From NCBI RefSeq assembly GCF_008326425.1, contig NZ_AP018929.1, positions 448,875 to 512,874 of the forward strand: a stretch of 64,000 nucleotides of DNA, written 5' to 3'. Shown here piece after piece: positions 1-64,000 of this stretch. A model generated the notes under the pieces. That model did no database searches. It was not told the origin of the DNA and saw only the letters and a list, made by a program, of their open reading frames with translations. Every line of letters starts with the position of its first letter. Positions within the stretch are counted from its first letter, which is position 1. Source of the stretch: Sulfuracidifex tepidarius. GTDB taxonomy: Archaea; Thermoproteota; Thermoprotei_A; Sulfolobales; Sulfolobaceae. The translations under genes and the position numbers were made by a program.

Positions 1-389
1 AAATACTAGGTTTTATTAAACAAGGCATTTAATTGTGCAGAAGGACAGGAAACTGATCTCATAAAAGGTTTAAGGTGCAACTTTTATAATTATAGCGAAC
101 ATAGTGGATTAGGAAATAACTGATCATTAGAATTCAGCACATTTTTCATCTTATTAAACAAGAAATTTATAAATATAATAAAGAAATAAATAATTAATTA
201 TCTAAATATTAAAGAATCTTATATATAAAAGCTTAAAGAGAATCAATACTATTATAAATTTTATAGATTAAGAACAAGTATTTTAGTTATATTAAGAATA
301 AAATATTGTTCGAATTCTATATTATAAAAATTAATTTCAAAAATAAAGTATAACACATGAGAAGTCTTTAAATTGATTTTAAGAGCATA
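1..389. other. AT-rich non-coding stretch
   Basis: Very AT-rich sequence downstream of the glycosyltransferase at 390-1661. No open frame with a coding look and no repeat was seen. Confidence 0.6.
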
Positions 390-1661
390 TTATTTATTAA
401 GATATGTTAAGATTTCATCAGTTACTTTATCCCAACTATTATATCTCTCAAGGAACTTGTCTAGCATCTCATTATATATTAAAAAACTAAAGTAGTCTTC
501 GTCTTTCATCTTTAGAATATCTAATACATTAAGTGCCATTCTATCTATATCAAACTCTCTTACAAATCTTACTGCTTTTAGATCTCTATATATGCTCTTT
601 GGTCCTGGAAGGTCGTAAGCTATTACAGGAGTGCCTAGTGCTAGAGATTCTAAAATTACTAGCGAAAAGGAATCAACATGAGATGGGTATATTAAAGCTC
701 TCGCTTTGCTGACTATCTTATACTTTTCTTCGTCTGAAATGAATCCCAGCCATTTTATATGTTTCTCTAGATTAAAGTTTTTAATTAGATTAAAGAATTT
801 TTCTTTTTCAATATTATTAATAAATTCACCAAAAATTAAAAGTTTAACATCTCTATGTCTCTTAACTATCTCCCTCATGATATAAGGGATCTCAAAGATT
901 CCTTTCAAATAATACAATCTAGCCCAGAATACCAGATAGTTCTCCTTATTTTTGGTTCTAAACCGCAAAAGATCAGGATTGAACGCGTTTCCTGGTTTAA
1001 GAACCTTAATTTTTTCGCTCTTAAGTTTTAATCCCTCTAGGCTACCTTCACTTACTGCTAACACATACTTAACTATTGGATCGTTTAAAATCCTTCCAAA
1101 TTTAGCTATATTAAGGAAGTTGTATCTTTGCTTAAACCCAAATAATGGGTCTCCTATCTTATACTTCGTACTGCCATACAAAAACCTTATAGATTCACCA
1201 TAACTCCTTATTTCTGACTGAAGTGTAGTAACTAGAGGTTTATTTGTTATCTTAGCAATACAATAAGCATCAAAAGATACCATTTCATTGCAGTATATAT
1301 CTCTGCTTAGAGACTTTATAAAAAGCTTAGCCTTGCTTCCTTTAGAGGTCATATCTAAGTGTATATAACTTATAAAATCATATATGATTCTAACATTATT
1401 TAAATATAGTGAATATTTATGTAAAATATCTGAATAACTAAGATTTTCATTTTTTAAACCATTTATAAAATCTGGAAAGTTGAATGGTATTTTATCTAAA
1501 TAATTATAAATTTCACTATAATTATTAATTATTTCACTTGGGGGAGGAAGCAGAAGTATATCAGTTCTCTTGGCTAATCTTGATAATACTTCTTTAGAGT
1601 GAACGTCTCCTCCTCCAGAGAACTTAATGAATGTTCTAATGGGTAAAACTACTCCTATCAT
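390..1661 (-). CDS. GT-B glycosyltransferase (family 4 type)
   Basis: A 423-residue protein that probably transfers a sugar from a nucleotide-sugar to a lipid-linked or surface glycan at the cytoplasmic face of the membrane. The C-terminal half carries the GT4 donor-binding region: YPSHVDSFSLVILESLALGTPV around residues 325-346, containing an E-x7-E-like segment, followed by a conserved loop with PGPKSIY. An N-terminal GGG motif near residue 17 fits the acceptor-side glycine loop. The start is an ATG with a TATA-like tract (ctttttaata) about 25 bases upstream, so the transcript may be leaderless. The gene is much more AT-rich than the second glycosyltransferase at 4586-5641, suggesting separate origins. 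The flippase 0.7 kb away makes a surface-glycan role likely. Donor and acceptor cannot be read from the sequence. Confidence 0.85.
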   Translation of the reverse strand: MIGVVLPIRTFIKFSGGGDVHSKEVLSRLAKRTDILLLPPPSEIINNYSEIYNYLDKIPFNFPDFINGLKNENLSYSDILHKYSLYLNNVRIIYDFISYIHLDMTSKGSKAKLFIKSLSRDIYCNEMVSFDAYCIAKITNKPLVTTLQSEIRSYGESIRFLYGSTKYKIGDPLFGFKQRYNFLNIAKFGRILNDPIVKYVLAVSEGSLEGLKLKSEKIKVLKPGNAFNPDLLRFRTKNKENYLVFWARLYYLKGIFEIPYIMREIVKRHRDVKLLIFGEFINNIEKEKFFNLIKNFNLEKHIKWLGFISDEEKYKIVSKARALIYPSHVDSFSLVILESLALGTPVIAYDLPGPKSIYRDLKAVRFVREFDIDRMALNVLDILKMKDEDYFSFLIYNEMLDKFLERYNSWDKVTDEILTYLNK

Positions 1662-2332
1662 TCTTTCATCTGCGATACAAATATTAAAAAGCTTTAAATC
1701 TCTTTTTTATGCTACATCAAATGGAAAGTTTGACGTCTATGTTATTTAGGAAAAAATAATAGAGAAATTTATAATGATTAGATTTCTATAATGATAGAAA
1801 TGATTGAATTACTATAAATATTAGAGAATAAGTCTAAATGCGAGTCCACATCGAATTATATCACAGCTTTAGTTGATCTAGCTTAGTTATAATTCTAATC
1901 CTTAAAAATTTTGATATATAAAAAATTTATATTTAGAAATAATAACACTTTTTAGAGATTTTTTAATAATAATTTATAAAAATAAAAATAGAAAGTTTAT
2001 ATTATAATAAAGAATATAATAACAACTAAAATCTCATAAAAACTAGCAAGAAAAACTAGAAGAACGAAAGTACAAATATAGAGAAAAAATCATAATAATA
2101 AAAGTAAGATATTTTTATTATATTAAATTTAAATGGAATTCTCTATCTGAAATATTAATATTATAAATAGCTTTTAAATATATATTTTAAATTAAATATA
2201 TAATATTTTAGTATTATATCTCCATCATAATAGAGGAAATCAAAATAATTTTAAAATTATTTTGATAAAGTAAAACTATATAGAGCATATTAGAGAAAAG
2301 CTTTAATATAACATATCTTAAGGTCAAACCGA
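1662..2332. other. AT-rich intergenic region between divergent genes
   Basis: About 670 bases of very AT-rich DNA holding the divergent promoters of the glycosyltransferase and the flippase. No coding signal was seen. Confidence 0.6.
2301..2310 (+). promoter_or_regulatory. TATA box of the flippase gene
   Basis: The sequence ctttaatata is centred about 27 bases before the ATG at 2333, the spacing expected for a leaderless archaeal transcript. Confidence 0.5.
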
Positions 2333-3744
2333 ATGAATCCTATTGAGAACTGGTTGAAGAGCCTCAGCGTTACCACAGTTAATGTTATAACTGCGTTGAT
2401 CTTCTTTGTTGTCTCTGCTAAGATTTCTAACCCTGCATTCTTCGGGAAAATTGCAATTCTTCAGTTGCTTGAGGTTATCGTCACAGCGTTCTTTCTCCTA
2501 ATTCCCTCACAGATAATTTCTAGGGAGACGGCTTACCTTTACGCTAGACAAGAAGTTGATAGGAAATTAATTGGAAAATTCTTTTCAATTCCTTTTCTTG
2601 TTTCTCCTATCCTTCTAATCTTACTCCTTTTTCCTGCTTACATTAAGCTAGCTATACCTTATCTTTTCCTATATTTAACTGTAGGACTATTTAATTTAAT
2701 TTTGAATGGAATGAATATGTACACCGAAGGGTCAACTACTGGCATAGCTTTCCTAGTAATTAGATGGGGGATTTCAATAGTAGCCGTTATTCTCCACAAC
2801 ATCTATCTCTTCGTGGAAATATGGATAATCGGAGGATTACTAGCTTTTTCATTGAACTATTTCTGGCTCTCAAGGAAGATAGGTTTAGTTTATCCTGTGT
2901 TCGATATACCTTTCGTTTTCAAGAGCATGAGGGAAGGAGCACCTTTGTATCTATCGAATGTGGCTAATTTCTTCTCTTCACAAGGAGATAGAGTAACTAC
3001 CTCTTATCTCTTAGGTTCTTACTATTTAGGCATTTACCAGTTCGCAGCTCTAATCGGAGGAGTTCCTTCTATGATCTTGGGATCTTTGAGTAACGTTCTT
3101 CTTCCTGCAGCATCATTTTACAAGGCCGTTGAAAAGGATGAGAGGAGAATGTCATCACTCTCTTTCAGGTTTCTCTCTCTCTCCTAAATTTTTTGACAGT
3201 GATTATATTAATTCCCGTGGGAGAAGTAGTGATCAATAACTTCTTTCCTGAATATGAATCCGGACTTCAAGTTTTCATCTTGCTCTTAATCTCAACTACA
3301 CTTCCATTTTCGGTGATGTCGCTTACAAACTTTATCGTGACATTCAAGAAAGATCTGAGGCCGTTCCTGATTCTCTCGACGCTCAACGGAGGTCTTGTTT
3401 TACTAACCTCTTTTCTCCTGATTCCTAGGATGGGAATTATGGGAGGCGCAATATCTCAGGTAATAGTAGCTGCAGTCTCCTCCTCCTTCACGGTATTTTA
3501 TGCAATAAGAACCTCAGTATTTTTACCCAGAAAAAAGGATATAGGTATCCTTTCCATGTTCCCCTTAATCGGGATCTATGAGGTCACTATAGATCCTCCC
3601 TTCCTGGATTTCATATTGATCTTAGTAATTCTCCTTGCTTTCAAGGGATTCAAGATAATTAGCAAAGAAGAAGTTCAGATAGTGGAAGGATTTTTACCAA
3701 GACGACTAAGTTTTATATCCTCCATTTTAAGGATATTGAGTTAA
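2333..3744 (+). pseudogene. Wzx/RfbX-type polysaccharide flippase, frameshifted
   Basis: Two adjacent frames together make one polytopic protein of about 470 residues of the MATE-like oligosaccharide flippase superfamily, which moves lipid-linked glycans across the membrane. The first part (2333-3187, 284 codons) has alternating hydrophobic helices and ends in SLSFRFLSLS-stop. The second part (from about 3172 in another frame, to 3744) continues with LLNFLTVIILIPVGEVVINNF and further helices. The break falls at a run of six TC dinucleotides (3172-3183); removing one TC unit would rejoin the frames. The gene is therefore either a pseudogene, a phase-variable gene or a sequence error. It lies between two glycosyltransferases, supporting a surface-glycan or N-glycan assembly role. 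Confidence 0.8.
3172..3183 (+). repeat. TC dinucleotide run at the flippase frame break
   Basis: Six TC units lie exactly where the two flippase frames meet. The downstream frame is offset by two bases, as expected from gain of one TC unit. Confidence 0.8.
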
Positions 3745-4585
3745 ATTAAATTGTACCTTTTTATCCCATAAAAGAAGATGATAAATTCTTCAAAAGATCA
3801 AATAGATTTCGTATCTCATAGGAGATTTTCTCTTTGTATATTTTGATATCTTGAGGGATTGATTTTTAGGTGTAATCGCTAACCGCGTTACTAGAGCAAG
3901 TTGCAGTAATTCATGTTTTTCTCAATTACTATAATCAAAATAGATATAAATTATCTATAGATATAGATAAATATTTAGATTCGTCACAGGAGGTCATGAA
4001 CTTCGCTAGGTGTAGCTAAAATGCAAGAGTTGAAAATCGATATATTTAAGGATCTCTCCACTGCTAGGGTAAAAATAGTTGGTTCTGAGCGCCTAATATA
4101 CTGTCTTTATAGGGCCTCTTGTACTAAAAACACTTTGCCCTTATTTTCCTTAACTTCCTTTGAACCTTATGTTTCGACTTAATAACTCGACTTATTAAAA
4201 TGAGTTATTTGTACTAATTCCTCAGGTTAACTTGAAATTAACTCCTCCTTAAATGGCTTGACCATAGTATTAGTTTAGATATACCTACTAGTAGAAATCT
4301 TAAAGCTCGTCTTACAGTCTTTTAATAACAACCTGATCTATTTCCTTTATATGACTTAAATCTCCTCGAGACTTTCTCTACAAGAGTGAAAAAATAAAAT
4401 AGATGGAGTTTGTAAATGATTATATTTTCATATCTCTATCCTTCTGAAGACTGACCAGATACGAGGATAAGTAGAGAGATGGGCCCACGCTTTAGAACAC
4501 ATAGAAGAACGTCAAGTTACTCAAATCCTGGCTATCATTCATTACTATATAATTTCTTATTACCCAGAACACCATTTTGTAGAAG
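3745..4585. other. intergenic region, mostly without features
   Basis: About 840 bases between flippase and glycosyltransferase. Apart from the possible small gene at 4021-4182, no coding signal was recognised. A TATA-like actatataattt lies near 4543-4554, upstream of the next gene. Confidence 0.5.
4021..4182 (+). CDS. possible small protein, 53 residues
   Basis: An ATG-started frame encoding a mixed-charge peptide beginning MQELKIDIFKDLSTARVKIV. The N-terminal half looks protein-like, while the rest (FSLTSFEPYV) does not match anything I know. It could be the N-terminal remnant of a larger regulator or a chance frame. Confidence 0.2.
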   Translation: MQELKIDIFKDLSTARVKIVGSERLIYCLYRASCTKNTLPLFSLTSFEPYVST

Positions 4586-5641
4586 ATGAATATCGCGGTA
4601 AGGCTTCTCTGGAACAGCGGAGTACCAAGGATGGCGGTAGAGGAAGCTAGACACACGGGTTGGAAGTTGTTCGTGTATAGGGACGCTGGAGGAAACTATG
4701 ACTTGAGCGGGATAGATTACACTGTATTTAGGAAGAGGGGAGAGAAAGGCCGCGGTGTGCTCCCGTGGCTCTCCTCTCTCATCACCTCGTTCTACGCAGG
4801 GCACCGCGGGAGAGAAGCAACAGTGGACATGGACCTGATCATGAAGGCTACTTCCATAAAGGGCTACACTCTCTTTCACGACCAGTTCGCGGGGATCACA
4901 GGTTACCTGAGGAAGAGGAAGACCGGGGAGGAGTATGCACTTTACCTCCACGAGACTACCCTCACAGCCACAGGCTTGAAGTACTTCCTCCCCAGGGAAA
5001 TGGAGAGGAGGATCCTCAGGGAAGCTAAGACTGTGATCACGAACTCAATGTGGAACAGAGAAGTCCTCAGAGAGAAGGGGTTTAACGCTCATGTGGTCTA
5101 CCCCGGGTGTTACCCTGCTAAGACTATAAGCGACACGAGGGAGAGGCTCGTCATCAGTGTTTCCATGTGGGACTCAGGGAGAAAACCTTGTCTTTACGGC
5201 GAGTTATCGAGACGCATGAAGGGAAAGTTCATCATGGCTGGCTCGTGGGCTAGGGAGGACACCCGAAGACAGTTCGAGAGGGAGTACGGCGACACAGTGA
5301 CTGTCACGGGGAAGCTCAAGGACGAGGAACTCATGTCCCTTTACTCACGCGCCTCAGCTCTAGTCAGGTTCGGCTTCAACGAGAGGGGACCCGGCATGGG
5401 AGTCCTGGAGGCTATGGGCTACGGTGTCCCGGTGGTCGTGAACGAGGGGCTTGGGAGCAAGGAGCTCGTGAAACAAGGTGAGAACGGGTTCGTGGTGAAG
5501 GACTTGGAGGAAGCGTCGTCGAGGCTAAACGAGATCCTGGACGACCCCCTGCCCTTGGGTAGGAACGCGTGGGAGACCGCTAAGTCACTCTCCTGGGAGA
5601 GCCACGCGAAGCGCCTCATGGAAGTGTTAGGAGAGCAGTGA
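4586..5641 (+). CDS. GT-B glycosyltransferase (family 4 type)
   Basis: A 351-residue glycosyltransferase. The last third carries the donor-site motif [20 protein letters not shown] followed by [14 protein letters not shown], the typical E-rich loop and nucleotide-sugar contact of GT4 enzymes. The middle holds a Rossmann-like region ([15 protein letters not shown], then VVYPGCYP). It is GC-rich, in strong contrast to the glycosyltransferase at 390-1661, which suggests that the glycan locus was assembled from different sources. A TATA-like actatataatt about 40 bases before the ATG fits a short leader. It probably adds a sugar to the S-layer glycan or a lipid carrier in the cytoplasm; the substrate is unknown. 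Confidence 0.85.
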
Positions 5642-5779
5642 AACGGGGAGGGGAAGAGAAACTGAGGAGGGGAAGAGGAGGAAGAGGAGAAAAAGGAAGA
5701 GAGGGGGAAAGGAATGAAGAGGACGCGAGGAAAATAAAGAGAAGAAGAGAGGACGCTTTAAGGAGAGGAGAAGAAGAGG
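5641..5779 (+). repeat. polypurine tract
   Basis: Of 139 bases on the + strand, all but 12 are purines, with an unbroken 51-base purine run at 5664-5714. Both strands here give open frames, but their products are pure low-complexity Arg/Glu/Lys/Gly or Leu/Phe/Ser/Pro, so they are not credible genes. Such a tract can form triplex (H-DNA) structures. Confidence 0.85.
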
Positions 5780-5953
5780 TCTTCCTCCGTTCCATTTGCT
5801 TTTTACATTCACGTATCGCTATGTCTTAAGAAAAATGTGCAACCTAGTCGAACAACACACCGTGGTCATGTTACATCTTTTTTATATCTGTATAGAGTTA
5901 AGTTGACGAAACCCAGTGTGAGGATGAATAGTCCCGTTTGTAGTAAAGGATAA

Positions 5954-6944
5954 ATGCAAAAAATCGTGGTGCTCTTGAATGACAGTCACAGACGGGGCAA
6001 GCGTCATCCGCTCCTCTTCGCTGCAGGGGGAGAAATGAACACGATCATGGTAATGAACCACGAGATAATGCCTAACAGGCACAGGAGCAAGACCATGTAC
6101 TTGGAGGTCAACTTCATCAACTTCGGGGGCCTCCTCCTCGCCGCGGTGGCCCTCAGCAGCGCTTACGACAGCATCTCCTTCCAGAGGCTTATGGTAGGGG
6201 TCACAGCGATCGTAATCCTCGTGGTCCTAGCATATGCAAGGATGAAGATACCTGAGTCCATAAGGTGGTTGGAGGAGAAAGGGGACGTGGAAGCGGCGGA
6301 GAGGGAGGTAGCTAAGTACTTCAAACCCGGGGAGGAAGTACCGACGGGGAGTGTGGAGAGGATGCCTTCAATTCCCCTGAGGCTTGTACTCTCCACGACC
6401 ATGGCAGCTGCGAACACCATAGGCTTCGATCTCATGACTTACGTAGCAGGCCCGTATTTCTTCCCACAGCTCACTGCCACCATCATCCTAGTGGCGAGCA
6501 TAGCTGAGTTCCTAGCCGGTCTGGGCATCTCGCCTTTCGCCGACTCACTGTCTAGGAAAGTGATGCTCCTCCTCTCCTTCGTGGGCACAGCTTTCACGAC
6601 CGCGGTGATATACTTCACTATCCCTTACTGGTCGTCCGACATGATCCTGTTCTGGGTTCTCCTGATCGTCCTGAACTTCTTCACCAGCGTGGGGTGCCTC
6701 ACTGAGGACACGTTAAAGGGGGAGCTGTGGCCTACCTCCAGGAGGGGGACTTACACCGCAATCGTTAGGTTCCTGTCAATAGGGGCTTACATCCCCGTGA
6801 TATTCCTGACCTCTAGTCTGTCGATATACCAGTACATGCTGTTCAACATGTCGGTGTGGACGATCGGGCTCGTCGCTTCCTTGGGTGTGGTTCCTCAGAG
6901 GTGCTGAGACCGGTAAAGGGAGGAGCTTGAGCAACATCTCTTGA
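5954..6944 (+). pseudogene. MFS transporter remnant lacking its N-terminal third
   Basis: The translation matches the middle and C-terminal part of a 12-helix major facilitator transporter: GGEMNTIMVMNHEIMP, then PESIRWLEEKGDVEAAE (the PESPRWL-like motif after helix 6), then a second half-domain with FADSLSRKV and LWPTSRRGTYTA. The first four or so helices, including the N-terminal G-x3-D-RxGRR motif, are missing. The main frame stops at 6907, but a +1 shift restores an ending GAETGKGRSLSNIS (stop 6942-6944), typical of the family's PETxGxSLEE tail. So there is a 5-prime deletion plus a frameshift near 6898. Two intact relatives are at 17780 and 59426. The segment is GC-rich like other metabolic genes here. 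Confidence 0.8.
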
Positions 6945-7469
6945 TGCTGAAACTTCACGTCAAGGCTATTGTGAAGCCTCACTGGACAGATAGAGAGATA
7001 TTATTTAATCCTGACTTTCAAACACTTGAGCAGATTTTCATCACGAGAAATGATATCTCCCTAAGATGTTTTGACGAACCTTCATTGATAAATCTTTCAA
7101 TTGAAAGTTACACTCTTTCCTTATTTTCTCACTCAAAAAGATATAACATGAGTTTTTTGCATCTTATAGAAATTAATGAGACGTTAGATTTAGCCGTAAC
7201 GCTTTAGACTTCATGAACTTAGGTGAAGGCGTATGTTCCTAGCCTTATTTTAGGCAGAGAAGACTTCCTTTCAAGAACGATGATATGCTTTGATAGGAAA
7301 GTTAGATTGACCGTTAAGGCTAATGATTTTTAACCAACTCAACTGCCATACCTTACAGGACGAGAATTTTGTACTTAGCAAGTGAAAAATACTATCAAGT
7401 CATCTAGCTCAAGTGCTTTTATTGGAAAACCCTTATAAGGGAGGCGAACCGTGAAAGTTTTTTAAAATT
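6945..7469. other. intergenic stretch without recognisable genes
   Basis: An 88-codon open frame overlaps the end of the MFS remnant (6941-7207) but its product has no family look. Upstream of the transposase is a palindromic cccttataaggg at about 7430-7441. Confidence 0.4.
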
Positions 7470-8258
7470 ATGGTGCTTGATTTGGGTATGATCAAGGAGC
7501 AGGCGAAGGAGGAGTACTACAGAGCGTTGGAGGAAGCTGTCAACTAAGTCATGCAGTCATTGACTGAGGTGAGGAAGGACGTGGCTAGGAGGCTCGTGCT
7601 GGGAGCTGTCGCGGGAGGGAACTCAACGGAGATAGCCCAGGAGGTGGGGATGGACTACGAGACCGTTCTGAATGGGTTGGACAAGGCATCTGGGGTTAGC
7701 CTGATTGAGGTAGTGAAGAGATTGGTGGAAAACCATCCCGTCCTCCTGATCGTGGACGACACTCACAACCACAAGCTCTACCCTGATCATGCCCGTCTCG
7801 AGGAACGGTACACAGGTGTTCTACTGCAGGGCTCACAAGAGGTTCGAACTAGCGATTCAACTCCTCGTGGTAGGGATGAGGGACCTTACCAACGGCGAGC
7901 TGTACTTGTGGACGTCACTCCTTACGTTACCAGAAAGGTGGAGGAGGAGTTACGGAGGAGGGGTGAGGAGGTGGAGTTCAAGACGAAGATCGACGCGTTC
8001 CTTGAGTTGTTACCCTCCCTAGCTGACTTCAACGTGAAGGCTACTGTCTTCGACTCGTGGTACGTGAACTCTAGGACTCTCCTTGCGAACACGGTGGGGG
8101 AGCTCAAGTCCAACGCGCGAATCACCGAGTGCGATAGGCTTGTACCCGTTGGCGAGTTCCCCCAGGGGGAGTACCTAGTGGAGTACTTGGGAACCCCCAT
8201 CAAATTACTTGTGATAGACGACTATGTAACTATAACCAACTTCTTATCCTATAAATAA
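7470..8258 (+). pseudogene. IS4-like DDE transposase, decayed
   Basis: The first ATG is at 7470 (MVLDLGMIKEQAKEEYY), but codon 26 is TAA (7545-7547), after which the same frame continues MQSLTEVRKDVARR. The first catalytic Asp region is LIVDDTHNHK and the second is VFDSWYVNS with LKSNARI after it, the layout of IS4-type DDE transposases. Between them, about 7795-7908 must be read one frame over (RNGTQVFYCRAHKRFELA, then LLVVGMRDLTNGELYLW), so two compensating frameshifts are present. The frame stops at 8258 before the glutamate region. One nonsense codon, two frameshifts and a missing C-terminus make it inactive. Terminal inverted repeats were not found by eye, so the family name is tentative. 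Confidence 0.75.
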
Positions 8259-8452
8259 GGGGAATTTTCATTCTAACCCATAGGATTAAGTAAACACGTT
8301 AAGCTATCTACAAAACATTTCGTAAGAAAGATTTAAATTATTGACTGACTATTCAATCTATAGTAACGTAAATGGAACAAGAGAAAATACACGAAATACT
8401 CGGTGGGCGTTCCAATTCCACGGGCATAGAGACTTATTCCAATCAAGTATTA
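8259..8452. other. non-coding stretch between transposase and inverted-repeat element
   Basis: No coding signal was seen in this short interval. Confidence 0.4.
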
Positions 8453-8684
8453 TGTTTACCCGTGGCGTAACTTCTCTTTGATTTTTAATACTTTCAATTT
8501 ACGCATGGATTTACATGCATCCGTGAAAGGTTCGAGTCATCCCGCTAAAGGAGCAGAGGGATAACGGTAGTTACACTGGTGAAGCTCAAGGGCTAAGGAT
8601 TGATATGAAATATTATGAAATCCTATGAAGCCCAAACCCGTGACTGAATTAAAAATAAGGAAAAAGTTACGCCACGGATAAACA
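8453..8684. mobile_element. 232-bp MITE-like element with 39-bp terminal inverted repeats
   Basis: The left end (8453-8491) begins tgtttacccgtggcgtaact and the right end (8646-8684) is nearly its reverse complement. The outer 21 bases match at all but one position and TTTTTAAT matches again further in. The 150-base interior has no open frame of note. No clear target-site duplication was seen. The architecture fits a non-autonomous element moved by a DDE transposase; the parent is not in the window. Confidence 0.7.
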
Positions 8685-8852
8685 ATGCATATGGAAGCAT
8701 TGTAGGCCTCTTAATGAGTTACTTAATAGGTTCTGTTGCCTCAGAAGAAGAGAAGATAATAGGTGAAGGACCTTGTGATAAAAAATAGACTATTTTAATA
8801 GAAATAATGAAGTTTGATTAACTTAATTAGATATATACTTTACTAGTCTAAT

Positions 8853-8870
8853 TGTGTAATAAGTTACACA
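8853..8870 (+). promoter_or_regulatory. palindromic operator overlapping an HTH gene start
   Basis: TGTGTAA-taag-TTACACA is a perfect dyad of seven-base arms ending on the A of the start codon at 8870. A TATA-like agatatatact lies at about 8829-8839. The position over the transcription and translation start suits autorepression by the HTH protein it precedes. Confidence 0.5.
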
Positions 8871-9127
8871 TGGCGGAAAAACAAAAGTTGGCAAAAGTCC
8901 TCTCAACCTCTTTAAGTGACTCAGAGGTGCTTAACCTCTTAGGACAGCTTAAGGAGAGCGATAGTGAGTTAGAAAGAGAATGCGGAATAAGCAGGAAAAA
9001 ATATAATTGGAAGAAAGGAAAAGTAAGAGAAACCAGCAGAGAAACTAAAGAAAAGCTAATCTCTTTCGTGCTAAATAAATATATAGTACGTATTTGTGCA
9101 TCAAATCCTCTACCTACTAGGTCTTGA
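8870..9127 (+). pseudogene. N-terminal part of an HTH-domain protein, truncated
   Basis: From ATG 8870 the product reads MAEKQKLAKVLSTSLSDS, then LARECG-like LERECGISRKKYNWKKGKVR, a helix-turn-helix followed by a basic wing-like stretch and KEKLISFVLNKY. From about 9080 (IVRICASNPLPTRS) the sequence becomes the antisense of the HEPN-like gene on the other strand, so the protein ends in foreign sequence after roughly 70 real residues. A TTG 18 bases upstream would also open the frame, but the ATG follows the operator directly. Probable role before truncation: a DNA-binding regulator, perhaps autoregulated through the dyad at 8853-8870. Confidence 0.5.
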
Positions 9128-9342
9128 ATGAATTGTACGTGAGGAAAACTATCATTTCTCTTACCTTTACCCTTTATTCCTTTACAAATATTTTTTATAG
9201 ACCAGTAGTTAAATAAAGAAAAGTATACAGCACTAATCATTCTCCTTATAAATACTTCATCTAATAAATTATCATTCAAAATATTCTCAAAGTAACTTAT
9301 CAATTTATGAGGTTTTAAATCGCCTGTATTGCTTGGTCGCAT
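9080..9342 (-). pseudogene. HEPN-like helical protein, C-terminally truncated
   Basis: Starting at ATG 9342, the product reads MRPSNTGDLKPHKLISYFEN, then ISAVYFSLFNYWSIKNI, then GKRNDSFPHVQFIQDLVGRGF. The helical layout with a Tyr-x-x-x-Phe-Asn-Tyr core resembles HEPN-type proteins. Coding similarity stops near 9080 (IRTIYLF), where the frame enters the antisense of the HTH remnant; it stays open to 8848 only as low-complexity sequence. The C-terminal end, where HEPN RNases keep the R-x4-6-H motif, is lost. The start overlaps the upstream gene (9315-9776) by 28 bases, so it was the third gene of an operon. The HEPN assignment is an inference from helix pattern. Confidence 0.45.
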
Positions 9343-9776
9343 ACTATTATCACTTTACTAGCAATGTCATGTATACCTTCTCTATTTAGAGTATCCTTAG
9401 TAGACCTTGCTATTTCCTTCCATTCATCCCATCCGCAATTATCTAAATGAATTTCTACGAAAAGTGGCTGTGAGGACTCTATATCTTCTGCTAAATCAAT
9501 AGAGGATATCCTGATCCAATTAAAAGTATTAAGTAGCCAAAGGACAAGCGACGCCAAGTTCTTAATATCTATGAACTTCTTAATTTCATTTATACAATCG
9601 TCTGTCGCATAACGTTTTAACAATTCAAGAGCGTCTTTCTCGCTAATGCCAATAAGTATAATAGTATAAATGTTATTGGAAATAGTAATATTAGTTTGCA
9701 GTTCAGTGGAGGAAATACCGAACTGCATACTTTCTTGATGAGAACAAGTAATGTAGTTAGGTGTCAAGTTTTTCAC
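9315..9776 (-). CDS. hypothetical protein, middle gene of three-gene operon
   Basis: A 153-residue soluble protein that I do not recognise. It has an N-terminal beta-rich part (TNITISNNIYTIILIGI), a helical centre and a C-terminal alpha/beta part with FVEIHLDNCGWDEWKEIA and a final KVIIVCDQAIQAI. It overlaps the upstream gene by 20 bases and the downstream HEPN-like gene by 28 bases, so the three are almost certainly co-transcribed and translationally coupled. It is AT-rich compared with the metabolic genes nearby, as is the rest of the operon. No signal peptide or membrane helix is seen. Confidence 0.65.
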   Translation of the reverse strand: MKNLTPNYITCSHQESMQFGISSTELQTNITISNNIYTIILIGISEKDALELLKRYATDDCINEIKKFIDIKNLASLVLWLLNTFNWIRISSIDLAEDIESSQPLFVEIHLDNCGWDEWKEIARSTKDTLNREGIHDIASKVIIVCDQAIQAI

Positions 9777-10215
9777 CCATTTTACTCCAGCTTATTTTAG
9801 GGACCCATCTTACTGCATACAGTGGACCTTGTGGAGTCTTAAATTGAATATTTTTAGATATCATCAAGGGCTCTACTTCAGCCCTGATTAAATATTCTCC
9901 AATTTTTCCATCCTTATAAACTGCTTCTTCATAAGATGAAGATTTCTCGACTATCTCCAAACTAGTCCACCCTTCATTGATCTGCTTGCCAGGTTCTAGA
10001 ATGGGCTTATCCTTGACCTCATTTAGAGCGCTTTCAGAAGGGTGAGAAGAAATTCCAACGATAAAATTAACATTAAATTCGACTCCAAAAGAAGATTGCA
10101 AAGGTATAGCGTTTATAATTGCAACACGTAAAAAGATTAGACTGCCGTCACTAACTTTTACATATCCCCTAGTTGAGTTCTTAAAACTCAAATTTTCTTG
10201 CACTCCAATCATCAT
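9757..10215 (-). CDS. hypothetical beta-rich protein, first gene of three-gene operon
   Basis: A 152-residue soluble protein, mostly short beta strands, with a well-ordered look: FNVNFIVGISSHPSESAL, KPILEPGKQINEGW, GEYLIRAEVEPLMISKN and TPQGPLYAVRWVPK. I do not recognise the family. It leads an overlapping operon with the gene at 9315-9776 and the truncated HEPN-like gene at 9080-9342. A beta protein, an alpha/beta protein and a HEPN-like protein in tight overlap next to an HTH gene is the kind of layout seen in toxin-antitoxin or defence cassettes, but no motif proves that. ATG 10212 is an alternative start one codon in. Confidence 0.65.
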   Translation of the reverse strand: MMIGVQENLSFKNSTRGYVKVSDGSLIFLRVAIINAIPLQSSFGVEFNVNFIVGISSHPSESALNEVKDKPILEPGKQINEGWTSLEIVEKSSSYEEAVYKDGKIGEYLIRAEVEPLMISKNIQFKTPQGPLYAVRWVPKISWSKMGEKLDT

Positions 10216-10721
10216 AATCAGTCATGAGTATCTAATACAATTATATATTAAAAAATCATCATTAATAAAGGAGTATTTAACTCGCACTCAAAAATTATAA
10301 ATCTGCACGTTTTAAGATAGGCTTCCCTAGTTAGTGTTTTCAGAAAATTTATAGCTTTAGACCAAGGATATACAACTAAATCGTATTCTAAGAACTTTTC
10401 CAAAACATTAATCTATTCATTCTTACACTTAACTGAAACTGGAGATGTCATTAATGATAAAGACGAATAGCACAAATACTGCTTCGCTAAACTGATATTT
10501 CAACTAGTGGTATGCGTAGACTCTTATACTTTTTCTTTGAGTTTCTTCTTGAGAGAATTGCAATGAATATTAGGAATGAAAAAACCTATCTGCAGGGCAT
10601 AACAACTTGCTATCTTAATCACTGGTTAACTCCGTATCGTTCCTCTCCGTTTCACTCTCTCTAATGAGTAAGAGTTTCGTGAACTTTTTTCATTTATTGC
10701 ACGTTACTAACTAGGCACTCC
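10216..10721. other. intergenic region without recognisable features
   Basis: About 500 bases upstream of the operon at 9080-10215 and of the surface-protein gene. No coding frame or clear repeat was seen. Confidence 0.5.
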
Positions 10722-12026
10722 ATGGCTATGATCCAGATCAAGGGACGTCTGGGAACGCGTGAGAAATTAATATTAGCATACGCAACTCAAGATGTGAGTG
10801 GAAAAAAGAGGTGGATAATCCCTATCTTACTCATAATTTTATCCGTGTCATTTCTCTCCGTGTACCACAATAACGCGTTGACAACCTCTACGACTACAGA
10901 AGGGGTGAAGATAATCAAGGTTCTCAACGTCACTGCTCTCAGTGAAAGCGGAGGAGACCCTAACCAAGCTTATTACGTTTACCTCAGCGTCAACGGGACT
11001 CTGTCACCTTCCAATGTCCTCCTCAAAACCAGCTCAGGAGGCGTGTTCCCTCCCTCCTCATTCCCAGGTTCCAACTACACCGTGGGGGAAGTGAGAGGTG
11101 ACGGAGTGCTCCCGTTCGTCATTCCCTCAGGAGAGGTTCCTACGTGTCTTCAGGTCAAATTTCAGAATCGCACAATACCCATGGAGTTACCCCACCCTTC
11201 ATACTCGGTCTCCATAGTGAAACTCACTATTCTCTTTGACGAGAAAATGTATAACTTCACGGTCGTAGGTTCAGGAGAAAAGGTGCTAACCCTGAACCTC
11301 ACATCTCCAATTCCCTTGAACGTGAGCGGAAACGTCCAAGGGGAGGCAAACGTGAGCGTACCTGAAACGTTGGTGTTCGGGAATACCGCGGTCCCTGTCT
11401 ACCTTCACTCCGAGCAAGGCCATTATGCAGATATCACGTTAACCCTGAACGTGAGCGACGGAGTAGTCATGGAGGCTTTCCCTGTGAGGAACTATGAAGG
11501 CTTGTCCATATTCAACGTCACAGTGAAGGACATTTCCACCGCCAAGGCTTACGTTAACTCTTCCTCTTTCTATGACGGGGTGTACTCAGTTCCCTTCAAG
11601 GTGGACGGGCTGAGATCGGTCACCCTCTCCCCTGGAGAGAGCGAGTGGGGGCTCATCTCTTTCCCTGGGAACGCGACCCGCCTCTATTACATCACGGAGG
11701 GATTCCCCTTCCCCGTCCCGGTGGGAGAGCCAACCTCTTCCCTCTCGTCCTTCACGGTGAAAGTTCTCCCTTCTCCGGCAACTACAAACCAGACCTCTGT
11801 GGATTTGACCGGTTTTCAGGGGGAGGAGTTCAACTTCACCGTTTTCCTTTACAACCCGACTAACGTCCCTCTATCACTGGAGAACGTGAGCTTTCCATTA
11901 TCACTGCATTACATACACGCCCTCCTCCTTCCCGACAGCGGTGAGAACGTGACTTTTCAAGGAGTTTTCCCCGACTACGTTCTCTATCAGGAGATAAACA
12001 TGACCTTCACTTTCCTGAAAGTGTAA
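10722..12026 (+). CDS. N-terminally anchored surface protein, beta-sandwich repeats
   Basis: A 434-residue protein with one membrane helix at about residues 29-48 (WIIPILLIILSVSFLSVY) followed by an all-beta extracellular part with over a dozen N-glycosylation sequons. The first domain (IIKVLNVTALSESGGDPNQA) aligns with the first domain of the larger protein at 39956-42241 (TVQVENATALSENYG), so the two are paralogues; the pattern is reminiscent of DUF4352/telokin-like beta-sandwiches. Two such modules seem to alternate with another beta domain. A GTG at 10794 (VSGKKRWIIP) would place the helix right at the N-terminus and may be the true start. Function unknown; it probably sits in the cell envelope beneath or within the S-layer. 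Confidence 0.7.
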   Translation: MAMIQIKGRLGTREKLILAYATQDVSGKKRWIIPILLIILSVSFLSVYHNNALTTSTTTEGVKIIKVLNVTALSESGGDPNQAYYVYLSVNGTLSPSNVLLKTSSGGVFPPSSFPGSNYTVGEVRGDGVLPFVIPSGEVPTCLQVKFQNRTIPMELPHPSYSVSIVKLTILFDEKMYNFTVVGSGEKVLTLNLTSPIPLNVSGNVQGEANVSVPETLVFGNTAVPVYLHSEQGHYADITLTLNVSDGVVMEAFPVRNYEGLSIFNVTVKDISTAKAYVNSSSFYDGVYSVPFKVDGLRSVTLSPGESEWGLISFPGNATRLYYITEGFPFPVPVGEPTSSLSSFTVKVLPSPATTNQTSVDLTGFQGEEFNFTVFLYNPTNVPLSLENVSFPLSLHYIHALLLPDSGENVTFQGVFPDYVLYQEINMTFTFLKV

Positions 12027-12204
12027 GAAAAGCGTCAAAGGAAGCTAACTCTAAACACAAGAGGTCTCACACGGAACTGGGCGTGATACAACTTCATCTT
12101 TATATGCTAGAGTGATGAACGGTCTCAAGCTTGGCTACAAAACGAGATCGGTCTTAGAGGTTCGGGGGACCGCGATATAACGCCTTATTGGTGTAACAAT
12201 AAAC

Positions 12205-12213
12205 CTTTATAAA
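12205..12213 (+). promoter_or_regulatory. TATA box of the MFS gene at 12239
   Basis: ctttataaa lies 26-34 bases before the ATG, with AA just upstream as a weak BRE. This gives a leaderless transcript. Confidence 0.55.
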
Positions 12214-12238
12214 GGAAAATTTCTTAAATATTACGAAA

Positions 12239-13375
12239 ATGATAAAAGCCTCTTTCGCTCAGTTCCTCGGTTACTTACTTGATGCGTACGATTTTACCCT
12301 TATCACAATACTCTCTACATTTTTCGCTAAGCTTTTCTTCCCTCCTGGAATGACTTTCATCAACGTCATCCTTTCCTACGGTTTTACGGTGGCATTTAGA
12401 CCTTTAGGTGGGATAATCTTAGGTGATATAGGAGATAAGTTAGGGAGGAGGACCGGTCTGGTTTTATCTATGTTATTCATATCGCTCTTCATAGTTGGAA
12501 CTTCTTTCATTCCTCCATTTAAGGTAATAGGCATGGCTTCAATGGTTCTCTTTGTACTGATTAGAATAGGTATTGGGGTCTTCACTGGAGGGGAGTACGC
12601 CAACGGTTACGTGTTCGTGGAGGAATGGAGTAAGGAAAAGGGAATAGCTGGAGCTTTCGTCCAAAGCGGTTTCGGCTTCGGCTCACTAATGGCCACGTTA
12701 CTGATCGTAATATTCTCTTCTATTCATGGATTTTATACTTATACATGGAAATATTTATTCTACATTGGGGGTTCTCTCGCTGTTATTGCTATGTGGATAA
12801 GGTTAGGGATAGGTGAAACTCCTACCTTTAAGAGGATTCAAAGCGATGGGAGACAAGTGGGGGGTATACTCACGGCTATGAGGCAGAGGGTTATTTTGAG
12901 ACTGCTTTTCTGGTTTTTAGGGATGATGGCTCTAGCCTTATCTTTTTTCCAATTCGTCCCCTTGATCCTAGGACCTGAGGGGAGAATATATTACGTGCTA
13001 GCAATGATGTTTACTCTTCCCTCACTTCTGGTCCTGGGTAAATTTCATAGCAAGAAATTGTTATCAATGTGGGGTGTAGCGGTAGCTGTTTCTTCAATTC
13101 CGCTTTTCTATGCGATGTCGAGCTTTTACGCGGTAGCTATTGCAGTAGGAATAATAACACAAGCACCTTGGGGTGCAATGCCTTCGCTGGTGACAAGTTA
13201 TTTCAAGCCTTGTATAAGGTCCACGTCAGTGGGACTTTCAGTGTCCCTTGGTATGGCGCTGAGTATATGGTACACGCTGGCGGTCTCACTCTCACATATG
13301 CCCCTATGGCTATCATCTTCTGTATTCCTCACTGTAGGCGGTTTACTTATGACGATATCTTCATTGTTGCTGTAG
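12239..13375 (+). CDS. MFS transporter, metabolite:proton symporter-like
   Basis: A 378-residue polytopic protein with about 11 hydrophobic helices, somewhat short for the superfamily. The N-terminus FLGYLLDAYDFTLITIL and the loop GDIGDKLGRRTGLVLSM (motif A, with Asp and RR) match the metabolite:H+ symporter branch, which imports organic acids or similar solutes. A second signature is RIGIGVFTGGEYANGYVFVEE in helix 4-5. The central hydrophilic loop is short and the C-terminus ends right after the last helix (ISSLLL). The last 15 bases overlap the convergent lipoate ligase gene. The substrate cannot be inferred. Confidence 0.85.
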   Translation: MIKASFAQFLGYLLDAYDFTLITILSTFFAKLFFPPGMTFINVILSYGFTVAFRPLGGIILGDIGDKLGRRTGLVLSMLFISLFIVGTSFIPPFKVIGMASMVLFVLIRIGIGVFTGGEYANGYVFVEEWSKEKGIAGAFVQSGFGFGSLMATLLIVIFSSIHGFYTYTWKYLFYIGGSLAVIAMWIRLGIGETPTFKRIQSDGRQVGGILTAMRQRVILRLLFWFLGMMALALSFFQFVPLILGPEGRIYYVLAMMFTLPSLLVLGKFHSKKLLSMWGVAVAVSSIPLFYAMSSFYAVAIAVGIITQAPWGAMPSLVTSYFKPCIRSTSVGLSVSLGMALSIWYTLAVSLSHMPLWLSSSVFLTVGGLLMTISSLLL

Positions 13376-14398
13376 ATATTTCTTATTTATGTCATCAAAA
13401 ACCGAGATTAGTTCTTCTTTAGTGAAACCAAATATTTCCCCCCTTAAAAACTCGTTTATGACCCACCTGACTTCGTCCATGGTCTTGCCCTTTAGTGCCT
13501 CTTCTAACACGTTGATCGCGTTCCTTGGGTTGACAAAGTAGTCCCCAGAAATTATAGCGTCGTCTATCCTCCCATCCACAATTCTGACCGTTACGCTCAC
13601 CAACTTCCTGAACTTCTTCTCCTCGTTACAGAGGAACACCTTCGACGTAACTTTGAAACACCTGTCAACATGAGATAGGTAGTTTTGAGAATCTGGTTCT
13701 GGTTCAGAAACTTCGTCCCAATAGCTCAAGTCCTCCTCTTTTAAGTCGTATACCTTCGCGTTATATTTCTCTACGAGTACCTTCGTTAACTTCTCACGGA
13801 TTTCAACGGGTTTAACTTCCCTTCCTATTTCCTCGGACAGACCGGTGACCCATTCCTCCATGCTTTTAGCTATTTTGTCCCTAAATTTCTCCGATGAAAT
13901 CTTAAGATACTTTGATAACACGGTAATGTCATTCTTTATTATTATGCTACCTGTAATGCATGTGATGTTATCGTAAGTTACGGAGCCATTTCCACTTATT
14001 TTCTTGCCGTTCAATAGCAAGTCCTGACCCCTAAGCTGAGGATTACCGTACTCTCTCAATGTATCAATTACTGGAGAAAGATAAATTGAATAAATTTTCT
14101 CTATCTTGCCTGGTGCTTTGTCCTTTATACCTATCCTGTACCCTTGTTGATTTCCCGTAATGATTACAGTACCTCCTCCGGTGTCCCTTCTTATGACTTC
14201 AATGCCATCTCTCTTTGCGAGCTCTAGATCAACTACTCTAGGCGTCTCTTGATGATATCCTACACTTATGAACGGAACCCTAGTAGGAGTCATCAGTGCG
14301 AAGACGTTTTCGTTCAGTTTCCCTGTTAGCATAGCTATAAGCTTGGTCGCATACACCATGTGGTAAGAATCTGCCTCAGGTAATTGCACCAGCCACAT
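13361..14398 (-). CDS. lplA: lipoate-protein ligase A
   Basis: A 345-residue cytoplasmic enzyme that activates lipoate with ATP and attaches it to lysines of acyltransferase (E2) or glycine-cleavage H proteins. The catalytic domain shows EVIRRDTGGGTVII at residues 67-80 (the RRxTGGG lipoate-binding loop) and GKKISGNGS at 131-139 with the conserved lysine. A C-terminal domain of about 100 residues (KVFLCNEEKKFRKLVSVT, then DAIISGDYFVNP) matches the accessory domain of two-part archaeal ligases, here fused in one chain as in bacterial LplA. No 2-oxoacid dehydrogenase or H protein gene is in the window. The gene is convergent with the MFS gene and overlaps it by 15 bases. Confidence 0.9.
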   Translation of the reverse strand: MWLVQLPEADSYHMVYATKLIAMLTGKLNENVFALMTPTRVPFISVGYHQETPRVVDLELAKRDGIEVIRRDTGGGTVIITGNQQGYRIGIKDKAPGKIEKIYSIYLSPVIDTLREYGNPQLRGQDLLLNGKKISGNGSVTYDNITCITGSIIIKNDITVLSKYLKISSEKFRDKIAKSMEEWVTGLSEEIGREVKPVEIREKLTKVLVEKYNAKVYDLKEEDLSYWDEVSEPEPDSQNYLSHVDRCFKVTSKVFLCNEEKKFRKLVSVTVRIVDGRIDDAIISGDYFVNPRNAINVLEEALKGKTMDEVRWVINEFLRGEIFGFTKEELISVFDDINKKYLQQQ

Positions 14399-14444
14399 TT
14401 TAAATTAATAAATGAATACTGTCTTTAAGGTTATCTTAATCTGT

Positions 14445-14965
14445 CCCGCCCTGAAAGTTTCCAGAGCGGTTTAGTTTCGACCACCTCCGTTTGCGTCTCT
14501 CTGGCTAACACACAGAGATAACTCTCATGAAGGAGAGTTTCATTGACACCTCTATCTCCCTGGAAAGGTAGAAAAATACTAACTAGCTCGTGTCTCTAAA
14601 TAGAATGCGGTCTTCCAGTCAAAGAAAGGCTTTTCCTTGATTTCCTATTTCTGATGTCTCTCCCCGTAAGGGTTCCCTATCAGGATGGTTCGTCTTTTTC
14701 CAACCACCAATTCGAGTTTGATGTGGTCTGAGACAAGGAACTCCCCACATGGAAAGTTGGGGCTTTCGTTTAACGAGTAACCCTCAAGGGGAAATGAAGG
14801 TGATTATCCCCTCCGCAGCCCCATTGAGCCCCCAATCTGGCTGGGAAGGGATATCGGTAGCACTAAGGAATGTTAAGAAAGAGAGATTTATTTAAAATAT
14901 AAGAGGCTGTCCGTTCGCACCTCAGAGGTGCGGGGCTTTCACCTTCCTCTCTATATAATCCTTCT
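14445..14965. mobile_element. degenerate IS200/IS605-like remnant
   Basis: The right part holds a hairpin (cgcacctcagaggtgcgggg at about 14930-14949) preceded by atttaaaatataagaggct. This matches in layout the left ends of the IS605-type elements at 44193-44484, 48036-48361 and 57739-59047, where a TATA tract also abuts a GC-rich hairpin. The left part has an imperfect hairpin (ccgccctga ... ccagagcgg, about 14447-14470) like an IS605 right end. No tnpB reading is possible in between. It is a low-certainty relic; 14966-15372 adds only a short tandem repeat of ttattgtaatctttt near 15249-15277. Confidence 0.35.
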
Positions 14966-15372
14966 GATTTTCTCCCCTGAACGGTAGACCCAAAACCGTT
15001 TTAGTCGAGTATAACAATGATTCGCTAATAAATCAGTGCTACCTTATACATGGTAAATGTCCTGAAGGAGAGTGATTCTACCTAAATTTTCTTGAAATTA
15101 AGGGTTTCTTACCCATTATGAGCCTAGAGAAAAAAGAGGAGATCCCATGAATTATAATACTCTCTGCGAACAGAGTTTTGATCTGGAAAATACTCCAAAA
15201 CTTTTTTAATAATATTCTAGAAATCATAATTATTATTGTAACCATGTTTATTGTAATCTTTTTATTGTAATCTTTAAGCGCACAGGCAGTGTTGGGAATC
15301 TTTTCTGTTTACGTTTTCGCTTGCGTGTATCAACTGTGGACATACGTCAAGCCTTTTCTCCCGATCTCCCTC

Positions 15373-16368
15373 TCACTCCACCTCTATCATAACCCTCCCG
15401 TCCCTCTCCCCTGAGCCAATGGACCTCAATGCAGACACTCCTTCCTCCAGAGGAAACTTCTTCCAGACCTTCACCTTGCAGTCCTTGCACAAGTCCAAGA
15501 GCTCCACGAAGTCCGACCTGTTCCCCCTATTGACGCCCATAATGCTCACGTGCTTCGAATAGAGCTGGTACAAGTTCACCGTTGCTTCGCTACCCAAGAG
15601 CGTCCCGAAGGTGACCACTTTACCCCTTACACCAACCACCTTCATACCCTTCTCCCAGAACGCCTTCCCCAAGGAGTTCACGACCACGTCTCCCATCCTC
15701 CCGTGGGTGAACTCACCCACTTTCTCTTCTACCTCGTCGTAGCTCACGGATAGGTCTGCCCCCATCTCTCCGAGCCAACTTTTGGTGGTCACAGCTATTA
15801 CCTTTGCCCCGAACTTCTTTCCAAGCTGTACGAGGAACATCCCTGTGTTCCCCGAAGCTCCGAAGACTACCAGCGTCTGCCCGGGCTTCAGCGCAGCCTC
15901 CTTCAAGGCGTGGTACGCGGTGAGGGCTGATATGGAGAGAGAGGAGGCTAGTTCCCACCCGTAACCTTCGGGTAGCTTGTGCACGTACTTCTCGTCTATT
16001 GCGACGTACTCAGCGTAACCCCCGTTGGTGTCTATTCCCACCCTCCCTCCGTTCCTACACACAGTCTCGTACCCCGCCATACACATGTCACACGTCCCGT
16101 CATAGATCTTACCGTACACCGTGACCTTGTCTCCAGGAGTGAAGTCCCTTACCTGATCACCTACCTTTTCCACCTCGCCGGCGAACTCAGTCCCAGGTAT
16201 ATGGGGGATGGGTTTAACCTTCAGGCTGTTCACGGTCATGAGGTCTACTGGGTCTACTCCGGCCATCCTCACCTTCACTAGAACCTCGTGTTTCCCCAGT
16301 TGAGGGTCGTCGTAGTAAGTGTACCTTAAGTTCTCAATACCGCTCTTCTGAAAGACGAGTGCCTTCAT
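15373..16368 (-). CDS. medium-chain NAD(P)H-dependent reductase, zinc-ADH superfamily
   Basis: A 331-residue cytoplasmic oxidoreductase. The N-terminal GroES-like domain has PHIPGTEFAGEVEKVG (residues 55-70), where zinc alcohol dehydrogenases have a GHE motif, and GVDPVD in place of the catalytic-cysteine segment, so the catalytic zinc ligands appear absent. A cysteine lobe GTCDMCMAGYETVC (91-104) is kept, with the same C-x2-C-x7-C spacing as the lobe of Sulfolobales acryloyl-CoA reductase. The Rossmann motif VVFGASGNTG is at 167-176. An enoyl-, quinone- or aldehyde-type reduction with NADPH is therefore more likely than classic alcohol dehydrogenation. The promoter has ctttatttataaac about 15-25 bases upstream. 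The substrate is unknown. Confidence 0.8.
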   Translation of the reverse strand: MKALVFQKSGIENLRYTYYDDPQLGKHEVLVKVRMAGVDPVDLMTVNSLKVKPIPHIPGTEFAGEVEKVGDQVRDFTPGDKVTVYGKIYDGTCDMCMAGYETVCRNGGRVGIDTNGGYAEYVAIDEKYVHKLPEGYGWELASSLSISALTAYHALKEAALKPGQTLVVFGASGNTGMFLVQLGKKFGAKVIAVTTKSWLGEMGADLSVSYDEVEEKVGEFTHGRMGDVVVNSLGKAFWEKGMKVVGVRGKVVTFGTLLGSEATVNLYQLYSKHVSIMGVNRGNRSDFVELLDLCKDCKVKVWKKFPLEEGVSALRSIGSGERDGRVMIEVE

Positions 16369-16488
16369 GGAGTAAACTCACGTTTATAAATAAAGAATTT
16401 AGCGGAGTACTCTGGACTCGAAGTTCTTGAAGGAATCCTTTCGTATTTTACGAGAAAGAATTTTTAATCCACTGCTAACAACTCATCT

Positions 16489-17034
16489 GTGAAAATCAAG
16501 GAAGTGATTGAGGAAGGTAAAGTCCTCGTGATCTCAGACCTTCATTACCCTTACTGTGACGTCGAAGAGGTGAGGGGAGTGGTGAGGAGAGAGTCGCCCT
16601 CACTGGTGGTGATGTTAGGAGACGCTGTAGAGGACTCCAGGGGTTTCGATACCCTCAAGTCCTCCCTAGGGAAGGTTGTACATGTGAACGGGGACGAGGA
16701 CGTAATCGAGGGGGATGTCGACGTCCTCTCAGTGTCGAGTAGGGGGAGGAAATTCACCCTCCTCCACGGGCATCAACTCATGAACGAGGACGGCGAGAAA
16801 TTGCTAGCTAAGTTTCTCATGAAGGTGAACAGTAAAATACCTCCTCTCCTGTTCTGCCTCGGTTTCAGGGTCAAGATGGACGGTTTCCTGGTGCTGGGGC
16901 ACTCCCACGCCCTCGTCACTTTCCCGTCGTTACAGTGCATGAACGCCGGCACTATGTCTAGGAAGAAGAACCTTTACAACGACAGGGGTTACGTGGTCAT
17001 AGAGAAGGGTGAAGCGAGAGCTGTGAGGTTATAA
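16489..17034 (+). CDS. YfcE/Vps29-like calcineurin-type phosphoesterase
   Basis: A 181-residue metal-dependent phosphoesterase of the small YfcE/MJ0936 group. Motifs in order: ISDLHYPYCD (D17, H19), LGDAVED (D45), NGDED at 67-71 where relatives have GNxD/GNHD, LLHGHQL (H93, H95) and LGHSHA (H138, H140). Together these build the two-metal site; the altered third motif may weaken it. The start is GTG 16489, with a TATA-like aatttttaat about 25-33 bases upstream. It is divergent from the reductase gene, sharing a 120-base promoter region. The physiological substrate is unknown; relatives hydrolyse phosphodiesters. Confidence 0.85.
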   Translation: MKIKEVIEEGKVLVISDLHYPYCDVEEVRGVVRRESPSLVVMLGDAVEDSRGFDTLKSSLGKVVHVNGDEDVIEGDVDVLSVSSRGRKFTLLHGHQLMNEDGEKLLAKFLMKVNSKIPPLLFCLGFRVKMDGFLVLGHSHALVTFPSLQCMNAGTMSRKKNLYNDRGYVVIEKGEARAVRL

Positions 17035-17779
17035 CAAACTCCTGAGTTAACGTTTACCGTGTGTTCGTCTCTCTGTCTCACCCCTGGGGCCTTCCCGTGA
17101 GTGTGGATAAGAGTCTTCTCGCCTATCGGACGGCTAGCCATCTGCACATGGGACCACGAGGACTCTAGGAATGGATGTAACCACATAGACACAAATCCAA
17201 GTTAAGTACCACTCCTGATACTACTAGGGACATGGAGAATAAGAGTTTCCTGCGGATCTCGCCACGAGACAGAGTTGAACCGTGGACTACGTCCCTGAAC
17301 TCGTCGAGTTCGCTCCGCATAGACTCATGAACGTTGAATAGTGGAAACCCGATGAAGATATTGTGGCTGATAGAAGGAATCTACACGTTAAATAAAGCCC
17401 TCACTTCGTGCCTCTCGTCTAACATCTAGTATATATACGTAGTCTTAGATTAATACACCCTAAAATGGAGGCCAATACGCACTCCACCTATTTATCATGG
17501 AATCACGTTCTAGAACAAGACCCTAGAAACACAACCTGATCAGAACATGACTCCTAATTGTTTTCACTTTTCCGAGTGATATATACCTGGTTGAAAGGGA
17601 TAAAAAAAGAATGAATAAGACGGTAAGGCTTCCTCAAACTTCAAACGTGTTGTGGCGTGTTCTTTCAAGATGTGGGGAAAATTAAACCCGGTTCGCCTAA
17701 TCTAGTCTTATCTATCTGCATTCCTTAAAACTCAATGATCTACTTGAGACATTCAATCCGTCGTTTTCCCATCTCATGC
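17035..17779. other. intergenic region, possible faint coding relic
   Basis: No intact gene. On the minus strand around 17190-17340 a stretch reads ELDEFRDVVHGSTLSRGEIR followed by a hydrophobic segment, with stops soon after. It may be the rest of a small membrane protein, but the match is too short to name. Confidence 0.3.
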
Positions 17780-19183
17780 CTAACTTCTGAGGTTCCACCG
17801 CTTGTTCCCTTCTTTCCTCTCCCCGGGAAGGATCTCCTCGAGCTGGTCTTGTGTGAGCCCGGCGGTCTCAGGCATGAGGAACAACGACCATATCCCCACG
17901 AAGGTTATGGCAACGCCGAGGAGCAGGAATGCACCCATGAAGCCTATATCGTGGATCACGGAGGGTAACACGAAGGTAGACGCAGCTGCCCCTATCCTTG
18001 AGAAAGTGGCTGCGAGTCCCATTGCAGTACCCCTCACTCTGGTGGGCCACAACTCAGCAAGCGTCATAGTGTAAGGACCGGGCCCGAAGTTCATGAAATA
18101 GTAATAAGTGGAGAACAACGCCATCACTGCCGGGAACGGGAAGTAACCCAACACCTCGTATACCCCGAGTCCAGCGAACATGTCAACACCCATGAGTAGG
18201 GAGCCAAGCACCACCATCCTTTTCCTGCCCTTGTCGTAGAGGTACGCTGCAGTGTAGTACCCGAACATAGCTATAACCCAGTACAGTGCTGAGGCGAGGA
18301 AAGCGTCAGCCTTAGAGGTCAGCCCCAACCCCTGAGTTATGTAAGGGGTATACAAGTTAGACCCGTAGGCAGCAACGTCAAACACGGGCCACCAGACCCA
18401 AACGAAGAGCGTCACTAGCCACATCTTTCCCGAGAAGAGATCCATAACCGTGGGCTTTCCTGCCTTTCCCGCTGAGATTTCAGCCTTCCCTCCGGCGAGC
18501 TTGCTCACCACTTCCTCGCCTTCCTTCTTTCTTCCCTCGTCCCCCATCTCCCCCTTAAGGATAGCCCACCTCGGGGACTCGAGTATCCTAGACCTCATCC
18601 CTATCACCACAAGTCCCCACACGGCCTCCGATGCCAACATTACCCTCCAAGCCATGGCACCGTGAAGGGTCACCGCTATGCCGTAAGCTGTGAGGAAACC
18701 TACGATGGAGCCTATACCCCAGAAGCTGTTCATTGACGCTAAAGCGAAACCACGCTTCTTAGCCGGCGAATACTCCGATATCATGATGGGGCTGAGAGCG
18801 TAGTCCCCGCCCACGCCTATCCCCACGAGGAGTCTGGTGATGAAAAGCTCCGTGAAATTGTTCACAGTGCCTGAGAGGAACCCAAATACCACTAGGAAGA
18901 TCAAGTCGAACATGTATAGGAACCTCCTCCCTACCTTGTCAGCTATCCTACCGAAGAGGGGTGCGCCCACCGCTACTCCCACGAAAGCTGACGAAGCTAG
19001 GAGTCCCGTCTGTACGTCGTTGAGGTGCATCAGCGGGACTAAGTAGAGGAGAGCCGCCCCGATGATGAGGGTATCGTATGCATCCACGAACTGTCCCATG
19101 GACGCCGTAAACCATGCATACCACCAGTATCTGGACATGTCCCTTAGTCCAGAAGACTCGAAGTCTTTCTCTCCATTGTTCAT
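17780..19183 (-). CDS. MFS transporter
   Basis: A 467-residue, 12-helix transporter. The open frame extends 60 codons further upstream, but the extra sequence is not membrane-like and the ATG at 19183 (MNNGEKDFESSGLRDMSRYW) follows a TATA-like gttttttaatag at about 19210-19222, so I use that start. Features include GQFVDAYDTLIIG in helix 1 (Asp 34 and 37), motif A GRIADKVGRRFLYM at residues 78-91, RLLVGIGVGGDYALSPIMISEY in helix 4-5, ESPRWAI after helix 6, a charged central loop rich in Gly/Lys/Glu, and a C-terminal LMPETAGLTQDQLEE. This is the sugar/organic-anion porter type; the substrate is unknown. Confidence 0.85.
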   Translation of the reverse strand: MNNGEKDFESSGLRDMSRYWWYAWFTASMGQFVDAYDTLIIGAALLYLVPLMHLNDVQTGLLASSAFVGVAVGAPLFGRIADKVGRRFLYMFDLIFLVVFGFLSGTVNNFTELFITRLLVGIGVGGDYALSPIMISEYSPAKKRGFALASMNSFWGIGSIVGFLTAYGIAVTLHGAMAWRVMLASEAVWGLVVIGMRSRILESPRWAILKGEMGDEGRKKEGEEVVSKLAGGKAEISAGKAGKPTVMDLFSGKMWLVTLFVWVWWPVFDVAAYGSNLYTPYITQGLGLTSKADAFLASALYWVIAMFGYYTAAYLYDKGRKRMVVLGSLLMGVDMFAGLGVYEVLGYFPFPAVMALFSTYYYFMNFGPGPYTMTLAELWPTRVRGTAMGLAATFSRIGAAASTFVLPSVIHDIGFMGAFLLLGVAITFVGIWSLFLMPETAGLTQDQLEEILPGERKEGNKRWNLRS

Positions 19184-19926
19184 GGTGATCCTTGGTATTT
19201 CTCTATTATCTATTAAAAAACTAACTATACTCCATTTAAGAAGGCAACCGATAGAATCAAGCAAACTTAGGGATTTAACATTCCTTGAGCGAGAACTCGT
19301 CTTTTCATCAAGTAACCATCTACACGGATTCGAAAGCCTCAATGAGAGAAATCTCCACTTCAATACGTTCCCAAGACACTAGAGGAAAGATCACGGTAAA
19401 ATCTTAAAATCCTCAATGAAACCTCTCAATCGAGCTAGTTTAGACTGATCGACCCACGCCCAAGTCTATCTTTTCCCTACTCACCCTCTGTTATTTCATG
19501 TTTGAGGAGATAAAGCGCGAGTGTCATAGAACATAAAGCTTCTTTAACTCCTTCCTCACGAGATCGCTCATAATGTTAAACTCTTCCCAGTGTGTAGATC
19601 AAGAACAGTTAAAGAATTAACACGTCAGAACTGGGAAGTATTTAAGAAGACCTACCTCTGAAATCTATATAGAGAGCAGTGACGAAAGTTAAAACGTTCT
19701 CGTTGATGGGTAGTTAACTCTAACTTTTTCACCTCTTGTAACTCCCAAGCTTAATCTACACCGTAACCGAGGGAGCTTAAGTAAGGTCTTTACATTGAAT
19801 CATTAGGTTAATTGTAATCTCTCAAAAACTTTCTTATGTATATTTGACTGAAATATATCAAGTTATCTCAGAGAGAATATATTGTCTTACTTGATTGTAA
19901 TTTTTCGTTTATCATCTAACTTGGAA
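19184..19926. other. intergenic region without recognisable features
   Basis: About 740 bases between the MFS gene and a hypothetical gene. It becomes AT-rich after 19780. No gene, RNA or repeat was recognised. Confidence 0.5.
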
Positions 19927-20454
19927 CTACAGGTTAAGCTTTTTGGGACAATCGAGACTAGAAAGTATCAATGCTACACCGCAAAGCGCCCTGAGAAACT
20001 CGTACTGTACTTTCATATCGTTAGTCTCAAGGAGTCTGATATTCTCTTCTCTATCGATCACTCTCTTCACTATTTGATCTATTACATTATCGATACTATG
20101 CTCCTTTTTCAACAGTTCCATTAGAGAAGGATCAGATCTAAGCATTTCATAAATTTTCCTGGACCACATGAAACCATTCTCGTAGTAGAATCTAATCTCA
20201 TAGGGTAGGACTGCATAAAAAAGCCATAAGTCGTCCCCTAACTCCTTGGTAAGAATGCTGTCTCTGATCTGGGTATAGCTTTCGTGCAAAACTTCTTCGA
20301 AGAACTCCTCTCCTAAAAGGATCTCGAAATACACATCTATTTCACCTTTAAAGGTAAGCCTTCTGTCTCTTCTTAAACACTTCCTCATGTCTTCACACGT
20401 GGAAGAGAACCCTCTCTCCTGTAGAGCCTGAAATTTATCGTGAAGGTTATCCAT
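19927..20454 (-). CDS. hypothetical all-helical protein near molybdoenzyme genes
   Basis: A soluble, mostly helical, acidic protein of about 175 residues. The frame opens at a TTG (20469), but ATG 20454 (MDNLHDKFQALQERGF) is the more natural start. Sequence such as FFEEVLHESYTQIRDSILTK and FLRALCGVALILSSLDC suggests a helical bundle. I do not recognise the family. It lies 150 bases downstream of, and on the same strand as, the decayed molybdopterin oxidoreductase; size and fold would suit a TorD-like maturation chaperone, but the characteristic motif of that family is not visible. Two cysteines near each end could bind a metal; this is a guess. Confidence 0.5.
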   Translation of the reverse strand: MDNLHDKFQALQERGFSSTCEDMRKCLRRDRRLTFKGEIDVYFEILLGEEFFEEVLHESYTQIRDSILTKELGDDLWLFYAVLPYEIRFYYENGFMWSRKIYEMLRSDPSLMELLKKEHSIDNVIDQIVKRVIDREENIRLLETNDMKVQYEFLRALCGVALILSSLDCPKKLNL

Positions 20455-20609
20455 AACGTAATTTACCAAACTGTTTATTCTTCCTTTATTGAAATTGGTG
20501 GAATTTAGGATCTTATGTTGTTCTGAATATGAAATAAAAATGACTAAATGAATCTCCCTTATTCCTTTCTCAAGGAAAGGCCTTACATCCCTCTGAACCC
20601 AGGTTAGAA

Positions 20610-22123
20610 TTACCTTAAATTATCCAGAGTATCGTAAGTGTCGTTTGACAGTCCTAGTCTGTGATCCAACTCCAGGATTATCCACCACAGGGGTTTGGTG
20701 TCGTAGAGAGGTTCCAACGCCTTCTGGTGCACGTCTACCCAAGACTCGAGAGTCCATCCCACCGGTAAAGGCAGTTCGTCCCTTTCTAAGTATGTAGACT
20801 CTGCAAGGACTACGTCGGCGTACTCTGTCACGTCAGAAGGCATGACGTCCACAACTACCATGAACTCCACCTGAGATAGAGCCTTCCTCACCATCTCGGA
20901 GTTCGGGTCTCTCCCGTCCAAGTTTGTCCCAACCACCATGAGAGCCCTCACCGGGTAAGGCGAGCCCGTCAATATGCTCCTGTAGACCTCCTGGAAGGAA
21001 GCGTAAGAGAGTGGGTACCTCACTCTGTCTATTCTACCTTCCATCTTCCTTTCAACGAGCGACACATTAGCTTTCTTTGAGAACACAAGCCCCCCTCTCC
21101 TGTCCAAGTTACCTAACACTGCGTTCACTATTAGTGCGGACATCCATGCGTAAGTGGAGTCCGTGGAGAATGAGGTGTGCCACCCGTCGTCTATCACTGA
21201 CGCTGGACGGTTCTCCCAGAGTCCCTCCGCTACGTATTTGATGTCGTCTTCCTTGACGCCACAGATGTCCCCCACTCTTGGGTAAACTTTCTCACCTTCC
21301 TTCATGAGGTAGAGAAAAGCCGTCCTCGCCCTCCTTCCGTTCACCTCACCCTCGTATAGGAGGGAAGGAGCGTATACCCCTGTTGAAGACATGTCATCGT
21401 AAATCATGAGCGGGGCGTTGCTGCACTTCATGAGGAACTCTTCGTCATACGTACCTTTCTTTATCATGTAATATATTAGGGAGAGGAGGAAAGCAGAGTC
21501 CGACCCGGGCTTCACAGGTATCCATCTGTCAGCGTACCTCTCAGCTATAGCTGACCTCCTCGGGTCTACCACAACCACCTTCATGCCCTTCTTCCTCCCC
21601 TCGTCTATCCTCCTGACTATGTCGGGGACTATCCCCTCCAACGGGTTCCTACTCACGAAGACCACGAACTTCGAATTGGCGTAGTCCGGGTCTATGCTCT
21701 TTGGTCCTTCAGCTCCCAGAACTAACTCTGCAGCGACTGTCCTTGGTCCGGACAGGCGCTCTCATGTCCTATCAGGTTGGGAGTGCCGTAGAGGTAGGCG
21801 AACCTCTCGAGGATCTCCTTGCCGTAATCGTGAAAGGTGATTGGTAACCCCTCGGGATGACCTTCATCCTTGAGCTCTCTTAGTCTCGACGATACTTCGT
21901 CAAGTGCCTTGTCCCAGGGAGTACTTACTAACTTGTCTCCTTCCCTTATCAATGGAGACTTCAGCCTATCAGGGTGGTTAAGTAAGTAAGGCCCAGCAGC
22001 ACCTCTACCGCAGATCCCAGGCTATGGGTGTCCCCTGTTAGATGAGACCCTGACCGTTCTTCCCTCTGCTACTGCTGTTATCTTGCACATGTTCTTGCAC
22101 ATGTAGCACCTGAGGAATCCCAT
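20610..22123 (-). pseudogene. PsrA/PhsA-like molybdopterin oxidoreductase, decayed
   Basis: Starting at ATG 22123, the product begins MGFLRCYMCKNMCK, a C-x2-C-x3-C cluster-binding motif completed by GICGRGAAGPY after an in-frame TAG (22024-22022, codon 34). The frame continues to ESACPDQG near 21760, the region where PsrA/PhsA/SreA-type enzymes keep an active-site cysteine, then shifts; reading on in the next frame gives TVAAELVLGAEGPKSID and VVFVSRNPLEG to 20610. Further motifs are VVVDPRRSAIAERYADRW and ADVVLAESTYLERDELP. It ends after about 504 codons without the C-terminal molybdopterin-binding domain. The lesions are one stop, one frameshift and a missing 3-prime end. In active form it would reduce sulfur or related compounds at the membrane. 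No electron-transfer or membrane subunit is nearby. Confidence 0.8.
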
Positions 22124-22145
22124 AACTAACGGAGTTGTAGTGGGA

Positions 22146-22157
22146 AATTTATATACT
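22146..22157 (-). promoter_or_regulatory. TATA box of the molybdoenzyme pseudogene
   Basis: On the minus strand gtatataaattt lies about 23-34 bases before the ATG at 22123. The promoter still looks intact although the gene is broken. Confidence 0.5.
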
Positions 22158-22476
22158 TTTCACGTTTTTACTACATAAAGTTGAAGATTAGAGAAACCAT
22201 AAAATGTACGGAAAAACTCTGCATGCTAAAAACACATAAATATTGTCCTAAATAGACTTCACTTCTAAACAGTGAAAAGGATGAAAATTCATGTACTTGA
22301 TCTTTCTCGGAATATGATGGGAGTTAGTCATAAACAGTCTATTTATGGTGAGGTGCTCTCCAAAGTAAAAAAGAAGCGCGTGGTATATTTTTACTCATAT
22401 CTCTCATGCGTTCAAAGTTTGCTATCTTATGTCATAACATTCTATCTGCGTATTTTCTGCAATCAGATCTCGCTAT
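22158..22476. other. intergenic region without recognisable genes
   Basis: Open frames on the + strand here (for example 22272-22487) have no family look and run into the antisense of the next gene. Confidence 0.4.
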
Positions 22477-23268
22477 CTATGATGTAATACACTTTATTTT
22501 CGAAACAATGTTTGGGGGAATAGTACACTTGTTTACCAAGTCTAGAAACAGATTTCTTGAAAACGGAGTTAAGAAGATCATGTACTCACCCCTTATTTTA
22601 CCGTATCCAAAAATCCCAGAAGACGAAATCTCCATGAACAAGTTTTCTAAAGACAAACCATTAAGCCCCATCAGTCTGCCCACCGACGTCAGGAAACAAC
22701 TCACGTCATTTACGTAGGCGTATCCGTAATTCTTGAACGTGGGCTCCAACCACAAGACACTCGTCATTCCCCTAGCGCTATCACTGAGCTTGTTGAAGAG
22801 TGTGATAACGTCAGAGTTCCACTTGTCCGCTAGGATCTCCCAGATCACCTCATGCATCAAGGAGAACGTGTTGATTCTGGCTCCTGAAGGTAGGGTCAAC
22901 TCCGCAAAAGGATAGACGTGAAGGTTGTTTATTGCATCGTTCACTTGTTGCAGGGTATACCCCGTGAGGTAGGAATAGCTGTTGGACTTCATAACGTATT
23001 CCCTCAAGTTCGTGAGCCCCTGATACACGGCTCTCTGTATCTCGTAGTTGAATCTGTTGCTGTCAACTGGAACCCAGTACCCAGAGTACTCGTTTAACGT
23101 ACCGTTGTAGTTCACGTCCCAGTAATTAACGTATTCGTACCCGCTCAGGACTTGATCAAAAAACACATAGAAAGCTCTGACTGTGGAGGGTTTAAACGAG
23201 GTTAAGGCATCGGAGAGAGTGTTTTTAATACCATCCTTGATCTGTTGTATGTAAGGGTCTTGTGCCAT
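22477..23268 (-). CDS. hypothetical protein, 263 residues
   Basis: A soluble-looking protein with no signal peptide or membrane helix, rich in aromatic residues and Asn/Ser: YVNYWDVNYNGTLNEYSGYW, MHEVIWEILADKWNSDV, LWLEPTFKNYGYAYV. I do not recognise the family. A helical first half and a mixed second half are likely. The start ATG is preceded by gaaaggaaatt, a possible ribosome-binding site, and by a TATA-like agatatata about 40 bases upstream, so a short leader is likely. It stands alone, with long non-coding stretches on both sides. Confidence 0.6.
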   Translation of the reverse strand: MAQDPYIQQIKDGIKNTLSDALTSFKPSTVRAFYVFFDQVLSGYEYVNYWDVNYNGTLNEYSGYWVPVDSNRFNYEIQRAVYQGLTNLREYVMKSNSYSYLTGYTLQQVNDAINNLHVYPFAELTLPSGARINTFSLMHEVIWEILADKWNSDVITLFNKLSDSARGMTSVLWLEPTFKNYGYAYVNDVSCFLTSVGRLMGLNGLSLENLFMEISSSGIFGYGKIRGEYMIFLTPFSRNLFLDLVNKCTIPPNIVSKIKCITS

Positions 23269-24003
23269 AATTTCCTTTCATAATATAAAGGACGGTAAAG
23301 CACTATATATCTTTTCATTTCTTTTTATAGATTTTCTCAGCAGTTCCCCGGTGCTGGACTTTCAATCACGTTAGAGTTACCGTGGATCGCGTTTACGATT
23401 ATCAAGGGGTAATGTTGATAGATAATTCATGAAAGTACCTTATTTTACCCTCACATGATCTTCGGTTAGACACTGTGTTTTTAGAGAGATAGTTCATGTA
23501 TAGGATAAATTTGCATATATGCTTTAGTATCATATTCTTATCTTTTCTTACATTGCAAATCTACGACGTGGCTTGAACGTGATAGCGGAGCTCAAATGTC
23601 ATCTAAAAACGTCCCTGGTGTATCCCTCACTCATGCGGATCGCTTCCCAGCGATAGCCCTCAGCTGTCTTAAAGCTTCTAGCCTGTGAGATTTAGTATCT
23701 TGCATGATATTCGACCTCAAGAAATACGGGATCACATTAGGGGTGATGATTTTACTGATATACATACATGAAGCATCAATTTAGTTTCAGTTAGTCATGA
23801 ATTTTATCGGTAAAGGTGAAATGATTTATTATGTTCCTTGAATCAGAAAAGCACAACATTCTAGATAAATTTCAATAATAAATTTAAATTATGGTACTGT
23901 TATATATAGATGTAGTATTACTTCAACTTAATTTTCTATAATTAAAAAAGAGGGGAAAAAGGATTACAAGCAGCGACATTTCGTTACAAGAACGACCTTG
24001 AAC
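23269..24003. other. non-coding stretch of 735 bases
   Basis: No gene recognised. On the minus strand about 23610-23740 a short piece reads MQDTKSHRLEALRQLRAIAG, which could be a coding relic, but it has stops on both sides and no identifiable family. Confidence 0.35.
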
Positions 24004-24947
24004 TTACCTCGCCAATACTTTCACTGGAATTTGACTACCGTTTGAAATAGTGAGCAGTATCTGATACTGAACACCGGGGGAAAGTGATACGGATCCGAAG
24101 TTAATCAAAACGTTGTTGTTCCCAGGCACAAGTGAAGCAGGAGAAATTGAAGTTGAAGGGGCATAATACTGTGTTCCTTGTATGGTTGCTGAGGATATAG
24201 ACATCGGAACGGTAGAGTAAAGTGAGAAGCTCGCTACCCCTCCAGATATTGATCCAATCCCCTGCTAGTAAGCTTGAGATGACGATACCGGTTTTCCGTA
24301 AGTTGTCTGCCCGTAAGCAGGACTCTGAGGCTGATATTGTGGAGTTCCGGGATATGATGGGTAAGGATACCCTCCCATGGAGATCGAGTTCTTTATTCCT
24401 CCAGGTCCGATGAATATAAGAATGAAACGTGTGAAACCCAGGAATATGCTTAGAATCCCGCCTACTTCTACTAATGTATTCTGGAAGTAACTCCCAACAG
24501 AATAGAAACCTATAGCCAACAGTATCGCACCAATGAAATAGATTAAGTCAGCAATCGTTATCAGAGATCCTCCTCCAACCGCTAGCCCACTTGAAGCCTG
24601 TAATACACCTACTGCGATTATGGCAACTCCTACTAGCAGTAATAAGGGAGAAATCAATATTAGCAAGGCACCCGCGGATCCAGTACTCGTCTTAACTCCC
24701 TGAGACGGAAGCGTATTGAACCCGCTCCTCATTCTCATTACCCCTAAGAAGTCTAGGACTATTCCTATTGCTACTATAACTAATATCGATATCCCGCCTG
24801 CTATCACTCCGCTTAATCCAGCTGATATGGAAGCTAAGATACTGAAATCAAGCGCTAGGACTGATATAAAGAGTAACAGAGCAGCTATTATCTCCAAGAG
24901 GCTCCCGACCTTAATTTATCAATTCCATAAACTAAATTTGATGTCAT
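24004..24947 (-). pseudogene. DUF973-family membrane protein, frameshift and in-frame TAG
   Basis: A Sulfolobales DUF973 gene of about 314 codons. The true start appears to be ATG 24947, reading MTSNLVYGIDKLRSGASWR; one missing base near 24893 then shifts the frame into IIAALLLFISVLALDF and five more membrane helices. After a Pro/Tyr/Gln-rich linker (YPYPSYPGTPQYQPQS) the frame meets TAG at 24265-24267 and continues in the same frame with QGIGSISGGVASFSLYST and the C-terminal beta domain (LVPGNNNVLINFGSVSLSPG). Both lesions are single-base events, so decay is recent or the calls are sequence errors. DUF973 has no established function; it is a membrane protein with a small C-terminal beta domain. 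Confidence 0.8.
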
Positions 24948-25222
24948 TAAATTAGATTGAACAGAATAGTATTTTAACCTTTCTATTTTGTGTTATACGA
25001 AAAACTTTTCGATTTATAAGAAGATTTTTGTTTCTAGATTCCTAAGCTATTGAGATATCCTCAAGCTCACAACTTGTTCCTCAGACAATGCAGTGAAAGT
25101 TAAGTCGGCCATAAAAGAGAAATATGGAATCTGATTTCACTTATCAAGAATGTCTTTCCTGTCTATGTATATCTCCAACTATAAGATTTAAGTAATATAT
25201 TCATTTTAAAAATAAAAATTAT

Positions 25223-25750
25223 TTATTGGTAGTTAGGGGATGTCCTGCATTCTATATCAATGATCACATTCCCTTTCTTTCCCCTGATGAAGAATCCGTT
25301 CTGGGTACCGGTATTGACAACTAGCTGATAGCCGTTCTGCATCAGTGAATTTGCTAAGGACTGATGTTCCATAGTTAAGTTGACTGGTGGCTGTGAAGCA
25401 GGTATGGGGGTTGGCATAGTAGTTGGCATTTGACCCATAGTGGGATGGGGTTGCTGTGGTTGCACTTGAGGCGGTTGCATCTGTGGCATGGGATGAGGCT
25501 GAGACATTGTCCCGGGCTGTGGTGACTGCATGGGAGAAGGCATAGAACGAGGCTGAGGTTGTGCTTGCCCTGAAAGCGAGTTCTGGACTACCGGCATTAC
25601 TATCTGTTCTAAGTCGTATTCCAACCTGCCCCTGACCTTCACCTTCAAGCTACCCCAATCCTTGAACACCTCGACTTCACTGTGGTCTTCGTCCCTCCTG
25701 GCTAAGACCTTGAACCCGTTGTCCCACGGTTCGTCTCTGTGTATCTCCAT
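25223..25750 (-). CDS. Pro/Gln/Met-rich two-domain hypothetical protein
   Basis: A 175-residue soluble protein. An N-terminal domain (MEIHRDEPWDNGFKVLARRD to about residue 55) and a C-terminal domain (LANSLMQNGYQLVVNTGTQN to the end) look like two copies of one small alpha/beta fold. They are joined by an 80-residue linker made almost only of Pro, Gln, Met and Ser. Codons upstream of the ATG (LDALRSNG) are in frame and resemble the start of the second copy, so the protein may begin a few codons earlier at a non-ATG start; an in-frame TAG limits this. Similar low-complexity tails occur in the protein at 38867-39610 and in the zinc-ribbon proteins here. Function unknown. Confidence 0.6.
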   Translation of the reverse strand: MEIHRDEPWDNGFKVLARRDEDHSEVEVFKDWGSLKVKVRGRLEYDLEQIVMPVVQNSLSGQAQPQPRSMPSPMQSPQPGTMSQPHPMPQMQPPQVQPQQPHPTMGQMPTTMPTPIPASQPPVNLTMEHQSLANSLMQNGYQLVVNTGTQNGFFIRGKKGNVIIDIECRTSPNYQ

Positions 25751-26361
25751 ACCGTTGCTCCTTAACGCGTCCAGTATATCTGAATGTAGCTAGTCTAAAT
25801 TTACATTATCTGTCTGAAACTCTGCTCTATACATTATCATGTCAACCTAGATATAAAAATTGACCGTTTCTAGGTTTACGTGAGTAAATGTCAAGCCTAA
25901 AAGTAAACACGGTCAAAAAGGATGTTAATTTATTTTAAATTTTATTAAATAATAGAGAGTACAAAGTAGGCAAACTAAAAATTTCAAGGAGATGTAGCTC
26001 TTCTAAGAAGAGTTCGGACTGACGTTGTTTCAGACTATTAATGTTATTGCTCTCTTCATTCTACGTTAACGTTGCTTCATGGTATGAGAGAGATAAATAA
26101 TTTAGAGAGATGACTAATTTCTTAGCTGACTTCAGGTGTCAACACTGTACGTTATTTGAATTAAATGAGATTTATCATATAGCTGTATTATATTTAAAAA
26201 ATGTATTAATACATTTTTACAGTAGTAATAGTTTTTACAAGACCTCCTTGGTGGTGTTTAATTTGCACATGTAAAATAAGAAACATATTTAGAGAACTAA
26301 TATCAGTTAAGGATTAAAGTGAAGAAATCTATTTAAATTACTTACGTTATTTTCATATAAG
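25751..26361. other. intergenic region with a palindrome
   Basis: About 610 AT-rich bases without coding frames. They hold the perfect palindrome at 26197-26218 and a TATA-like atttaaatt about 22-31 bases before the gene at 26362. Confidence 0.5.
26197..26218. promoter_or_regulatory. perfect 22-bp palindrome
   Basis: Each arm is AAAAATGTATT with no spacer, giving a perfect dyad, followed by AT-rich sequence. It lies about 145 bases before the lectin-like gene and could be a regulator site. Its AT content makes it weaker evidence than a GC-containing dyad. Confidence 0.35.
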
Positions 26362-27462
26362 ATGAACAAGGTAATAGTAATAGGAGTTATAGTAGCATTG
26401 TTGATTATATCCATTTTAGGCTTCTACTTTCTGATAATGCATCACAATAGCTCCACGACCGGTTCCTCCCAAAAGAGCTTAACCACAGACCAGGAATTTT
26501 ACATAAGCGAGTCGTTGAAGACGGTCTTAGGTAATGGATTTAGCGTCGAGGAGAGCAACGGCTCCTCCTCATCGGCACAGTTGTTATTTGGCACGATAGG
26601 CGATCCCTCCTTTTTCGTTAACTATAGCTATATTTACTACATAGAGAACGGTTCTGGTTACATAAAGATATATCCTGCAGGCCCATCTAGTTACTGGGGG
26701 GCTCTACCTTATGACCTTGGTGTGATGAGGATCGTGCCCGCTAAACCTTTTTCGGCCGCAGCTCTAATGATGAACAGTCAGGACGTTTATTATACTGGAG
26801 GAAACTACACCGTCATGTTAGTTGGTACTTTCTCAAACGGTTCTTCAGAGCCAGCGGGCCTCTACAACACTCCAGATTACCCTGCGGACGGTTTCAGCGT
26901 GGGTATGTTCATCACACCGGTTCACAACTGGATTAACATGAGCACAAAATACACTTACGAGCGTGACAACGTTGGGATGAAAGGGTGGCCTGCCACACAG
27001 ACGGGTGAGATATTCTACCCTTACTCCAAGACCCCTTACATTATAGTTCAATAGGAGCCCTTCTGGTATCCGCCGCTATCTAGGGATTCATGGACTACGG
27101 GTGAGTTCAACGTATGGATTGTCACGCCAAACTTTTCAGGAGGAGTGACTTACAACAACATAAAGCTCCTGGTGGGAGGCGGAGGTAACGGGTACATCCA
27201 CGGGTTAAGGCGTGGAGATGAGATATTGATGCAAGTGACCTACGACGGATACAACAACACTATTTACGCTAAGGTTACAGACGTGAATACGTCCAGCGTC
27301 ATCACATTGGACTTACCTTTAAACTCCACGTTCTCGGTGCCGTCTGACGGGCGTTATTGGACTGAGGTTAACGCTGGCACTGGCGCTTCGTTCTGGAACT
27401 GGGGACTCACGTTCGTGAGTGTCATGAACAACGTTTATGTAAACATAGAAAAAGTATCATGA
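26362..27462 (+). pseudogene. lectin-like surface protein interrupted by one TAG
   Basis: A 366-codon frame with a single in-frame TAG at 27052-27054 (codon 231). The N-terminal helix VIVIGVIVALLIISILGFYF anchors an extracellular domain that is paralogous to the protein at 35120-36598: both have DGF-x5-F-(I/L)TP, PYIIVQ-(W/D)PFW and a closing FWNWG or FANWG. The TAG replaces the Trp of IIVQWDPFW in the paralogue, a one-base change TGG to TAG. The DGF, VQWDPFW-like and GFANW signatures resemble L-type lectin/concanavalin-A-like folds, so carbohydrate binding on the cell surface is plausible. No other lesion is visible, so the gene is freshly broken, read through, or misread. A TATA at about 26331-26340 gives a leaderless transcript. 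Confidence 0.75.
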
Positions 27463-27479
27463 GATCATGAGAATGAAAA

Positions 27480-27515
27480 GAGTTTTTTAATTATTTTTCT
27501 TTTCCTTTTATTTCC
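27480..27515 (+). terminator. T-rich termination tract
   Basis: Just downstream of the lectin-like gene the + strand holds successive T runs (agttttttaattatttttct), typical of archaeal intrinsic termination. Confidence 0.45.
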
Positions 27516-27658
27516 TATTTAAGATGTTATTTCCTTACTTTCTCGCAAACTAAGACGCTTCATCATATGCTGCAAATGCGTCCTTGATAGCTCTACGCTG
27601 AAGAGATGTAGTTACTTGCGATAGAGATTATTAACGTTAGCTAAGCATTTAAATTAAG

Positions 27659-27856
27659 TTGCATCAACACGAAGTGGTAGGTATAAAGCTGAATCCTAAG
27701 AGTTCTATTAATCCATGAGGTAGAACGCCTAATAACCCTATCAATAGCCCAAATTTGAATGCTAATTCACCTAAAAAAGTAGGTATAGCAAAAATTGCTA
27801 ATCTTTGTATAACTCTGTTACCTATCAAAAATAACGAGGGTAAGCATAAATGAGCT
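27659..27856 (-). pseudogene. C-terminal relic of a SpoIIM-like membrane protein
   Basis: The minus strand reads FLIGNRVIQRLAIFAIPTFL, then FGLLIGLLGVLPHGLIELLG and FSFIPTTSC-stop. The G-x-LPHG-x-x-EL motif inside a hydrophobic helix is the signature of the stage II sporulation protein M family, membrane proteins widespread in archaea. Only about 60 codons remain and no start or upstream half is present. The assignment rests on this one motif. Confidence 0.4.
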
Positions 27857-28016
27857 GAATGAACACCGAGGAGATCTATCGATTCCTTACGGAAGGAGTT
27901 ATCACCTTGACCACGTCAAGACGAACCTTTCTAGAAACATATTACTTATTTATAATTATGATATTTTATATTTATAATAAAAAATATATTGAACTTTAAG
28001 ATCTAAAAAGAAAATC

Positions 28017-28448
28017 ATGAACTATCAGTACGCTAGCTGTCCGCGTTGTACCTCTTCTCCAGACTTCAAGCCAGACACTGACGCAGTGTTTTATGATCCT
28101 AACGCAATAGAATCAATAATTCAGCGTTATAAGGGAACACCGATAGATCAACTGGCTGGCGTGGACGTGAAGAACATCAACGGCAAGATGACCTTGCAGG
28201 TTCTCACGGAGATGAACTACGACGGGGGAAACATGAAACTTAGAAGGGACTTCGTGATAATAGCGGGAAAGGAGGGCTTTTTCGATAGACATATACACGA
28301 ACTTAAGGAAGACGTAAAGGACTTCATTGATAGTGACGTGCAGATCACCGCAGACCAAGCTATAGATCCAGGATTATTAAGCAATATAAGTCAGCAGGCT
28401 TCATGTATTTCATCAAACCTTAAGAAGTTCCAGGACGAAGCTATGTGA
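28017..28448 (+). CDS. hypothetical protein, 143 residues
   Basis: A soluble, acidic protein with an N-terminal C-x2-C pair (YASCPRCTSS) and one more cysteine near the C-terminus. The core looks like a small alpha/beta domain: IESIIQRYKGTPIDQLAGVD, KMTLQVLTEMNYDG, KLRRDFVIIAGKEGFFD, then helices HIHELKEDVKDFIDSD. I do not recognise the family. It sits among zinc-ribbon and surface-protein genes, and its CPRC pair resembles half of their zinc ribbons. An AT-rich promoter region (tttatatttataat) precedes it. Confidence 0.6.
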   Translation: MNYQYASCPRCTSSPDFKPDTDAVFYDPNAIESIIQRYKGTPIDQLAGVDVKNINGKMTLQVLTEMNYDGGNMKLRRDFVIIAGKEGFFDRHIHELKEDVKDFIDSDVQITADQAIDPGLLSNISQQASCISSNLKKFQDEAM

Positions 28449-29392
28449 TAGTGTCTTTACCTAAAACTTTAGGTGTTGTTTTTATAGTTTTTATGTTTCC
28501 GCTGTTTAGAACTGGGTAACAAGTTTGTGGCACGACCTTTTACGTTGAGTGAGTAAAAGACCGAAGGCCATCCAGTGGAGAGTATAAATTATCTTGTTTA
28601 ATCGATTTGCAGGAAATTCATGATAATCACCGAAGGAGTTAACGCTAGAACACCTTGAAAGCTAGTAGCTCCATTACCTTTCGGTAATTTCACGATCGAG
28701 ATGACTATAACTGCTGAGTATCGCCCTTGTGATAAGGCCATGAAGCCTCAGCCGTCAGGAGCTAGTTTATTCTATAGGCTGCACGTATAATGGAAAAATG
28801 ATTTTCAGAGAAATAAAATCCGTGAATCGGTATGGTAGGCATGCACCCAGTATACACTGAAAAAATCCGTCGATTTAGCTACAATAGTACGAGAAGCGTG
28901 AGCTTGTCAACTTCCAGAAGTTTCATCAAGTCTCCAATTGCCTGCAGTGTGGCCTCGCTCTATTTGGTGCTAAGCTCGAAAAGGGACCTGATTAGTATTT
29001 TCGAAGTTTACGTTATAGTACTTTCATTAAGCTACAAATTCAGAGTTAACCCTTGTCCCACAGGAGTGGGCGAGTACCTGTCACTTAACGTAAACTGCCT
29101 TAGTTCTCTTGAAACGTATGAGTTCTCCCTAAGAGGCGAAGGACTCGTTGGAGTTAGAGAGACATGGTATGATCTCAGATAGTACATGACACAATCTGGT
29201 AGAAGCTTCCCCTCTTTAAAGGCGTTCTTGATGTCACCATGGTCTACGCTAGCTGGTAACACGGTATTTACACTCCTAGAGGATTTTGCAAAGATAATGA
29301 GTCTAGATCACAAGTGATGAGGAAATAGCATGAGGACTAGCTCCTAACCTATATAACTTTTTGATTAAAAAAGAAATGGGAAAAATCTTTTA
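28449..29392. other. non-coding stretch with possible transposase relic
   Basis: No intact gene. On the minus strand about 28860-28950 the sequence reads HTAGNWRLDETSGS, a stop, then RTIVAKSTDFFSVYW. A W-x-L-DET segment recalls the first catalytic Asp of IS6-type transposases, so a decayed insertion sequence is possible. Open frames of 116 and 76 codons here have no family look. Confidence 0.25.
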
Positions 29393-30301
29393 CTAGATGT
29401 TGGACTGAACTACGTTAGAGAACCCCTGTGCTTGAGAGAGGGATGGCGATACTCCAAGGAATATTACGGCAATACCTTGATTCTGAGAAAATGAGGCATA
29501 AACTCCTACAGAGCTATAGTCGACGTCTTGTACCCCAGCATTCGCAAGATTTGATAGAGAAAAGAAGAAATAGTAAGAATTACCGTTCTGACCAAACGCT
29601 AGTGACACTCCGTCCGTAGACGTACTAACTGGTAGAGGCCTTGTACAACTTGATATTTGTTCTTTGAGTTGATTATAATCACCAGAAATTGAATTCGGAG
29701 TAGAATTATAGTAGACTCCTACCATAACTATCGAAGTGTTTTGTCCGTCTACGGTACCATTTAGTATAGTAAAGTAAACCTTTTGAGGGTGGGCGTCATA
29801 ACTGAAAGAAGAAAAAGTAGGGACAAAATACCCGCTACCAGAACCGAAAGAGGAGATGTAAGATCTATACTCGTTTAACGTACTCGCGAAATATTGGGTT
29901 AACTGTGAATACGTCATAGTGGTCTTAGTCCCGTTGGCGAAGGTCACTGAGTAAAAACCTGAGTTAAGTTCTACGGCTGTACCTGATGCCTGCAAGTCCT
30001 CCTTCCAGGATCCACCATAGTAGCTCTGTGCCATGGAGACAGGATCTCCATGTCCGTTAAAGGCTGGCAATACAACCACTAACACCAATACGATCACTAT
30101 CACAGCAAGTACGGAGGCAAGTATTGCCTTAAGGGGAAACTTACCACCACGTGGAGGAGGATATGGATAAGGTGAAGGCTGAGCATTCGTGGGGTACTGT
30201 GAAGGAGGTAACTGTGGCTGGTTAAAAAGCGGAGAGCCACATCTCATACAGAAACTGGAATCTTCAGGATTAGCGTATCCACACTTAGGACAAACCTTCA
30301 T
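29393..30301 (-). CDS. zinc-ribbon, single-span membrane protein with extracellular domain
   Basis: A 302-residue protein. Residues 1-24 form a zinc ribbon (KVCPKCGYANPEDSSFCMRC, C4, C7, C18, C21). A Pro/Tyr/Gln-rich linker (25-50) leads to one membrane helix (LKAILASVLAVIVIVLVLVVVL, about 56-77) and an extracellular domain of 220 residues rich in Ser, Asn, Gly and Tyr. The ribbon should face the cytoplasm. The layout is shared with the gene at 61480-62259 and its decayed copies, although the outer domain differs. Unlike those leaderless genes, it has an apparent ribosome-binding site (aaaggag) 10-16 bases before the ATG. Function is unknown; a link between a cytoplasmic partner and the envelope is conceivable. 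Confidence 0.75.
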   Translation of the reverse strand: MKVCPKCGYANPEDSSFCMRCGSPLFNQPQLPPSQYPTNAQPSPYPYPPPRGGKFPLKAILASVLAVIVIVLVLVVVLPAFNGHGDPVSMAQSYYGGSWKEDLQASGTAVELNSGFYSVTFANGTKTTMTYSQLTQYFASTLNEYRSYISSFGSGSGYFVPTFSSFSYDAHPQKVYFTILNGTVDGQNTSIVMVGVYYNSTPNSISGDYNQLKEQISSCTRPLPVSTSTDGVSLAFGQNGNSYYFFFSLSNLANAGVQDVDYSSVGVYASFSQNQGIAVIFLGVSPSLSQAQGFSNVVQSNI

Positions 30302-30989
30302 TATGTTAGTCTCCTTTTGTCCATTTAAAAATATTATGCTTCAAGGTATAAAGATACAAAAGTATTTTGACTATTTTATATAAATTTTACATGATGTAAC
30401 TAGACGTTGCTCATATGCTATTATATCTAAAGAGAGTAGTATAATGAGAGTAGTACAATCCGTTCGGTCAACACGTCTAAAGGAGAGGGAAAGGAGGGAG
30501 TTTTCCTAAGCCTCTGTAACACCTTAAATGCACGTACAATATCCTAATACTAACTGACATCTTGTATTGTATTTTTTGACTATAGAAAAGTTTTTTTGAT
30601 AGTTAATAAACTTTATCTTAAATTGCGTGTTGGTAAACTATGAAGAATTTTAGCACCAAACGCTTTATCTTTTTAAATGGAACTATAGTTAATGTAGAAG
30701 TGCTCTTCATTTGAAATATGGCGGTAGGCACATCTCTAAAAATCACGTATACAGGAATTCTCTGGTTTTATTATTTAAATCTGAGAGAGCCTACTAGTTT
30801 ACAGTCAATATCTAGACATCAGCGCATAATTCAGGGAACTTGGATAACCTTGAATCGTGCACGATTGTCTATAACTAAACTGCTGAGAAGATTTATCTTA
30901 TGTTAAATTCGAAGAAAGTTTTTGGAGTAACCTCTCCTCCTCGGCTAAAGCCATTAAACTTTATTAACTATTTTGTGTAGCATTATCAT
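30302..30989. other. intergenic region without recognisable genes
   Basis: About 690 AT-rich bases between divergent zinc-ribbon genes. A TATA-like ctttattaac at about 30958-30967 precedes the gene at 30990. Nothing else was recognised. Confidence 0.5.
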
Positions 30990-31688
30990 ATGGTAGTATA
31001 TTGTGTCAGATGTGGGCATCCAAATCCAGACGATAGTAAGTATTGTATAAGTTGTGGAAATGAAATACAAAATTCTTCACAAAGTTATCAATCTAGACCT
31101 GATAACGGTACGAGCGCGCAAGCTCAGATCTCTTCGGCTTCAGGCCTCCTCCCCGAGAAGTTCGCTAATGAAAAGGTCTTAGTGATAATGCCAATCGTGG
31201 CTAACTCTGACTGGGAACCTAGATCGGTAGTGCTGACGGACAAGCACGTGATACAGGGAAAACCGTTTGAGAAGCTTAACGTGAGAGGCGTTAATACAGT
31301 TGTCATTGAAACGGCTTTAAGCCTGATAGGAGCAACTCTAGCCGGGAGCCTCGGTATGGGGATAGGAGGAGCGATAGCCAAGAAAATGATGGAGAGTAAA
31401 TTCTTAGAGAAGACTAAGGGGACTAAGAAGGAGACTCTGTTGATAGTACCCAACCAGCCTTTGCCTCTCACAGTGGATCTCCTGCCTAAAAGGGCACATG
31501 AAATTGAGTATGACAAAATGAAGAAAGTTCGTATCAAGAACAAATCAAAGGACGGCTATGTTTATGTTTCGTTCGAGAAAAGCTTCTCCATTATACATGC
31601 AAATATCCCGTGTGTCACACCTGAGGATGTAGTCAATGTTCTTAATATTACTCCCCTAAAGGATAAAATAGAGATCTCGCGATTATAA
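30990..31688 (+). CDS. zinc-ribbon cytoplasmic protein with PH-like domain
   Basis: A 232-residue protein. The N-terminal zinc ribbon reads YCVRCGHPNPDDSKYCISCG (C5, C8, C19, C22). After a short Ser/Gln linker comes a beta domain with KVLVIMPIVANSDWEPRS and VVLTDKHVIQG, which resembles the start of bacterial PH-like domains, then a Gly-rich hydrophobic segment (LIGATLAGSLGMGIGGAIAKK, about 112-132) that could lie against or in the membrane, and a C-terminal alpha/beta part ending VTPEDVVNVLNITPLKD. No signal peptide. It shares the ribbon with the membrane proteins around it, suggesting a common partner or a common fold for self-association. The function is not known. Confidence 0.7.
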   Translation: MVVYCVRCGHPNPDDSKYCISCGNEIQNSSQSYQSRPDNGTSAQAQISSASGLLPEKFANEKVLVIMPIVANSDWEPRSVVLTDKHVIQGKPFEKLNVRGVNTVVIETALSLIGATLAGSLGMGIGGAIAKKMMESKFLEKTKGTKKETLLIVPNQPLPLTVDLLPKRAHEIEYDKMKKVRIKNKSKDGYVYVSFEKSFSIIHANIPCVTPEDVVNVLNITPLKDKIEISRL

Positions 31689-32107
31689 GAAAACAAGTCC
31701 CCACAAATATAAAAATGAGCAGAAGGAGTGTCAGTTTCGCATGTGATTCTATGTCTGATGATAGAAAGTCATCTGTGATCTATTGTCCTTTTCCGCATAC
31801 ACAAAGCGTTGAGGAACTCACGTAACCTTTTCCATCATGTCAATTCATGTAATAATATTACATATAAAGTTTTATATCAGCGTATATAGCTACTTCCAAA
31901 GAGGATCCTACAAGAGTATTGGGAGGGCAGCGAGACATCAATGTGCAATTGAAAAGAGGAAGATTCATGAAGAGGGACATACTCTTACATTAGAAAGTAT
32001 TAATTAAAAAACTTCAATAGTATTATTAACAGGGATTTAACCAAATACATTCAAAATAGAAGTTCCGAGGTTCATCTCAATACTCCAAAATTAAAGCTTT
32101 AGAAACG

Positions 32108-32117
32108 GTTATAAATA
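32108..32117 (+). promoter_or_regulatory. TATA box kept in front of a gene relic
   Basis: gttataaata lies 20-29 bases before the relic ATG at 32137; with its flanks it matches the promoters at 55440 and 61445. Confidence 0.45.
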
Positions 32118-32136
32118 GAGATTCGTTACTTTTTCC

Positions 32137-32190
32137 ATGTTAAATATTCGTCCTAGATGCACCTATCAGAACACTGACGATGCAGGATTC
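32137..32190 (+). pseudogene. start relic of a zinc-ribbon gene
   Basis: About 17 codons from ATG 32137 (MLNIRPRCTYQNTDDAGF) match the first codons of the gene at 61480 (MVKICPRCGYQNTDDASF), including the DNA around the TATA box. After that the similarity ends. The first cysteine is changed (IRPRC for ICPRC). It is a remnant of a third copy. Confidence 0.65.
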
Positions 32191-32471
32191 TCACCACTTT
32201 AACATGATGAAGACGTTTACTATACCTTTTCCAAATCTCTACAAGGGGATTCGGAAATGATATTTGACGCAAGAAAAGGGGAGACAGTATTCTGGATATC
32301 AAGATTACTATAAACGCAACTACAGCAACAAAGTTTGCATCTATAAAAAGGTGAATATTTGAGGTCAATTGTTTGCATAGTTATACCAGACAAAAGCTCG
32401 TAATATAAAGAAAAATTTATAAATAAAGGGTCAAAAGATATTTTATAAATATTTAGGTGAGGTTTTGGCAA

Positions 32472-34604
32472 ATGAAAGAAATCCTGAATAGGTTTCTTAC
32501 CTTGTTAGTATTTTTAGTTACTCTATTATCAGTCATGCAGTTAACTCTAACTTCAACATATGCATCATCTCAGGAACAGCCTACACAGGGAGTACAGCTA
32601 GGTTACATATATGAAAACGGGATTCAAAGTAACGTGGAGGAAGCGGTTTATGATCCATTTAACGGGTTAATTTACGTTGCAGGACTAAATCACTTGATTT
32701 ATGCTTTAAATGAGAGCGATGGTACCTTCAATCGAGTAGTGGTTGCAAACTTCATTGCTCAGAACTTATCCGTAGACCCCGTTAATGGGGTAGTGTATGC
32801 CATAAATCAGAGCGGGACTTTCTTGGAAATAAACGGAACTCATGAGGTGGGGTTATTTGAAATGCCTACACCATCGAACATGGTTATAACCAAGGTTTAC
32901 TGGGGGTATCTAACCAACGGGTCGATCTATGTACTGGGAACCAGTTTCAATGAATTGGAATTTGTCTTCCTGGTATATGACGGTACTGAGAACGTGTCGT
33001 GTGTTCACGCCCGGTATGGTTTCACCCCAGACGGTTTAGATCCAAGCGCTTACCCAACTTTCGTGAACGGTTACTTCGAGGTAGGTATTTCCATCAATCA
33101 TTGCCCGCTAGTCCAGATACATCAAGGAAAATCAAGGGCTGTCACCACGCAGATAGGAAACGGAGGTGACGTGATAAGGTTAATCCCCGACAACACACTT
33201 GGTCTGGTTTACGTACAGGCCCAGCAGGATAATCAGTTATTTATCTATAATTCTTCCACTTTCCCTGATATCACGTCTAAAGATTACTTCACATACCTAC
33301 AGCTGTCGACCTCAAGTTACGTTTATACAGGTGGAATTGTTCCACCCAATTACGTGATATCCCCCGACGGTACACTATACCTCATAACCCTAGAGCATGG
33401 TGGATTTTACATGTACGTGGTTCATAGCGATCAGCTGTTAAACTCCTTCTACCTTGGCTCCGGTTATACATGTATGGCATGGTATTTGGAATATTATAAC
33501 GGAGAGGTCTATGCAATGTCGTCACATGGTCAGCTTGTCATAACTAACTCCAAGACTGTCCTTGAGAATTATACATTGCCTGATACGTCAGTGAATAATT
33601 TCCAGGTCACAAAGTGGGGTCTACTAGTCTCGGGGAACAACACTGTTAACTTTGCTTATTATGGTTACCCGGTAGAGATCCAAGCCCACGGTTTAAATTA
33701 TGGCCTTCCTTTGACATTCATGGTGAACGGTACCGTGAACGGTTTGAAGGTCGGGTACGTGGAGAACACATCTAACTACTCCACAATATTAGTCCTTCCC
33801 GAAGGGAATTACACCATGACCTTTCTACCTAACGTTGGATATGTGCCGCTGCAAGGTTCGCTGACGCTACAAGTGGCTCAACAGAGTTACGTAACCGTGA
33901 ACTACGTGCCTAGGAACTTCACCCTTACAGTAGAAGAGGAGGGCCTCATCCCAGACGTGAAGTGGGGCATCATAGCTAATTCCAAAACCGCTATGGCCTC
34001 CTCTGGGACAAACATTACCTTAACTCTGCCCTACGGCGATGTCCTAGTGATCCCTGAACCCGTAAATGGGTACAACTTGTCACAGACTCAGTATGAGACA
34101 TTTCTGAACGGAAACGAAAGCCTAGTGGTGAGCTACGTACCCTTTGCAAGGTATAACCTCATCGTTCACGCTTCCGGGATTCCTAATGGAACGCAGTGGA
34201 TCCTGAGTCTAAACTCTTCCAGCTTCAGGGGTACACTTATAGAGGACAAAAACCAAGTCAACCTCTCTCTGCTGATAGGAGTTTACGAGATGAGCGTAGT
34301 GCCTCCGCCGGGTTACAACGTCATAGGAGGCAATAGAACGTTCGTGCTGTCCCATAACTTCCAGTTGACCTTACAATTCTTCAACTCTTCCTCCCCGATC
34401 CCACCTACATCATCAAGTCCCATCCCACCTACATCATCAAGTACCGTGCCAACTTCGCATACACCTCAATCTAATAACGTCCGCCCCATTCCTCCAGAGA
34501 CATCCAGCCAATCGACTGGCTTTCCGTTCATATACATTATCGTGTTGATTGCAGTAGTCTTGGGTATAGGGATTGTTATGGCATTGATATTCGGGAGACG
34601 TTGA
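32472..34604 (+). CDS. large stalked surface protein with propeller-like and PEGA-like repeats
   Basis: About 710 residues. Signal or anchor helix at the N-terminus (NRFLTLLVFLVTLLSVMQLT), then a beta-propeller-like region with repeated AVYDPFNGLIYVAG- and VDPVNGVVYAIN-type blades, then three 75-residue repeats of the YxVxFxxxGLPxGTxW kind (for example LIVHASGIPNGTQWILSL), known from thermopsin-associated Sulfolobales proteins. A Ser/Pro/Thr stalk with a duplicated SSPIPPTS unit leads to a C-terminal helix FPFIYIIVLIAVVLGIGIVM and GRR. It is heavily N-glycosylated by sequon count. The frame also opens at GTG 32457, but ATG 32472 sits at the expected distance from the TATA box at about 32441. 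A role in adhesion or envelope structure is likely. Confidence 0.75.
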   Translation: MKEILNRFLTLLVFLVTLLSVMQLTLTSTYASSQEQPTQGVQLGYIYENGIQSNVEEAVYDPFNGLIYVAGLNHLIYALNESDGTFNRVVVANFIAQNLSVDPVNGVVYAINQSGTFLEINGTHEVGLFEMPTPSNMVITKVYWGYLTNGSIYVLGTSFNELEFVFLVYDGTENVSCVHARYGFTPDGLDPSAYPTFVNGYFEVGISINHCPLVQIHQGKSRAVTTQIGNGGDVIRLIPDNTLGLVYVQAQQDNQLFIYNSSTFPDITSKDYFTYLQLSTSSYVYTGGIVPPNYVISPDGTLYLITLEHGGFYMYVVHSDQLLNSFYLGSGYTCMAWYLEYYNGEVYAMSSHGQLVITNSKTVLENYTLPDTSVNNFQVTKWGLLVSGNNTVNFAYYGYPVEIQAHGLNYGLPLTFMVNGTVNGLKVGYVENTSNYSTILVLPEGNYTMTFLPNVGYVPLQGSLTLQVAQQSYVTVNYVPRNFTLTVEEEGLIPDVKWGIIANSKTAMASSGTNITLTLPYGDVLVIPEPVNGYNLSQTQYETFLNGNESLVVSYVPFARYNLIVHASGIPNGTQWILSLNSSSFRGTLIEDKNQVNLSLLIGVYEMSVVPPPGYNVIGGNRTFVLSHNFQLTLQFFNSSSPIPPTSSSPIPPTSSSTVPTSHTPQSNNVRPIPPETSSQSTGFPFIYIIVLIAVVLGIGIVMALIFGRR

Positions 34605-34611
34605 AAAGATA

Positions 34612-34645
34612 TACTTTTTTATTTTTTATTTATTTATTAATTAGT
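34612..34645 (+). terminator. T-rich termination tract
   Basis: Successive T runs (acttttttattttttattta) follow the stop of the stalked surface protein, typical of archaeal termination. Confidence 0.5.
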
Positions 34646-35119
34646 TAATTATTACATTTTTACTATTTCAAAACCAAACTTCTTCTTGAGTATCGTATGT
34701 ATAAGACAATAAGGCAGCCGAGTCACGTTGTCCTATTTTACGCGGATGAGTTCGTGATGTGTTCGTCATGACACAACAAACGAGAGGGCATGCCTAACTC
34801 TGTCACTATTGGAGTAAATGAAGTTCACTAAAATGATTATGTAATCTACCCTCGTCTGATTTTCTATCTGGACGAAACTTCAGACTAGGTGTACCCTTCT
34901 TTCTCTTCAACAAATTTTCAACACCTTGAGCAAAGCTAAAATATTTTTAAATAAAAATTTTATAAAAAGTAATTTGAAAATAATATATACTTCAGACTTA
35001 GCATTTAACTCTTTTATTTCACGCAATAAAATGAGGTATAAACAGAATCATGAACATAGACGCCGGACTCTTGAATATGGGATAAAAAAGTTTATTAAAT
35101 TGAGCATAAAGATTTGCGT
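34646..35119. other. intergenic region without recognisable genes
   Basis: A 70-codon AT-rich frame at 34926-35138 has no family look and overlaps the next gene's promoter (agtttattaaatt at about 35090-35102). Confidence 0.45.
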
Positions 35120-36598
35120 ATGGGAAGAGTTCTCATAGCAATAATCCTTTTAGTAGTTGTAATTGCAGGAGTAGGAGCGTTATTCTTCATTGAAAACTAC
35201 AAGGATTCCTTTTACAAGCCTACAAGCTCAGGAACCCCTACTGTAGCGGTGAAGAATAGCACTACTCCTCATGGCAATGCCGTTCATCTCAACTTAACGA
35301 TATCCCCCATTATTCCAATAGCAACGGTGAATCAGAACACGCTCGCCGTATTTGCTCCCCTCAGGGTCTACAACAACGGTTTCATGGTGAACGGAACTCT
35401 GGGAGAGCTGAGCGTGACCAAGAGAGAAACGGTCTCATTATATGTCACAAACGAGCCCGGAGTTAGCCTCATAACCTTCTGCATAGATAACTCCTCACTT
35501 GTTCAAAGCGTCGGAAACGGGAAATCTGTTATAGTTTACCCTGGTGTATACTGCGTCATAGAGGTCTTGAGTGTATCCCCTCAAGAATTGGGTAAACCAA
35601 CTAAGGTAACTATCCAGATATCCTTTAGTAACGGCACATCGTCCCTCTATCATTTCCTTGAAGTGGTAGATCCTTCCCCTAAGCTGGGAATTTATCAAGG
35701 TTTCACCAGCCCCAGCTTCGCTTCCCTTTTCCTGGACACCACGTCCTGGCCTGTTTATATACCGCCTAATCAGCTCTCCCAGTATTACGGCGACCTCAAG
35801 AACGGTTCTTACGAGGAACCCATTCTCGACTTGTCTGCAAATTACAAGGAAGCTTGTCCTTATTCAGCCGGAATCATGTTATACAACTCTTCTTTCAATG
35901 GTACTTCTTATCAGGAGACATTCGTGGGCACCTACACCGTGTCTGGGTACAGTGGTTCCTCTGATGTGATTCCAGCAGACGGTTTCGAGATGGGAGCCTT
36001 CCTTACCCCGACTAACTACATCGACATGAACCACTCCGTGTCTTACTGGGTGAGCTACGGTGCAGATAAGCAGATAACTCCTCTATTGTTTAATGACTCC
36101 TTTGACCAGGGTGTGATGCGTTCTCTTGCCGGAATACAAGGCGTAGTCCTTCTACCTTACTCGCCCTCACCTTACATCATAGTTCAATGGGATCCCTTCT
36201 GGAAAGCTGTAAACATGACTGGGCAGTTCAACATTTGGATAGTGAACTACACGGACGGTCCACAAAACCCGCCCAACGTCGTAGTGATACCTCACACCGG
36301 TAACGGCACAGTGATTCCTTCACCTTATCAGGATTTAATCATTAAGATGAGCTACAACGCCTTGACCAAGGACTTGTATGCCCAGGTGATTGATTTGAAT
36401 AACAGAGAGGTAGCAAACGTCTCGGTAAATCTCGGCTCGATCGATGAAGGAGACTACTCTTTCTTAGGCTCTACCAACAGTGTTGTGGCGAACGTCACAG
36501 TAGATCTTCCCCCGTTCGCGCGAGGTAACTATTACTCGTTCATAGGAGCAGACACGGGTCAGGGATTCGCCAACTGGGGCGTCTTATGGTTCCAGTAA
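35120..36598 (+). CDS. lectin-like surface protein (intact paralogue)
   Basis: A 492-residue protein with an N-terminal anchor helix (VLIAIILLVVVIAGVGALFF) and two outer parts. Residues about 50-185 form a beta domain of unknown type; residues about 190-492 are the lectin-like domain shared with 26362-27462. Signatures: ADGFEMGAFLTP near 286, PYIIVQWDPFW near 351, QFNIWIVN, LIIKMSYNALTKDLYAQV and, at the end, GQGFANWGVLWF. These fit an L-type lectin/concanavalin-A-like sandwich, so glycan binding is plausible. The frame opens at TTG 35114, but ATG 35120 lies about 18-30 bases after a TATA box and is preferred. Many N-glycosylation sequons. It probably acts on the outer surface. Confidence 0.75.
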   Translation: MGRVLIAIILLVVVIAGVGALFFIENYKDSFYKPTSSGTPTVAVKNSTTPHGNAVHLNLTISPIIPIATVNQNTLAVFAPLRVYNNGFMVNGTLGELSVTKRETVSLYVTNEPGVSLITFCIDNSSLVQSVGNGKSVIVYPGVYCVIEVLSVSPQELGKPTKVTIQISFSNGTSSLYHFLEVVDPSPKLGIYQGFTSPSFASLFLDTTSWPVYIPPNQLSQYYGDLKNGSYEEPILDLSANYKEACPYSAGIMLYNSSFNGTSYQETFVGTYTVSGYSGSSDVIPADGFEMGAFLTPTNYIDMNHSVSYWVSYGADKQITPLLFNDSFDQGVMRSLAGIQGVVLLPYSPSPYIIVQWDPFWKAVNMTGQFNIWIVNYTDGPQNPPNVVVIPHTGNGTVIPSPYQDLIIKMSYNALTKDLYAQVIDLNNREVANVSVNLGSIDEGDYSFLGSTNSVVANVTVDLPPFARGNYYSFIGADTGQGFANWGVLWFQ

Positions 36599-37089
36599 TT
36601 ATTTTGACTAAAACACAGTAAATTAAGAAGCCTTATATGTTACATTATTTTTTATTTACCCTTTTTATGTAACATTGTGTACTTAATCTAAATACTAGCT
36701 CTAATGTTTTATTTTGAGTTATTGAAATACAATTAGGAAAAAAGAGTAATAATTCTCCTTTAAAAGAATTATTTCCGGATTAAAAAAATCGGTTTGATTC
36801 TCGATCTCGAACTGTTCTTATCTTAAAATCTATTCCCATTTTATACAAATCATACTACTTTTTTTAAACTAAAAAACGATGATTTTCCCTTTTCTTGAGA
36901 ACTGTGTGTAACACAAACCAACCCCTATTGTAGACATTAACGTGGACAGTGATGAAGAACCGTCCGTGGCGAACTACTCATTAAGTCAGGCCAAAAGCAC
37001 CTAACTACGTCTCATGGAGCTAAATCCAAGAATTTGGTGTCTTATGAGATTAAAAGCAATTTAATATAGCTTTTTAACAATTCTTCTCT
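36599..37089. other. intergenic region without recognisable genes
   Basis: T-rich runs after 36640 probably terminate the preceding gene. Nothing else was recognised apart from a TATA-like aatttaatata at about 37058-37068. Confidence 0.5.
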
Positions 37090-37845
37090 ATGTACGACGC
37101 TAAGTTAATGAAAATAGCAAGGCAGTTAGTTGAGGGGAGAACTCTTTCATTGAGGGATCCCACAGTGAGGAACTTGATCAACAGAGGAATCCTATCCTCT
37201 AAAGGGAAACCTCTCGAGGAGACAAGAATACTTCCCATCCTGAGACACACGATCTTCGTACAGGACAAAGCTACAGCCATCCTCAAAGAGAGATACGTGT
37301 TGGTCACATTTTCCGTCACCACGCGCCTGAGCTCTTCCCTAGGAGACCTCAGGTTCACAGGTAGAGTAATAAACGTGAACTCCTCCATTAAGGTAGATGG
37401 GAAGGAAATACCTCACGAAATGTCATGTTACATGTCGAAGGTTGGGGATAACAGCATGATAAACACCATGGTTCGATTTAAAGAAGTTGGAGTAAATCAC
37501 TTGATAGAATTTGATTATGTGACTGAGGTCATCGGAGAAGCGAATTCGACTTACTATTCACCGAGGGATGACTACGTGATATCCATGTCAAACAAAGTAT
37601 ATCCTTTCGTAAAACAAGTTTACGATATGACCTTTAAGGGACTTGAAATTAAAAATTGTAAATTCATAAACGTAGAAGAGATAGGAGATAACTTCGTGCC
37701 CATAAAGTTCAGAGAAGAGAAGGACCCTGATAAGGGAAGCGTTTCCTCCAGCGGGGACAGAGTTGTGACGGAAATCAAGGGTAACGTTGGCGAAATACTT
37801 GGATCTTACTTCAATGTAACTCCTGCGCTCACGAAAACAGAATAG
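37090..37845 (+). CDS. winged-helix-like N-terminus with beta domain, hypothetical
   Basis: A 251-residue soluble protein. The first 60 residues (KIARQLVEGRTLSLRDPTVR, NLINRGIL) look like a small winged helix. The rest is beta-rich: YVLVTFSVTTRLSSSLGDLR, FTGRVINVNSSIKVDGKE, HLIEFDYVTEVIG. The closing LGSYFNVTPALTKTE overlaps the opposite gene. The neighbour at 37806-38405 on the minus strand has the same order of parts, and its C-terminal GEYFKASWNSCTPGFYSVF recalls this layout, so the two may be distant paralogues. The two genes are convergent and overlap by 40 bases. No membrane helix. Function unknown; a DNA- or ligand-binding regulator is one possibility. Confidence 0.6.
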   Translation: MYDAKLMKIARQLVEGRTLSLRDPTVRNLINRGILSSKGKPLEETRILPILRHTIFVQDKATAILKERYVLVTFSVTTRLSSSLGDLRFTGRVINVNSSIKVDGKEIPHEMSCYMSKVGDNSMINTMVRFKEVGVNHLIEFDYVTEVIGEANSTYYSPRDDYVISMSNKVYPFVKQVYDMTFKGLEIKNCKFINVEEIGDNFVPIKFREEKDPDKGSVSSSGDRVVTEIKGNVGEILGSYFNVTPALTKTE

Positions 37846-38405
37846 AAACCTGGAGTACAACTATTCCATGAAGCCTTGAAGTATTCTCCTCTCTTTATGA
37901 TTAATTTGTAAGGATTGAAGAGAGGAATGGAGAAGCTCCTCCCGTAGGATGCCACAGCCACCTTCGACGGCGATACCCAATCTGGGACGTACACATCTAT
38001 CTTAATCTTCATCGAAGGAGATTTTAACACGACAGCGGAGAAAAGGAGAGGGTAGGTTTGTTCCCCTAGGATAAGTTCGCCTTCCGCCTTAAAGGAGCCT
38101 CCCTGCAATGAAAATATCGGATTCCACGAGGTCCTCCTTCCCAGCACAAATGCCTTTATAGAGTCGAGTTCAAGCGAACCTTCGCCGATTACAGAGAGAT
38201 TCACTTTGGTTCTGTTCTGTCTCAGGTAAACCTCATGAAAGATTGTCTTAACGTCTCCTGTAGTCACGTACCTTCCTATCCTCCTTATCACTCCGCTCTC
38301 TTCCAAGAACTTCAACCGGTCTTCTCCTAACTCCTTTTTAAGATGTGAAACTTCTTTGGATTCTGAGAGTAAATCGAAAATTTTTATGCAATTTTCCTTC
38401 ATCAT
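37806..38405 (-). CDS. winged-helix-like N-terminus with beta domain, hypothetical
   Basis: A 199-residue soluble protein. The N-terminus (CIKIFDLLSESKEVSHLKKE, then LKFLEESGVIRRIGRYVTTG) is a good winged-helix candidate with recognition helix and wing. It is followed by a beta domain (KVNLSVIGEGSLELDSIKAF, KIKIDVYVPDWVSPSKVAVA). It overlaps the convergent gene at 37090-37845 by 40 bases at the 3-prime ends, which would give antisense transcripts. A decayed third relative may lie directly upstream at 38422-38721. Two ATGs in tandem open the frame; either could be used. No known family was recognised. Confidence 0.6.
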   Translation of the reverse strand: MMKENCIKIFDLLSESKEVSHLKKELGEDRLKFLEESGVIRRIGRYVTTGDVKTIFHEVYLRQNRTKVNLSVIGEGSLELDSIKAFVLGRRTSWNPIFSLQGGSFKAEGELILGEQTYPLLFSAVVLKSPSMKIKIDVYVPDWVSPSKVAVASYGRSFSIPLFNPYKLIIKRGEYFKASWNSCTPGFYSVFVSAGVTLK

Positions 38406-38421
38406 AGTCCTATATGCTTAT

Positions 38422-38721
38422 CTATGCAAAGAGATAATTTAAGCATTTTATGTAACGTTTTCCTATCTGACTTACCCCAGTGAACGTCCTTGAGGACTCC
38501 GCCCTAGATTTCGCCGAGGAGACTCCTAGGTAATCTGAATTGAGGAAGACTTTGAGTCGGCACGGGACAGAGGCGTTACAATGTTCTCGCTTCGTGATAT
38601 CTAGACGCTTATCCTTCAAATACTTTGAATGTCTAACTTCAGATCCATTTAAAAAAGGTTGCACATCTCGCTTAACTCTCGTGAGATGGGAAACCCCGAA
38701 TCTCAGCGTAAAACTTGGCAT
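38422..38721 (-). pseudogene. possible relic of a third winged-helix/beta paralogue
   Basis: The 99-codon frame contains CRLKVFLNSDYLGVSSAKSR followed by AESSRTFTG, which resembles IKIDVYVPDWVSPSKVAVAS of the gene at 37806-38405 in spacing and several residues. The N-terminal winged-helix part is missing. This could also be a chance frame, hence the low confidence. Confidence 0.3.
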
Positions 38722-38866
38722 ATTCTTAATCTTATCCCTCCGTAAGACATAGGATAATCACGTCTTCCCGATGAAGATTTTCCCTTAAAAGAAATTAACT
38801 AGAAGTATAAAGAGAAACATGTCATTTCTGAAAAATCCAAATATTATAAATTATTGAGAAAACGAG

Positions 38867-39610
38867 CTATCCTTGCGATTGTTCCTCCTGTTGATTTGGT
38901 TTCTCCTGTTGAGGTTTTTGTTCTTGAGGTGGCTGTTGGTAGTTCTGAGGTGGATAAGGTCTCTGATATTCAGGCGGAGGGTACTGCTGACCGTAAGGTG
39001 GAGCAGGAGGTTGTCCGTACGGCTGTCCATAAGGCTGACCTAGCGGTTGCATTGGTGGAGCCATCATTACGGCCTGCACGATAGTGTTCATCAGTTGTTT
39101 CTCCCCTGCGTAGTCCTTATATATTCCGTAGGCGTCCATACCTCCTCCAACCATGGAAAGGAGTTTGCTGTGCAGGAGCATGTCCGAAATGCCCACTGTA
39201 GCACCTGCGGTCAAGAGATCGCTCATAAGGTTCGCGATCCCAGTTTCCGCCATTATAAAGCCTTGACCTTGACAGAGCCTCACTGTATACGCCTTGTTCT
39301 GGTCCGTGAGCATTCCCAACACGCTGTGGTGTTGAGCTTGTATTACAGCTAAGTTCTGCCCCACCATAGGAAACGCCTGAAAACCCTGCCCCATTAGATA
39401 CATCTGTAGTTGCTGTGCTACATACTGTAGGTTAACCGGATATTGAGTAGGTATCATCTGCTGTTTTCCCCCTAAGCTAACTGACTGATCGCACATCGTC
39501 ATCATGTTGTTCTGTTGTCCGTATTGTTGACTATATGGTTCCTCGTAAGGTTGTGGATAAGGTTGGCCGTATCCCTGCTCCGGATTTCCATAAGGATTAG
39601 GATTATACAT
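38867..39610 (-). CDS. Tyr/Pro/Gln-rich protein with central domain, hypothetical
   Basis: A 247-residue protein. Residues 1-36 are rich in Tyr, Pro, Gln and Gly (NPEQGYGQPYPQPYEEPYSQ). The centre (about 50-185) is a folded domain: LQYVAQQLQMYLMGQGFQAF, HHSVLGMLTDQNKAYTVRLC, QGFIMAETGIANLMSDLLTA. From about 190 to the end come PYGQP-type repeats and a Gln/Glu/Lys-rich tail. No membrane helix. The tails resemble the linkers of the protein at 25223-25750 and of the zinc-ribbon membrane proteins. Such tails are often disordered and may mediate weak multivalent contacts; this is inference. Family not recognised. Confidence 0.6.
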   Translation of the reverse strand: MYNPNPYGNPEQGYGQPYPQPYEEPYSQQYGQQNNMMTMCDQSVSLGGKQQMIPTQYPVNLQYVAQQLQMYLMGQGFQAFPMVGQNLAVIQAQHHSVLGMLTDQNKAYTVRLCQGQGFIMAETGIANLMSDLLTAGATVGISDMLLHSKLLSMVGGGMDAYGIYKDYAGEKQLMNTIVQAVMMAPPMQPLGQPYGQPYGQPPAPPYGQQYPPPEYQRPYPPQNYQQPPQEQKPQQEKPNQQEEQSQG

Positions 39611-39955
39611 AATATTGTATTAAGGATCATAGTACTAAAAAACATCCATATCAAGAGCAAATTTTAAAATTATGATGCATCTTTGTCCTCGTTTCATGAT
39701 ACCTCTTACTTTCATTAGTTTTACTAATTTTAGATAAAAATTTATTTACTATTATTGCCTTGTCCTATTGTGTTACATAAAAATAGGGATTTCAAGAGGA
39801 AATTCCTCATTCCAACCCGATTGGAAGAAAACCTATCTAAGTACTCCGTAAGGTTTGACCTCGCTTGGTTATGAAGGTGATACGAAAAGCCACTTGTATT
39901 TAATGTATAATTGAAAGTCAGATATATTTATAAATCTTTGCTTTGTTTTTTACAT
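39611..39955. other. intergenic region
   Basis: AT-rich; no coding frame recognised. It holds the TATA box of the next gene. Confidence 0.5.
39921..39935 (+). promoter_or_regulatory. TATA box of the large beta-sandwich surface protein
   Basis: gatatatttataaat lies about 21-35 bases before ATG 39956, which decides that ATG as the start over the in-frame upstream codons. Confidence 0.55.
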
Positions 39956-42241
39956 ATGAATAAAACTATTACTCTTATAGCTACTGTTATAATTGTAGCT
40001 ATAGCCGTTATAGGCATGGTCTTTTTCCTTCACGTCCCAAGTTCCACTGCACCAACCGCCTCGAGCACGTCCGCTTCTCATACATCGAGCTCCTCAAAGT
40101 CTTCAAGTAACGGCTTCTTGACCGTACAAGTCGAGAACGCAACTGCGCTAAGTGAAAATTACGGAGTTAGCGGTCAAGGGTTCTACGTGTTCATTCAAGT
40201 TCATAACGAACTTTCCCGCACTCTCTACTTAGAGCCCGACGAAGTGAAACTGGTGACCTCAACAGGGAGCTATTCCCCAGACTTCTTCAATGGAGCATTT
40301 CAACCCACCCTTGAAGTTCCTCCAGGGGACACCGTGAACGTGACTTACCCGTTCGTTATACCGTTCAATTCCGTCCCGGAGAAGGTAGAGCTGGTGAACA
40401 GCACGTTGAACCTTTTGACCAGTGTTTCATTCCCTTCACCAAAAGCTTATGTTTCCATGGTAAGGCTTTATTACAGCTCCAACGACTCAGAGATATCCAC
40501 CGGGAACACGGGGTACTTCAAAGTGGAGAGCGGAAAGCCTTATCAAGTGAGCGTTTCGGTGTACTCGAGCCACTCCTCCTTACCAGTCCTCATAGACGAA
40601 GTTGAAGGCAGTCCGTACGTGAAACTCGATTCCCCCGTGTGTATAACTCCCCACAGTTACGGGACTCTGAACCTAACCGTGAATATACCAAACGAGAGCT
40701 ACTACGGCACCATTAACTTGGTTTTCCTATCCTTGATAAACAGTTCGTCGATTAGCTTCAAAGCAACCCCAATTAACGGTGAGGCTATAGCTTTGGAGAA
40801 CAACGAACAAGGCTATACTTGTCTTATATACAACGTCACTTTAACTTACAACGGAGGATCCATTTTCTATCCCAACCCTCAAGACTTCGTGCTGATTACC
40901 AACTTAGTTAGCGCTAAAGGAACTACTGCGTCCTTTGACGCTCTGCCCAACTCAGGCATGGAGAGAGGGGTGACAGTGTCCGGTCTAGTTTTCTTCAAGG
41001 TCCCTGCACACGCAACTCCGGTGAAACTGTATTACGAGGACAGCGACGGAATAAAGGTGGTCTCTGAACCCACGTCATCTCCATCAATAGCTTACTCTCT
41101 GTTGAGTGGAATAAACGCTAACGTGATAACTAGTTACACTGATGTAAGCACCAGTGTACCATTATTCTTTTCATCATCAGGGTTCACCGGGCAAAACGTT
41201 ACCTTGACTTTCAGCGTTTACGACGGAAACAACGCACCGTTACCTCTCTCTAACGTCACCCTCTCTCCAGGTTTTCAGGTATTGTACCAGAACGTCACAG
41301 GTAAGATAGTCCCTCCCTTCACTACGTATGACTTTGAGGTTGTGGCTAAATACCCTGAGTTCAGCTACTACGGACCGATGAACATAACAGTTTACTCTGG
41401 GGTACCTCACTTCGTGACAATGAAAGTACTAAACTACACAATAGATTCAGCTGACGCACAAGCTGCTGGCTACAACGGAGAAAAATACTTGCTGTTCAAC
41501 TTAAGTGTGACCTACAGCGGTCCTGGGAACCTCTACTTCTACCCTCAGGACATTTACTTGGTTACTAATCAAGGTGTGTTCCAAGGTGCTCAGAATTACG
41601 ACAATTTGATCTTGGGATCCAACCAATTCCTGTCCTCGGAGACTATGCCCACCGGAGACGTGATATATGGTTATGTTAGCTTCTTAGTACCTTCCACAGC
41701 TCAACCGATCCAACTTGAGTATAACTCTTCTGGAGAGTTACAAGCGGTGACCAACATAAACGTGATCCCCAATACTGTAACCAGAATAGAGGGAGCCTCG
41801 CTCAACACTACCTCTTCTGCCGTGTCATGTTATTTCCCAAGTACGCCCTTCACATATAGTTCATATTTCAGTGGAGAGACAATAAACGTTTCTATGTACT
41901 TCCAAAGCAATAATTATTTCTCAATCCAGGGTTGGAAAATAAACTACCCGTTCAAGATAGTAGAACAAGGACCTACATCGGCTAAACCGTTGTCTTATGG
42001 ATATGACCTGCAGACGTGGTTGGTGATAGAAATTCTTAACACAAGCTATTATGGTAGTTTGCATATTACAGCGATAGTGTCATCATCACAGACACCCGCA
42101 TTTTTGAACCACTCCTCCCTCGAAATCAAGAGTAGCCTAACCATTGACCATAGCATTACCGCAAGAAACTCGTTGAATCTGAACCTCTTGCAAACCCAGA
42201 GTCTATTTCTATATTACTGCGAAAAAGATGCTACGTATTAA
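39956..42241 (+). CDS. large anchored surface protein with repeated beta-sandwich modules
   Basis: A 761-residue protein with an N-terminal helix (TLIATVIIVAIAVIGMVFFL), a Ser/Thr-rich spacer, then at least three related modules: TVQVENATALSENYGVSGQG, EAIALENNEQGYTCLIYNVT and MKVLNYTIDSADAQAAGYNG, each followed by a strand with (F/Y)xPxxxxLVT. Between them lie other beta domains with ITPHSYGTLNLTVNIPNESY-type motifs. The first module is paralogous to the protein at 10722-12026. More than 20 N-glycosylation sequons point to the cell exterior. The end overlaps the convergent gene at 42238-42651 by 4 bases. A modular envelope or adhesion role is likely, with no enzymatic motif. Confidence 0.7.
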   Translation: MNKTITLIATVIIVAIAVIGMVFFLHVPSSTAPTASSTSASHTSSSSKSSSNGFLTVQVENATALSENYGVSGQGFYVFIQVHNELSRTLYLEPDEVKLVTSTGSYSPDFFNGAFQPTLEVPPGDTVNVTYPFVIPFNSVPEKVELVNSTLNLLTSVSFPSPKAYVSMVRLYYSSNDSEISTGNTGYFKVESGKPYQVSVSVYSSHSSLPVLIDEVEGSPYVKLDSPVCITPHSYGTLNLTVNIPNESYYGTINLVFLSLINSSSISFKATPINGEAIALENNEQGYTCLIYNVTLTYNGGSIFYPNPQDFVLITNLVSAKGTTASFDALPNSGMERGVTVSGLVFFKVPAHATPVKLYYEDSDGIKVVSEPTSSPSIAYSLLSGINANVITSYTDVSTSVPLFFSSSGFTGQNVTLTFSVYDGNNAPLPLSNVTLSPGFQVLYQNVTGKIVPPFTTYDFEVVAKYPEFSYYGPMNITVYSGVPHFVTMKVLNYTIDSADAQAAGYNGEKYLLFNLSVTYSGPGNLYFYPQDIYLVTNQGVFQGAQNYDNLILGSNQFLSSETMPTGDVIYGYVSFLVPSTAQPIQLEYNSSGELQAVTNINVIPNTVTRIEGASLNTTSSAVSCYFPSTPFTYSSYFSGETINVSMYFQSNNYFSIQGWKINYPFKIVEQGPTSAKPLSYGYDLQTWLVIEILNTSYYGSLHITAIVSSSQTPAFLNHSSLEIKSSLTIDHSITARNSLNLNLLQTQSLFLYYCEKDATY

Positions 42242-42651
42242 CCTTGCAGTTCATTCTTAATTTTTTGTATTTTCTCAATTTCCTCTCCTATAAACTGTTT
42301 GATCCATTCATACCTTAATTGTGACAGAAGGTTCCTTATATCTCTTGGAGATGGATTCCCTTGTTTCCGCTCATTGAAGAGGGAGAGAGCTAGAGAAGTC
42401 ATCTCCGATATACCCTCATACGCACCTTCCAGTTTACACGCTACGTCTTTCATCTCTCCCTTGGGTACAGCACAAGGCGTATTCCTCCTGTGTATACCGT
42501 GGATCATGGCCAGACATTGGAGAAGTCTTCGTTCAGCCTTGTAAGCTCTGAAGGCGGCCAGCTTCAGGTCACCTCGCTTTAATCTAACGTAAGCTACCTC
42601 AAAGTCCTTAACGCTCATCCTAGCGTATGTTTCCTCGTCTCTGATAGGCAT
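42238..42651 (-). CDS. small helical protein, possibly HEPN/PaREP1-like
   Basis: A 137-residue soluble, all-helical basic protein. The start MPIRDEETYARMSVKDFEVA, then YVRLKRGDLKLAAFRAYKAE, resembles the first helices of PaREP1/HEPN-type archaeal proteins, where a RGDL-x-x-AA segment is common. The R-x4-6-H catalytic motif of HEPN RNases is not obvious, although HGIHRR at about residues 51-56 is close. No nucleotidyltransferase partner lies beside it. It is convergent with the large surface-protein gene, overlapping it by 4 bases. Confidence 0.5.
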   Translation of the reverse strand: MPIRDEETYARMSVKDFEVAYVRLKRGDLKLAAFRAYKAERRLLQCLAMIHGIHRRNTPCAVPKGEMKDVACKLEGAYEGISEMTSLALSLFNERKQGNPSPRDIRNLLSQLRYEWIKQFIGEEIEKIQKIKNELQG

Positions 42652-43065
42652 TGCAGTATTTTATAGAGAAATACACAATAAGTCTTACCATCAATTCCTT
42701 ACGTTCATGAATGCGAAGCGCAACTCAAAGTTGTAAAGAGCTGAGGTAAAAATACATGTAGTCTATCAAAAGTTCTTTATAGATGCTCAGGGCGATTCAG
42801 GGATTCGTTGTGAAATGTAACAGTTTCTAATATATGATGTTCAATTTAATTATCCCTATCACTCTACGAAATCCACTGCAAGTTTGGTTTAACTCATTTA
42901 AAAGCAATTGCGAACTTTAGGAACTTATTAAATATCACATTTTGTTAGAACAAGGTGATTGCAAATGAAACATGAATGACTAGATCCTCAAACGCATTTT
43001 GCCGAAGAAGAGTTAAAAAATAGATTATATAGAAGAAAATTTATTAAAAAAATAATTTGTTATTA
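42652..43065. other. intergenic region without recognisable genes
   Basis: AT-rich, about 410 bases. No coding frame or repeat recognised. Confidence 0.5.
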
Positions 43066-44151
43066 CTAATTAGTAACTATCATCGCGTTAGAGGGGGCTA
43101 ACAAGTAAACTTCGTATACCGTAGAGGAGGTAATTGGCACCTCAGTACCAACAGGGTAATACGTTGACGTCTGGAAAGGTTCACTCTCATTATAAGTGAT
43201 ACCGGGACCAGCAGAGCCTATTGAAATGTACCAAGTGCCACCTAGGTCTTGAAGCGAAATTTTATACAAGACTACTGATAGGTAACCGTTAGTTATAGCG
43301 TCACGAATTTGCGTATATCTATACATGTTATTGAACTCGTAATCGTAATAATCCGATCCATTTAGGTGATTATAATCGGAGTTCTCTACCGGATAAGAAC
43401 TGTTCCAGAATAGCTGTACCCCGTCGTTTTCGTTCTGAGCATAGAAATACTCATAATAGTAATGATATACATTAGTTCCGTAGCCTCCTGAAGTGTAAAG
43501 AAGAATACCGAAGGGCGATGGCGCTGGTTCCCCGTCTTTAAAGAAATACATGGCAACACAAAAAGTGATGTTTTCGGGGAAAGTATAAATCATGGTAACG
43601 TTAGAGAAACCTTGGTAATAGGTGCCGTTTATGACCTGCGATACTAACTGAACCCCAGAGGTATCGTGAAAGGCAAGAGACGATGCTTCTTCAATCACGT
43701 ATGGCATCTTCAGACTTATAGCATGGGTTATCCCCACCTCAGTGTTCTGGAGATGGCTGGGATCCAAGTTTAGGGAACAGCTACTTACGTTGTACTCCTC
43801 CCCATTATTGGTAACAACTATGAACCATCCATTGTAACCTTGTGCTAACGATGACACTGGAACTGGTGTGGACGCGATAGTCAAGTCCTCCCTTTTCACG
43901 TTGCCATTAGGGAAAATTACGTAGTTTATTGTAAGAGTCTTCCCTGATGACGAGACCAGCTCTGGTTGTCCTTGGGACGAGTAGATCTCCTCTATAGGGC
44001 TGAATTCAAGGGAGTTGGAGATGGAACTACGCTGACTTAAGTAAAGGCTAGATTCTTCTCTCTCAATAAACATAAGTAAGCTGAGGCTACCTACCAGTAT
44101 AATTATCATGATTAGCCCGCCGAGTATTCCCGATATTGCCTTACGTTTCAT
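43066..44151 (-). CDS. pilin-like surface protein with class III signal peptide
   Basis: A 361-residue protein. The N-terminus MKRKAISGILGGLIMIIILV is a class III (archaeal type IV pilin) signal: a short basic leader, a K-A cleavage site for the PibD peptidase, then a hydrophobic stretch that would form the pilus core. A 300-residue extracellular beta domain follows, with many sequons and Tyr-rich segments (VYHYYYEYFYAQNEND). It is much larger than standard pilins, so it may be a tip adhesin, a solute-binding protein of the bindosome type or a minor pilin. No pilus assembly ATPase or membrane platform gene is nearby, so it would depend on machinery encoded elsewhere. Confidence 0.65.
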   Translation of the reverse strand: MKRKAISGILGGLIMIIILVGSLSLLMFIEREESSLYLSQRSSISNSLEFSPIEEIYSSQGQPELVSSSGKTLTINYVIFPNGNVKREDLTIASTPVPVSSLAQGYNGWFIVVTNNGEEYNVSSCSLNLDPSHLQNTEVGITHAISLKMPYVIEEASSLAFHDTSGVQLVSQVINGTYYQGFSNVTMIYTFPENITFCVAMYFFKDGEPAPSPFGILLYTSGGYGTNVYHYYYEYFYAQNENDGVQLFWNSSYPVENSDYNHLNGSDYYDYEFNNMYRYTQIRDAITNGYLSVVLYKISLQDLGGTWYISIGSAGPGITYNESEPFQTSTYYPVGTEVPITSSTVYEVYLLAPSNAMIVTN

Positions 44152-44192
44152 GTGAAAAAATTAAAAGTAAAAAGATACACGCGTCAGTGAAA

Positions 44193-44484
44193 GTGAACTG
44201 GCCCGTCATTGCTGGTCTCTACTACGCGATGGAGATCTCCTCCTTCTCAGACAACTTCCCCCTTCACCGGTAGCGGAGGCTCTAGGAACGGTATCGTTTC
44301 GTGATGCCAACACAAGAGAGTTACAGAGAGTTTGCTATCCAGAAGCTAGCTCTCTAGTCCAAAGTACGACCTTAGCCTTTCAACTGAGATCTAAGAATTA
44401 TTCACTTTTTTATAAAAACATTTATATAAGGGCTCCCTCACCTCAGGAGGGGTCTCCTACCCCTTAACCCCCGTAAAGTTAAAT
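44193..44484 (-). mobile_element. IS605-type miniature element, degenerate copy
   Basis: About 290 bases homologous to the element at 48036-48361, in the same orientation. Shared blocks include gtgaact at the right-end tip, gatggagat-tcct-cttctcag, cccccttcacc-agcggagg, a conserved cgt(t)tcgtgatgc piece, a TATA tract (tttatataaggg) and a left end running to acccccgtaaagttaaat. The terminal hairpins are mutated in this copy, so it is older. It sits only 12 bases past the stop of the permease gene at 44497. No open frame of note. Confidence 0.7.
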
Positions 44485-44496
44485 TCCCTCAATTAG

Positions 44497-46218
44497 TTAT
44501 GTCATCTCTTGCGTGCCTTGTTCTAACTCTCCTCTGAATACATGAACATCCCTCAGAGACGACCTTGTTGCGACGAAATGAACTGCTAACATGACCAGCG
44601 AAACTAGGATCACGTCATAAGGAAAGACCATCACTTGTAAAACCCCAAAAGGCCCAAAGTACGACATTAACAGGATAGTTACCATCATGAAGATAAGCCA
44701 GTAGCTAGCCCTCTTCTCCTCTTTCTCGAACTTTGAAAACCTCACTGAGGTCAAAGCAATGGCCACCAGGAACAGGAGGTAAACTCCAAAGTAGAGCATC
44801 TGATACCCTGTGACGGTCAAGTAGTAAGCACCAAGCAGAGTCCCAGTCAAGGGTATGGAAGCTAACCAGATTGACCTTGGAAAAAGGGAGAAAGCTATCA
44901 TACCTGAGAACATGGCAACACCTATATAAAACAGAATGGAGAACCCTGACCAATATATCAAGAGTCCCGCCATCACAGTAGAAAGAGGAGCAATCAGTTT
45001 CCACGGCTTGAGGGAAAAAGGTCTTCTCATCTCTGGTAATTTCTCCCTGAACACTTGTAGGTCTATTCCACCCATAACATAAGTGAGGACTGTGGCAGAT
45101 GTAGACACGTCAACTATGGAGTACCAAGAAGGTATAGGAAGGAGGAAGATAGCTGACGAGATAACTGTAGCTATCAGGGCCAAAGTTGGGATCCCCTTGC
45201 TGTTTACCCGTGAGAAATTTTCGGGGATGTATCCATTAAGTGATGACGCATAGAACGTTCTTGTGGTAGTGCCAGTATAAATGATTCCTGTCCCAGCGGG
45301 GGAGAAAATCGCGTCGAAGGTTAGCAAGGAGACCCATATGTAAGTCAAGATAGATCCCTCATAGAACGCTGAAATGATGGGTGAATCGCTCATGGGCGAA
45401 CTAAGCAATCCTCCCCAATCTCCTACGGGCAGACCGGCAACGTTCCAGTTCAGTGCCCCTATGAAGGCTAACTGGAGAAGGGAGAAAATCCCCATAGACA
45501 CCATGAGGGAAGAGATAAGCGCGAACGGTATGTCCCTCTGAGGGTTCCTCCCCTCGCCTCCGTACTCTATGGCTTGTCTGAAACCTAGATAAGAGAAGAT
45601 TATCCCTGAGGATGGTATAGCAAAGAGGATCGCGTTTAATCCTTGGGGACCTGCTACCTCCTTAGGGATGAACGTGGAGAAGTTGCCTTGGTTAAATTCG
45701 AACAACAGGAGAACCGAGGTCAGCGTGGGTATTAGCAACTTCCACCACCCTAGACCATGGCTTACTCTACCTAGGAACTTCACACCGGCATAATTCACCA
45801 GGAAGAAAATTGCTAGCAATACATAGGTCAAGACTATACCTAAGGGGGTGAGCCCTCCACTGTAAAGTGACGGAAAGTAATGGGAGAGGTATGTGGTCGT
45901 AGCTACCGCCTCTATCGCTACTGTTGATATGGCAGAAATCAAGTAAATCCAAGACATAACAAAGCCCACGATCTTTCCGTGAGTGACGTGGGGATACCTC
46001 ACTATACCTCCAGACATGGGCATTGAAGAGGAAATCTCGGCATAGGAGAGCGCTATCACCATCATCATTACACCTCCCAGTATCCACGCTACTACCGACG
46101 CAGGGCCAGCGTATGCTGCAGCAGCGAGTGGTGCGAAGAGCCACCCTGACCCTATTATCCCTCCAAGCGAAAGGTAAGTTAGCTCCCAACGGTTCAAAGT
46201 TTTTCTAAGACCGACCAT
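44497..46218 (-). CDS. APC-family amino-acid/polyamine permease
   Basis: A 573-residue polytopic membrane protein with about 14 helices. The first helix carries LSLGGIIGSGWLFAPLAAAA, the G-x-IIGSG-like substrate loop of the amino acid-polyamine-organocation superfamily. Helix 6 region FAIPSSGIIFSYLGFRQAIE and the loop YGGEGRNPQRDIPFAL (EaknPqk-like) confirm the family. The C-terminal part is longer than the usual 12-helix form. It likely imports amino acids by proton symport. A TATA-like gttttttaag lies about 18-30 bases upstream. A miniature element lies just downstream. Confidence 0.85.
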   Translation of the reverse strand: MVGLRKTLNRWELTYLSLGGIIGSGWLFAPLAAAAYAGPASVVAWILGGVMMMVIALSYAEISSSMPMSGGIVRYPHVTHGKIVGFVMSWIYLISAISTVAIEAVATTTYLSHYFPSLYSGGLTPLGIVLTYVLLAIFFLVNYAGVKFLGRVSHGLGWWKLLIPTLTSVLLLFEFNQGNFSTFIPKEVAGPQGLNAILFAIPSSGIIFSYLGFRQAIEYGGEGRNPQRDIPFALISSLMVSMGIFSLLQLAFIGALNWNVAGLPVGDWGGLLSSPMSDSPIISAFYEGSILTYIWVSLLTFDAIFSPAGTGIIYTGTTTRTFYASSLNGYIPENFSRVNSKGIPTLALIATVISSAIFLLPIPSWYSIVDVSTSATVLTYVMGGIDLQVFREKLPEMRRPFSLKPWKLIAPLSTVMAGLLIYWSGFSILFYIGVAMFSGMIAFSLFPRSIWLASIPLTGTLLGAYYLTVTGYQMLYFGVYLLFLVAIALTSVRFSKFEKEEKRASYWLIFMMVTILLMSYFGPFGVLQVMVFPYDVILVSLVMLAVHFVATRSSLRDVHVFRGELEQGTQEMT

Positions 46219-46474
46219 CGGAATTTAAACAAGATGTACTTTTCTTAAAAAACTGAAATCCGATAGTAGTTTAAACTCAGTCCCTCTTACGATATGCTAT
46301 ATCGTCATTAGAATATGCTACATGTTATCTGTTGTTTAAACTCGAACCCTAGAGTTTATAAGGTCCAAGACACCGAGGGAAGAGGCCTTTCCTCCTTTTT
46401 GTTATTGCCAAAAAGCTGATAACCTTATGTTGAAACTTAGTGAAACTTATTAACAGACCGTACTAAATAGTCCA

Positions 46475-47566
46475 ATGGAGTTAAGTAAGGACAACTCCGA
46501 CATAGCAGTTCTCATCGTGGTGATCCTTTCTCTTATAGCTTCCTATAAGGTTGCAGAGGAGTTCCCTGTAACCATGTTATTGATCTCGTTGATAGGTATG
46601 GCCAGGAAGAAGTGGGTTTCCGCAGCTGTAGTCCTCTCCTCCTTGGGCTTTCTGGAATTTCACTCAATGACGTCAATACAGTTCGTCGTTATCTCGCTTG
46701 CTACCTCAATTTCCCTCGTCATGGAAGTTTCATATTCCCTCTGGTTGACCCTAGGGGTATCCTTAGTTATCTTGAAGGTTCCCCCGGCTTTCCAGCTAAT
46801 CACTCTCATAGCCCTTCTGATTACCATGAGATACTTCAATTTAGAAGTCAGGGGATTCATAGTCTCTGGTATCTCGCTGTTGGTAGCTGAGGCGTTGATG
46901 AACCTCTCCGGGGTCATGGATGTATCTTACTTCGACTTATTGACTGGGGTGATAGGCGTAGCTTCCGAGAACGTTAGGTTGCCCAAGTGGTCGCCTTATT
47001 TGTTGCCACTGGTACCGGCCCTCATGTTCGCTACTTACGGTATTCCAGACGGAGTTTACTGGGCTGACTCAGAATCTTTCCTCTTCAAGTATAATCCTTT
47101 CTCAATGTGGATCCCTGGATCGTTCTATTACCCCAGAGTTAACGACTTCGCGTTATGTTTCCTACTGGATAAGCCTTACTACGTGTTCGTATTCGTCATG
47201 GTCTACCTTTCAGGAATCCTCTCATATCACGCGTTCAGATCCTTAGGACTAAAGTATTCCTTGCCCATATACTTGGTGTACTCCGTTCTTTTTCCATTCA
47301 ACTCTCCTTATATCATGATACCTTATGTCGTGTCTCCTATCCTGCTTATCCTAGGAGTTGATAACACGCGGTTCTTAATTTCTCTGAACATGAAAGATAG
47401 TCCCAAGGTTAACGTACGAAGAATAGAAAGACATTTTATTAAGTATTGTATAAATTTTCTAAAATTAGTAAAGATATTAATATTAGATTTTTGTAAAGAA
47501 GTTAATAGTAAAGTTTTTAAATTATGGTGTAATAAGGGAGTGTGTCCAACTATTTTGTTAAATTAG
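46475..47566 (+). CDS. polytopic membrane protein, probably truncated at its 3-prime end
   Basis: A 363-residue protein with about 9 hydrophobic helices up to residue 305 and the outer loop YWADSESFLFKYNPFSMWIP, GSFYYPRVNDFALCFLL. The helix-rich form with an aromatic and acidic loop is reminiscent of GT-C-type enzymes, but no signature was recognised. From about residue 305 (VDNTRFLISLNMKDSPKVNV) the composition turns AT- and Lys-rich and the frame ends inside the inverted-repeat element at 47540. The natural C-terminus has probably been replaced. A TATA at 46444-46454 gives a leaderless transcript. Confidence 0.55.
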   Translation: MELSKDNSDIAVLIVVILSLIASYKVAEEFPVTMLLISLIGMARKKWVSAAVVLSSLGFLEFHSMTSIQFVVISLATSISLVMEVSYSLWLTLGVSLVILKVPPAFQLITLIALLITMRYFNLEVRGFIVSGISLLVAEALMNLSGVMDVSYFDLLTGVIGVASENVRLPKWSPYLLPLVPALMFATYGIPDGVYWADSESFLFKYNPFSMWIPGSFYYPRVNDFALCFLLDKPYYVFVFVMVYLSGILSYHAFRSLGLKYSLPIYLVYSVLFPFNSPYIMIPYVVSPILLILGVDNTRFLISLNMKDSPKVNVRRIERHFIKYCINFLKLVKILILDFCKEVNSKVFKLWCNKGVCPTILLN

Positions 47567-47729
47567 TATTTACTAAAATAAGTGAATAAAACTTTCCTAA
47601 CCTAACGTGGGATTTTTTGTTAAAAAATCTTGGTAATAGTATTTTTATTAAATCAAGAGTTATTAAATAACATCGGATTTGATGTTGATCTATAAATAAG
47701 TTTCAAATAATTTAAATTGTTGGACACAC
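47540..47729. mobile_element. 190-bp inverted-repeat element (MITE-like)
   Basis: GTGTGTCCAAC at 47540-47550 is repeated as its exact reverse complement at 47719-47729. The flanks carry a direct repeat, taataagggagtg on the left and taataaggagtg on the right, which may be a target duplication with one base changed. The interior is AT-rich and non-coding. It lies at the end of the truncated membrane-protein gene and just before the propeller gene. Confidence 0.55.
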
Positions 47730-47762
47730 GCTAATAAGGAGTGACAAATGGAGATGTTTTAA

Positions 47763-49745
47763 ATGATAAATATTAAAAATATAATTTCAGTTATATTGAT
47801 TTTAATTTCTTTAATTTCTATAAATTCTTTTATTCAAGTTCTTATAGGAACCAGTAACGGAATAAGTGGGCAACCCTCTCAAAACATAGGCTACGTAAAA
47901 TACACTCTCGACCTATGGAATAACTCACTATTGTATGGTAACACTAGTGGAAAGGAGCCCAATTTTCCAAGTCATTTTATTTACGTTTCTACTGGATATA
48001 TTTATATTTTAACTTGCGATTCTGTTGACATATTAGTGAACTCACCCCGCCCTTACGGACGGGGCATCCCCACCTCACGATGGAGATTTCCTGCTTCTCA
48101 GAGGAACCTCGATCCCCCTTCACCCACAGCGGAGGTTCCATCGAACGGAACCGTTCTGTGATGCACCGTGTGGAAGAGGGGTTACGGAGGGTTCCTCTCC
48201 ACAAGCGTAAGTTCCCCCAGTCCCGAGGGTACTGACCCAGCTCTTACAGCCAAGGTCTAAGGAAATTTTGACATACAAATATAAAACCGTTTCTATAAGG
48301 GGGCTATCCATCCCCTCCCTGACGGAAGGGGACTTTCGCCCCCTTAACCCCCGCAAAGTTAAATGCTAGTACTAACCAATATGCAGACGAATTTATAGCC
48401 GGTAACTTAGGAGTTTACGATCCCTCTAACGGATACGTTTACGTTGTAAGTCATCTTTCCAATTCGATATCCGTGATAAACGGCACAAGACTTATTGCAA
48501 ATATAACTGCAGAATGCGATAGTGGTCCCGTGATTTACGATCCTGCAAACAAATATATTTATGCTTTTGGCTACAGAGAAGCTCCCGGTCCTAATGGATA
48601 TGCTTATATTATAAATGGTACAAATATAATTGAAAACATCATCCTACCATATTATTTAGGTTGCGTAGTCTATGACCCATCAAACGGTTTCCTATACGGA
48701 ACAAACCCCGGTTCATATTACATATCAGTAATAGCAAGCAGTTCTTTAATAGCAAGTGTTACGGTAGGTTACAGGCCCATTGGTATTACTTATGACCCTA
48801 TAAATAATTACATATATGCTGTTAGTGAATGCACGAACAGCGTCTCAGTAATTCAAGATACATCAGTTGTAGCTAAACTGAACGTTGGGACATTCCCTCA
48901 ACAAATATTGTACAATCCGTCCAATGACTTATGTTTATGTCGCTAATTTTTATTCGAACAGTGTAACAGTAATTAATAGAACTGAAGACATTTCAACGAC
49001 ATATATAGTAAATAGACCCGATGCAATAGTACACGATCCGGTAAACAACTACGTGTATGTAGCGGACTACTCCTATGATTGTGTACTGGTAATTAACCAC
49101 ACTCACATCATTTATAAAATAACTGTAGGTTATCACCCCGATGCAATAGCGTACGATCCGAAAAATAACTATATATACGTTGCTAACGTTGGTTCTAATA
49201 CTGTATCCGTAATAAACTGCACAAGCGTCATAGCTAATATAACCGTAAGGCATGCTCCAGTGGCAATAGTTTATGAGCCGCCTGACGGCTATATATACGT
49301 TGCGAACTCTGGTTGTAATGTCATATCAGTAATAAATTGTACGAAAGTGATATGGAACATAACCTGCGCCTATTTGCCGGCTTCCTTCACGTATGATCCT
49401 TCTGACGGTTCTATATACGTTGGTTCTTACTGTGCATGCGTTTTCAGGGTTTGCAATACAGTTATAACGGCAAAGATATATATGGGTGGGCGTCATATAT
49501 CGGTTTTCTACAATCCATCTAACGGTTATGTCTACGCTGGTAATGGATTTTATATTGGCCTTATCAACTGCTCTACTAGGATAGCAGATATCGGATGGTT
49601 ATCGTGTCCGTTAGGCATGGCCTATAATCCGGTTAACGGTTACGTGTACGTTACCAACTACTGTTCTAACATGTTATCAGTAATCGATAATACAATACTA
49701 ATTGGATCAATAGTCGAAATAGAGTTGAATTTGACATTTTTTTAA
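47763..49745 (+). pseudogene. secreted YVTN-type beta-propeller protein, broken twice
   Basis: The signal peptide is at the start (INIKNIISVILILISLISIN). The frame ends after codon 91 (VDIL) where the miniature element 48036-48361 is inserted. Downstream, the propeller continues from about 48362 (NASTNQYADEFIAGNLGVYD) with regular blades such as VIYDPANKYIYAFG and ITYDPINNYIYAVS. A second break near 48930 is one extra base (gacttatg instead of gactatg), after which YVYVANFYSNSVTVINRT continues to 49745. Each blade ends with an N-x-T/S sequon in SVINGT-like loops. Without both lesions it would be a surface propeller of about 550 residues. It resembles the first half of the protein at 32472 in blade motif. 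Confidence 0.85.
48036..48361 (-). mobile_element. IS605-type miniature element inserted in the propeller gene
   Basis: About 320-326 bases without transposase. The right-end tip (gtgaactcaccccgccctta at 48036) matches that of the TnpB element at 59018-59047, and its left-end hairpin (ccccttccgtcagggagggg on the reverse strand) is nearly identical to that at 57766-57785. Removing 48036 to 48355, 48358 or 48361 restores the propeller frame exactly. A conserved TATA tract lies beside the left-end hairpin. It is in the same orientation as the degenerate copy at 44193-44484. Confidence 0.8.
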
Positions 49746-49763
49746 AAAAATAAAGAGATGGAA

Positions 49764-50228
49764 TCATGTGGAAGTCCTATAGCTAAAGAACGCTCCAATG
49801 ACACTTGGTATCAATAACAACTGAAAATAGCCATTGAGAAAAGATAAAGGAAAGGCCAAGGAACTGATAGCCCACGTATATCTTGACAGCCCTGTGGATA
49901 TAGAAGCTAGTATTAAGTAAATCGCAGTCACGGAGAGATATGATGCCAAGAGGAAGATAACGTTTGGATAAAGGAGAAATAGTACTTGGAATATCACGTA
50001 AGCTAGGGCCATGAAAGTGACCTCAAACCTCCTGAGAGAAATTAGAATAGCAACCAAAATCGCTGTGAATACCAAACTTGAAAAGGTGAAGTTGTAGTAT
50101 GTGTAGAGGAAAAATGAGGGGGTGTATAGGGACGTAGTTGTAAGGAACGAAGATACATCTAGGTAGAAATACTTTACTAGGAAGAAAGTGATATAAAGAA
50201 GGGAGAAAAGACGTATACTCACGGTCAT
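49764..50228 (-). CDS. small polytopic membrane protein, second gene of surface operon
   Basis: A 154-residue hydrophobic protein with about four or five helices (LFSLLYITFFLVKYFYLDVS, FTAILVAILISLRRFEVTFM, YLSVTAIYLILASIS). The start ATGA overlaps the stop of the surface-protein gene at 50225-51928 by 4 bases, so the pair is translationally coupled. It resembles no family known to me. It could be the membrane anchor or partner for the large extracellular protein. Confidence 0.6.
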   Translation of the reverse strand: MTVSIRLFSLLYITFFLVKYFYLDVSSFLTTTSLYTPSFFLYTYYNFTFSSLVFTAILVAILISLRRFEVTFMALAYVIFQVLFLLYPNVIFLLASYLSVTAIYLILASISTGLSRYTWAISSLAFPLSFLNGYFQLLLIPSVIGAFFSYRTST

Positions 50229-51928
50229 TCACCGTAGAAGTTGGTGTAATTCATGAGGAAGCCGAAGTTAGGTTCTGGTAAATAGGCGGAATAATTCTCA
50301 TAGCTGAGGTAAACAGTTCCGCTGCCGTTAACTCTCATAGTCATTACGTCGGTTTCTGAATAGGTCTGTACGCTTGCGGGGAGATGTATTGAGAGATAGT
50401 CAAGAACCGCCGTAGCAATCAAGTTAACCGCAAGTCCTCCTAGACCTTCGGTAGAAAGCGATAAAGCTACACTGACCGCTATTCCCAAGATGTCAGTTGG
50501 AACCTCATCGGGGTTGCTGACGTGGACGTAAACGTCAGTTAAATGGGCTTCCCATGAATTTCCTGAAACTGCTATGTCGTTACCGTTATAGCAACTGTAA
50601 TAGTTTATGTTGCTGTCGCTCCATTTCACCTCGGCGTAAGGGGAGAAAGCGGGTCCGTTACGTATTCCAGGGATAGGAACACGATAAATTCCCTCGATTT
50701 GGTACAGCATCGTAGGTGTACCGTTCCCTGAGATGAGAGAAGTTTCTGTACCGTTAGGCGCGTGATACTCCACGCATGTGTAAGAAGTGGTCTCCTCTAC
50801 AGCACTCCCTACGTCCTGCTGTGATGGGTTTGCATACAACACCTCAGTAACAGTGACGTTACCTTCGTCTTCAATGATGGGAAATCCCGCTTGATGTGTC
50901 CTTGAGGCCGGAGCCGACACAGTAAAGATGCAGTATTGAACCACTGCAACAGTCGCGTTGTAGTAACTGTACATGGTGGGGCAAAAGAGCTTATCTAGGG
51001 AGGAAGAGTACCTTGTGATGTATCCGTCCCAGTTAACGTTTGCGGAGTATGAGGTGCCTATGTTTGGACCGCCGTAGCTCGAGGAGTTGCTCACAGCCTC
51101 CCATTCAACGTCACCTTGTAATATCGAGCTTAAGTCAATCGTCTCGTAATCGTCGTGATTTACCACGTTATTGGAAAGGCTCAACCAGTCCATGGGTACC
51201 TCAACGTTGTGGATTACGATACCTTTGTATTCGGGTTTATATTCATAGATTGGCGCATAACCGTAAGAGTAACAAGGAGCACTCCCGTTGAAAGAGGTAA
51301 CGTTAATCACGTATTTGTCCAGTTTCCCTGAACCTCCGCCGCACCCAGGACAGTAGACGTGGGGGGTCGCGTCTACCTTCTCGTCCAGCTCCTCCTCTAA
51401 TGAGTGGAGGTAAGCGTAGTTCACATTCACCTCTCTTGGGATCACATTGATAGTGCTCACTACCTCCATGGGGTAGTCTCGGAGTACCCACTGCGGGTTA
51501 TATTCTACCTCCTCAGCGGAGTAGTACACGTGCCCTGACTTAACGTATGATGCTATTACCAGGAGAGAAGTATTCACGTCCTTACCCTTCCAAGGAGTAA
51601 TGTATGGTGATACCTCGCTGAAGGGGATTGAGAGCTCGTCTGTTCTCTGGGTCTCCAGTTGCACAACCTTGTTTGGTAGGTTCACGAAAACGGAAATGAT
51701 GGTTGGCTCCTGGTTACCTGACACGTAAGTCTTCACCAGGAAGGAAGGGTCTCCCACCCTGTTGAGGAAATACTCAACTTCCCCGTTGTCGGTGTGGTAG
51801 AAACCAACCAGGATGGGCGTAAAGAGAAAGTATATCACAGCTAGGAAAGATGAAGCCACAGTCATGGCTAGGATTACGTACCTTGTTAGTCTCTTCCACT
51901 TAGAGGACATCCTTTCACTCGTCTTCAT
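50225..51928 (-). CDS. large extracellular protein with N-terminal anchor, hypothetical
   Basis: A 567-residue protein with one N-terminal helix (YVILAMTVASSFLAVIYFLF, after a basic MSSKWKRLTR) and a large extracellular part. A cluster VYCPGCGGGSGKLD near residue 193 could bind a metal or form a disulfide; further cysteines (PCYSYGY, KLFCPTMY, VVQYCIF, YTCVEYH, YYSCYNG) suggest several disulfides. A Gly/Ala/Leu-rich hydrophobic segment (ILGIAVSVALSLSTEGLGGL) is near the C-terminus. Many sequons. It is first of a coupled operon with the membrane protein at 49764-50228. A TATA tract is not clear. The function is not recognised. Confidence 0.6.
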   Translation of the reverse strand: MKTSERMSSKWKRLTRYVILAMTVASSFLAVIYFLFTPILVGFYHTDNGEVEYFLNRVGDPSFLVKTYVSGNQEPTIISVFVNLPNKVVQLETQRTDELSIPFSEVSPYITPWKGKDVNTSLLVIASYVKSGHVYYSAEEVEYNPQWVLRDYPMEVVSTINVIPREVNVNYAYLHSLEEELDEKVDATPHVYCPGCGGGSGKLDKYVINVTSFNGSAPCYSYGYAPIYEYKPEYKGIVIHNVEVPMDWLSLSNNVVNHDDYETIDLSSILQGDVEWEAVSNSSSYGGPNIGTSYSANVNWDGYITRYSSSLDKLFCPTMYSYYNATVAVVQYCIFTVSAPASRTHQAGFPIIEDEGNVTVTEVLYANPSQQDVGSAVEETTSYTCVEYHAPNGTETSLISGNGTPTMLYQIEGIYRVPIPGIRNGPAFSPYAEVKWSDSNINYYSCYNGNDIAVSGNSWEAHLTDVYVHVSNPDEVPTDILGIAVSVALSLSTEGLGGLAVNLIATAVLDYLSIHLPASVQTYSETDVMTMRVNGSGTVYLSYENYSAYLPEPNFGFLMNYTNFYGE

Positions 51929-52392
51929 TTACCTCACCTGAATAAAAAACTTTCAGACTTCTTAACCGATGTTCTTGTAAAAATACTTTTTTATTTGTTT
52001 TATACCTCCCTTTCTGATACATTTTTAGGTCATTCAAAAGGTTGGATTTGTTAGATTTTTTTTGCGGTATTGAATCTAGAAAGTTTTCATACTACACGTT
52101 CTAATTTTCCTAGAAAAGATAAACTGTTTAAGTTATATCCATTTTATTTTTAGATGTTTTTCTCCAAAATCATTAACAGAAAGCTATAGTAACCTCTAAT
52201 TGTATTTATAATCTCTTATTTCTTTATAGTGAAATTTTATAAATTAAAAGAATAACTGATGTCTTTAATGATCACCTAATTTAATAAAAAGATAATAAAG
52301 TAATTCTAAGACAATCATTGTTGTATAGTACTGTTGAAGCGACCTCCACGCTGGCTATTTAAGGAATCTTGTTCTCCCGTTGAAAACATGTC
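51929..52392. other. AT-rich intergenic region
   Basis: About 460 bases, T-rich. No coding signal or clear repeat. Confidence 0.5.
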
Positions 52393-52929
52393 TCATATGC
52401 CATTCGCGTATAGAAAAACCACCACCGAAAGGTATATCACAGAACCTACGGTAAACCATATCTTAGTCGACCACAACGGGGAACCAGGAGCTAGGGAATC
52501 TACCGAGAACTTCCTTGCACCGTTCACCAAGAAATACAAGTCTATCCCCAAGAGAAGCAGATTTATCCCGTATTCTGTGGCTCCAGTCCATGCAGCTGAT
52601 AGGAAATATATTAGGTTCGTATAGAAGGCACACGTAGAAGCAAGCTTGGTGAGCATCCCTGCCATAAGAAGCACTCCGAAGGAAATCTCTCCTATCATCA
52701 CAAGCTCCCCAGTTAGCACTGGGTTAGGAAACGCTACAGCATAAAGGAAGTCCTTTATTGGTGAGCCTTGTGCGAAGTACTGGATGGTGAACCCAATGTA
52801 CTTAGTCGATGCAGGGTTCAAGAATCCAGGGTTAAGTAGTTTGTCCACCACTCCCGCAACTAACCAGATCGATCCTGCTATGACCCTGAACATCACGTCC
52901 CAATACGAACTCTGTCTAGCCTCAACCAC
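52393..52929 (-). CDS. DoxD/DoxX-family membrane protein
   Basis: A 178-residue protein with four or five helices. [20 protein letters not shown], the [20 protein letters not shown] core and the following TKLAS segment match the DoxD/DoxX pattern (G-E-x-x-x-G-x-L-L). In Sulfolobales, DoxD is the large subunit of membrane thiosulfate:quinone oxidoreductase, but DoxX-type proteins also have other roles, and the small subunit DoxA is not next door. Its start overlaps the preceding polytopic gene by 8 bases, so the two form an operon. A sulfur-related electron transfer role is possible; not proven. Confidence 0.7.
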
Positions 52930-53452
52930 TCACCATCACCTCATATCTCTCTGCTAGCCTCCTAGATATCTTCATCACGTAGTAAGCTGATACCCCCAAG
53001 ATGAGGAGTCCAGTAAACACGGTGGAACCTAACATGATGGCTTGTATTATACCTCCAGTCCACGCACCAAGCACGAAGGTGCCGTACTTCCACGCTACTC
53101 CTTTGGTTAGTGGTAATGCTCCTGACGCTAAATAAAGCAGGGAGTTCATCGTAGTGGGGGTCAAGCAACATATCCCTGCCACTGTACCTAAAGAAGGCAC
53201 AGACGCTGTAAGGAAACCTCCCGCAGTAGACGTCGCGGAAAGCCTGAATGACTTGGGTACCGGAAAACTGTAGAGATTAGCAGACACGTAAATCAGTGAG
53301 ATGACGTAGTACGAGAGGATGAGGGAAAGGGTCAGGACCACGTCAACTGCAACGCCAAGCAACATGATGAAAGGCTCCATCACGAGCGAAATTCCAGAAA
53401 AGGTGAACACTGAGAACCCAGCCCCTTGATATGTAGTTAATGTCAAGTTCAC
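52922..53452 (-). CDS. polytopic membrane partner of the DoxD-like protein
   Basis: A 176-residue hydrophobic protein with about five helices ([55 protein letters not shown]). A conserved-looking loop [20 protein letters not shown] has two adjacent cysteines that could be redox-active. It is not DoxA, which has a single anchor helix. The gene overlaps the DoxD-like gene by 8 bases and is upstream of it in the operon. I do not recognise the family; a small quinone-linked redox protein is one possibility. Confidence 0.6.
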
Positions 53453-54096
53453 GAAATAGGAGTCTACGTTAAGCCCAGACCTTCACATTAACGGAATTAA
53501 ATATCAAGGACTCGTATCAGAACCTCATGTAGACTTTTTGATATAAACTTTATTATTTTAATCATAACTTATAGAAAGTGTTAGAGAACTCTGATCGAAA
53601 CAGTTGATTTAGAAAGGATAAATATAAAATATTCAAAGATTTTATATTTTAAGATCTTAACTCTAAATTTAGTTACTTTTAATAATTTATAATACAAGAT
53701 TAAATAAGCCTCCCTTCAATATAATGATACCTCATGCGTTACCTAGAGCAACATATGATGAGCTAAAAGCTTATCCGCACCGAGCACCTCATAGGTTAAT
53801 TGAGAAACATTAACTCCTTTAAATCGTGATATCTCAAGTACATTAAAGGAAAGCCTGTTGTTTCTGGGGAAAACAGAACTCATTCATAATGATTAAATTA
53901 ATTAATTTACACTAGATATAAATATATCTTCATTTACTTATCTAACACGGTAGATGTTATTCGGACCATCTTTCTCTACGGATTGCAAAAGTATTTTATG
54001 AATTATTTCCTCCCTATTATTTTTCATTTAGTATTACCGTCAATAGTAGCCGGTTCTATAGAAAAGTTTAAATCTTAAAATTTTACATCATAAAAC
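53453..54096. other. AT-rich intergenic region
   Basis: About 640 bases. A 29-codon frame at 53724 (MIPHALPRATYDELKAYPHR) is too short to judge. A TATA-like aagtttaaatctt at about 54064-54076 precedes the next gene. Confidence 0.45.
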
Positions 54097-55194
54097 ATGA
54101 CTAAGTTTTGTCCAAAATGTGGTACTCCAAATCCAGATGAAGCACAGTTTTGTAGCAAATGTGGAGCACCTCTACCCAACCTGACCTTACCCGCATCTCC
54201 ACCCGCTCCTATGGGAGGAATGCCTCCATCTTATCCACCCCAATATCCTGCAACTTCTTTCAATATGACTAAATTAAATGATTACAACAAACGCTATTTC
54301 AGCTTGGTCGGAGGTATATTGACCGGCTTAGCGTTCATCATTTTCGCTATCACATTTGTCCTCCTCTTAGCGTATCCCTTTACGATCAGCGGGGGTACGG
54401 GCAATTTAGCTGGCTTCTACGGTGTCATGATAGGCACATTCGCCATGTATCTCGTCTTAGGAATATTCGTGTTTCTAATTGGAATAAAGAGGTCAATAAC
54501 ACCTTCCTTGACGTTCATAACGGGTTTGCTGGTGTTTCTTTACTTCATTCTTTTCGGAGTCGGGATGTTTCTATTACAGTCAGAGAGTGATGGGCTATTT
54601 CAAACTAACTCCAATGGAGTGGAGTTAGTTCTGGGCAGCGTTTTCATTCTGATCACCCTGATATTAGGGAGGTCTTTCTCTCCAATAAATAAGATATTGG
54701 CCTATTCTTTCATGCTAGTGGGCGTTATCCTTGCATATGCGGGTGTAGGAGGATTAACTAACTCCTATGTCTCCAGCACGAGCTCTGTGTACGTCATACA
54801 GCCCTCAGCTATTTTCTTCATCTCCAGCTTAGCTATAGTGTCTGGAATAATTCTACCTATTGCTTTGATGATAGATGTATTCATGAGCAAGTTCCCCATG
54901 GGGAAGACGATATTTTCTATAATGCTAGATGTAATATTATTAATTTTTAGTATAGGTCAGATAATATTGGGTTCTACTATAATATCTGCAGGGATTCCCT
55001 CTACAACTGGTTTGCCCGGAATCATTTCCGCTTCACTATATATGTCATATACTGCAGGAGTTTTAGACCTAATTGCAGGTATATTCGTGCTATTATCGTC
55101 AGTACTGTTGATGGTTAATAACATCGTAACCATTTCAAAACAAGCTGGAAGACCTTCTGGATACTATTCCCCTCCACCACCACCAAGATATTAG
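54097..55194 (+). CDS. zinc-ribbon polytopic membrane protein
   Basis: A 365-residue protein. The N-terminal zinc ribbon FCPKCGTPNPDEAQFCSKCG (C5, C8, C19, C22) is followed by a Pro-rich linker (residues 27-50) and about eight membrane helices (for example ILTGLAFIIFAITFVLLLAY, LILGRSFSPINKILAYS between helices). A short C-terminal tail is Pro/Tyr-rich (SGYYSPPPPPRY). The ribbon is the same type as in 29393, 30990 and 61480, but here it is attached to a multi-helix domain distantly like DUF973. It should face the cytoplasm. A T-rich stop follows at 55193-55206. Function unknown. Confidence 0.7.
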   Translation: MTKFCPKCGTPNPDEAQFCSKCGAPLPNLTLPASPPAPMGGMPPSYPPQYPATSFNMTKLNDYNKRYFSLVGGILTGLAFIIFAITFVLLLAYPFTISGGTGNLAGFYGVMIGTFAMYLVLGIFVFLIGIKRSITPSLTFITGLLVFLYFILFGVGMFLLQSESDGLFQTNSNGVELVLGSVFILITLILGRSFSPINKILAYSFMLVGVILAYAGVGGLTNSYVSSTSSVYVIQPSAIFFISSLAIVSGIILPIALMIDVFMSKFPMGKTIFSIMLDVILLIFSIGQIILGSTIISAGIPSTTGLPGIISASLYMSYTAGVLDLIAGIFVLLSSVLLMVNNIVTISKQAGRPSGYYSPPPPPRY

Positions 55195-55439
55195 TTTTTT
55201 CCTTCCTCTTTTCCCGGCTAACTTTTCGAATCTAATAGAACCTGAAAGTTTCAAAACTTTTTTCACACTTCAAGAGCTCAGTTCTACAGCCAGTTACTTT
55301 TCATACTTTACAATACAAGGCTAAAGATTGAACGTTATGTAACCCACATTAGAAAAATGCTAAATTTGAAATCAAATAGTTAGTCTGGTTCAGACTAATC
55401 CAAGATGCTTTTCTAGGAAATACTAAAATTGCAAGAAAA

Positions 55440-55450
55440 ATATTTATAAA
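55440..55450 (+). promoter_or_regulatory. TATA box of decayed zinc-ribbon gene
   Basis: atatttataaa and the next 25 bases are nearly identical to the promoter at 61445-61457, with one T less. Confidence 0.6.
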
Positions 55451-55473
55451 TCTAGAGATTCCTTTTTTATCAA

Positions 55474-56054
55474 ATAGTAAAGATTTGTCCTAGATGCGAC
55501 CAGAACTCTGATGATACGTCTTTCTGCGTGAGGAGCGGAAACTACTTATGGTCATTTCAACCCGTGAACAACCAGACCCCTCCACCTCCATCACAACCTC
55601 AACCTCCTCAAGGATATCCCTATCAAAGACCATCCTCTTAAGAAACCCTTCAAGCTACATATGAAGGTGATAATAGGGTCTGTTGTAGCTGGATCGCAAT
55701 AATTGTGGTGTTAGTCGTTGTGGTTCCTATTTTCACTGCCCCTCCTACCACATTACGGCATCTAGCCTGTCATCAGTTTACGGTGGTTCATGGACTGTGA
55801 ACCCTCATAGTTTTACATCAGTGTCTTCTAATTCTATTACGTTCTCCTATTTCAACGGCGCCTCGAATGTCATTCCTCTAACACCCTTCAATGATAGCTT
55901 AAGTTTTAATGGAAATTCTTATATTTATGAAAGTAATAGAATACGGATTTATCTTATTGTCTTTAATAATATTGCTGGAGCAACTATAACTGAGGAAGTG
56001 ACCAATGTTGTCGTAAACTCGACATCTTTCACGGTGCATAACTCCTCCATTTAG
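55474..56054 (+). pseudogene. decayed copy of the zinc-ribbon membrane protein at 61480
   Basis: The copy parallels 61480-62259: promoter, zinc ribbon, Pro-rich linker, membrane helix and beta domain. The start codon is ATA (55474-55476) where the intact gene has ATG. The ribbon's fourth cysteine is Ser (CVRSGNY for CMRCGND), and the Gly-Tyr after the second Cys is missing. A stop follows in the linker and further shifts are needed to read through the helix. The outer domain is legible from VNPHSFTSVSSNSITFSYFN to 56054 (HNSSI). It is a clear pseudogene, with the nucleotide similarity still obvious. Confidence 0.85.
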
Positions 56055-56062
56055 AGGATGTA

Positions 56063-56522
56063 CGCGACTCTTCTTCCGTGATCACGGTACCGGTCGAGGT
56101 TTACACAAACTCCAGCGGAGGCCTTGTGACTGACGTCGCAGTGCCAAGGGACGGAATAGTGAGTTTTAACGTTTCCTCTCTGGTAGGCGAAAAATTCACC
56201 ATCGTCTTCAAGTATCCTTCTGGTGATGTAAACAAGACTTTCGTAGTAACGGTTCTCCAGTGAGTTTATTCCTGAGCCCCTCATAAAGAGGCTATGCCTC
56301 CTAGTTTACCTAACAATGTGACTTCAAGTGCCACGTCTTCCACTGGACAAACTGTGACGAGTTCAACGCCCACTAACCCTACAGCTAAAAGCTACAATAC
56401 CGCGACGACCGCGGGGGTAACATCACGTTATCTCTGACTTTGCTGGTCATCCCCGTGGTAATCGTCGTCCAGGTTCTCCTGTACCGCTTCCCTAAGGACC
56501 TTGTGTCGAAGACGATGCCTTG
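56063..56522 (+). pseudogene. C-terminal relic of a stalked surface protein
   Basis: Frame 56078-56263 reads ITVPVEVYTNSSGGLVTDVA and FTIVFKYPSGDVNKTFVVTV, a beta domain of extracellular type. After shifts come a Ser/Thr-rich piece (NNVTSSATSSTGQTVTSSTP) and then a helix TLLVIPVVIVVQVLLYRFPK with a short basic end (56420-56522). The order beta domain, Ser/Thr stalk, C-terminal membrane helix matches the protein at 32472-34604. At least two frame changes separate the parts. The N-terminal portion is gone. Confidence 0.55.
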
Positions 56523-56592
56523 ACTTTCCTTTACGCCATAACAAGAAAAACGCGATGACCTCTTCCACGGCTTAGAGGTTATAAAGATAAAG

Positions 56593-57525
56593 TCAAGAGT
56601 TGCTCTCCTCGTCTATCTCACGCAGTCTCTCCTTTATTACAAGTTTGTTGAAACTCCTTGCGGACTTCCACAACAGTGCCCATAGTATCGCGTAGATTAA
56701 AAGGAGGGGTATCTCTAATTCGTAATGGGAACTAAAGGAATAGAGCCACGTAATCATGGGAGTTACAAGCGGAAAGAATATTAATAGAAAGACCACTAGA
56801 AATAAAAAGAACGTGATCAATACCCTCTCATTCCTCTCAAACCTCCTCGCCGACTTTTCCTTCATCATGAGGAGCCTCAAACGGCTTTGAAAGTTGAGGT
56901 CTCTCGGGTTCAAGTTTATCATGACCTTGTACTCCTCTATCGCCCTGTCTATGAGTCCTTGTTTTTCAAGGTACTCAGCTCTCTTGAGGTGGTAATGAAG
57001 GTTCCCCGGGTCTAGGTTCGTGGCATTCACGTACTCCGTTAAGGCGTTTAAGATTTCGCGCTTTGATGAACCGTGAGAGTACATTTCAGCTAGAGTGAAG
57101 TGGAACAACGCGTTCTCGCGTTCAAGGTTCACGGCCGTCCTACACTCCGAAATAGCTTCTTTCTTGAATTTTTTAAAATCCATGAGGTAAAAGATCACCG
57201 CCTTCACATAGTGAGGGTAGGCGTTCTGCGGATCCAAGTTGATGGCCTCGTCGCATTCCCTCAATGCATCAGTGTACGCTTCCTCCATAGCCAACGCGAA
57301 GGCTTTCACGTAATGAGGATATGCCTTCTCTGTTTCGAACGTCATGACTTCGTCACATTCCTGAATCAGTAAGTTCAGGTTTACACTAACTTTCTCACCG
57401 TAAGCTAGACCCGTGTGGAACTCTTGTAGGATCTCGTTTATCCTACGTGCTATCTCGTTATCCTCTTCAACGAGAGGTGGTGGTTCTAATTTAATGAAAG
57501 GCGACACAATAAAATGATAAAACAA
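56593..57525 (-). CDS. TPR-repeat protein with C-terminal membrane helices
   Basis: A 310-residue protein. Residues about 60-215 contain four or five tetratricopeptide repeats: EKAYPHYVKAFALAMEEAYT, NAYPHYVKAVIFYLMDFKKF, NALFHFTLAEMYSHGSSKRE, NLHYHLKRAEYLEKQGLIDR, each with ECDEAINLDP-like endings. Two membrane helices follow (VLITFFLFLVVFLLIFFPLV, about 235-254, and LLLIYAILWALLWKSARSF). The repeats face the cytoplasm and probably assemble partners at the membrane. It lies between a surface-protein relic and a TnpB element; no operon. A partner for the nearby zinc-ribbon membrane proteins is conceivable but not shown. Confidence 0.8.
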   Translation of the reverse strand: MFYHFIVSPFIKLEPPPLVEEDNEIARRINEILQEFHTGLAYGEKVSVNLNLLIQECDEVMTFETEKAYPHYVKAFALAMEEAYTDALRECDEAINLDPQNAYPHYVKAVIFYLMDFKKFKKEAISECRTAVNLERENALFHFTLAEMYSHGSSKREILNALTEYVNATNLDPGNLHYHLKRAEYLEKQGLIDRAIEEYKVMINLNPRDLNFQSRLRLLMMKEKSARRFERNERVLITFFLFLVVFLLIFFPLVTPMITWLYSFSSHYELEIPLLLIYAILWALLWKSARSFNKLVIKERLREIDEESNS

Positions 57526-57738
57526 TCTAATATTTAGCTCTTCAGGGTCAGAAGAGTCAAGGGACTCGAGAGTTTTGTATCATAATAGCTCACGGAGTCG
57601 ACCTTGTCCTCTATCCGACCCTCTTGTCTGGCTCACGGAGTCGACCGATGTGTTCCTGATAGACCCCGTGGAAAACCCGCGGAGAACAAGGGAGTAGAAG
57701 TAGGACTGAACGCGTTCACACTCGCAGTTTTTATCTTC

Positions 57739-59047
57739 ATAGGGGGTTCAAAGGGGGGCGGAAGTCCCCTTCCGTCAGGGAGGGGATGGATGGCCCCCTC
57801 ATATTTAAATATCGGCCCTTCAAAAATCTCCTAATGCCTGACGTAGGATTCAGGTTTCGAGCTTACACAAATTCTCAAACGTTGAGGGCGTTAAAGGCCC
57901 AGTTGAGGGTGGCGTGTGAGGTGTAAAACACCCTGCGTTGGGCAGACTCCTATTTCTATCAAAGAGATGGGAAAGGTCTGAACCAAACCCAGTTGAGGCA
58001 ACTCGCCTTAGACCTGAGGAAGCAGGACGGGGAGTATCAACAAATGCACTCTCATGCTCAGAACGTTGCGGATCGCTTCTACGAGGCTAGGGAGAGGTTC
58101 TTCAATGGATTAGCGCGTTTCCCCAAGGAGAAGCCCCACAAGTACTCTTCCCTGGTCTATCAGAGCGGATGGAAGGTGCTGAGCGTGAAGATAATCAGGA
58201 AGAATAGTAAAGAAGCGAGGGCCACCCCAAGGAGTTGGTGAAGTTGAGCCTCTCCCACGTGGGAGTCTTCAAGGTCCTCGTGCACAGGGACTCCCCCTCG
58301 ATAAGGTAAAGAGGGTAATCGTGAAGTTGACCCCTCCGAGAGGGTCTACATCTCCTTCGCGGTAGATTACGAGTTCCCCAAGCTGCCTAAAGTCAACAAG
58401 ATCACGGCACTGGACGTGGGCATCGAGACCCTCATCATGACGTCCCATGGGGAGTACTTCCCCAACGTGAAGCCTTACGAGAATGCCTTGTGGAAGGTGA
58501 GACACCTACACCGAATCCTGTCCGGGAAGCAGTTCCTCTCCAAGAACTGGTTCAAGGCGAAGGTCAAGTTAGCCGAGGCATACGAACACCTCAGGAACCT
58601 GAGGAAAGACACATCTACATGAGGTTAGGTAAACACTTCGCAAGGAACTACGCCCTCGTGATGGAGGACATACAAGTCAAGGAGCTCGTGGACAAGTCCC
58701 TACGAAGGATGAGGCTCCACGACGTCGCCTTCCACGAGCTTAAGAACACCTTGAAGTACCAGATGGAGAAGCACGGTAAGGCACTCCTCCTTGTGGACCC
58801 ACCCTACACGTCCAAAACCTGCGCCAAATGCGGTTACGTGAGGGAAGACCTAACCTTGACAGAGTGTTCTCCTGTCCACGATGCGGTTGGGTGACTGACC
58901 GTGATTACAACGCCTCCCTGAACATCTTACGTAGATCGGGGTCGGTGCGACCCTTAGATGTGGAGTTCCACCCTCTACCGGTATCGGTACTGGCAAGGTG
59001 GAGCCGTGAATCAGGAAGCCCCGTCCGTAAGGGCGGGGTGAGTTCAC
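57739..59047 (+). mobile_element. IS605-type element with decayed tnpB
   Basis: The left end (from about 57739) has an outer gggggcgga ... ggccccc pairing around an inner hairpin ccccttccgtcagggagggg at 57766-57785, followed by the TATA tract atatttaaatat. The right end closes with ccccgtccgtaagggcgggg (hairpin) and gtgagttcac at 59047. A tnpB pseudogene fills the space; no tnpA (Y1 transposase) is present, so it would need TnpA from elsewhere. Both ends match the miniature element at 48036-48361. Boundaries are set by this comparison and may be off by some bases at the left. Confidence 0.75.
57834..59041 (+). pseudogene. tnpB: RNA-guided nuclease TnpB, multiply broken
   Basis: TnpB is a RuvC-type nuclease guided by a right-end RNA. 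The start ATG is 57834. Codon 31 is TAA (57924-57926) in CEV[14 protein letters not shown], where relatives have Tyr (CEVYNTL). Frame changes follow near 58220, 58320, 58610, 58855 and about 59000. All three RuvC acidic positions are still legible: D in [10 protein letters not shown] in [11 protein letters not shown] and D in [12 protein letters not shown]. The zinc ribbon CAKCGYV ... CPRCGW is split by the fourth shift. The natural end appears to be [12 protein letters not shown]-stop (59039-59041). At least six lesions make it inactive; fragments of 68-134 codons remain open. Confidence 0.85.
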
Positions 59048-59425
59048 ATAAAAACTGTTTATATAAAACATGAAGGACTCAGCTCATTATTTTTTAAAAT
59101 GTTTCTGTGCAGGAGTGAGTAATTGTATTCTAATTGACATCAAGTGATCCCCTCAACATTATAGGTATTTCCTATCATCATGAAATATGTCCAAATATAT
59201 CCTGACCTATCGATAATCTTATCTCGTGAAAGAATTGAAAGGTATGAGAAGAGAGCGTGTTTCCCTTAAGGGGTGAGGGATTGGAAAACTGAACCTTGGA
59301 TATTTCTTTTTATTTCACTCATGAAATGAAACTTTTTGAATGTACAGTTGCTGTATCTGGATCTTTTTAAATAAAATGAAGTCTTGTAGAGAGGTTTATA
59401 TAATATAAGTGACGTATTTTTTCCC
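59048..59425. other. intergenic region with promoter of the sugar transporter
   Basis: About 380 bases, no coding frame. The TATA box tttatataat at 59395-59404 serves the gene at 59426 (leaderless). Confidence 0.5.
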
Positions 59426-60889
59426 ATGAGTGAAGAAGAACTTCTAAAGAAAATGGATTCGAACGTTGCGAACCGTGTTTACTGGTCTTTAACGCTCCTG
59501 GCTACCATTGGTGGTTTCCTTTTCGGTTATGATACTGCAGACATAGGTACTGCACTCGACCTAATCCCGTACCACTTGTCTGCCTTCGCCTTAGGCTACT
59601 TAGTGGCGGGAGCCTCACTGGGAGCTGCAATAGGTGCCATCCTGGCCGGTCCCCTCACCGATAGGTACGGCAGGAAATCAATACTGATAGTCGACGCGTT
59701 AATTTACGCTATAGGTGCCGTAGTGTCAGCGTTGACTGTGAACGCCGATGTCCTCCTAGTTGCCAGGACTTTCATCGGGTTAGCAGTAGGAGCAGACTCA
59801 GCCATAGCTACAGCTTACATAGCTGAGTACGCCCCTAAGGGAAAGAGGGGATCTCTCGAGATGTTGCAGGAATGGATGATAACCTTCGCTCAGACCGTCT
59901 CCTACATCATAGGCTTCGCCATCCTCTTCATGGCACCGTCCCTGGCATTCAACTACGACTGGAGGATCATCTTGGGATTAGCTGCGATCCCCGCAGTGGT
60001 GGGACTGGTCTTCAGGACTAGGATGCCTGAGTCCCCAAGATGGCTCATGGTGAAGGGCAAGACTGAGAGGTTAAGACAAACTCTGTCTTACCTTAGGATA
60101 AACGTTAGTGAAGACGAAGTAGAGAGGATATCCCGTGAGGTGAGGAATGAGGAGAACAGGCCCAAGTTCTCCCCCGGTGTGAAGAGGGCTTTCGTGGTCG
60201 CAGGGCTCTGGATGATGTTCCAGCAGATAACCGGGATTAACATCCCGTTCTATTACGGTCCTAAGATATTCGCGCCTATGTTCGGTAGCGGCAGCGGGTT
60301 GAGCTCCGTAACAGACGGTATACTCGCTACCCTCATCATCTCAGCCACACAGACTTTGATAGTTCTAGCAGCGATCAAGTACGTGGACAGCATAGGTAGA
60401 AGGGGGTTAGGAAAAGTGGGTTACTTAGGCATGGCATTGTTCATGGCGATCGGAGGAGTATCGGCTTTGCTCCTCAAAGGGACTGCGGAAGTCGCTGGGC
60501 TCATAGTTTCATTCATTGGATTCATGATATTCTTTGGTCTCGGCGTGGGTGGGATAGGATGGACCATCCAAGGCGAGTACTTCCCTACTCATGTTAGGGG
60601 AACCATGGCTTCACTTCTGGCTTTCATAAACTGGATGTCTAACTTCGCGCTGATTGAGGTCTTCCCCGCATGGTACCACACAGTAGGTCTAGGAGAAGTG
60701 ATGTTCACCTTCGCTGGGCTGTCGTTCTTAGCTTGGGTGATTTTCCTGTTCCTCTTACCTGAGACCAAGGGCATGAGCGTGGAAGAGATCAACAGCATGT
60801 TCGAGAGCATGAGCAGGAAGGAAGAGAAGGAGAACTATGCGACGTCAGACCTCAATAAAGGAGAAGGGAAAGGCGAGAGAAATCAATAG
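59426..60889 (+). CDS. MFS sugar-porter family transporter
   Basis: A 487-residue, 12-helix transporter. Sugar-porter signatures are complete: [15 protein letters not shown] in helix 1, DRYGRKSIL (motif A), [20 protein letters not shown] in helix 4-5, [12 protein letters not shown] after helix 6, [14 protein letters not shown] in helix 7, DSIGRRGLG and [12 protein letters not shown] at the C-terminus. The C-terminal tail of about 35 residues is charged and probably cytoplasmic. It likely imports a sugar or polyol by proton symport in the plasma membrane. GC-rich like the other metabolic genes. The truncated transporter at 5954 is a distant relative. Confidence 0.9.
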
Positions 60890-61479
60890 CTCTTTTTCTT
60901 GAGATAAAAAGATAATTGTTTTTCAGTTAATTTTATGAGACTGAACACCGACGCGTAGCAAGAGCCTGAGAGATTCCTATGTCCTTACCTTTACGAGGAT
61001 AGAGACAGAGACTTATCGCAGATCTTGGAGTTGTTTTTATTCCTCACATCAAAGACTCACGCAGGTTATGATGAAAGAGACCCAATCTCCCTTGTATAGA
61101 GGACAGCCTCGTATTTATAATTTCGAGTGTGTGTTACGACGTTGTGATACTATTGTCAAATTTATTTAAATACATTGACATGATTCATATATGTAAGTTC
61201 GACGTGTGGAAGAGATCTAACTCTCTCACATTGCAACCCTAGTGCCTTTTACTCATTTGAATGTCCTAAGTTTCTCTTGTCCTACATAGATGGTCGGTTC
61301 GTCCCTCATGGCTTGTGAAATTCCGCCGTCTACGTTCATTATGCTATAGTAAGGTGGAATCTTGAGGGAGAAACGCGTCGTGAAGCCGGATGTTTTATGC
61401 TGATCTGTATCATCAAATTAAGGAAAATTGGTATCGTAAGCGAAATATTTATAAATCTAGAGATTCCTTTTTTTATCAA
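60890..61479. other. intergenic region, possible coding relic
   Basis: No intact gene. On the minus strand about 61270-61385 a stretch reads FSLKIPPYYSIMNVDGGISQ and AMRDEPTIYVGQEKLRTFK before a stop. It may be the end of a lost gene; family not recognised. Confidence 0.35.
61445..61457 (+). promoter_or_regulatory. TATA box of zinc-ribbon gene
   Basis: atatttataaatc sits 23-35 bases before ATG 61480, so this ATG, not the upstream frame start at 61390, is the start. Two other copies exist in the window. Confidence 0.65.
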
Positions 61480-62259
61480 ATGGTAAAGATCTGTCCTAGA
61501 TGCGGTTATCAGAACACTGATGACGCATCCTTCTGCATGAGGTGTGGAAACGACTTAAGGTCAGTTCAACCCGTCAACTACCAGATCCCTCCACCACCTC
61601 CACAGCCTCAGAGTGGATACCCCCTAGGTCAATATCCGCCCAAACCGCCTTTCAAGTTCCCCATGAAGGCTATAATCGGTGCAGTTATAGCTGTGGTGGC
61701 GATTGTCGTAGTTTTAGTTGTTGTAGTTCCCATTCTCACAGCTCCCGGGTATCCCATCACCACCTCAAGCCTATCCTCAGTGTACGGTGGTTCATGGACT
61801 GTAGACAATTCTCATAGTTTTCAGGTAACGTTCTCCTCCAGTTCTATGACGATCTCCTATTTCAACGGAACCACGAAAACTCTTCCGCTAACCAGCTTTA
61901 ATGATAGTTTCATATTTAACGGAAACAGTTATATTTATAATGGAAATATGTCTACTCAGTACTTCGTTCTCTTCAACAGTTCTTCAGGGTCTGTACACGA
62001 AGAAGTAGAGAAGATAGTCGTAGGTTCCCCTCTTTACAAGGCTATAGCGTCAAACTTCTCGAGCATAAGTACTTGGTTCAGCTTCAACGGGTTCTCCAAC
62101 ATCAAACAGAATGGGAACGTTTACTATTCCTACTACAACTTCTTCTTTAGCAGTTCAGGTGAGGAAATGATATTCGACAGGTCTAACGGAGTTACAGTTT
62201 TTCTAGCAACAAATGACATTAACTCAAATATAGCGGCTAAGTTTGCATCAATGGTCTAA
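61480..62259 (+). CDS. zinc-ribbon single-span membrane protein (intact copy)
   Basis: A 259-residue protein. The zinc ribbon ICPRCGYQNTDDASFCMRCG (C5, C8, C19, C22) leads into a Pro/Gln linker, one helix (MKAIIGAVIAVVAIVVVLVVVVPIL, about 62-86) and an extracellular domain of about 170 residues with GGSWTVDNSHSFQVTFSSSS and TISYFNGTTKTLPLTSFND. The outer domain's beta motif also occurs in the decayed copy at 55474 and resembles in part the one at 29393 (YYGGSWKEDL). The upstream region to 61390 is open but lies before the promoter. It is probably monomeric on paper but may cluster through the linker or the ribbon. Function unknown. Confidence 0.75.
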   Translation: MVKICPRCGYQNTDDASFCMRCGNDLRSVQPVNYQIPPPPPQPQSGYPLGQYPPKPPFKFPMKAIIGAVIAVVAIVVVLVVVVPILTAPGYPITTSSLSSVYGGSWTVDNSHSFQVTFSSSSMTISYFNGTTKTLPLTSFNDSFIFNGNSYIYNGNMSTQYFVLFNSSSGSVHEEVEKIVVGSPLYKAIASNFSSISTWFSFNGFSNIKQNGNVYYSYYNFFFSSSGEEMIFDRSNGVTVFLATNDINSNIAAKFASMV

Positions 62260-63311
62260 GAGATTTATTTTTTAAAAAATAGAAAGAGAGAAAAACACTT
62301 TTCTCCTCAAACTCTCCCTGGTGGGAGTTCCATTCCTTCCTTTATTCTTTCTCTACTCCGTTGTATACCTCCGCTGAGAGGGACTTATCTAGTCCTCTAA
62401 GTGAGGTAAATTAAAACTATTTACACACGAAAGTCGAATATATAAAAGGAGACTTGGATGAAAAGAGAACGCGTTAACTTTTATAGAACACGGAAAAACC
62501 TTATGACATTTTCTAAAACCTGTTGACTCGCATCCTTCACGGAGATATAGAACATCAAGTGGGAATCCACGTATCAACGAAGAGAGGTTGAGAAACTGAG
62601 AGCGATAAAAAGGGTTTTCTCTTCTCATCTCAGCTCTCTCAATGATATTCGCGATGGAGGAGTTTCCTAAGATTGCTTGAGATGAGGCAAGGTTCTGGAG
62701 GTCTCCTGGATGTCACTCGTTAAGGTTATGTCACCTCGGTTTACCCGGCAATCTCCTTCCTTTGTCACGTTTTAGAGAGTGAAGAGGACCATTTCTCTCG
62801 TCGCTCATCGATGTGGACGAGAACCTCAGGCCAGACCGATACACGAACATAATTTGGCAGCTGACGAAAAAATCATATCATTTTTCCTCCATGAAGTCTT
62901 TTTACTCAGTTTACGATCTCTCATCTCGCTCGGATATCCCGGACTAAAGGTCCTTATACCCACAAAGATGAGAGAGGGTAACGTTATCACGAAAGCGTAG
63001 ACCAAAAGAAGGAAAACCATTTTCCCCGTCACCAACGTCTCCCCCATCAGGCGACAGTTACACCGTAACCACGCCTGACACGGACCCACATGTATCCTCA
63101 CACCTAGGTAGGAATAATGTCTCACCCACAGCACTATAAATCCTAAACAAGTCCCGCTCAAGGAGCGACGTGAACAAGGGAGGGAAAACCGTTTTTCCTC
63201 TCTCCACATCTTGGATCTCCTACTCAGACGTTATAGAAATAATAGAAATAAAGGACTAAAGAAAAAAGAAAAATGGAAATGCATAAAAATGAGAGATGAT
63301 TACAATTTCAT
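62260..63311. other. long stretch without a clear gene
   Basis: About 1050 bases. A minus-strand frame (62826-63209, 127 codons) contains one hydrophobic stretch VFLLLVYAFVITLPSLIFVG but is otherwise unlike a protein; it may be a relic or chance. No RNA or repeat recognised. Confidence 0.35.
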
Positions 63312-63713
63312 GTGGACAAGTATCTCTTTGCAGTTGGGATGACCCCTTTCTTACTGCTCTTCTTCTACTCCCTGGGTACGAGGGAGGTATTGGAGCCAAT
63401 AGTCATCTCATTGGCTTTGACAGGCTTCCTCTACACCCACACAAGGAAAGGGAAGTACAGGAGAAGTTATCTCTTCATAGTATTAGCTTTCTTCGCTCCT
63501 TTTCTCGACATTTACTCCCTCGGTGACCTGGGTTTCGTGGTGATCCTGTGGGCTATCGGCAGTTTAGGGGTGTGGGCTTTCTGTGAAAGTTCGCCCGACG
63601 ACGATAACGACGGAAGCTCAGCCATAGCTTTAGGAATAATCGTCAACGTGGTAGCCCTACTCATAGGTCTCGCAAACCCACCCCTCAGGTGTCAGAGGCG
63701 GACGAGTTCCTGA
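63312..63713 (+). CDS. small membrane protein, perhaps first half of a split gene
   Basis: A 133-residue protein with about four helices: YLFAVGMTPFLLLFFYSLG, VISLALTGFLYTHTRKGKYR, SYLFIVLAFFAPFLDIYSLG, LGIIVNVVALLIGLANPPL. Its last codons (RCQRRTSS) are unlike the rest, and the frame one base over continues VSEADEFLIDPFMVLSAYLA into the following gene. A one-base shift near 63688 would fuse the two. Alternatively the two genes are translationally coupled, overlapping by 25 bases. The start is the first codon, ATG-like at 63312. Function unknown. Confidence 0.5.
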   Translation: MDKYLFAVGMTPFLLLFFYSLGTREVLEPIVISLALTGFLYTHTRKGKYRRSYLFIVLAFFAPFLDIYSLGDLGFVVILWAIGSLGVWAFCESSPDDDNDGSSAIALGIIVNVVALLIGLANPPLRCQRRTSS

Positions 63714-63997
63714 TAGACCCTTTCATGGTGTTATCGGCTTACTTAGCCAGGGATGACAAGGAGGACTGTCTGCCAAATTCTGTGTACCGTGTGTCAGCCT
63801 CCCCCACGAAACCGAGTTTGCATCCTAACGCCCACATCTACGTGTATGGACTGCCCGCTGGAGCTAAGGCAGTACTCTACGTTAACGGAAACCGTTACGA
63901 AACCGACTATCACCTAACGCTTTACGGCTCTTCCTTCGTGTGGACAGCCTTCGAAGTCCACTTCGGCGGAAAAGTCTGCGTTCCCGATCAGGGATGA
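63689..63997 (+). CDS. small domain protein, perhaps second half of a split gene
   Basis: A 102-residue product from GTG 63689 (VSEADEFLIDPFMVLSAYLA) with a soluble beta part: SASPTKPSLHPNAHIYVYGL, KAVLYVNGNRYETDYHLTLY, FEVHFGGKVCVPDQG. It has no signal peptide or helix of its own, so as an independent protein it would be cytoplasmic; as the C-terminal half of the protein at 63312 it would be extracellular or lumenal. The beta part resembles an Ig-like domain. It stops 3 bases before the window end. Confidence 0.45.
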   Translation: MSEADEFLIDPFMVLSAYLARDDKEDCLPNSVYRVSASPTKPSLHPNAHIYVYGLPAGAKAVLYVNGNRYETDYHLTLYGSSFVWTAFEVHFGGKVCVPDQG

Positions 63998-64000
63998 GGG

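Follow-up and report, generated by a model that had tools for sequence, protein, structure and literature searches.

A putative three-component RNase toxin-antitoxin cassette of thermophilic archaea, with its presumed toxin gene cut by a deletion in Sulfuracidifex tepidarius

Sampling of toxin-antitoxin (TA) and defence systems in archaea is poor, and annotation often depends on recognizing the toxin or the antitoxin of a gene pair. A stretch of 64,000 nucleotides of the Sulfuracidifex tepidarius genome (the window, hereafter) contains a compact operon of three small genes, here called A, B, and C, which raises the question of what these genes encode, whether they form a unit, and what has become of that unit in this host. 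The first-pass annotation, made from the DNA letters, had described three overlapping minus-strand genes in an AT-rich operon next to mobile debris, and had proposed a TA or defence cassette damaged exactly in its presumed effector. The layout was borne out in each respect: the ORFs are present, with overlaps of 20 bases (A/B) and 28 bases (B/C) in the ORF list; the GC content of positions 9001–10500 is 33%, compared with about 45–52% outside; and an ISC1217-type transposase remnant and a MITE-like element lie nearby (Table 1).

Table 1. Coordinates of the features in the window and at related loci (L) or genomes (G)
Feature	Position	Strand	Remarks
Gene A	9757-10215	minus	152 aa, intact ORF, all-beta prediction
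Gene B	9315-9776	minus	153 aa, intact ORF, small alpha/beta protein
Gene C ORF	8848-9342	minus	164 aa; C-homologous part 9076-9342
Gene C remnant	9076-9342	minus	N-terminal ~80-89 codons of a predicted HEPN protein, presumed toxin, inactivated
Deletion junction	9075-9091		truncated C and truncated HTH gene, tail-to-tail
HTH gene, 5' part	8852-9079	plus	C-terminal part lost; homologue of 171 aa in L176
ISC1217-type transposase gene	7551-8258		Pfam DDE_Tnp_2 (E=1e-78); remnant, apparently truncated
MITE-like element	8453-8684		232 bp; 44-nt inverted ends, 80% complementary; end motif TTTACCCGTGGCGTAAC
Other members of HTH family	L176 3911-4876; L177 3320-3727		motif SGISRKxIYNW, shared with the window copy
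A-B-C cassettes	G072 (two copies), G225, G023, G036, G100, G107, G093, G078, G039, G102, G018, Njordarchaeota MAG
Intact C homologues	L077 8890-9315; L150 5538-5963; L056 9845-10285
Alternative first component	L070 10488-11003; L071 2193-2531	minus (both)	~115 aa, directly upstream of B-C
Type iv cassettes (A plus partners)	L063 8534-9544; L066 9657-10649; L075 335-1367; L151 6885-7935; L152 4859-5897
Type v partners of A	L164 934-1218; L165 499-783; L166 5987-6298; L076 9399-9674
Single MITE end motif	L053 10614; L054 1176		Metallosphaera yellowstonensis cassettes
Aspartyl protease genes	L053 11532-11909; L060 5476-5919; L065 2411-2788; L067 11669-11968; L071 3051-3470		picked by eye

All three genes have homologues in other genomes (E-values down to 1e-70 for A, 1e-49 for B, and 1e-39 for C), and their dN/dS ratios, estimated with distant pairs with saturated synonymous changes left out, were 0.16–0.17 for A, 0.23–0.30 for B, and 0.17–0.21 for C, which indicates purifying selection on each of them. 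Given these homologues and the low dN/dS, A, B, and C are not chance ORFs. Of the 147 genomes of the host order searched, 18 carried A, 16 carried B, and 14 carried C. Nor are they scattered singly: the expectation that they recur as a set held, with A, B, and C lying together, in the same order and on the same strand, in about a dozen genomes that span several families of the order and in one Njordarchaeota MAG. The named relatives include Metallosphaera yellowstonensis, a Pyrolobus sp., and Desulfurococcales MAGs. Most gene pairs overlap or stand a few bases apart. The cassette is intact in at least five genomes (G072, G225, G023, G036, and G100), the others being damaged or cut by a contig end, as is C in G107. 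Within the host family, 5 of the 31 genomes, that of the window included, carry gene A or a fragment of it; the A of G102 is a fragment of 32 residues.

The identity of C was approached through its intact relatives. An R-x4-6-H motif had been suggested as the mark to look for in an intact third protein, and R-x4-H was indeed invariant (R90-x4-H95 in L077 numbering, within YRvavDHYtLNPT) in all seven intact C proteins aligned, which also have in common the helix motif RRxxSAxYFxLFNYW. For the intact C of M. yellowstonensis (L077), AlphaFold2 gave a helical model, with five helices, and the best five PDB matches found with Foldseek were all HEPN domains (probabilities 0.66–0.95): sacsin HEPN at 0.72–0.95, HEPN-MNT 8xeh at 0.92, and YutE at 0.66. 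None of these matches was significant by E-value (0.17–0.83), and the model had a pLDDT of 71, with the R-x4-H region partly below 50. The motif, the helix pattern, and the rank and consistency of the fold matches together show C to be, by prediction, a HEPN-like protein. Neither C nor its homologues matched a HEPN, PaREP1 or any other model in Pfam, and profile comparison found no similarity between C and the PaREP1 partners of A described below; hence C appears to be a divergent HEPN family, outside the HEPN sequence families described so far, although such a sequence match is not what defines the superfamily fold.

In the window, C is broken. DNA homology to the intact relatives ends at position 9075 by blastn, or at about 9091 by alignment, and the remainder of the C ORF past this junction is antisense to an HTH gene on the opposite strand. 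Conversely, the first ~70 residues of the plus-strand HTH ORF (8852–9127) are homologous to the HTH protein of L176, after which this ORF reads the antisense of C up to 9127. A whole-genome search with full-length C and HTH queries found neither lost tail elsewhere in the genome. The absence of both tails argues for a deletion that fused a pair of converging genes, and it rules out a reciprocal inversion as the cause of the fusion. The break lies a few residues ahead of the R-x4-H arginine, and the catalytic motif is thus missing from the truncated protein. In short, the window copy has had the catalytic half of C deleted while A and B were kept open. The earlier claims that C is cut near 9080 in a tail-to-tail fusion that cost both genes their C-termini, and that the damage falls precisely in the presumed effector, were therefore accurate.

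As a separate observation on the HTH family, L176 carries an intact HTH copy followed by a 144-aa beta-rich protein, and the window retains the HTH 5' part only. A resemblance by eye between this beta protein and A found no support in profile comparison, and no relative was found in 59 genomes searched.

Damage to C recurs in other genomes. C is frameshifted with A and B open in G093, as in the window, and it is broken with B open in G055. In G078, both A (through a TAA stop) and C are damaged, which fits either order of loss. A TA cassette would be expected to lose its toxin first, and the cases that would show this are few.

The unexpected component is A. It was found in 27 of 398 genomes of the phylum, and neither Pfam, NCBIfam, PHROGs nor PADLOC gave a match to it. 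Its AlphaFold2 model (~150 aa, pLDDT 90.9) is almost all-beta, and a comparison of this fold with the PDB and with the viral models of BFVD returned beta-barrel noise alone (TM about 0.2). No relatives of A were found in viral contigs, nor of A or C in plasmid records, and profiles of A, B, and C compared with PDB sequences gave nothing relevant. A is thus an undescribed all-beta protein family, new here and spread over Thermoproteota.

Directly downstream of A, overlapping it or a few bases apart, stand different partners in different genomes. They comprise (i) B plus the HEPN-like C; (ii) a single protein that includes a HEPN domain of the PaREP1 type (Pfam E=5e-15 and 2e-13); (iii) a short gene together with a PIN gene (Pfam E=2.5e-5, with a second, weaker match at 2.5e-3); (iv) two genes, of ~110 and 73 aa, neither of them matched in Pfam, conserved as a cassette in two families (f8 and f2); (v) one ~95-aa gene whose product starts with HFxxRxxxRxI, as in DUF4258; and (vi) a ~290-aa protein of no recognized kind. 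Types iv, v, and vi are not recognized RNases. The type v partner may be a divergent DUF4258/BECR-type nuclease, a lead provided by the HxxxRxxxR start, which alone aligns with DUF4258. The three-gene composition read from the window stands, but that reading overlooked A as a module common to other toxin types.

On the tree of A, each partner type is mostly one lineage, but within the PaREP1 group PIN partners have separate origins. The A proteins of L065 (PIN partner) and L067 (PaREP1 partner) are sisters, 73% identical, with support of 95/81. The tree thus shows RNase partners that have been exchanged behind the same A: within one A lineage, PIN took the place of PaREP1, or PaREP1 that of PIN, on at least two occasions. 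The other end of the cassette varies too. In G034 and G080, the position of A ahead of B-C is taken by a different, helical gene, whose product is 79% identical between the two genomes; A is therefore not obligatory for B-C.

Gene B combines a conserved C-terminal part with a fast-evolving, low-charge N-terminal leader rich in S/T/N. The feature extends beyond B. In partner types i–iv and vi, in which the leader was measured, the first gene after A opens with ~50 low-charge residues rich in S/T/N/Q/P/G/Y/V whose sequence is not conserved; the excess was +0.19 against 0.00 in 76 control ORFs, for residues chosen after inspection and among rows that are related. The leader may be a contact point for A. 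B showed no similarity to the N-terminal region of PaREP1 partners or to the type vi partner. PADLOC gave one weak CARF match for B (E=0.0024 over 44 residues); Pfam lent it no support among 12 homologues of B, and it is too weak to build on.

How do these cassettes compare with known systems? HEPN-MNT (HepT-MntA; PMC7641770, PMC11586414, PMC3710099) is like C in its small HEPN protein with R-x4-6-H and in its operon, where the HEPN gene overlaps its partner, and HEPN-MNT and HepT structures are among those that the predicted fold of C finds. HEPN-MNT differs in having two genes, one for an MNT nucleotidyltransferase, whereas A-B-C has three, and no Pfam nucleotidyltransferase model matched A or B at E≤1; A-B-C does not appear to belong to this group. 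PaREP1/PaREP8 (Pfam PF05942) is a crenarchaeal HEPN family whose PaREP1 domain is the type ii partner of A. C has no PaREP1 match and keeps the arginine of R-x4-H, which PaREP1 has lost according to PMC3710099. Where they treat the gene neighbours of PaREP1, PMC2701414 and PMC3710099 name RHH, MNT or REase genes and mention no A-like partner.

The TAC systems with SecB-like chaperones (PMC5105189, PMC6377645) likewise have three genes, a beta-rich common component of ~150 aa, and varied toxin families. The variable, unconserved leader recalls their chaperone-addiction segments on the antitoxin (PMC5105189) and might confer a similar dependence. However, the variable leader of the archaeal cassettes is N-terminal on the gene after A, in contrast to the C-terminal extension in TAC, and A is predicted to be nearly all-beta, without the long helices of SecB. 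No Pfam match to SecB was found in A at E≤1, and SecB was absent from the best 50 PDB matches of the A model; A-B-C is not a SecB-like TAC.

The traits that A-B-C shares with type II-like TA systems are a small overlapping operon, a patchy distribution, and partner exchange, and we infer a toxin-antitoxin nature. On balance, A-B-C is probably a translationally coupled, three-component RNase TA or abortive-defence cassette of thermophilic archaea, with interchangeable toxins. In such a cassette, C would be the toxin, an RNase that works as a HEPN dimer. B, which evolves fastest and lies next to C, would be the toxin-specific neutralizer or adaptor. A would be a general control subunit, either a chaperone-like stabilizer or a sensor, that acts on B, perhaps through its low-charge N-terminal leader. 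Loss of A or B function would then free the toxin. In the window, A and B would then be left as an orphan remnant beside an inactive toxin. The window thereby offers a natural experiment, with two genes of the cassette still open after the death of the presumed toxin.

More tentatively, and at odds that we put below even, A might found a new class of multi-component RNase TA systems, specific to archaea, in which an all-beta chaperone or sensor binds the disordered leader of the next protein and thereby controls unrelated toxins. Part of the same reading, and equally tentative, are the propositions that these toxins would comprise a new HEPN family, PaREP1 HEPN, PIN, and possibly a DUF4258-like nuclease, and that the class would be a non-homologous counterpart of SecB-TAC and Panacea. 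A provides a search handle for RNase cassettes, among them those of PaREP1 with its hitherto unclear partners, and makes it testable whether toxins of unrelated folds come under its control.

Panacea itself suggests another assignment of roles. This promiscuous bacterial antitoxin domain is paired with many unrelated toxins and has been proposed to be a sensor or a direct neutralizer (PMC10440598), and A resembles it as one conserved domain with many unrelated toxins. A could accordingly be the antitoxin, a promiscuous neutralizing domain, with B an accessory protein or toxin-specific linker; we regard this as unlikely. A is the sole component common to all partner types, and type v, with A and a single gene, would be a classic two-gene pair. 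Yet B-C is also present where A is missing and an unrelated helical gene stands instead, and A evolves slowly (dN/dS 0.16), unlike the fast-evolving B, which would be expected to track the toxin. A differs from Panacea in being an unrelated all-beta family, so far seen only in archaea, and in being usually separated from the toxin by a third gene or facing a partner with an extra domain of its own.

The neighbours of the cassettes bear on their function. Proximity to defence genes had been anticipated, and it found modest support. Among 148 neighbours of 15 A or B-C loci, counted as family matches among the best 25 families, we found PIN 8 times, PaREP1 5, HEPN 4, Polbeta 3, AF2212 2, and MazE 2, compared with PIN 4 and TumE 2 among 117 in control regions that were not matched to the loci one to one. 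TA families were thus commoner near A or B-C loci than in control regions, in keeping with the TA reading; an association with CRISPR or R-M genes was not consistent among the cassette neighbours. If A were a ligand or damage sensor, the cassette would serve antiviral abortive infection, with an RNase switched on by infection, rather than act as an addiction TA. The exchange of HEPN and PIN behind one module does resemble sensor-effector systems, and the patchy distribution, the decay, and the one weak CARF match of B (E=0.0024) would fit such a role. Nevertheless, that match covers 44 residues and is unsupported by any other B or A homologue, the fold of A matches no known sensor, and consistent CRISPR or R-M neighbours are lacking; we consider this reading improbable. 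A housekeeping RNA-processing or regulatory complex containing a HEPN nuclease, which purifying selection on all three genes and one locus (L059) adjoining RNA polymerase genes might recall, is very improbable given the small minority of genomes that carry A (18 of 147 in the order, 27 of 398 in the phylum), the repeated decay, and the exchanged effectors.

Finally, two features of the surroundings may be recorded in their own right. A single copy of the MITE end motif lies ~120 bp upstream of A in both M. yellowstonensis cassettes, and sequence related to the MITE-like element is present near the G225 cassette (L150). In addition, genes for small aspartyl proteases of the retropepsin-like kind lie repeatedly within a few kb of A/B loci; Pfam Asp_protease_2 was matched by three of the scanned neighbours and is not among the top families in control regions.
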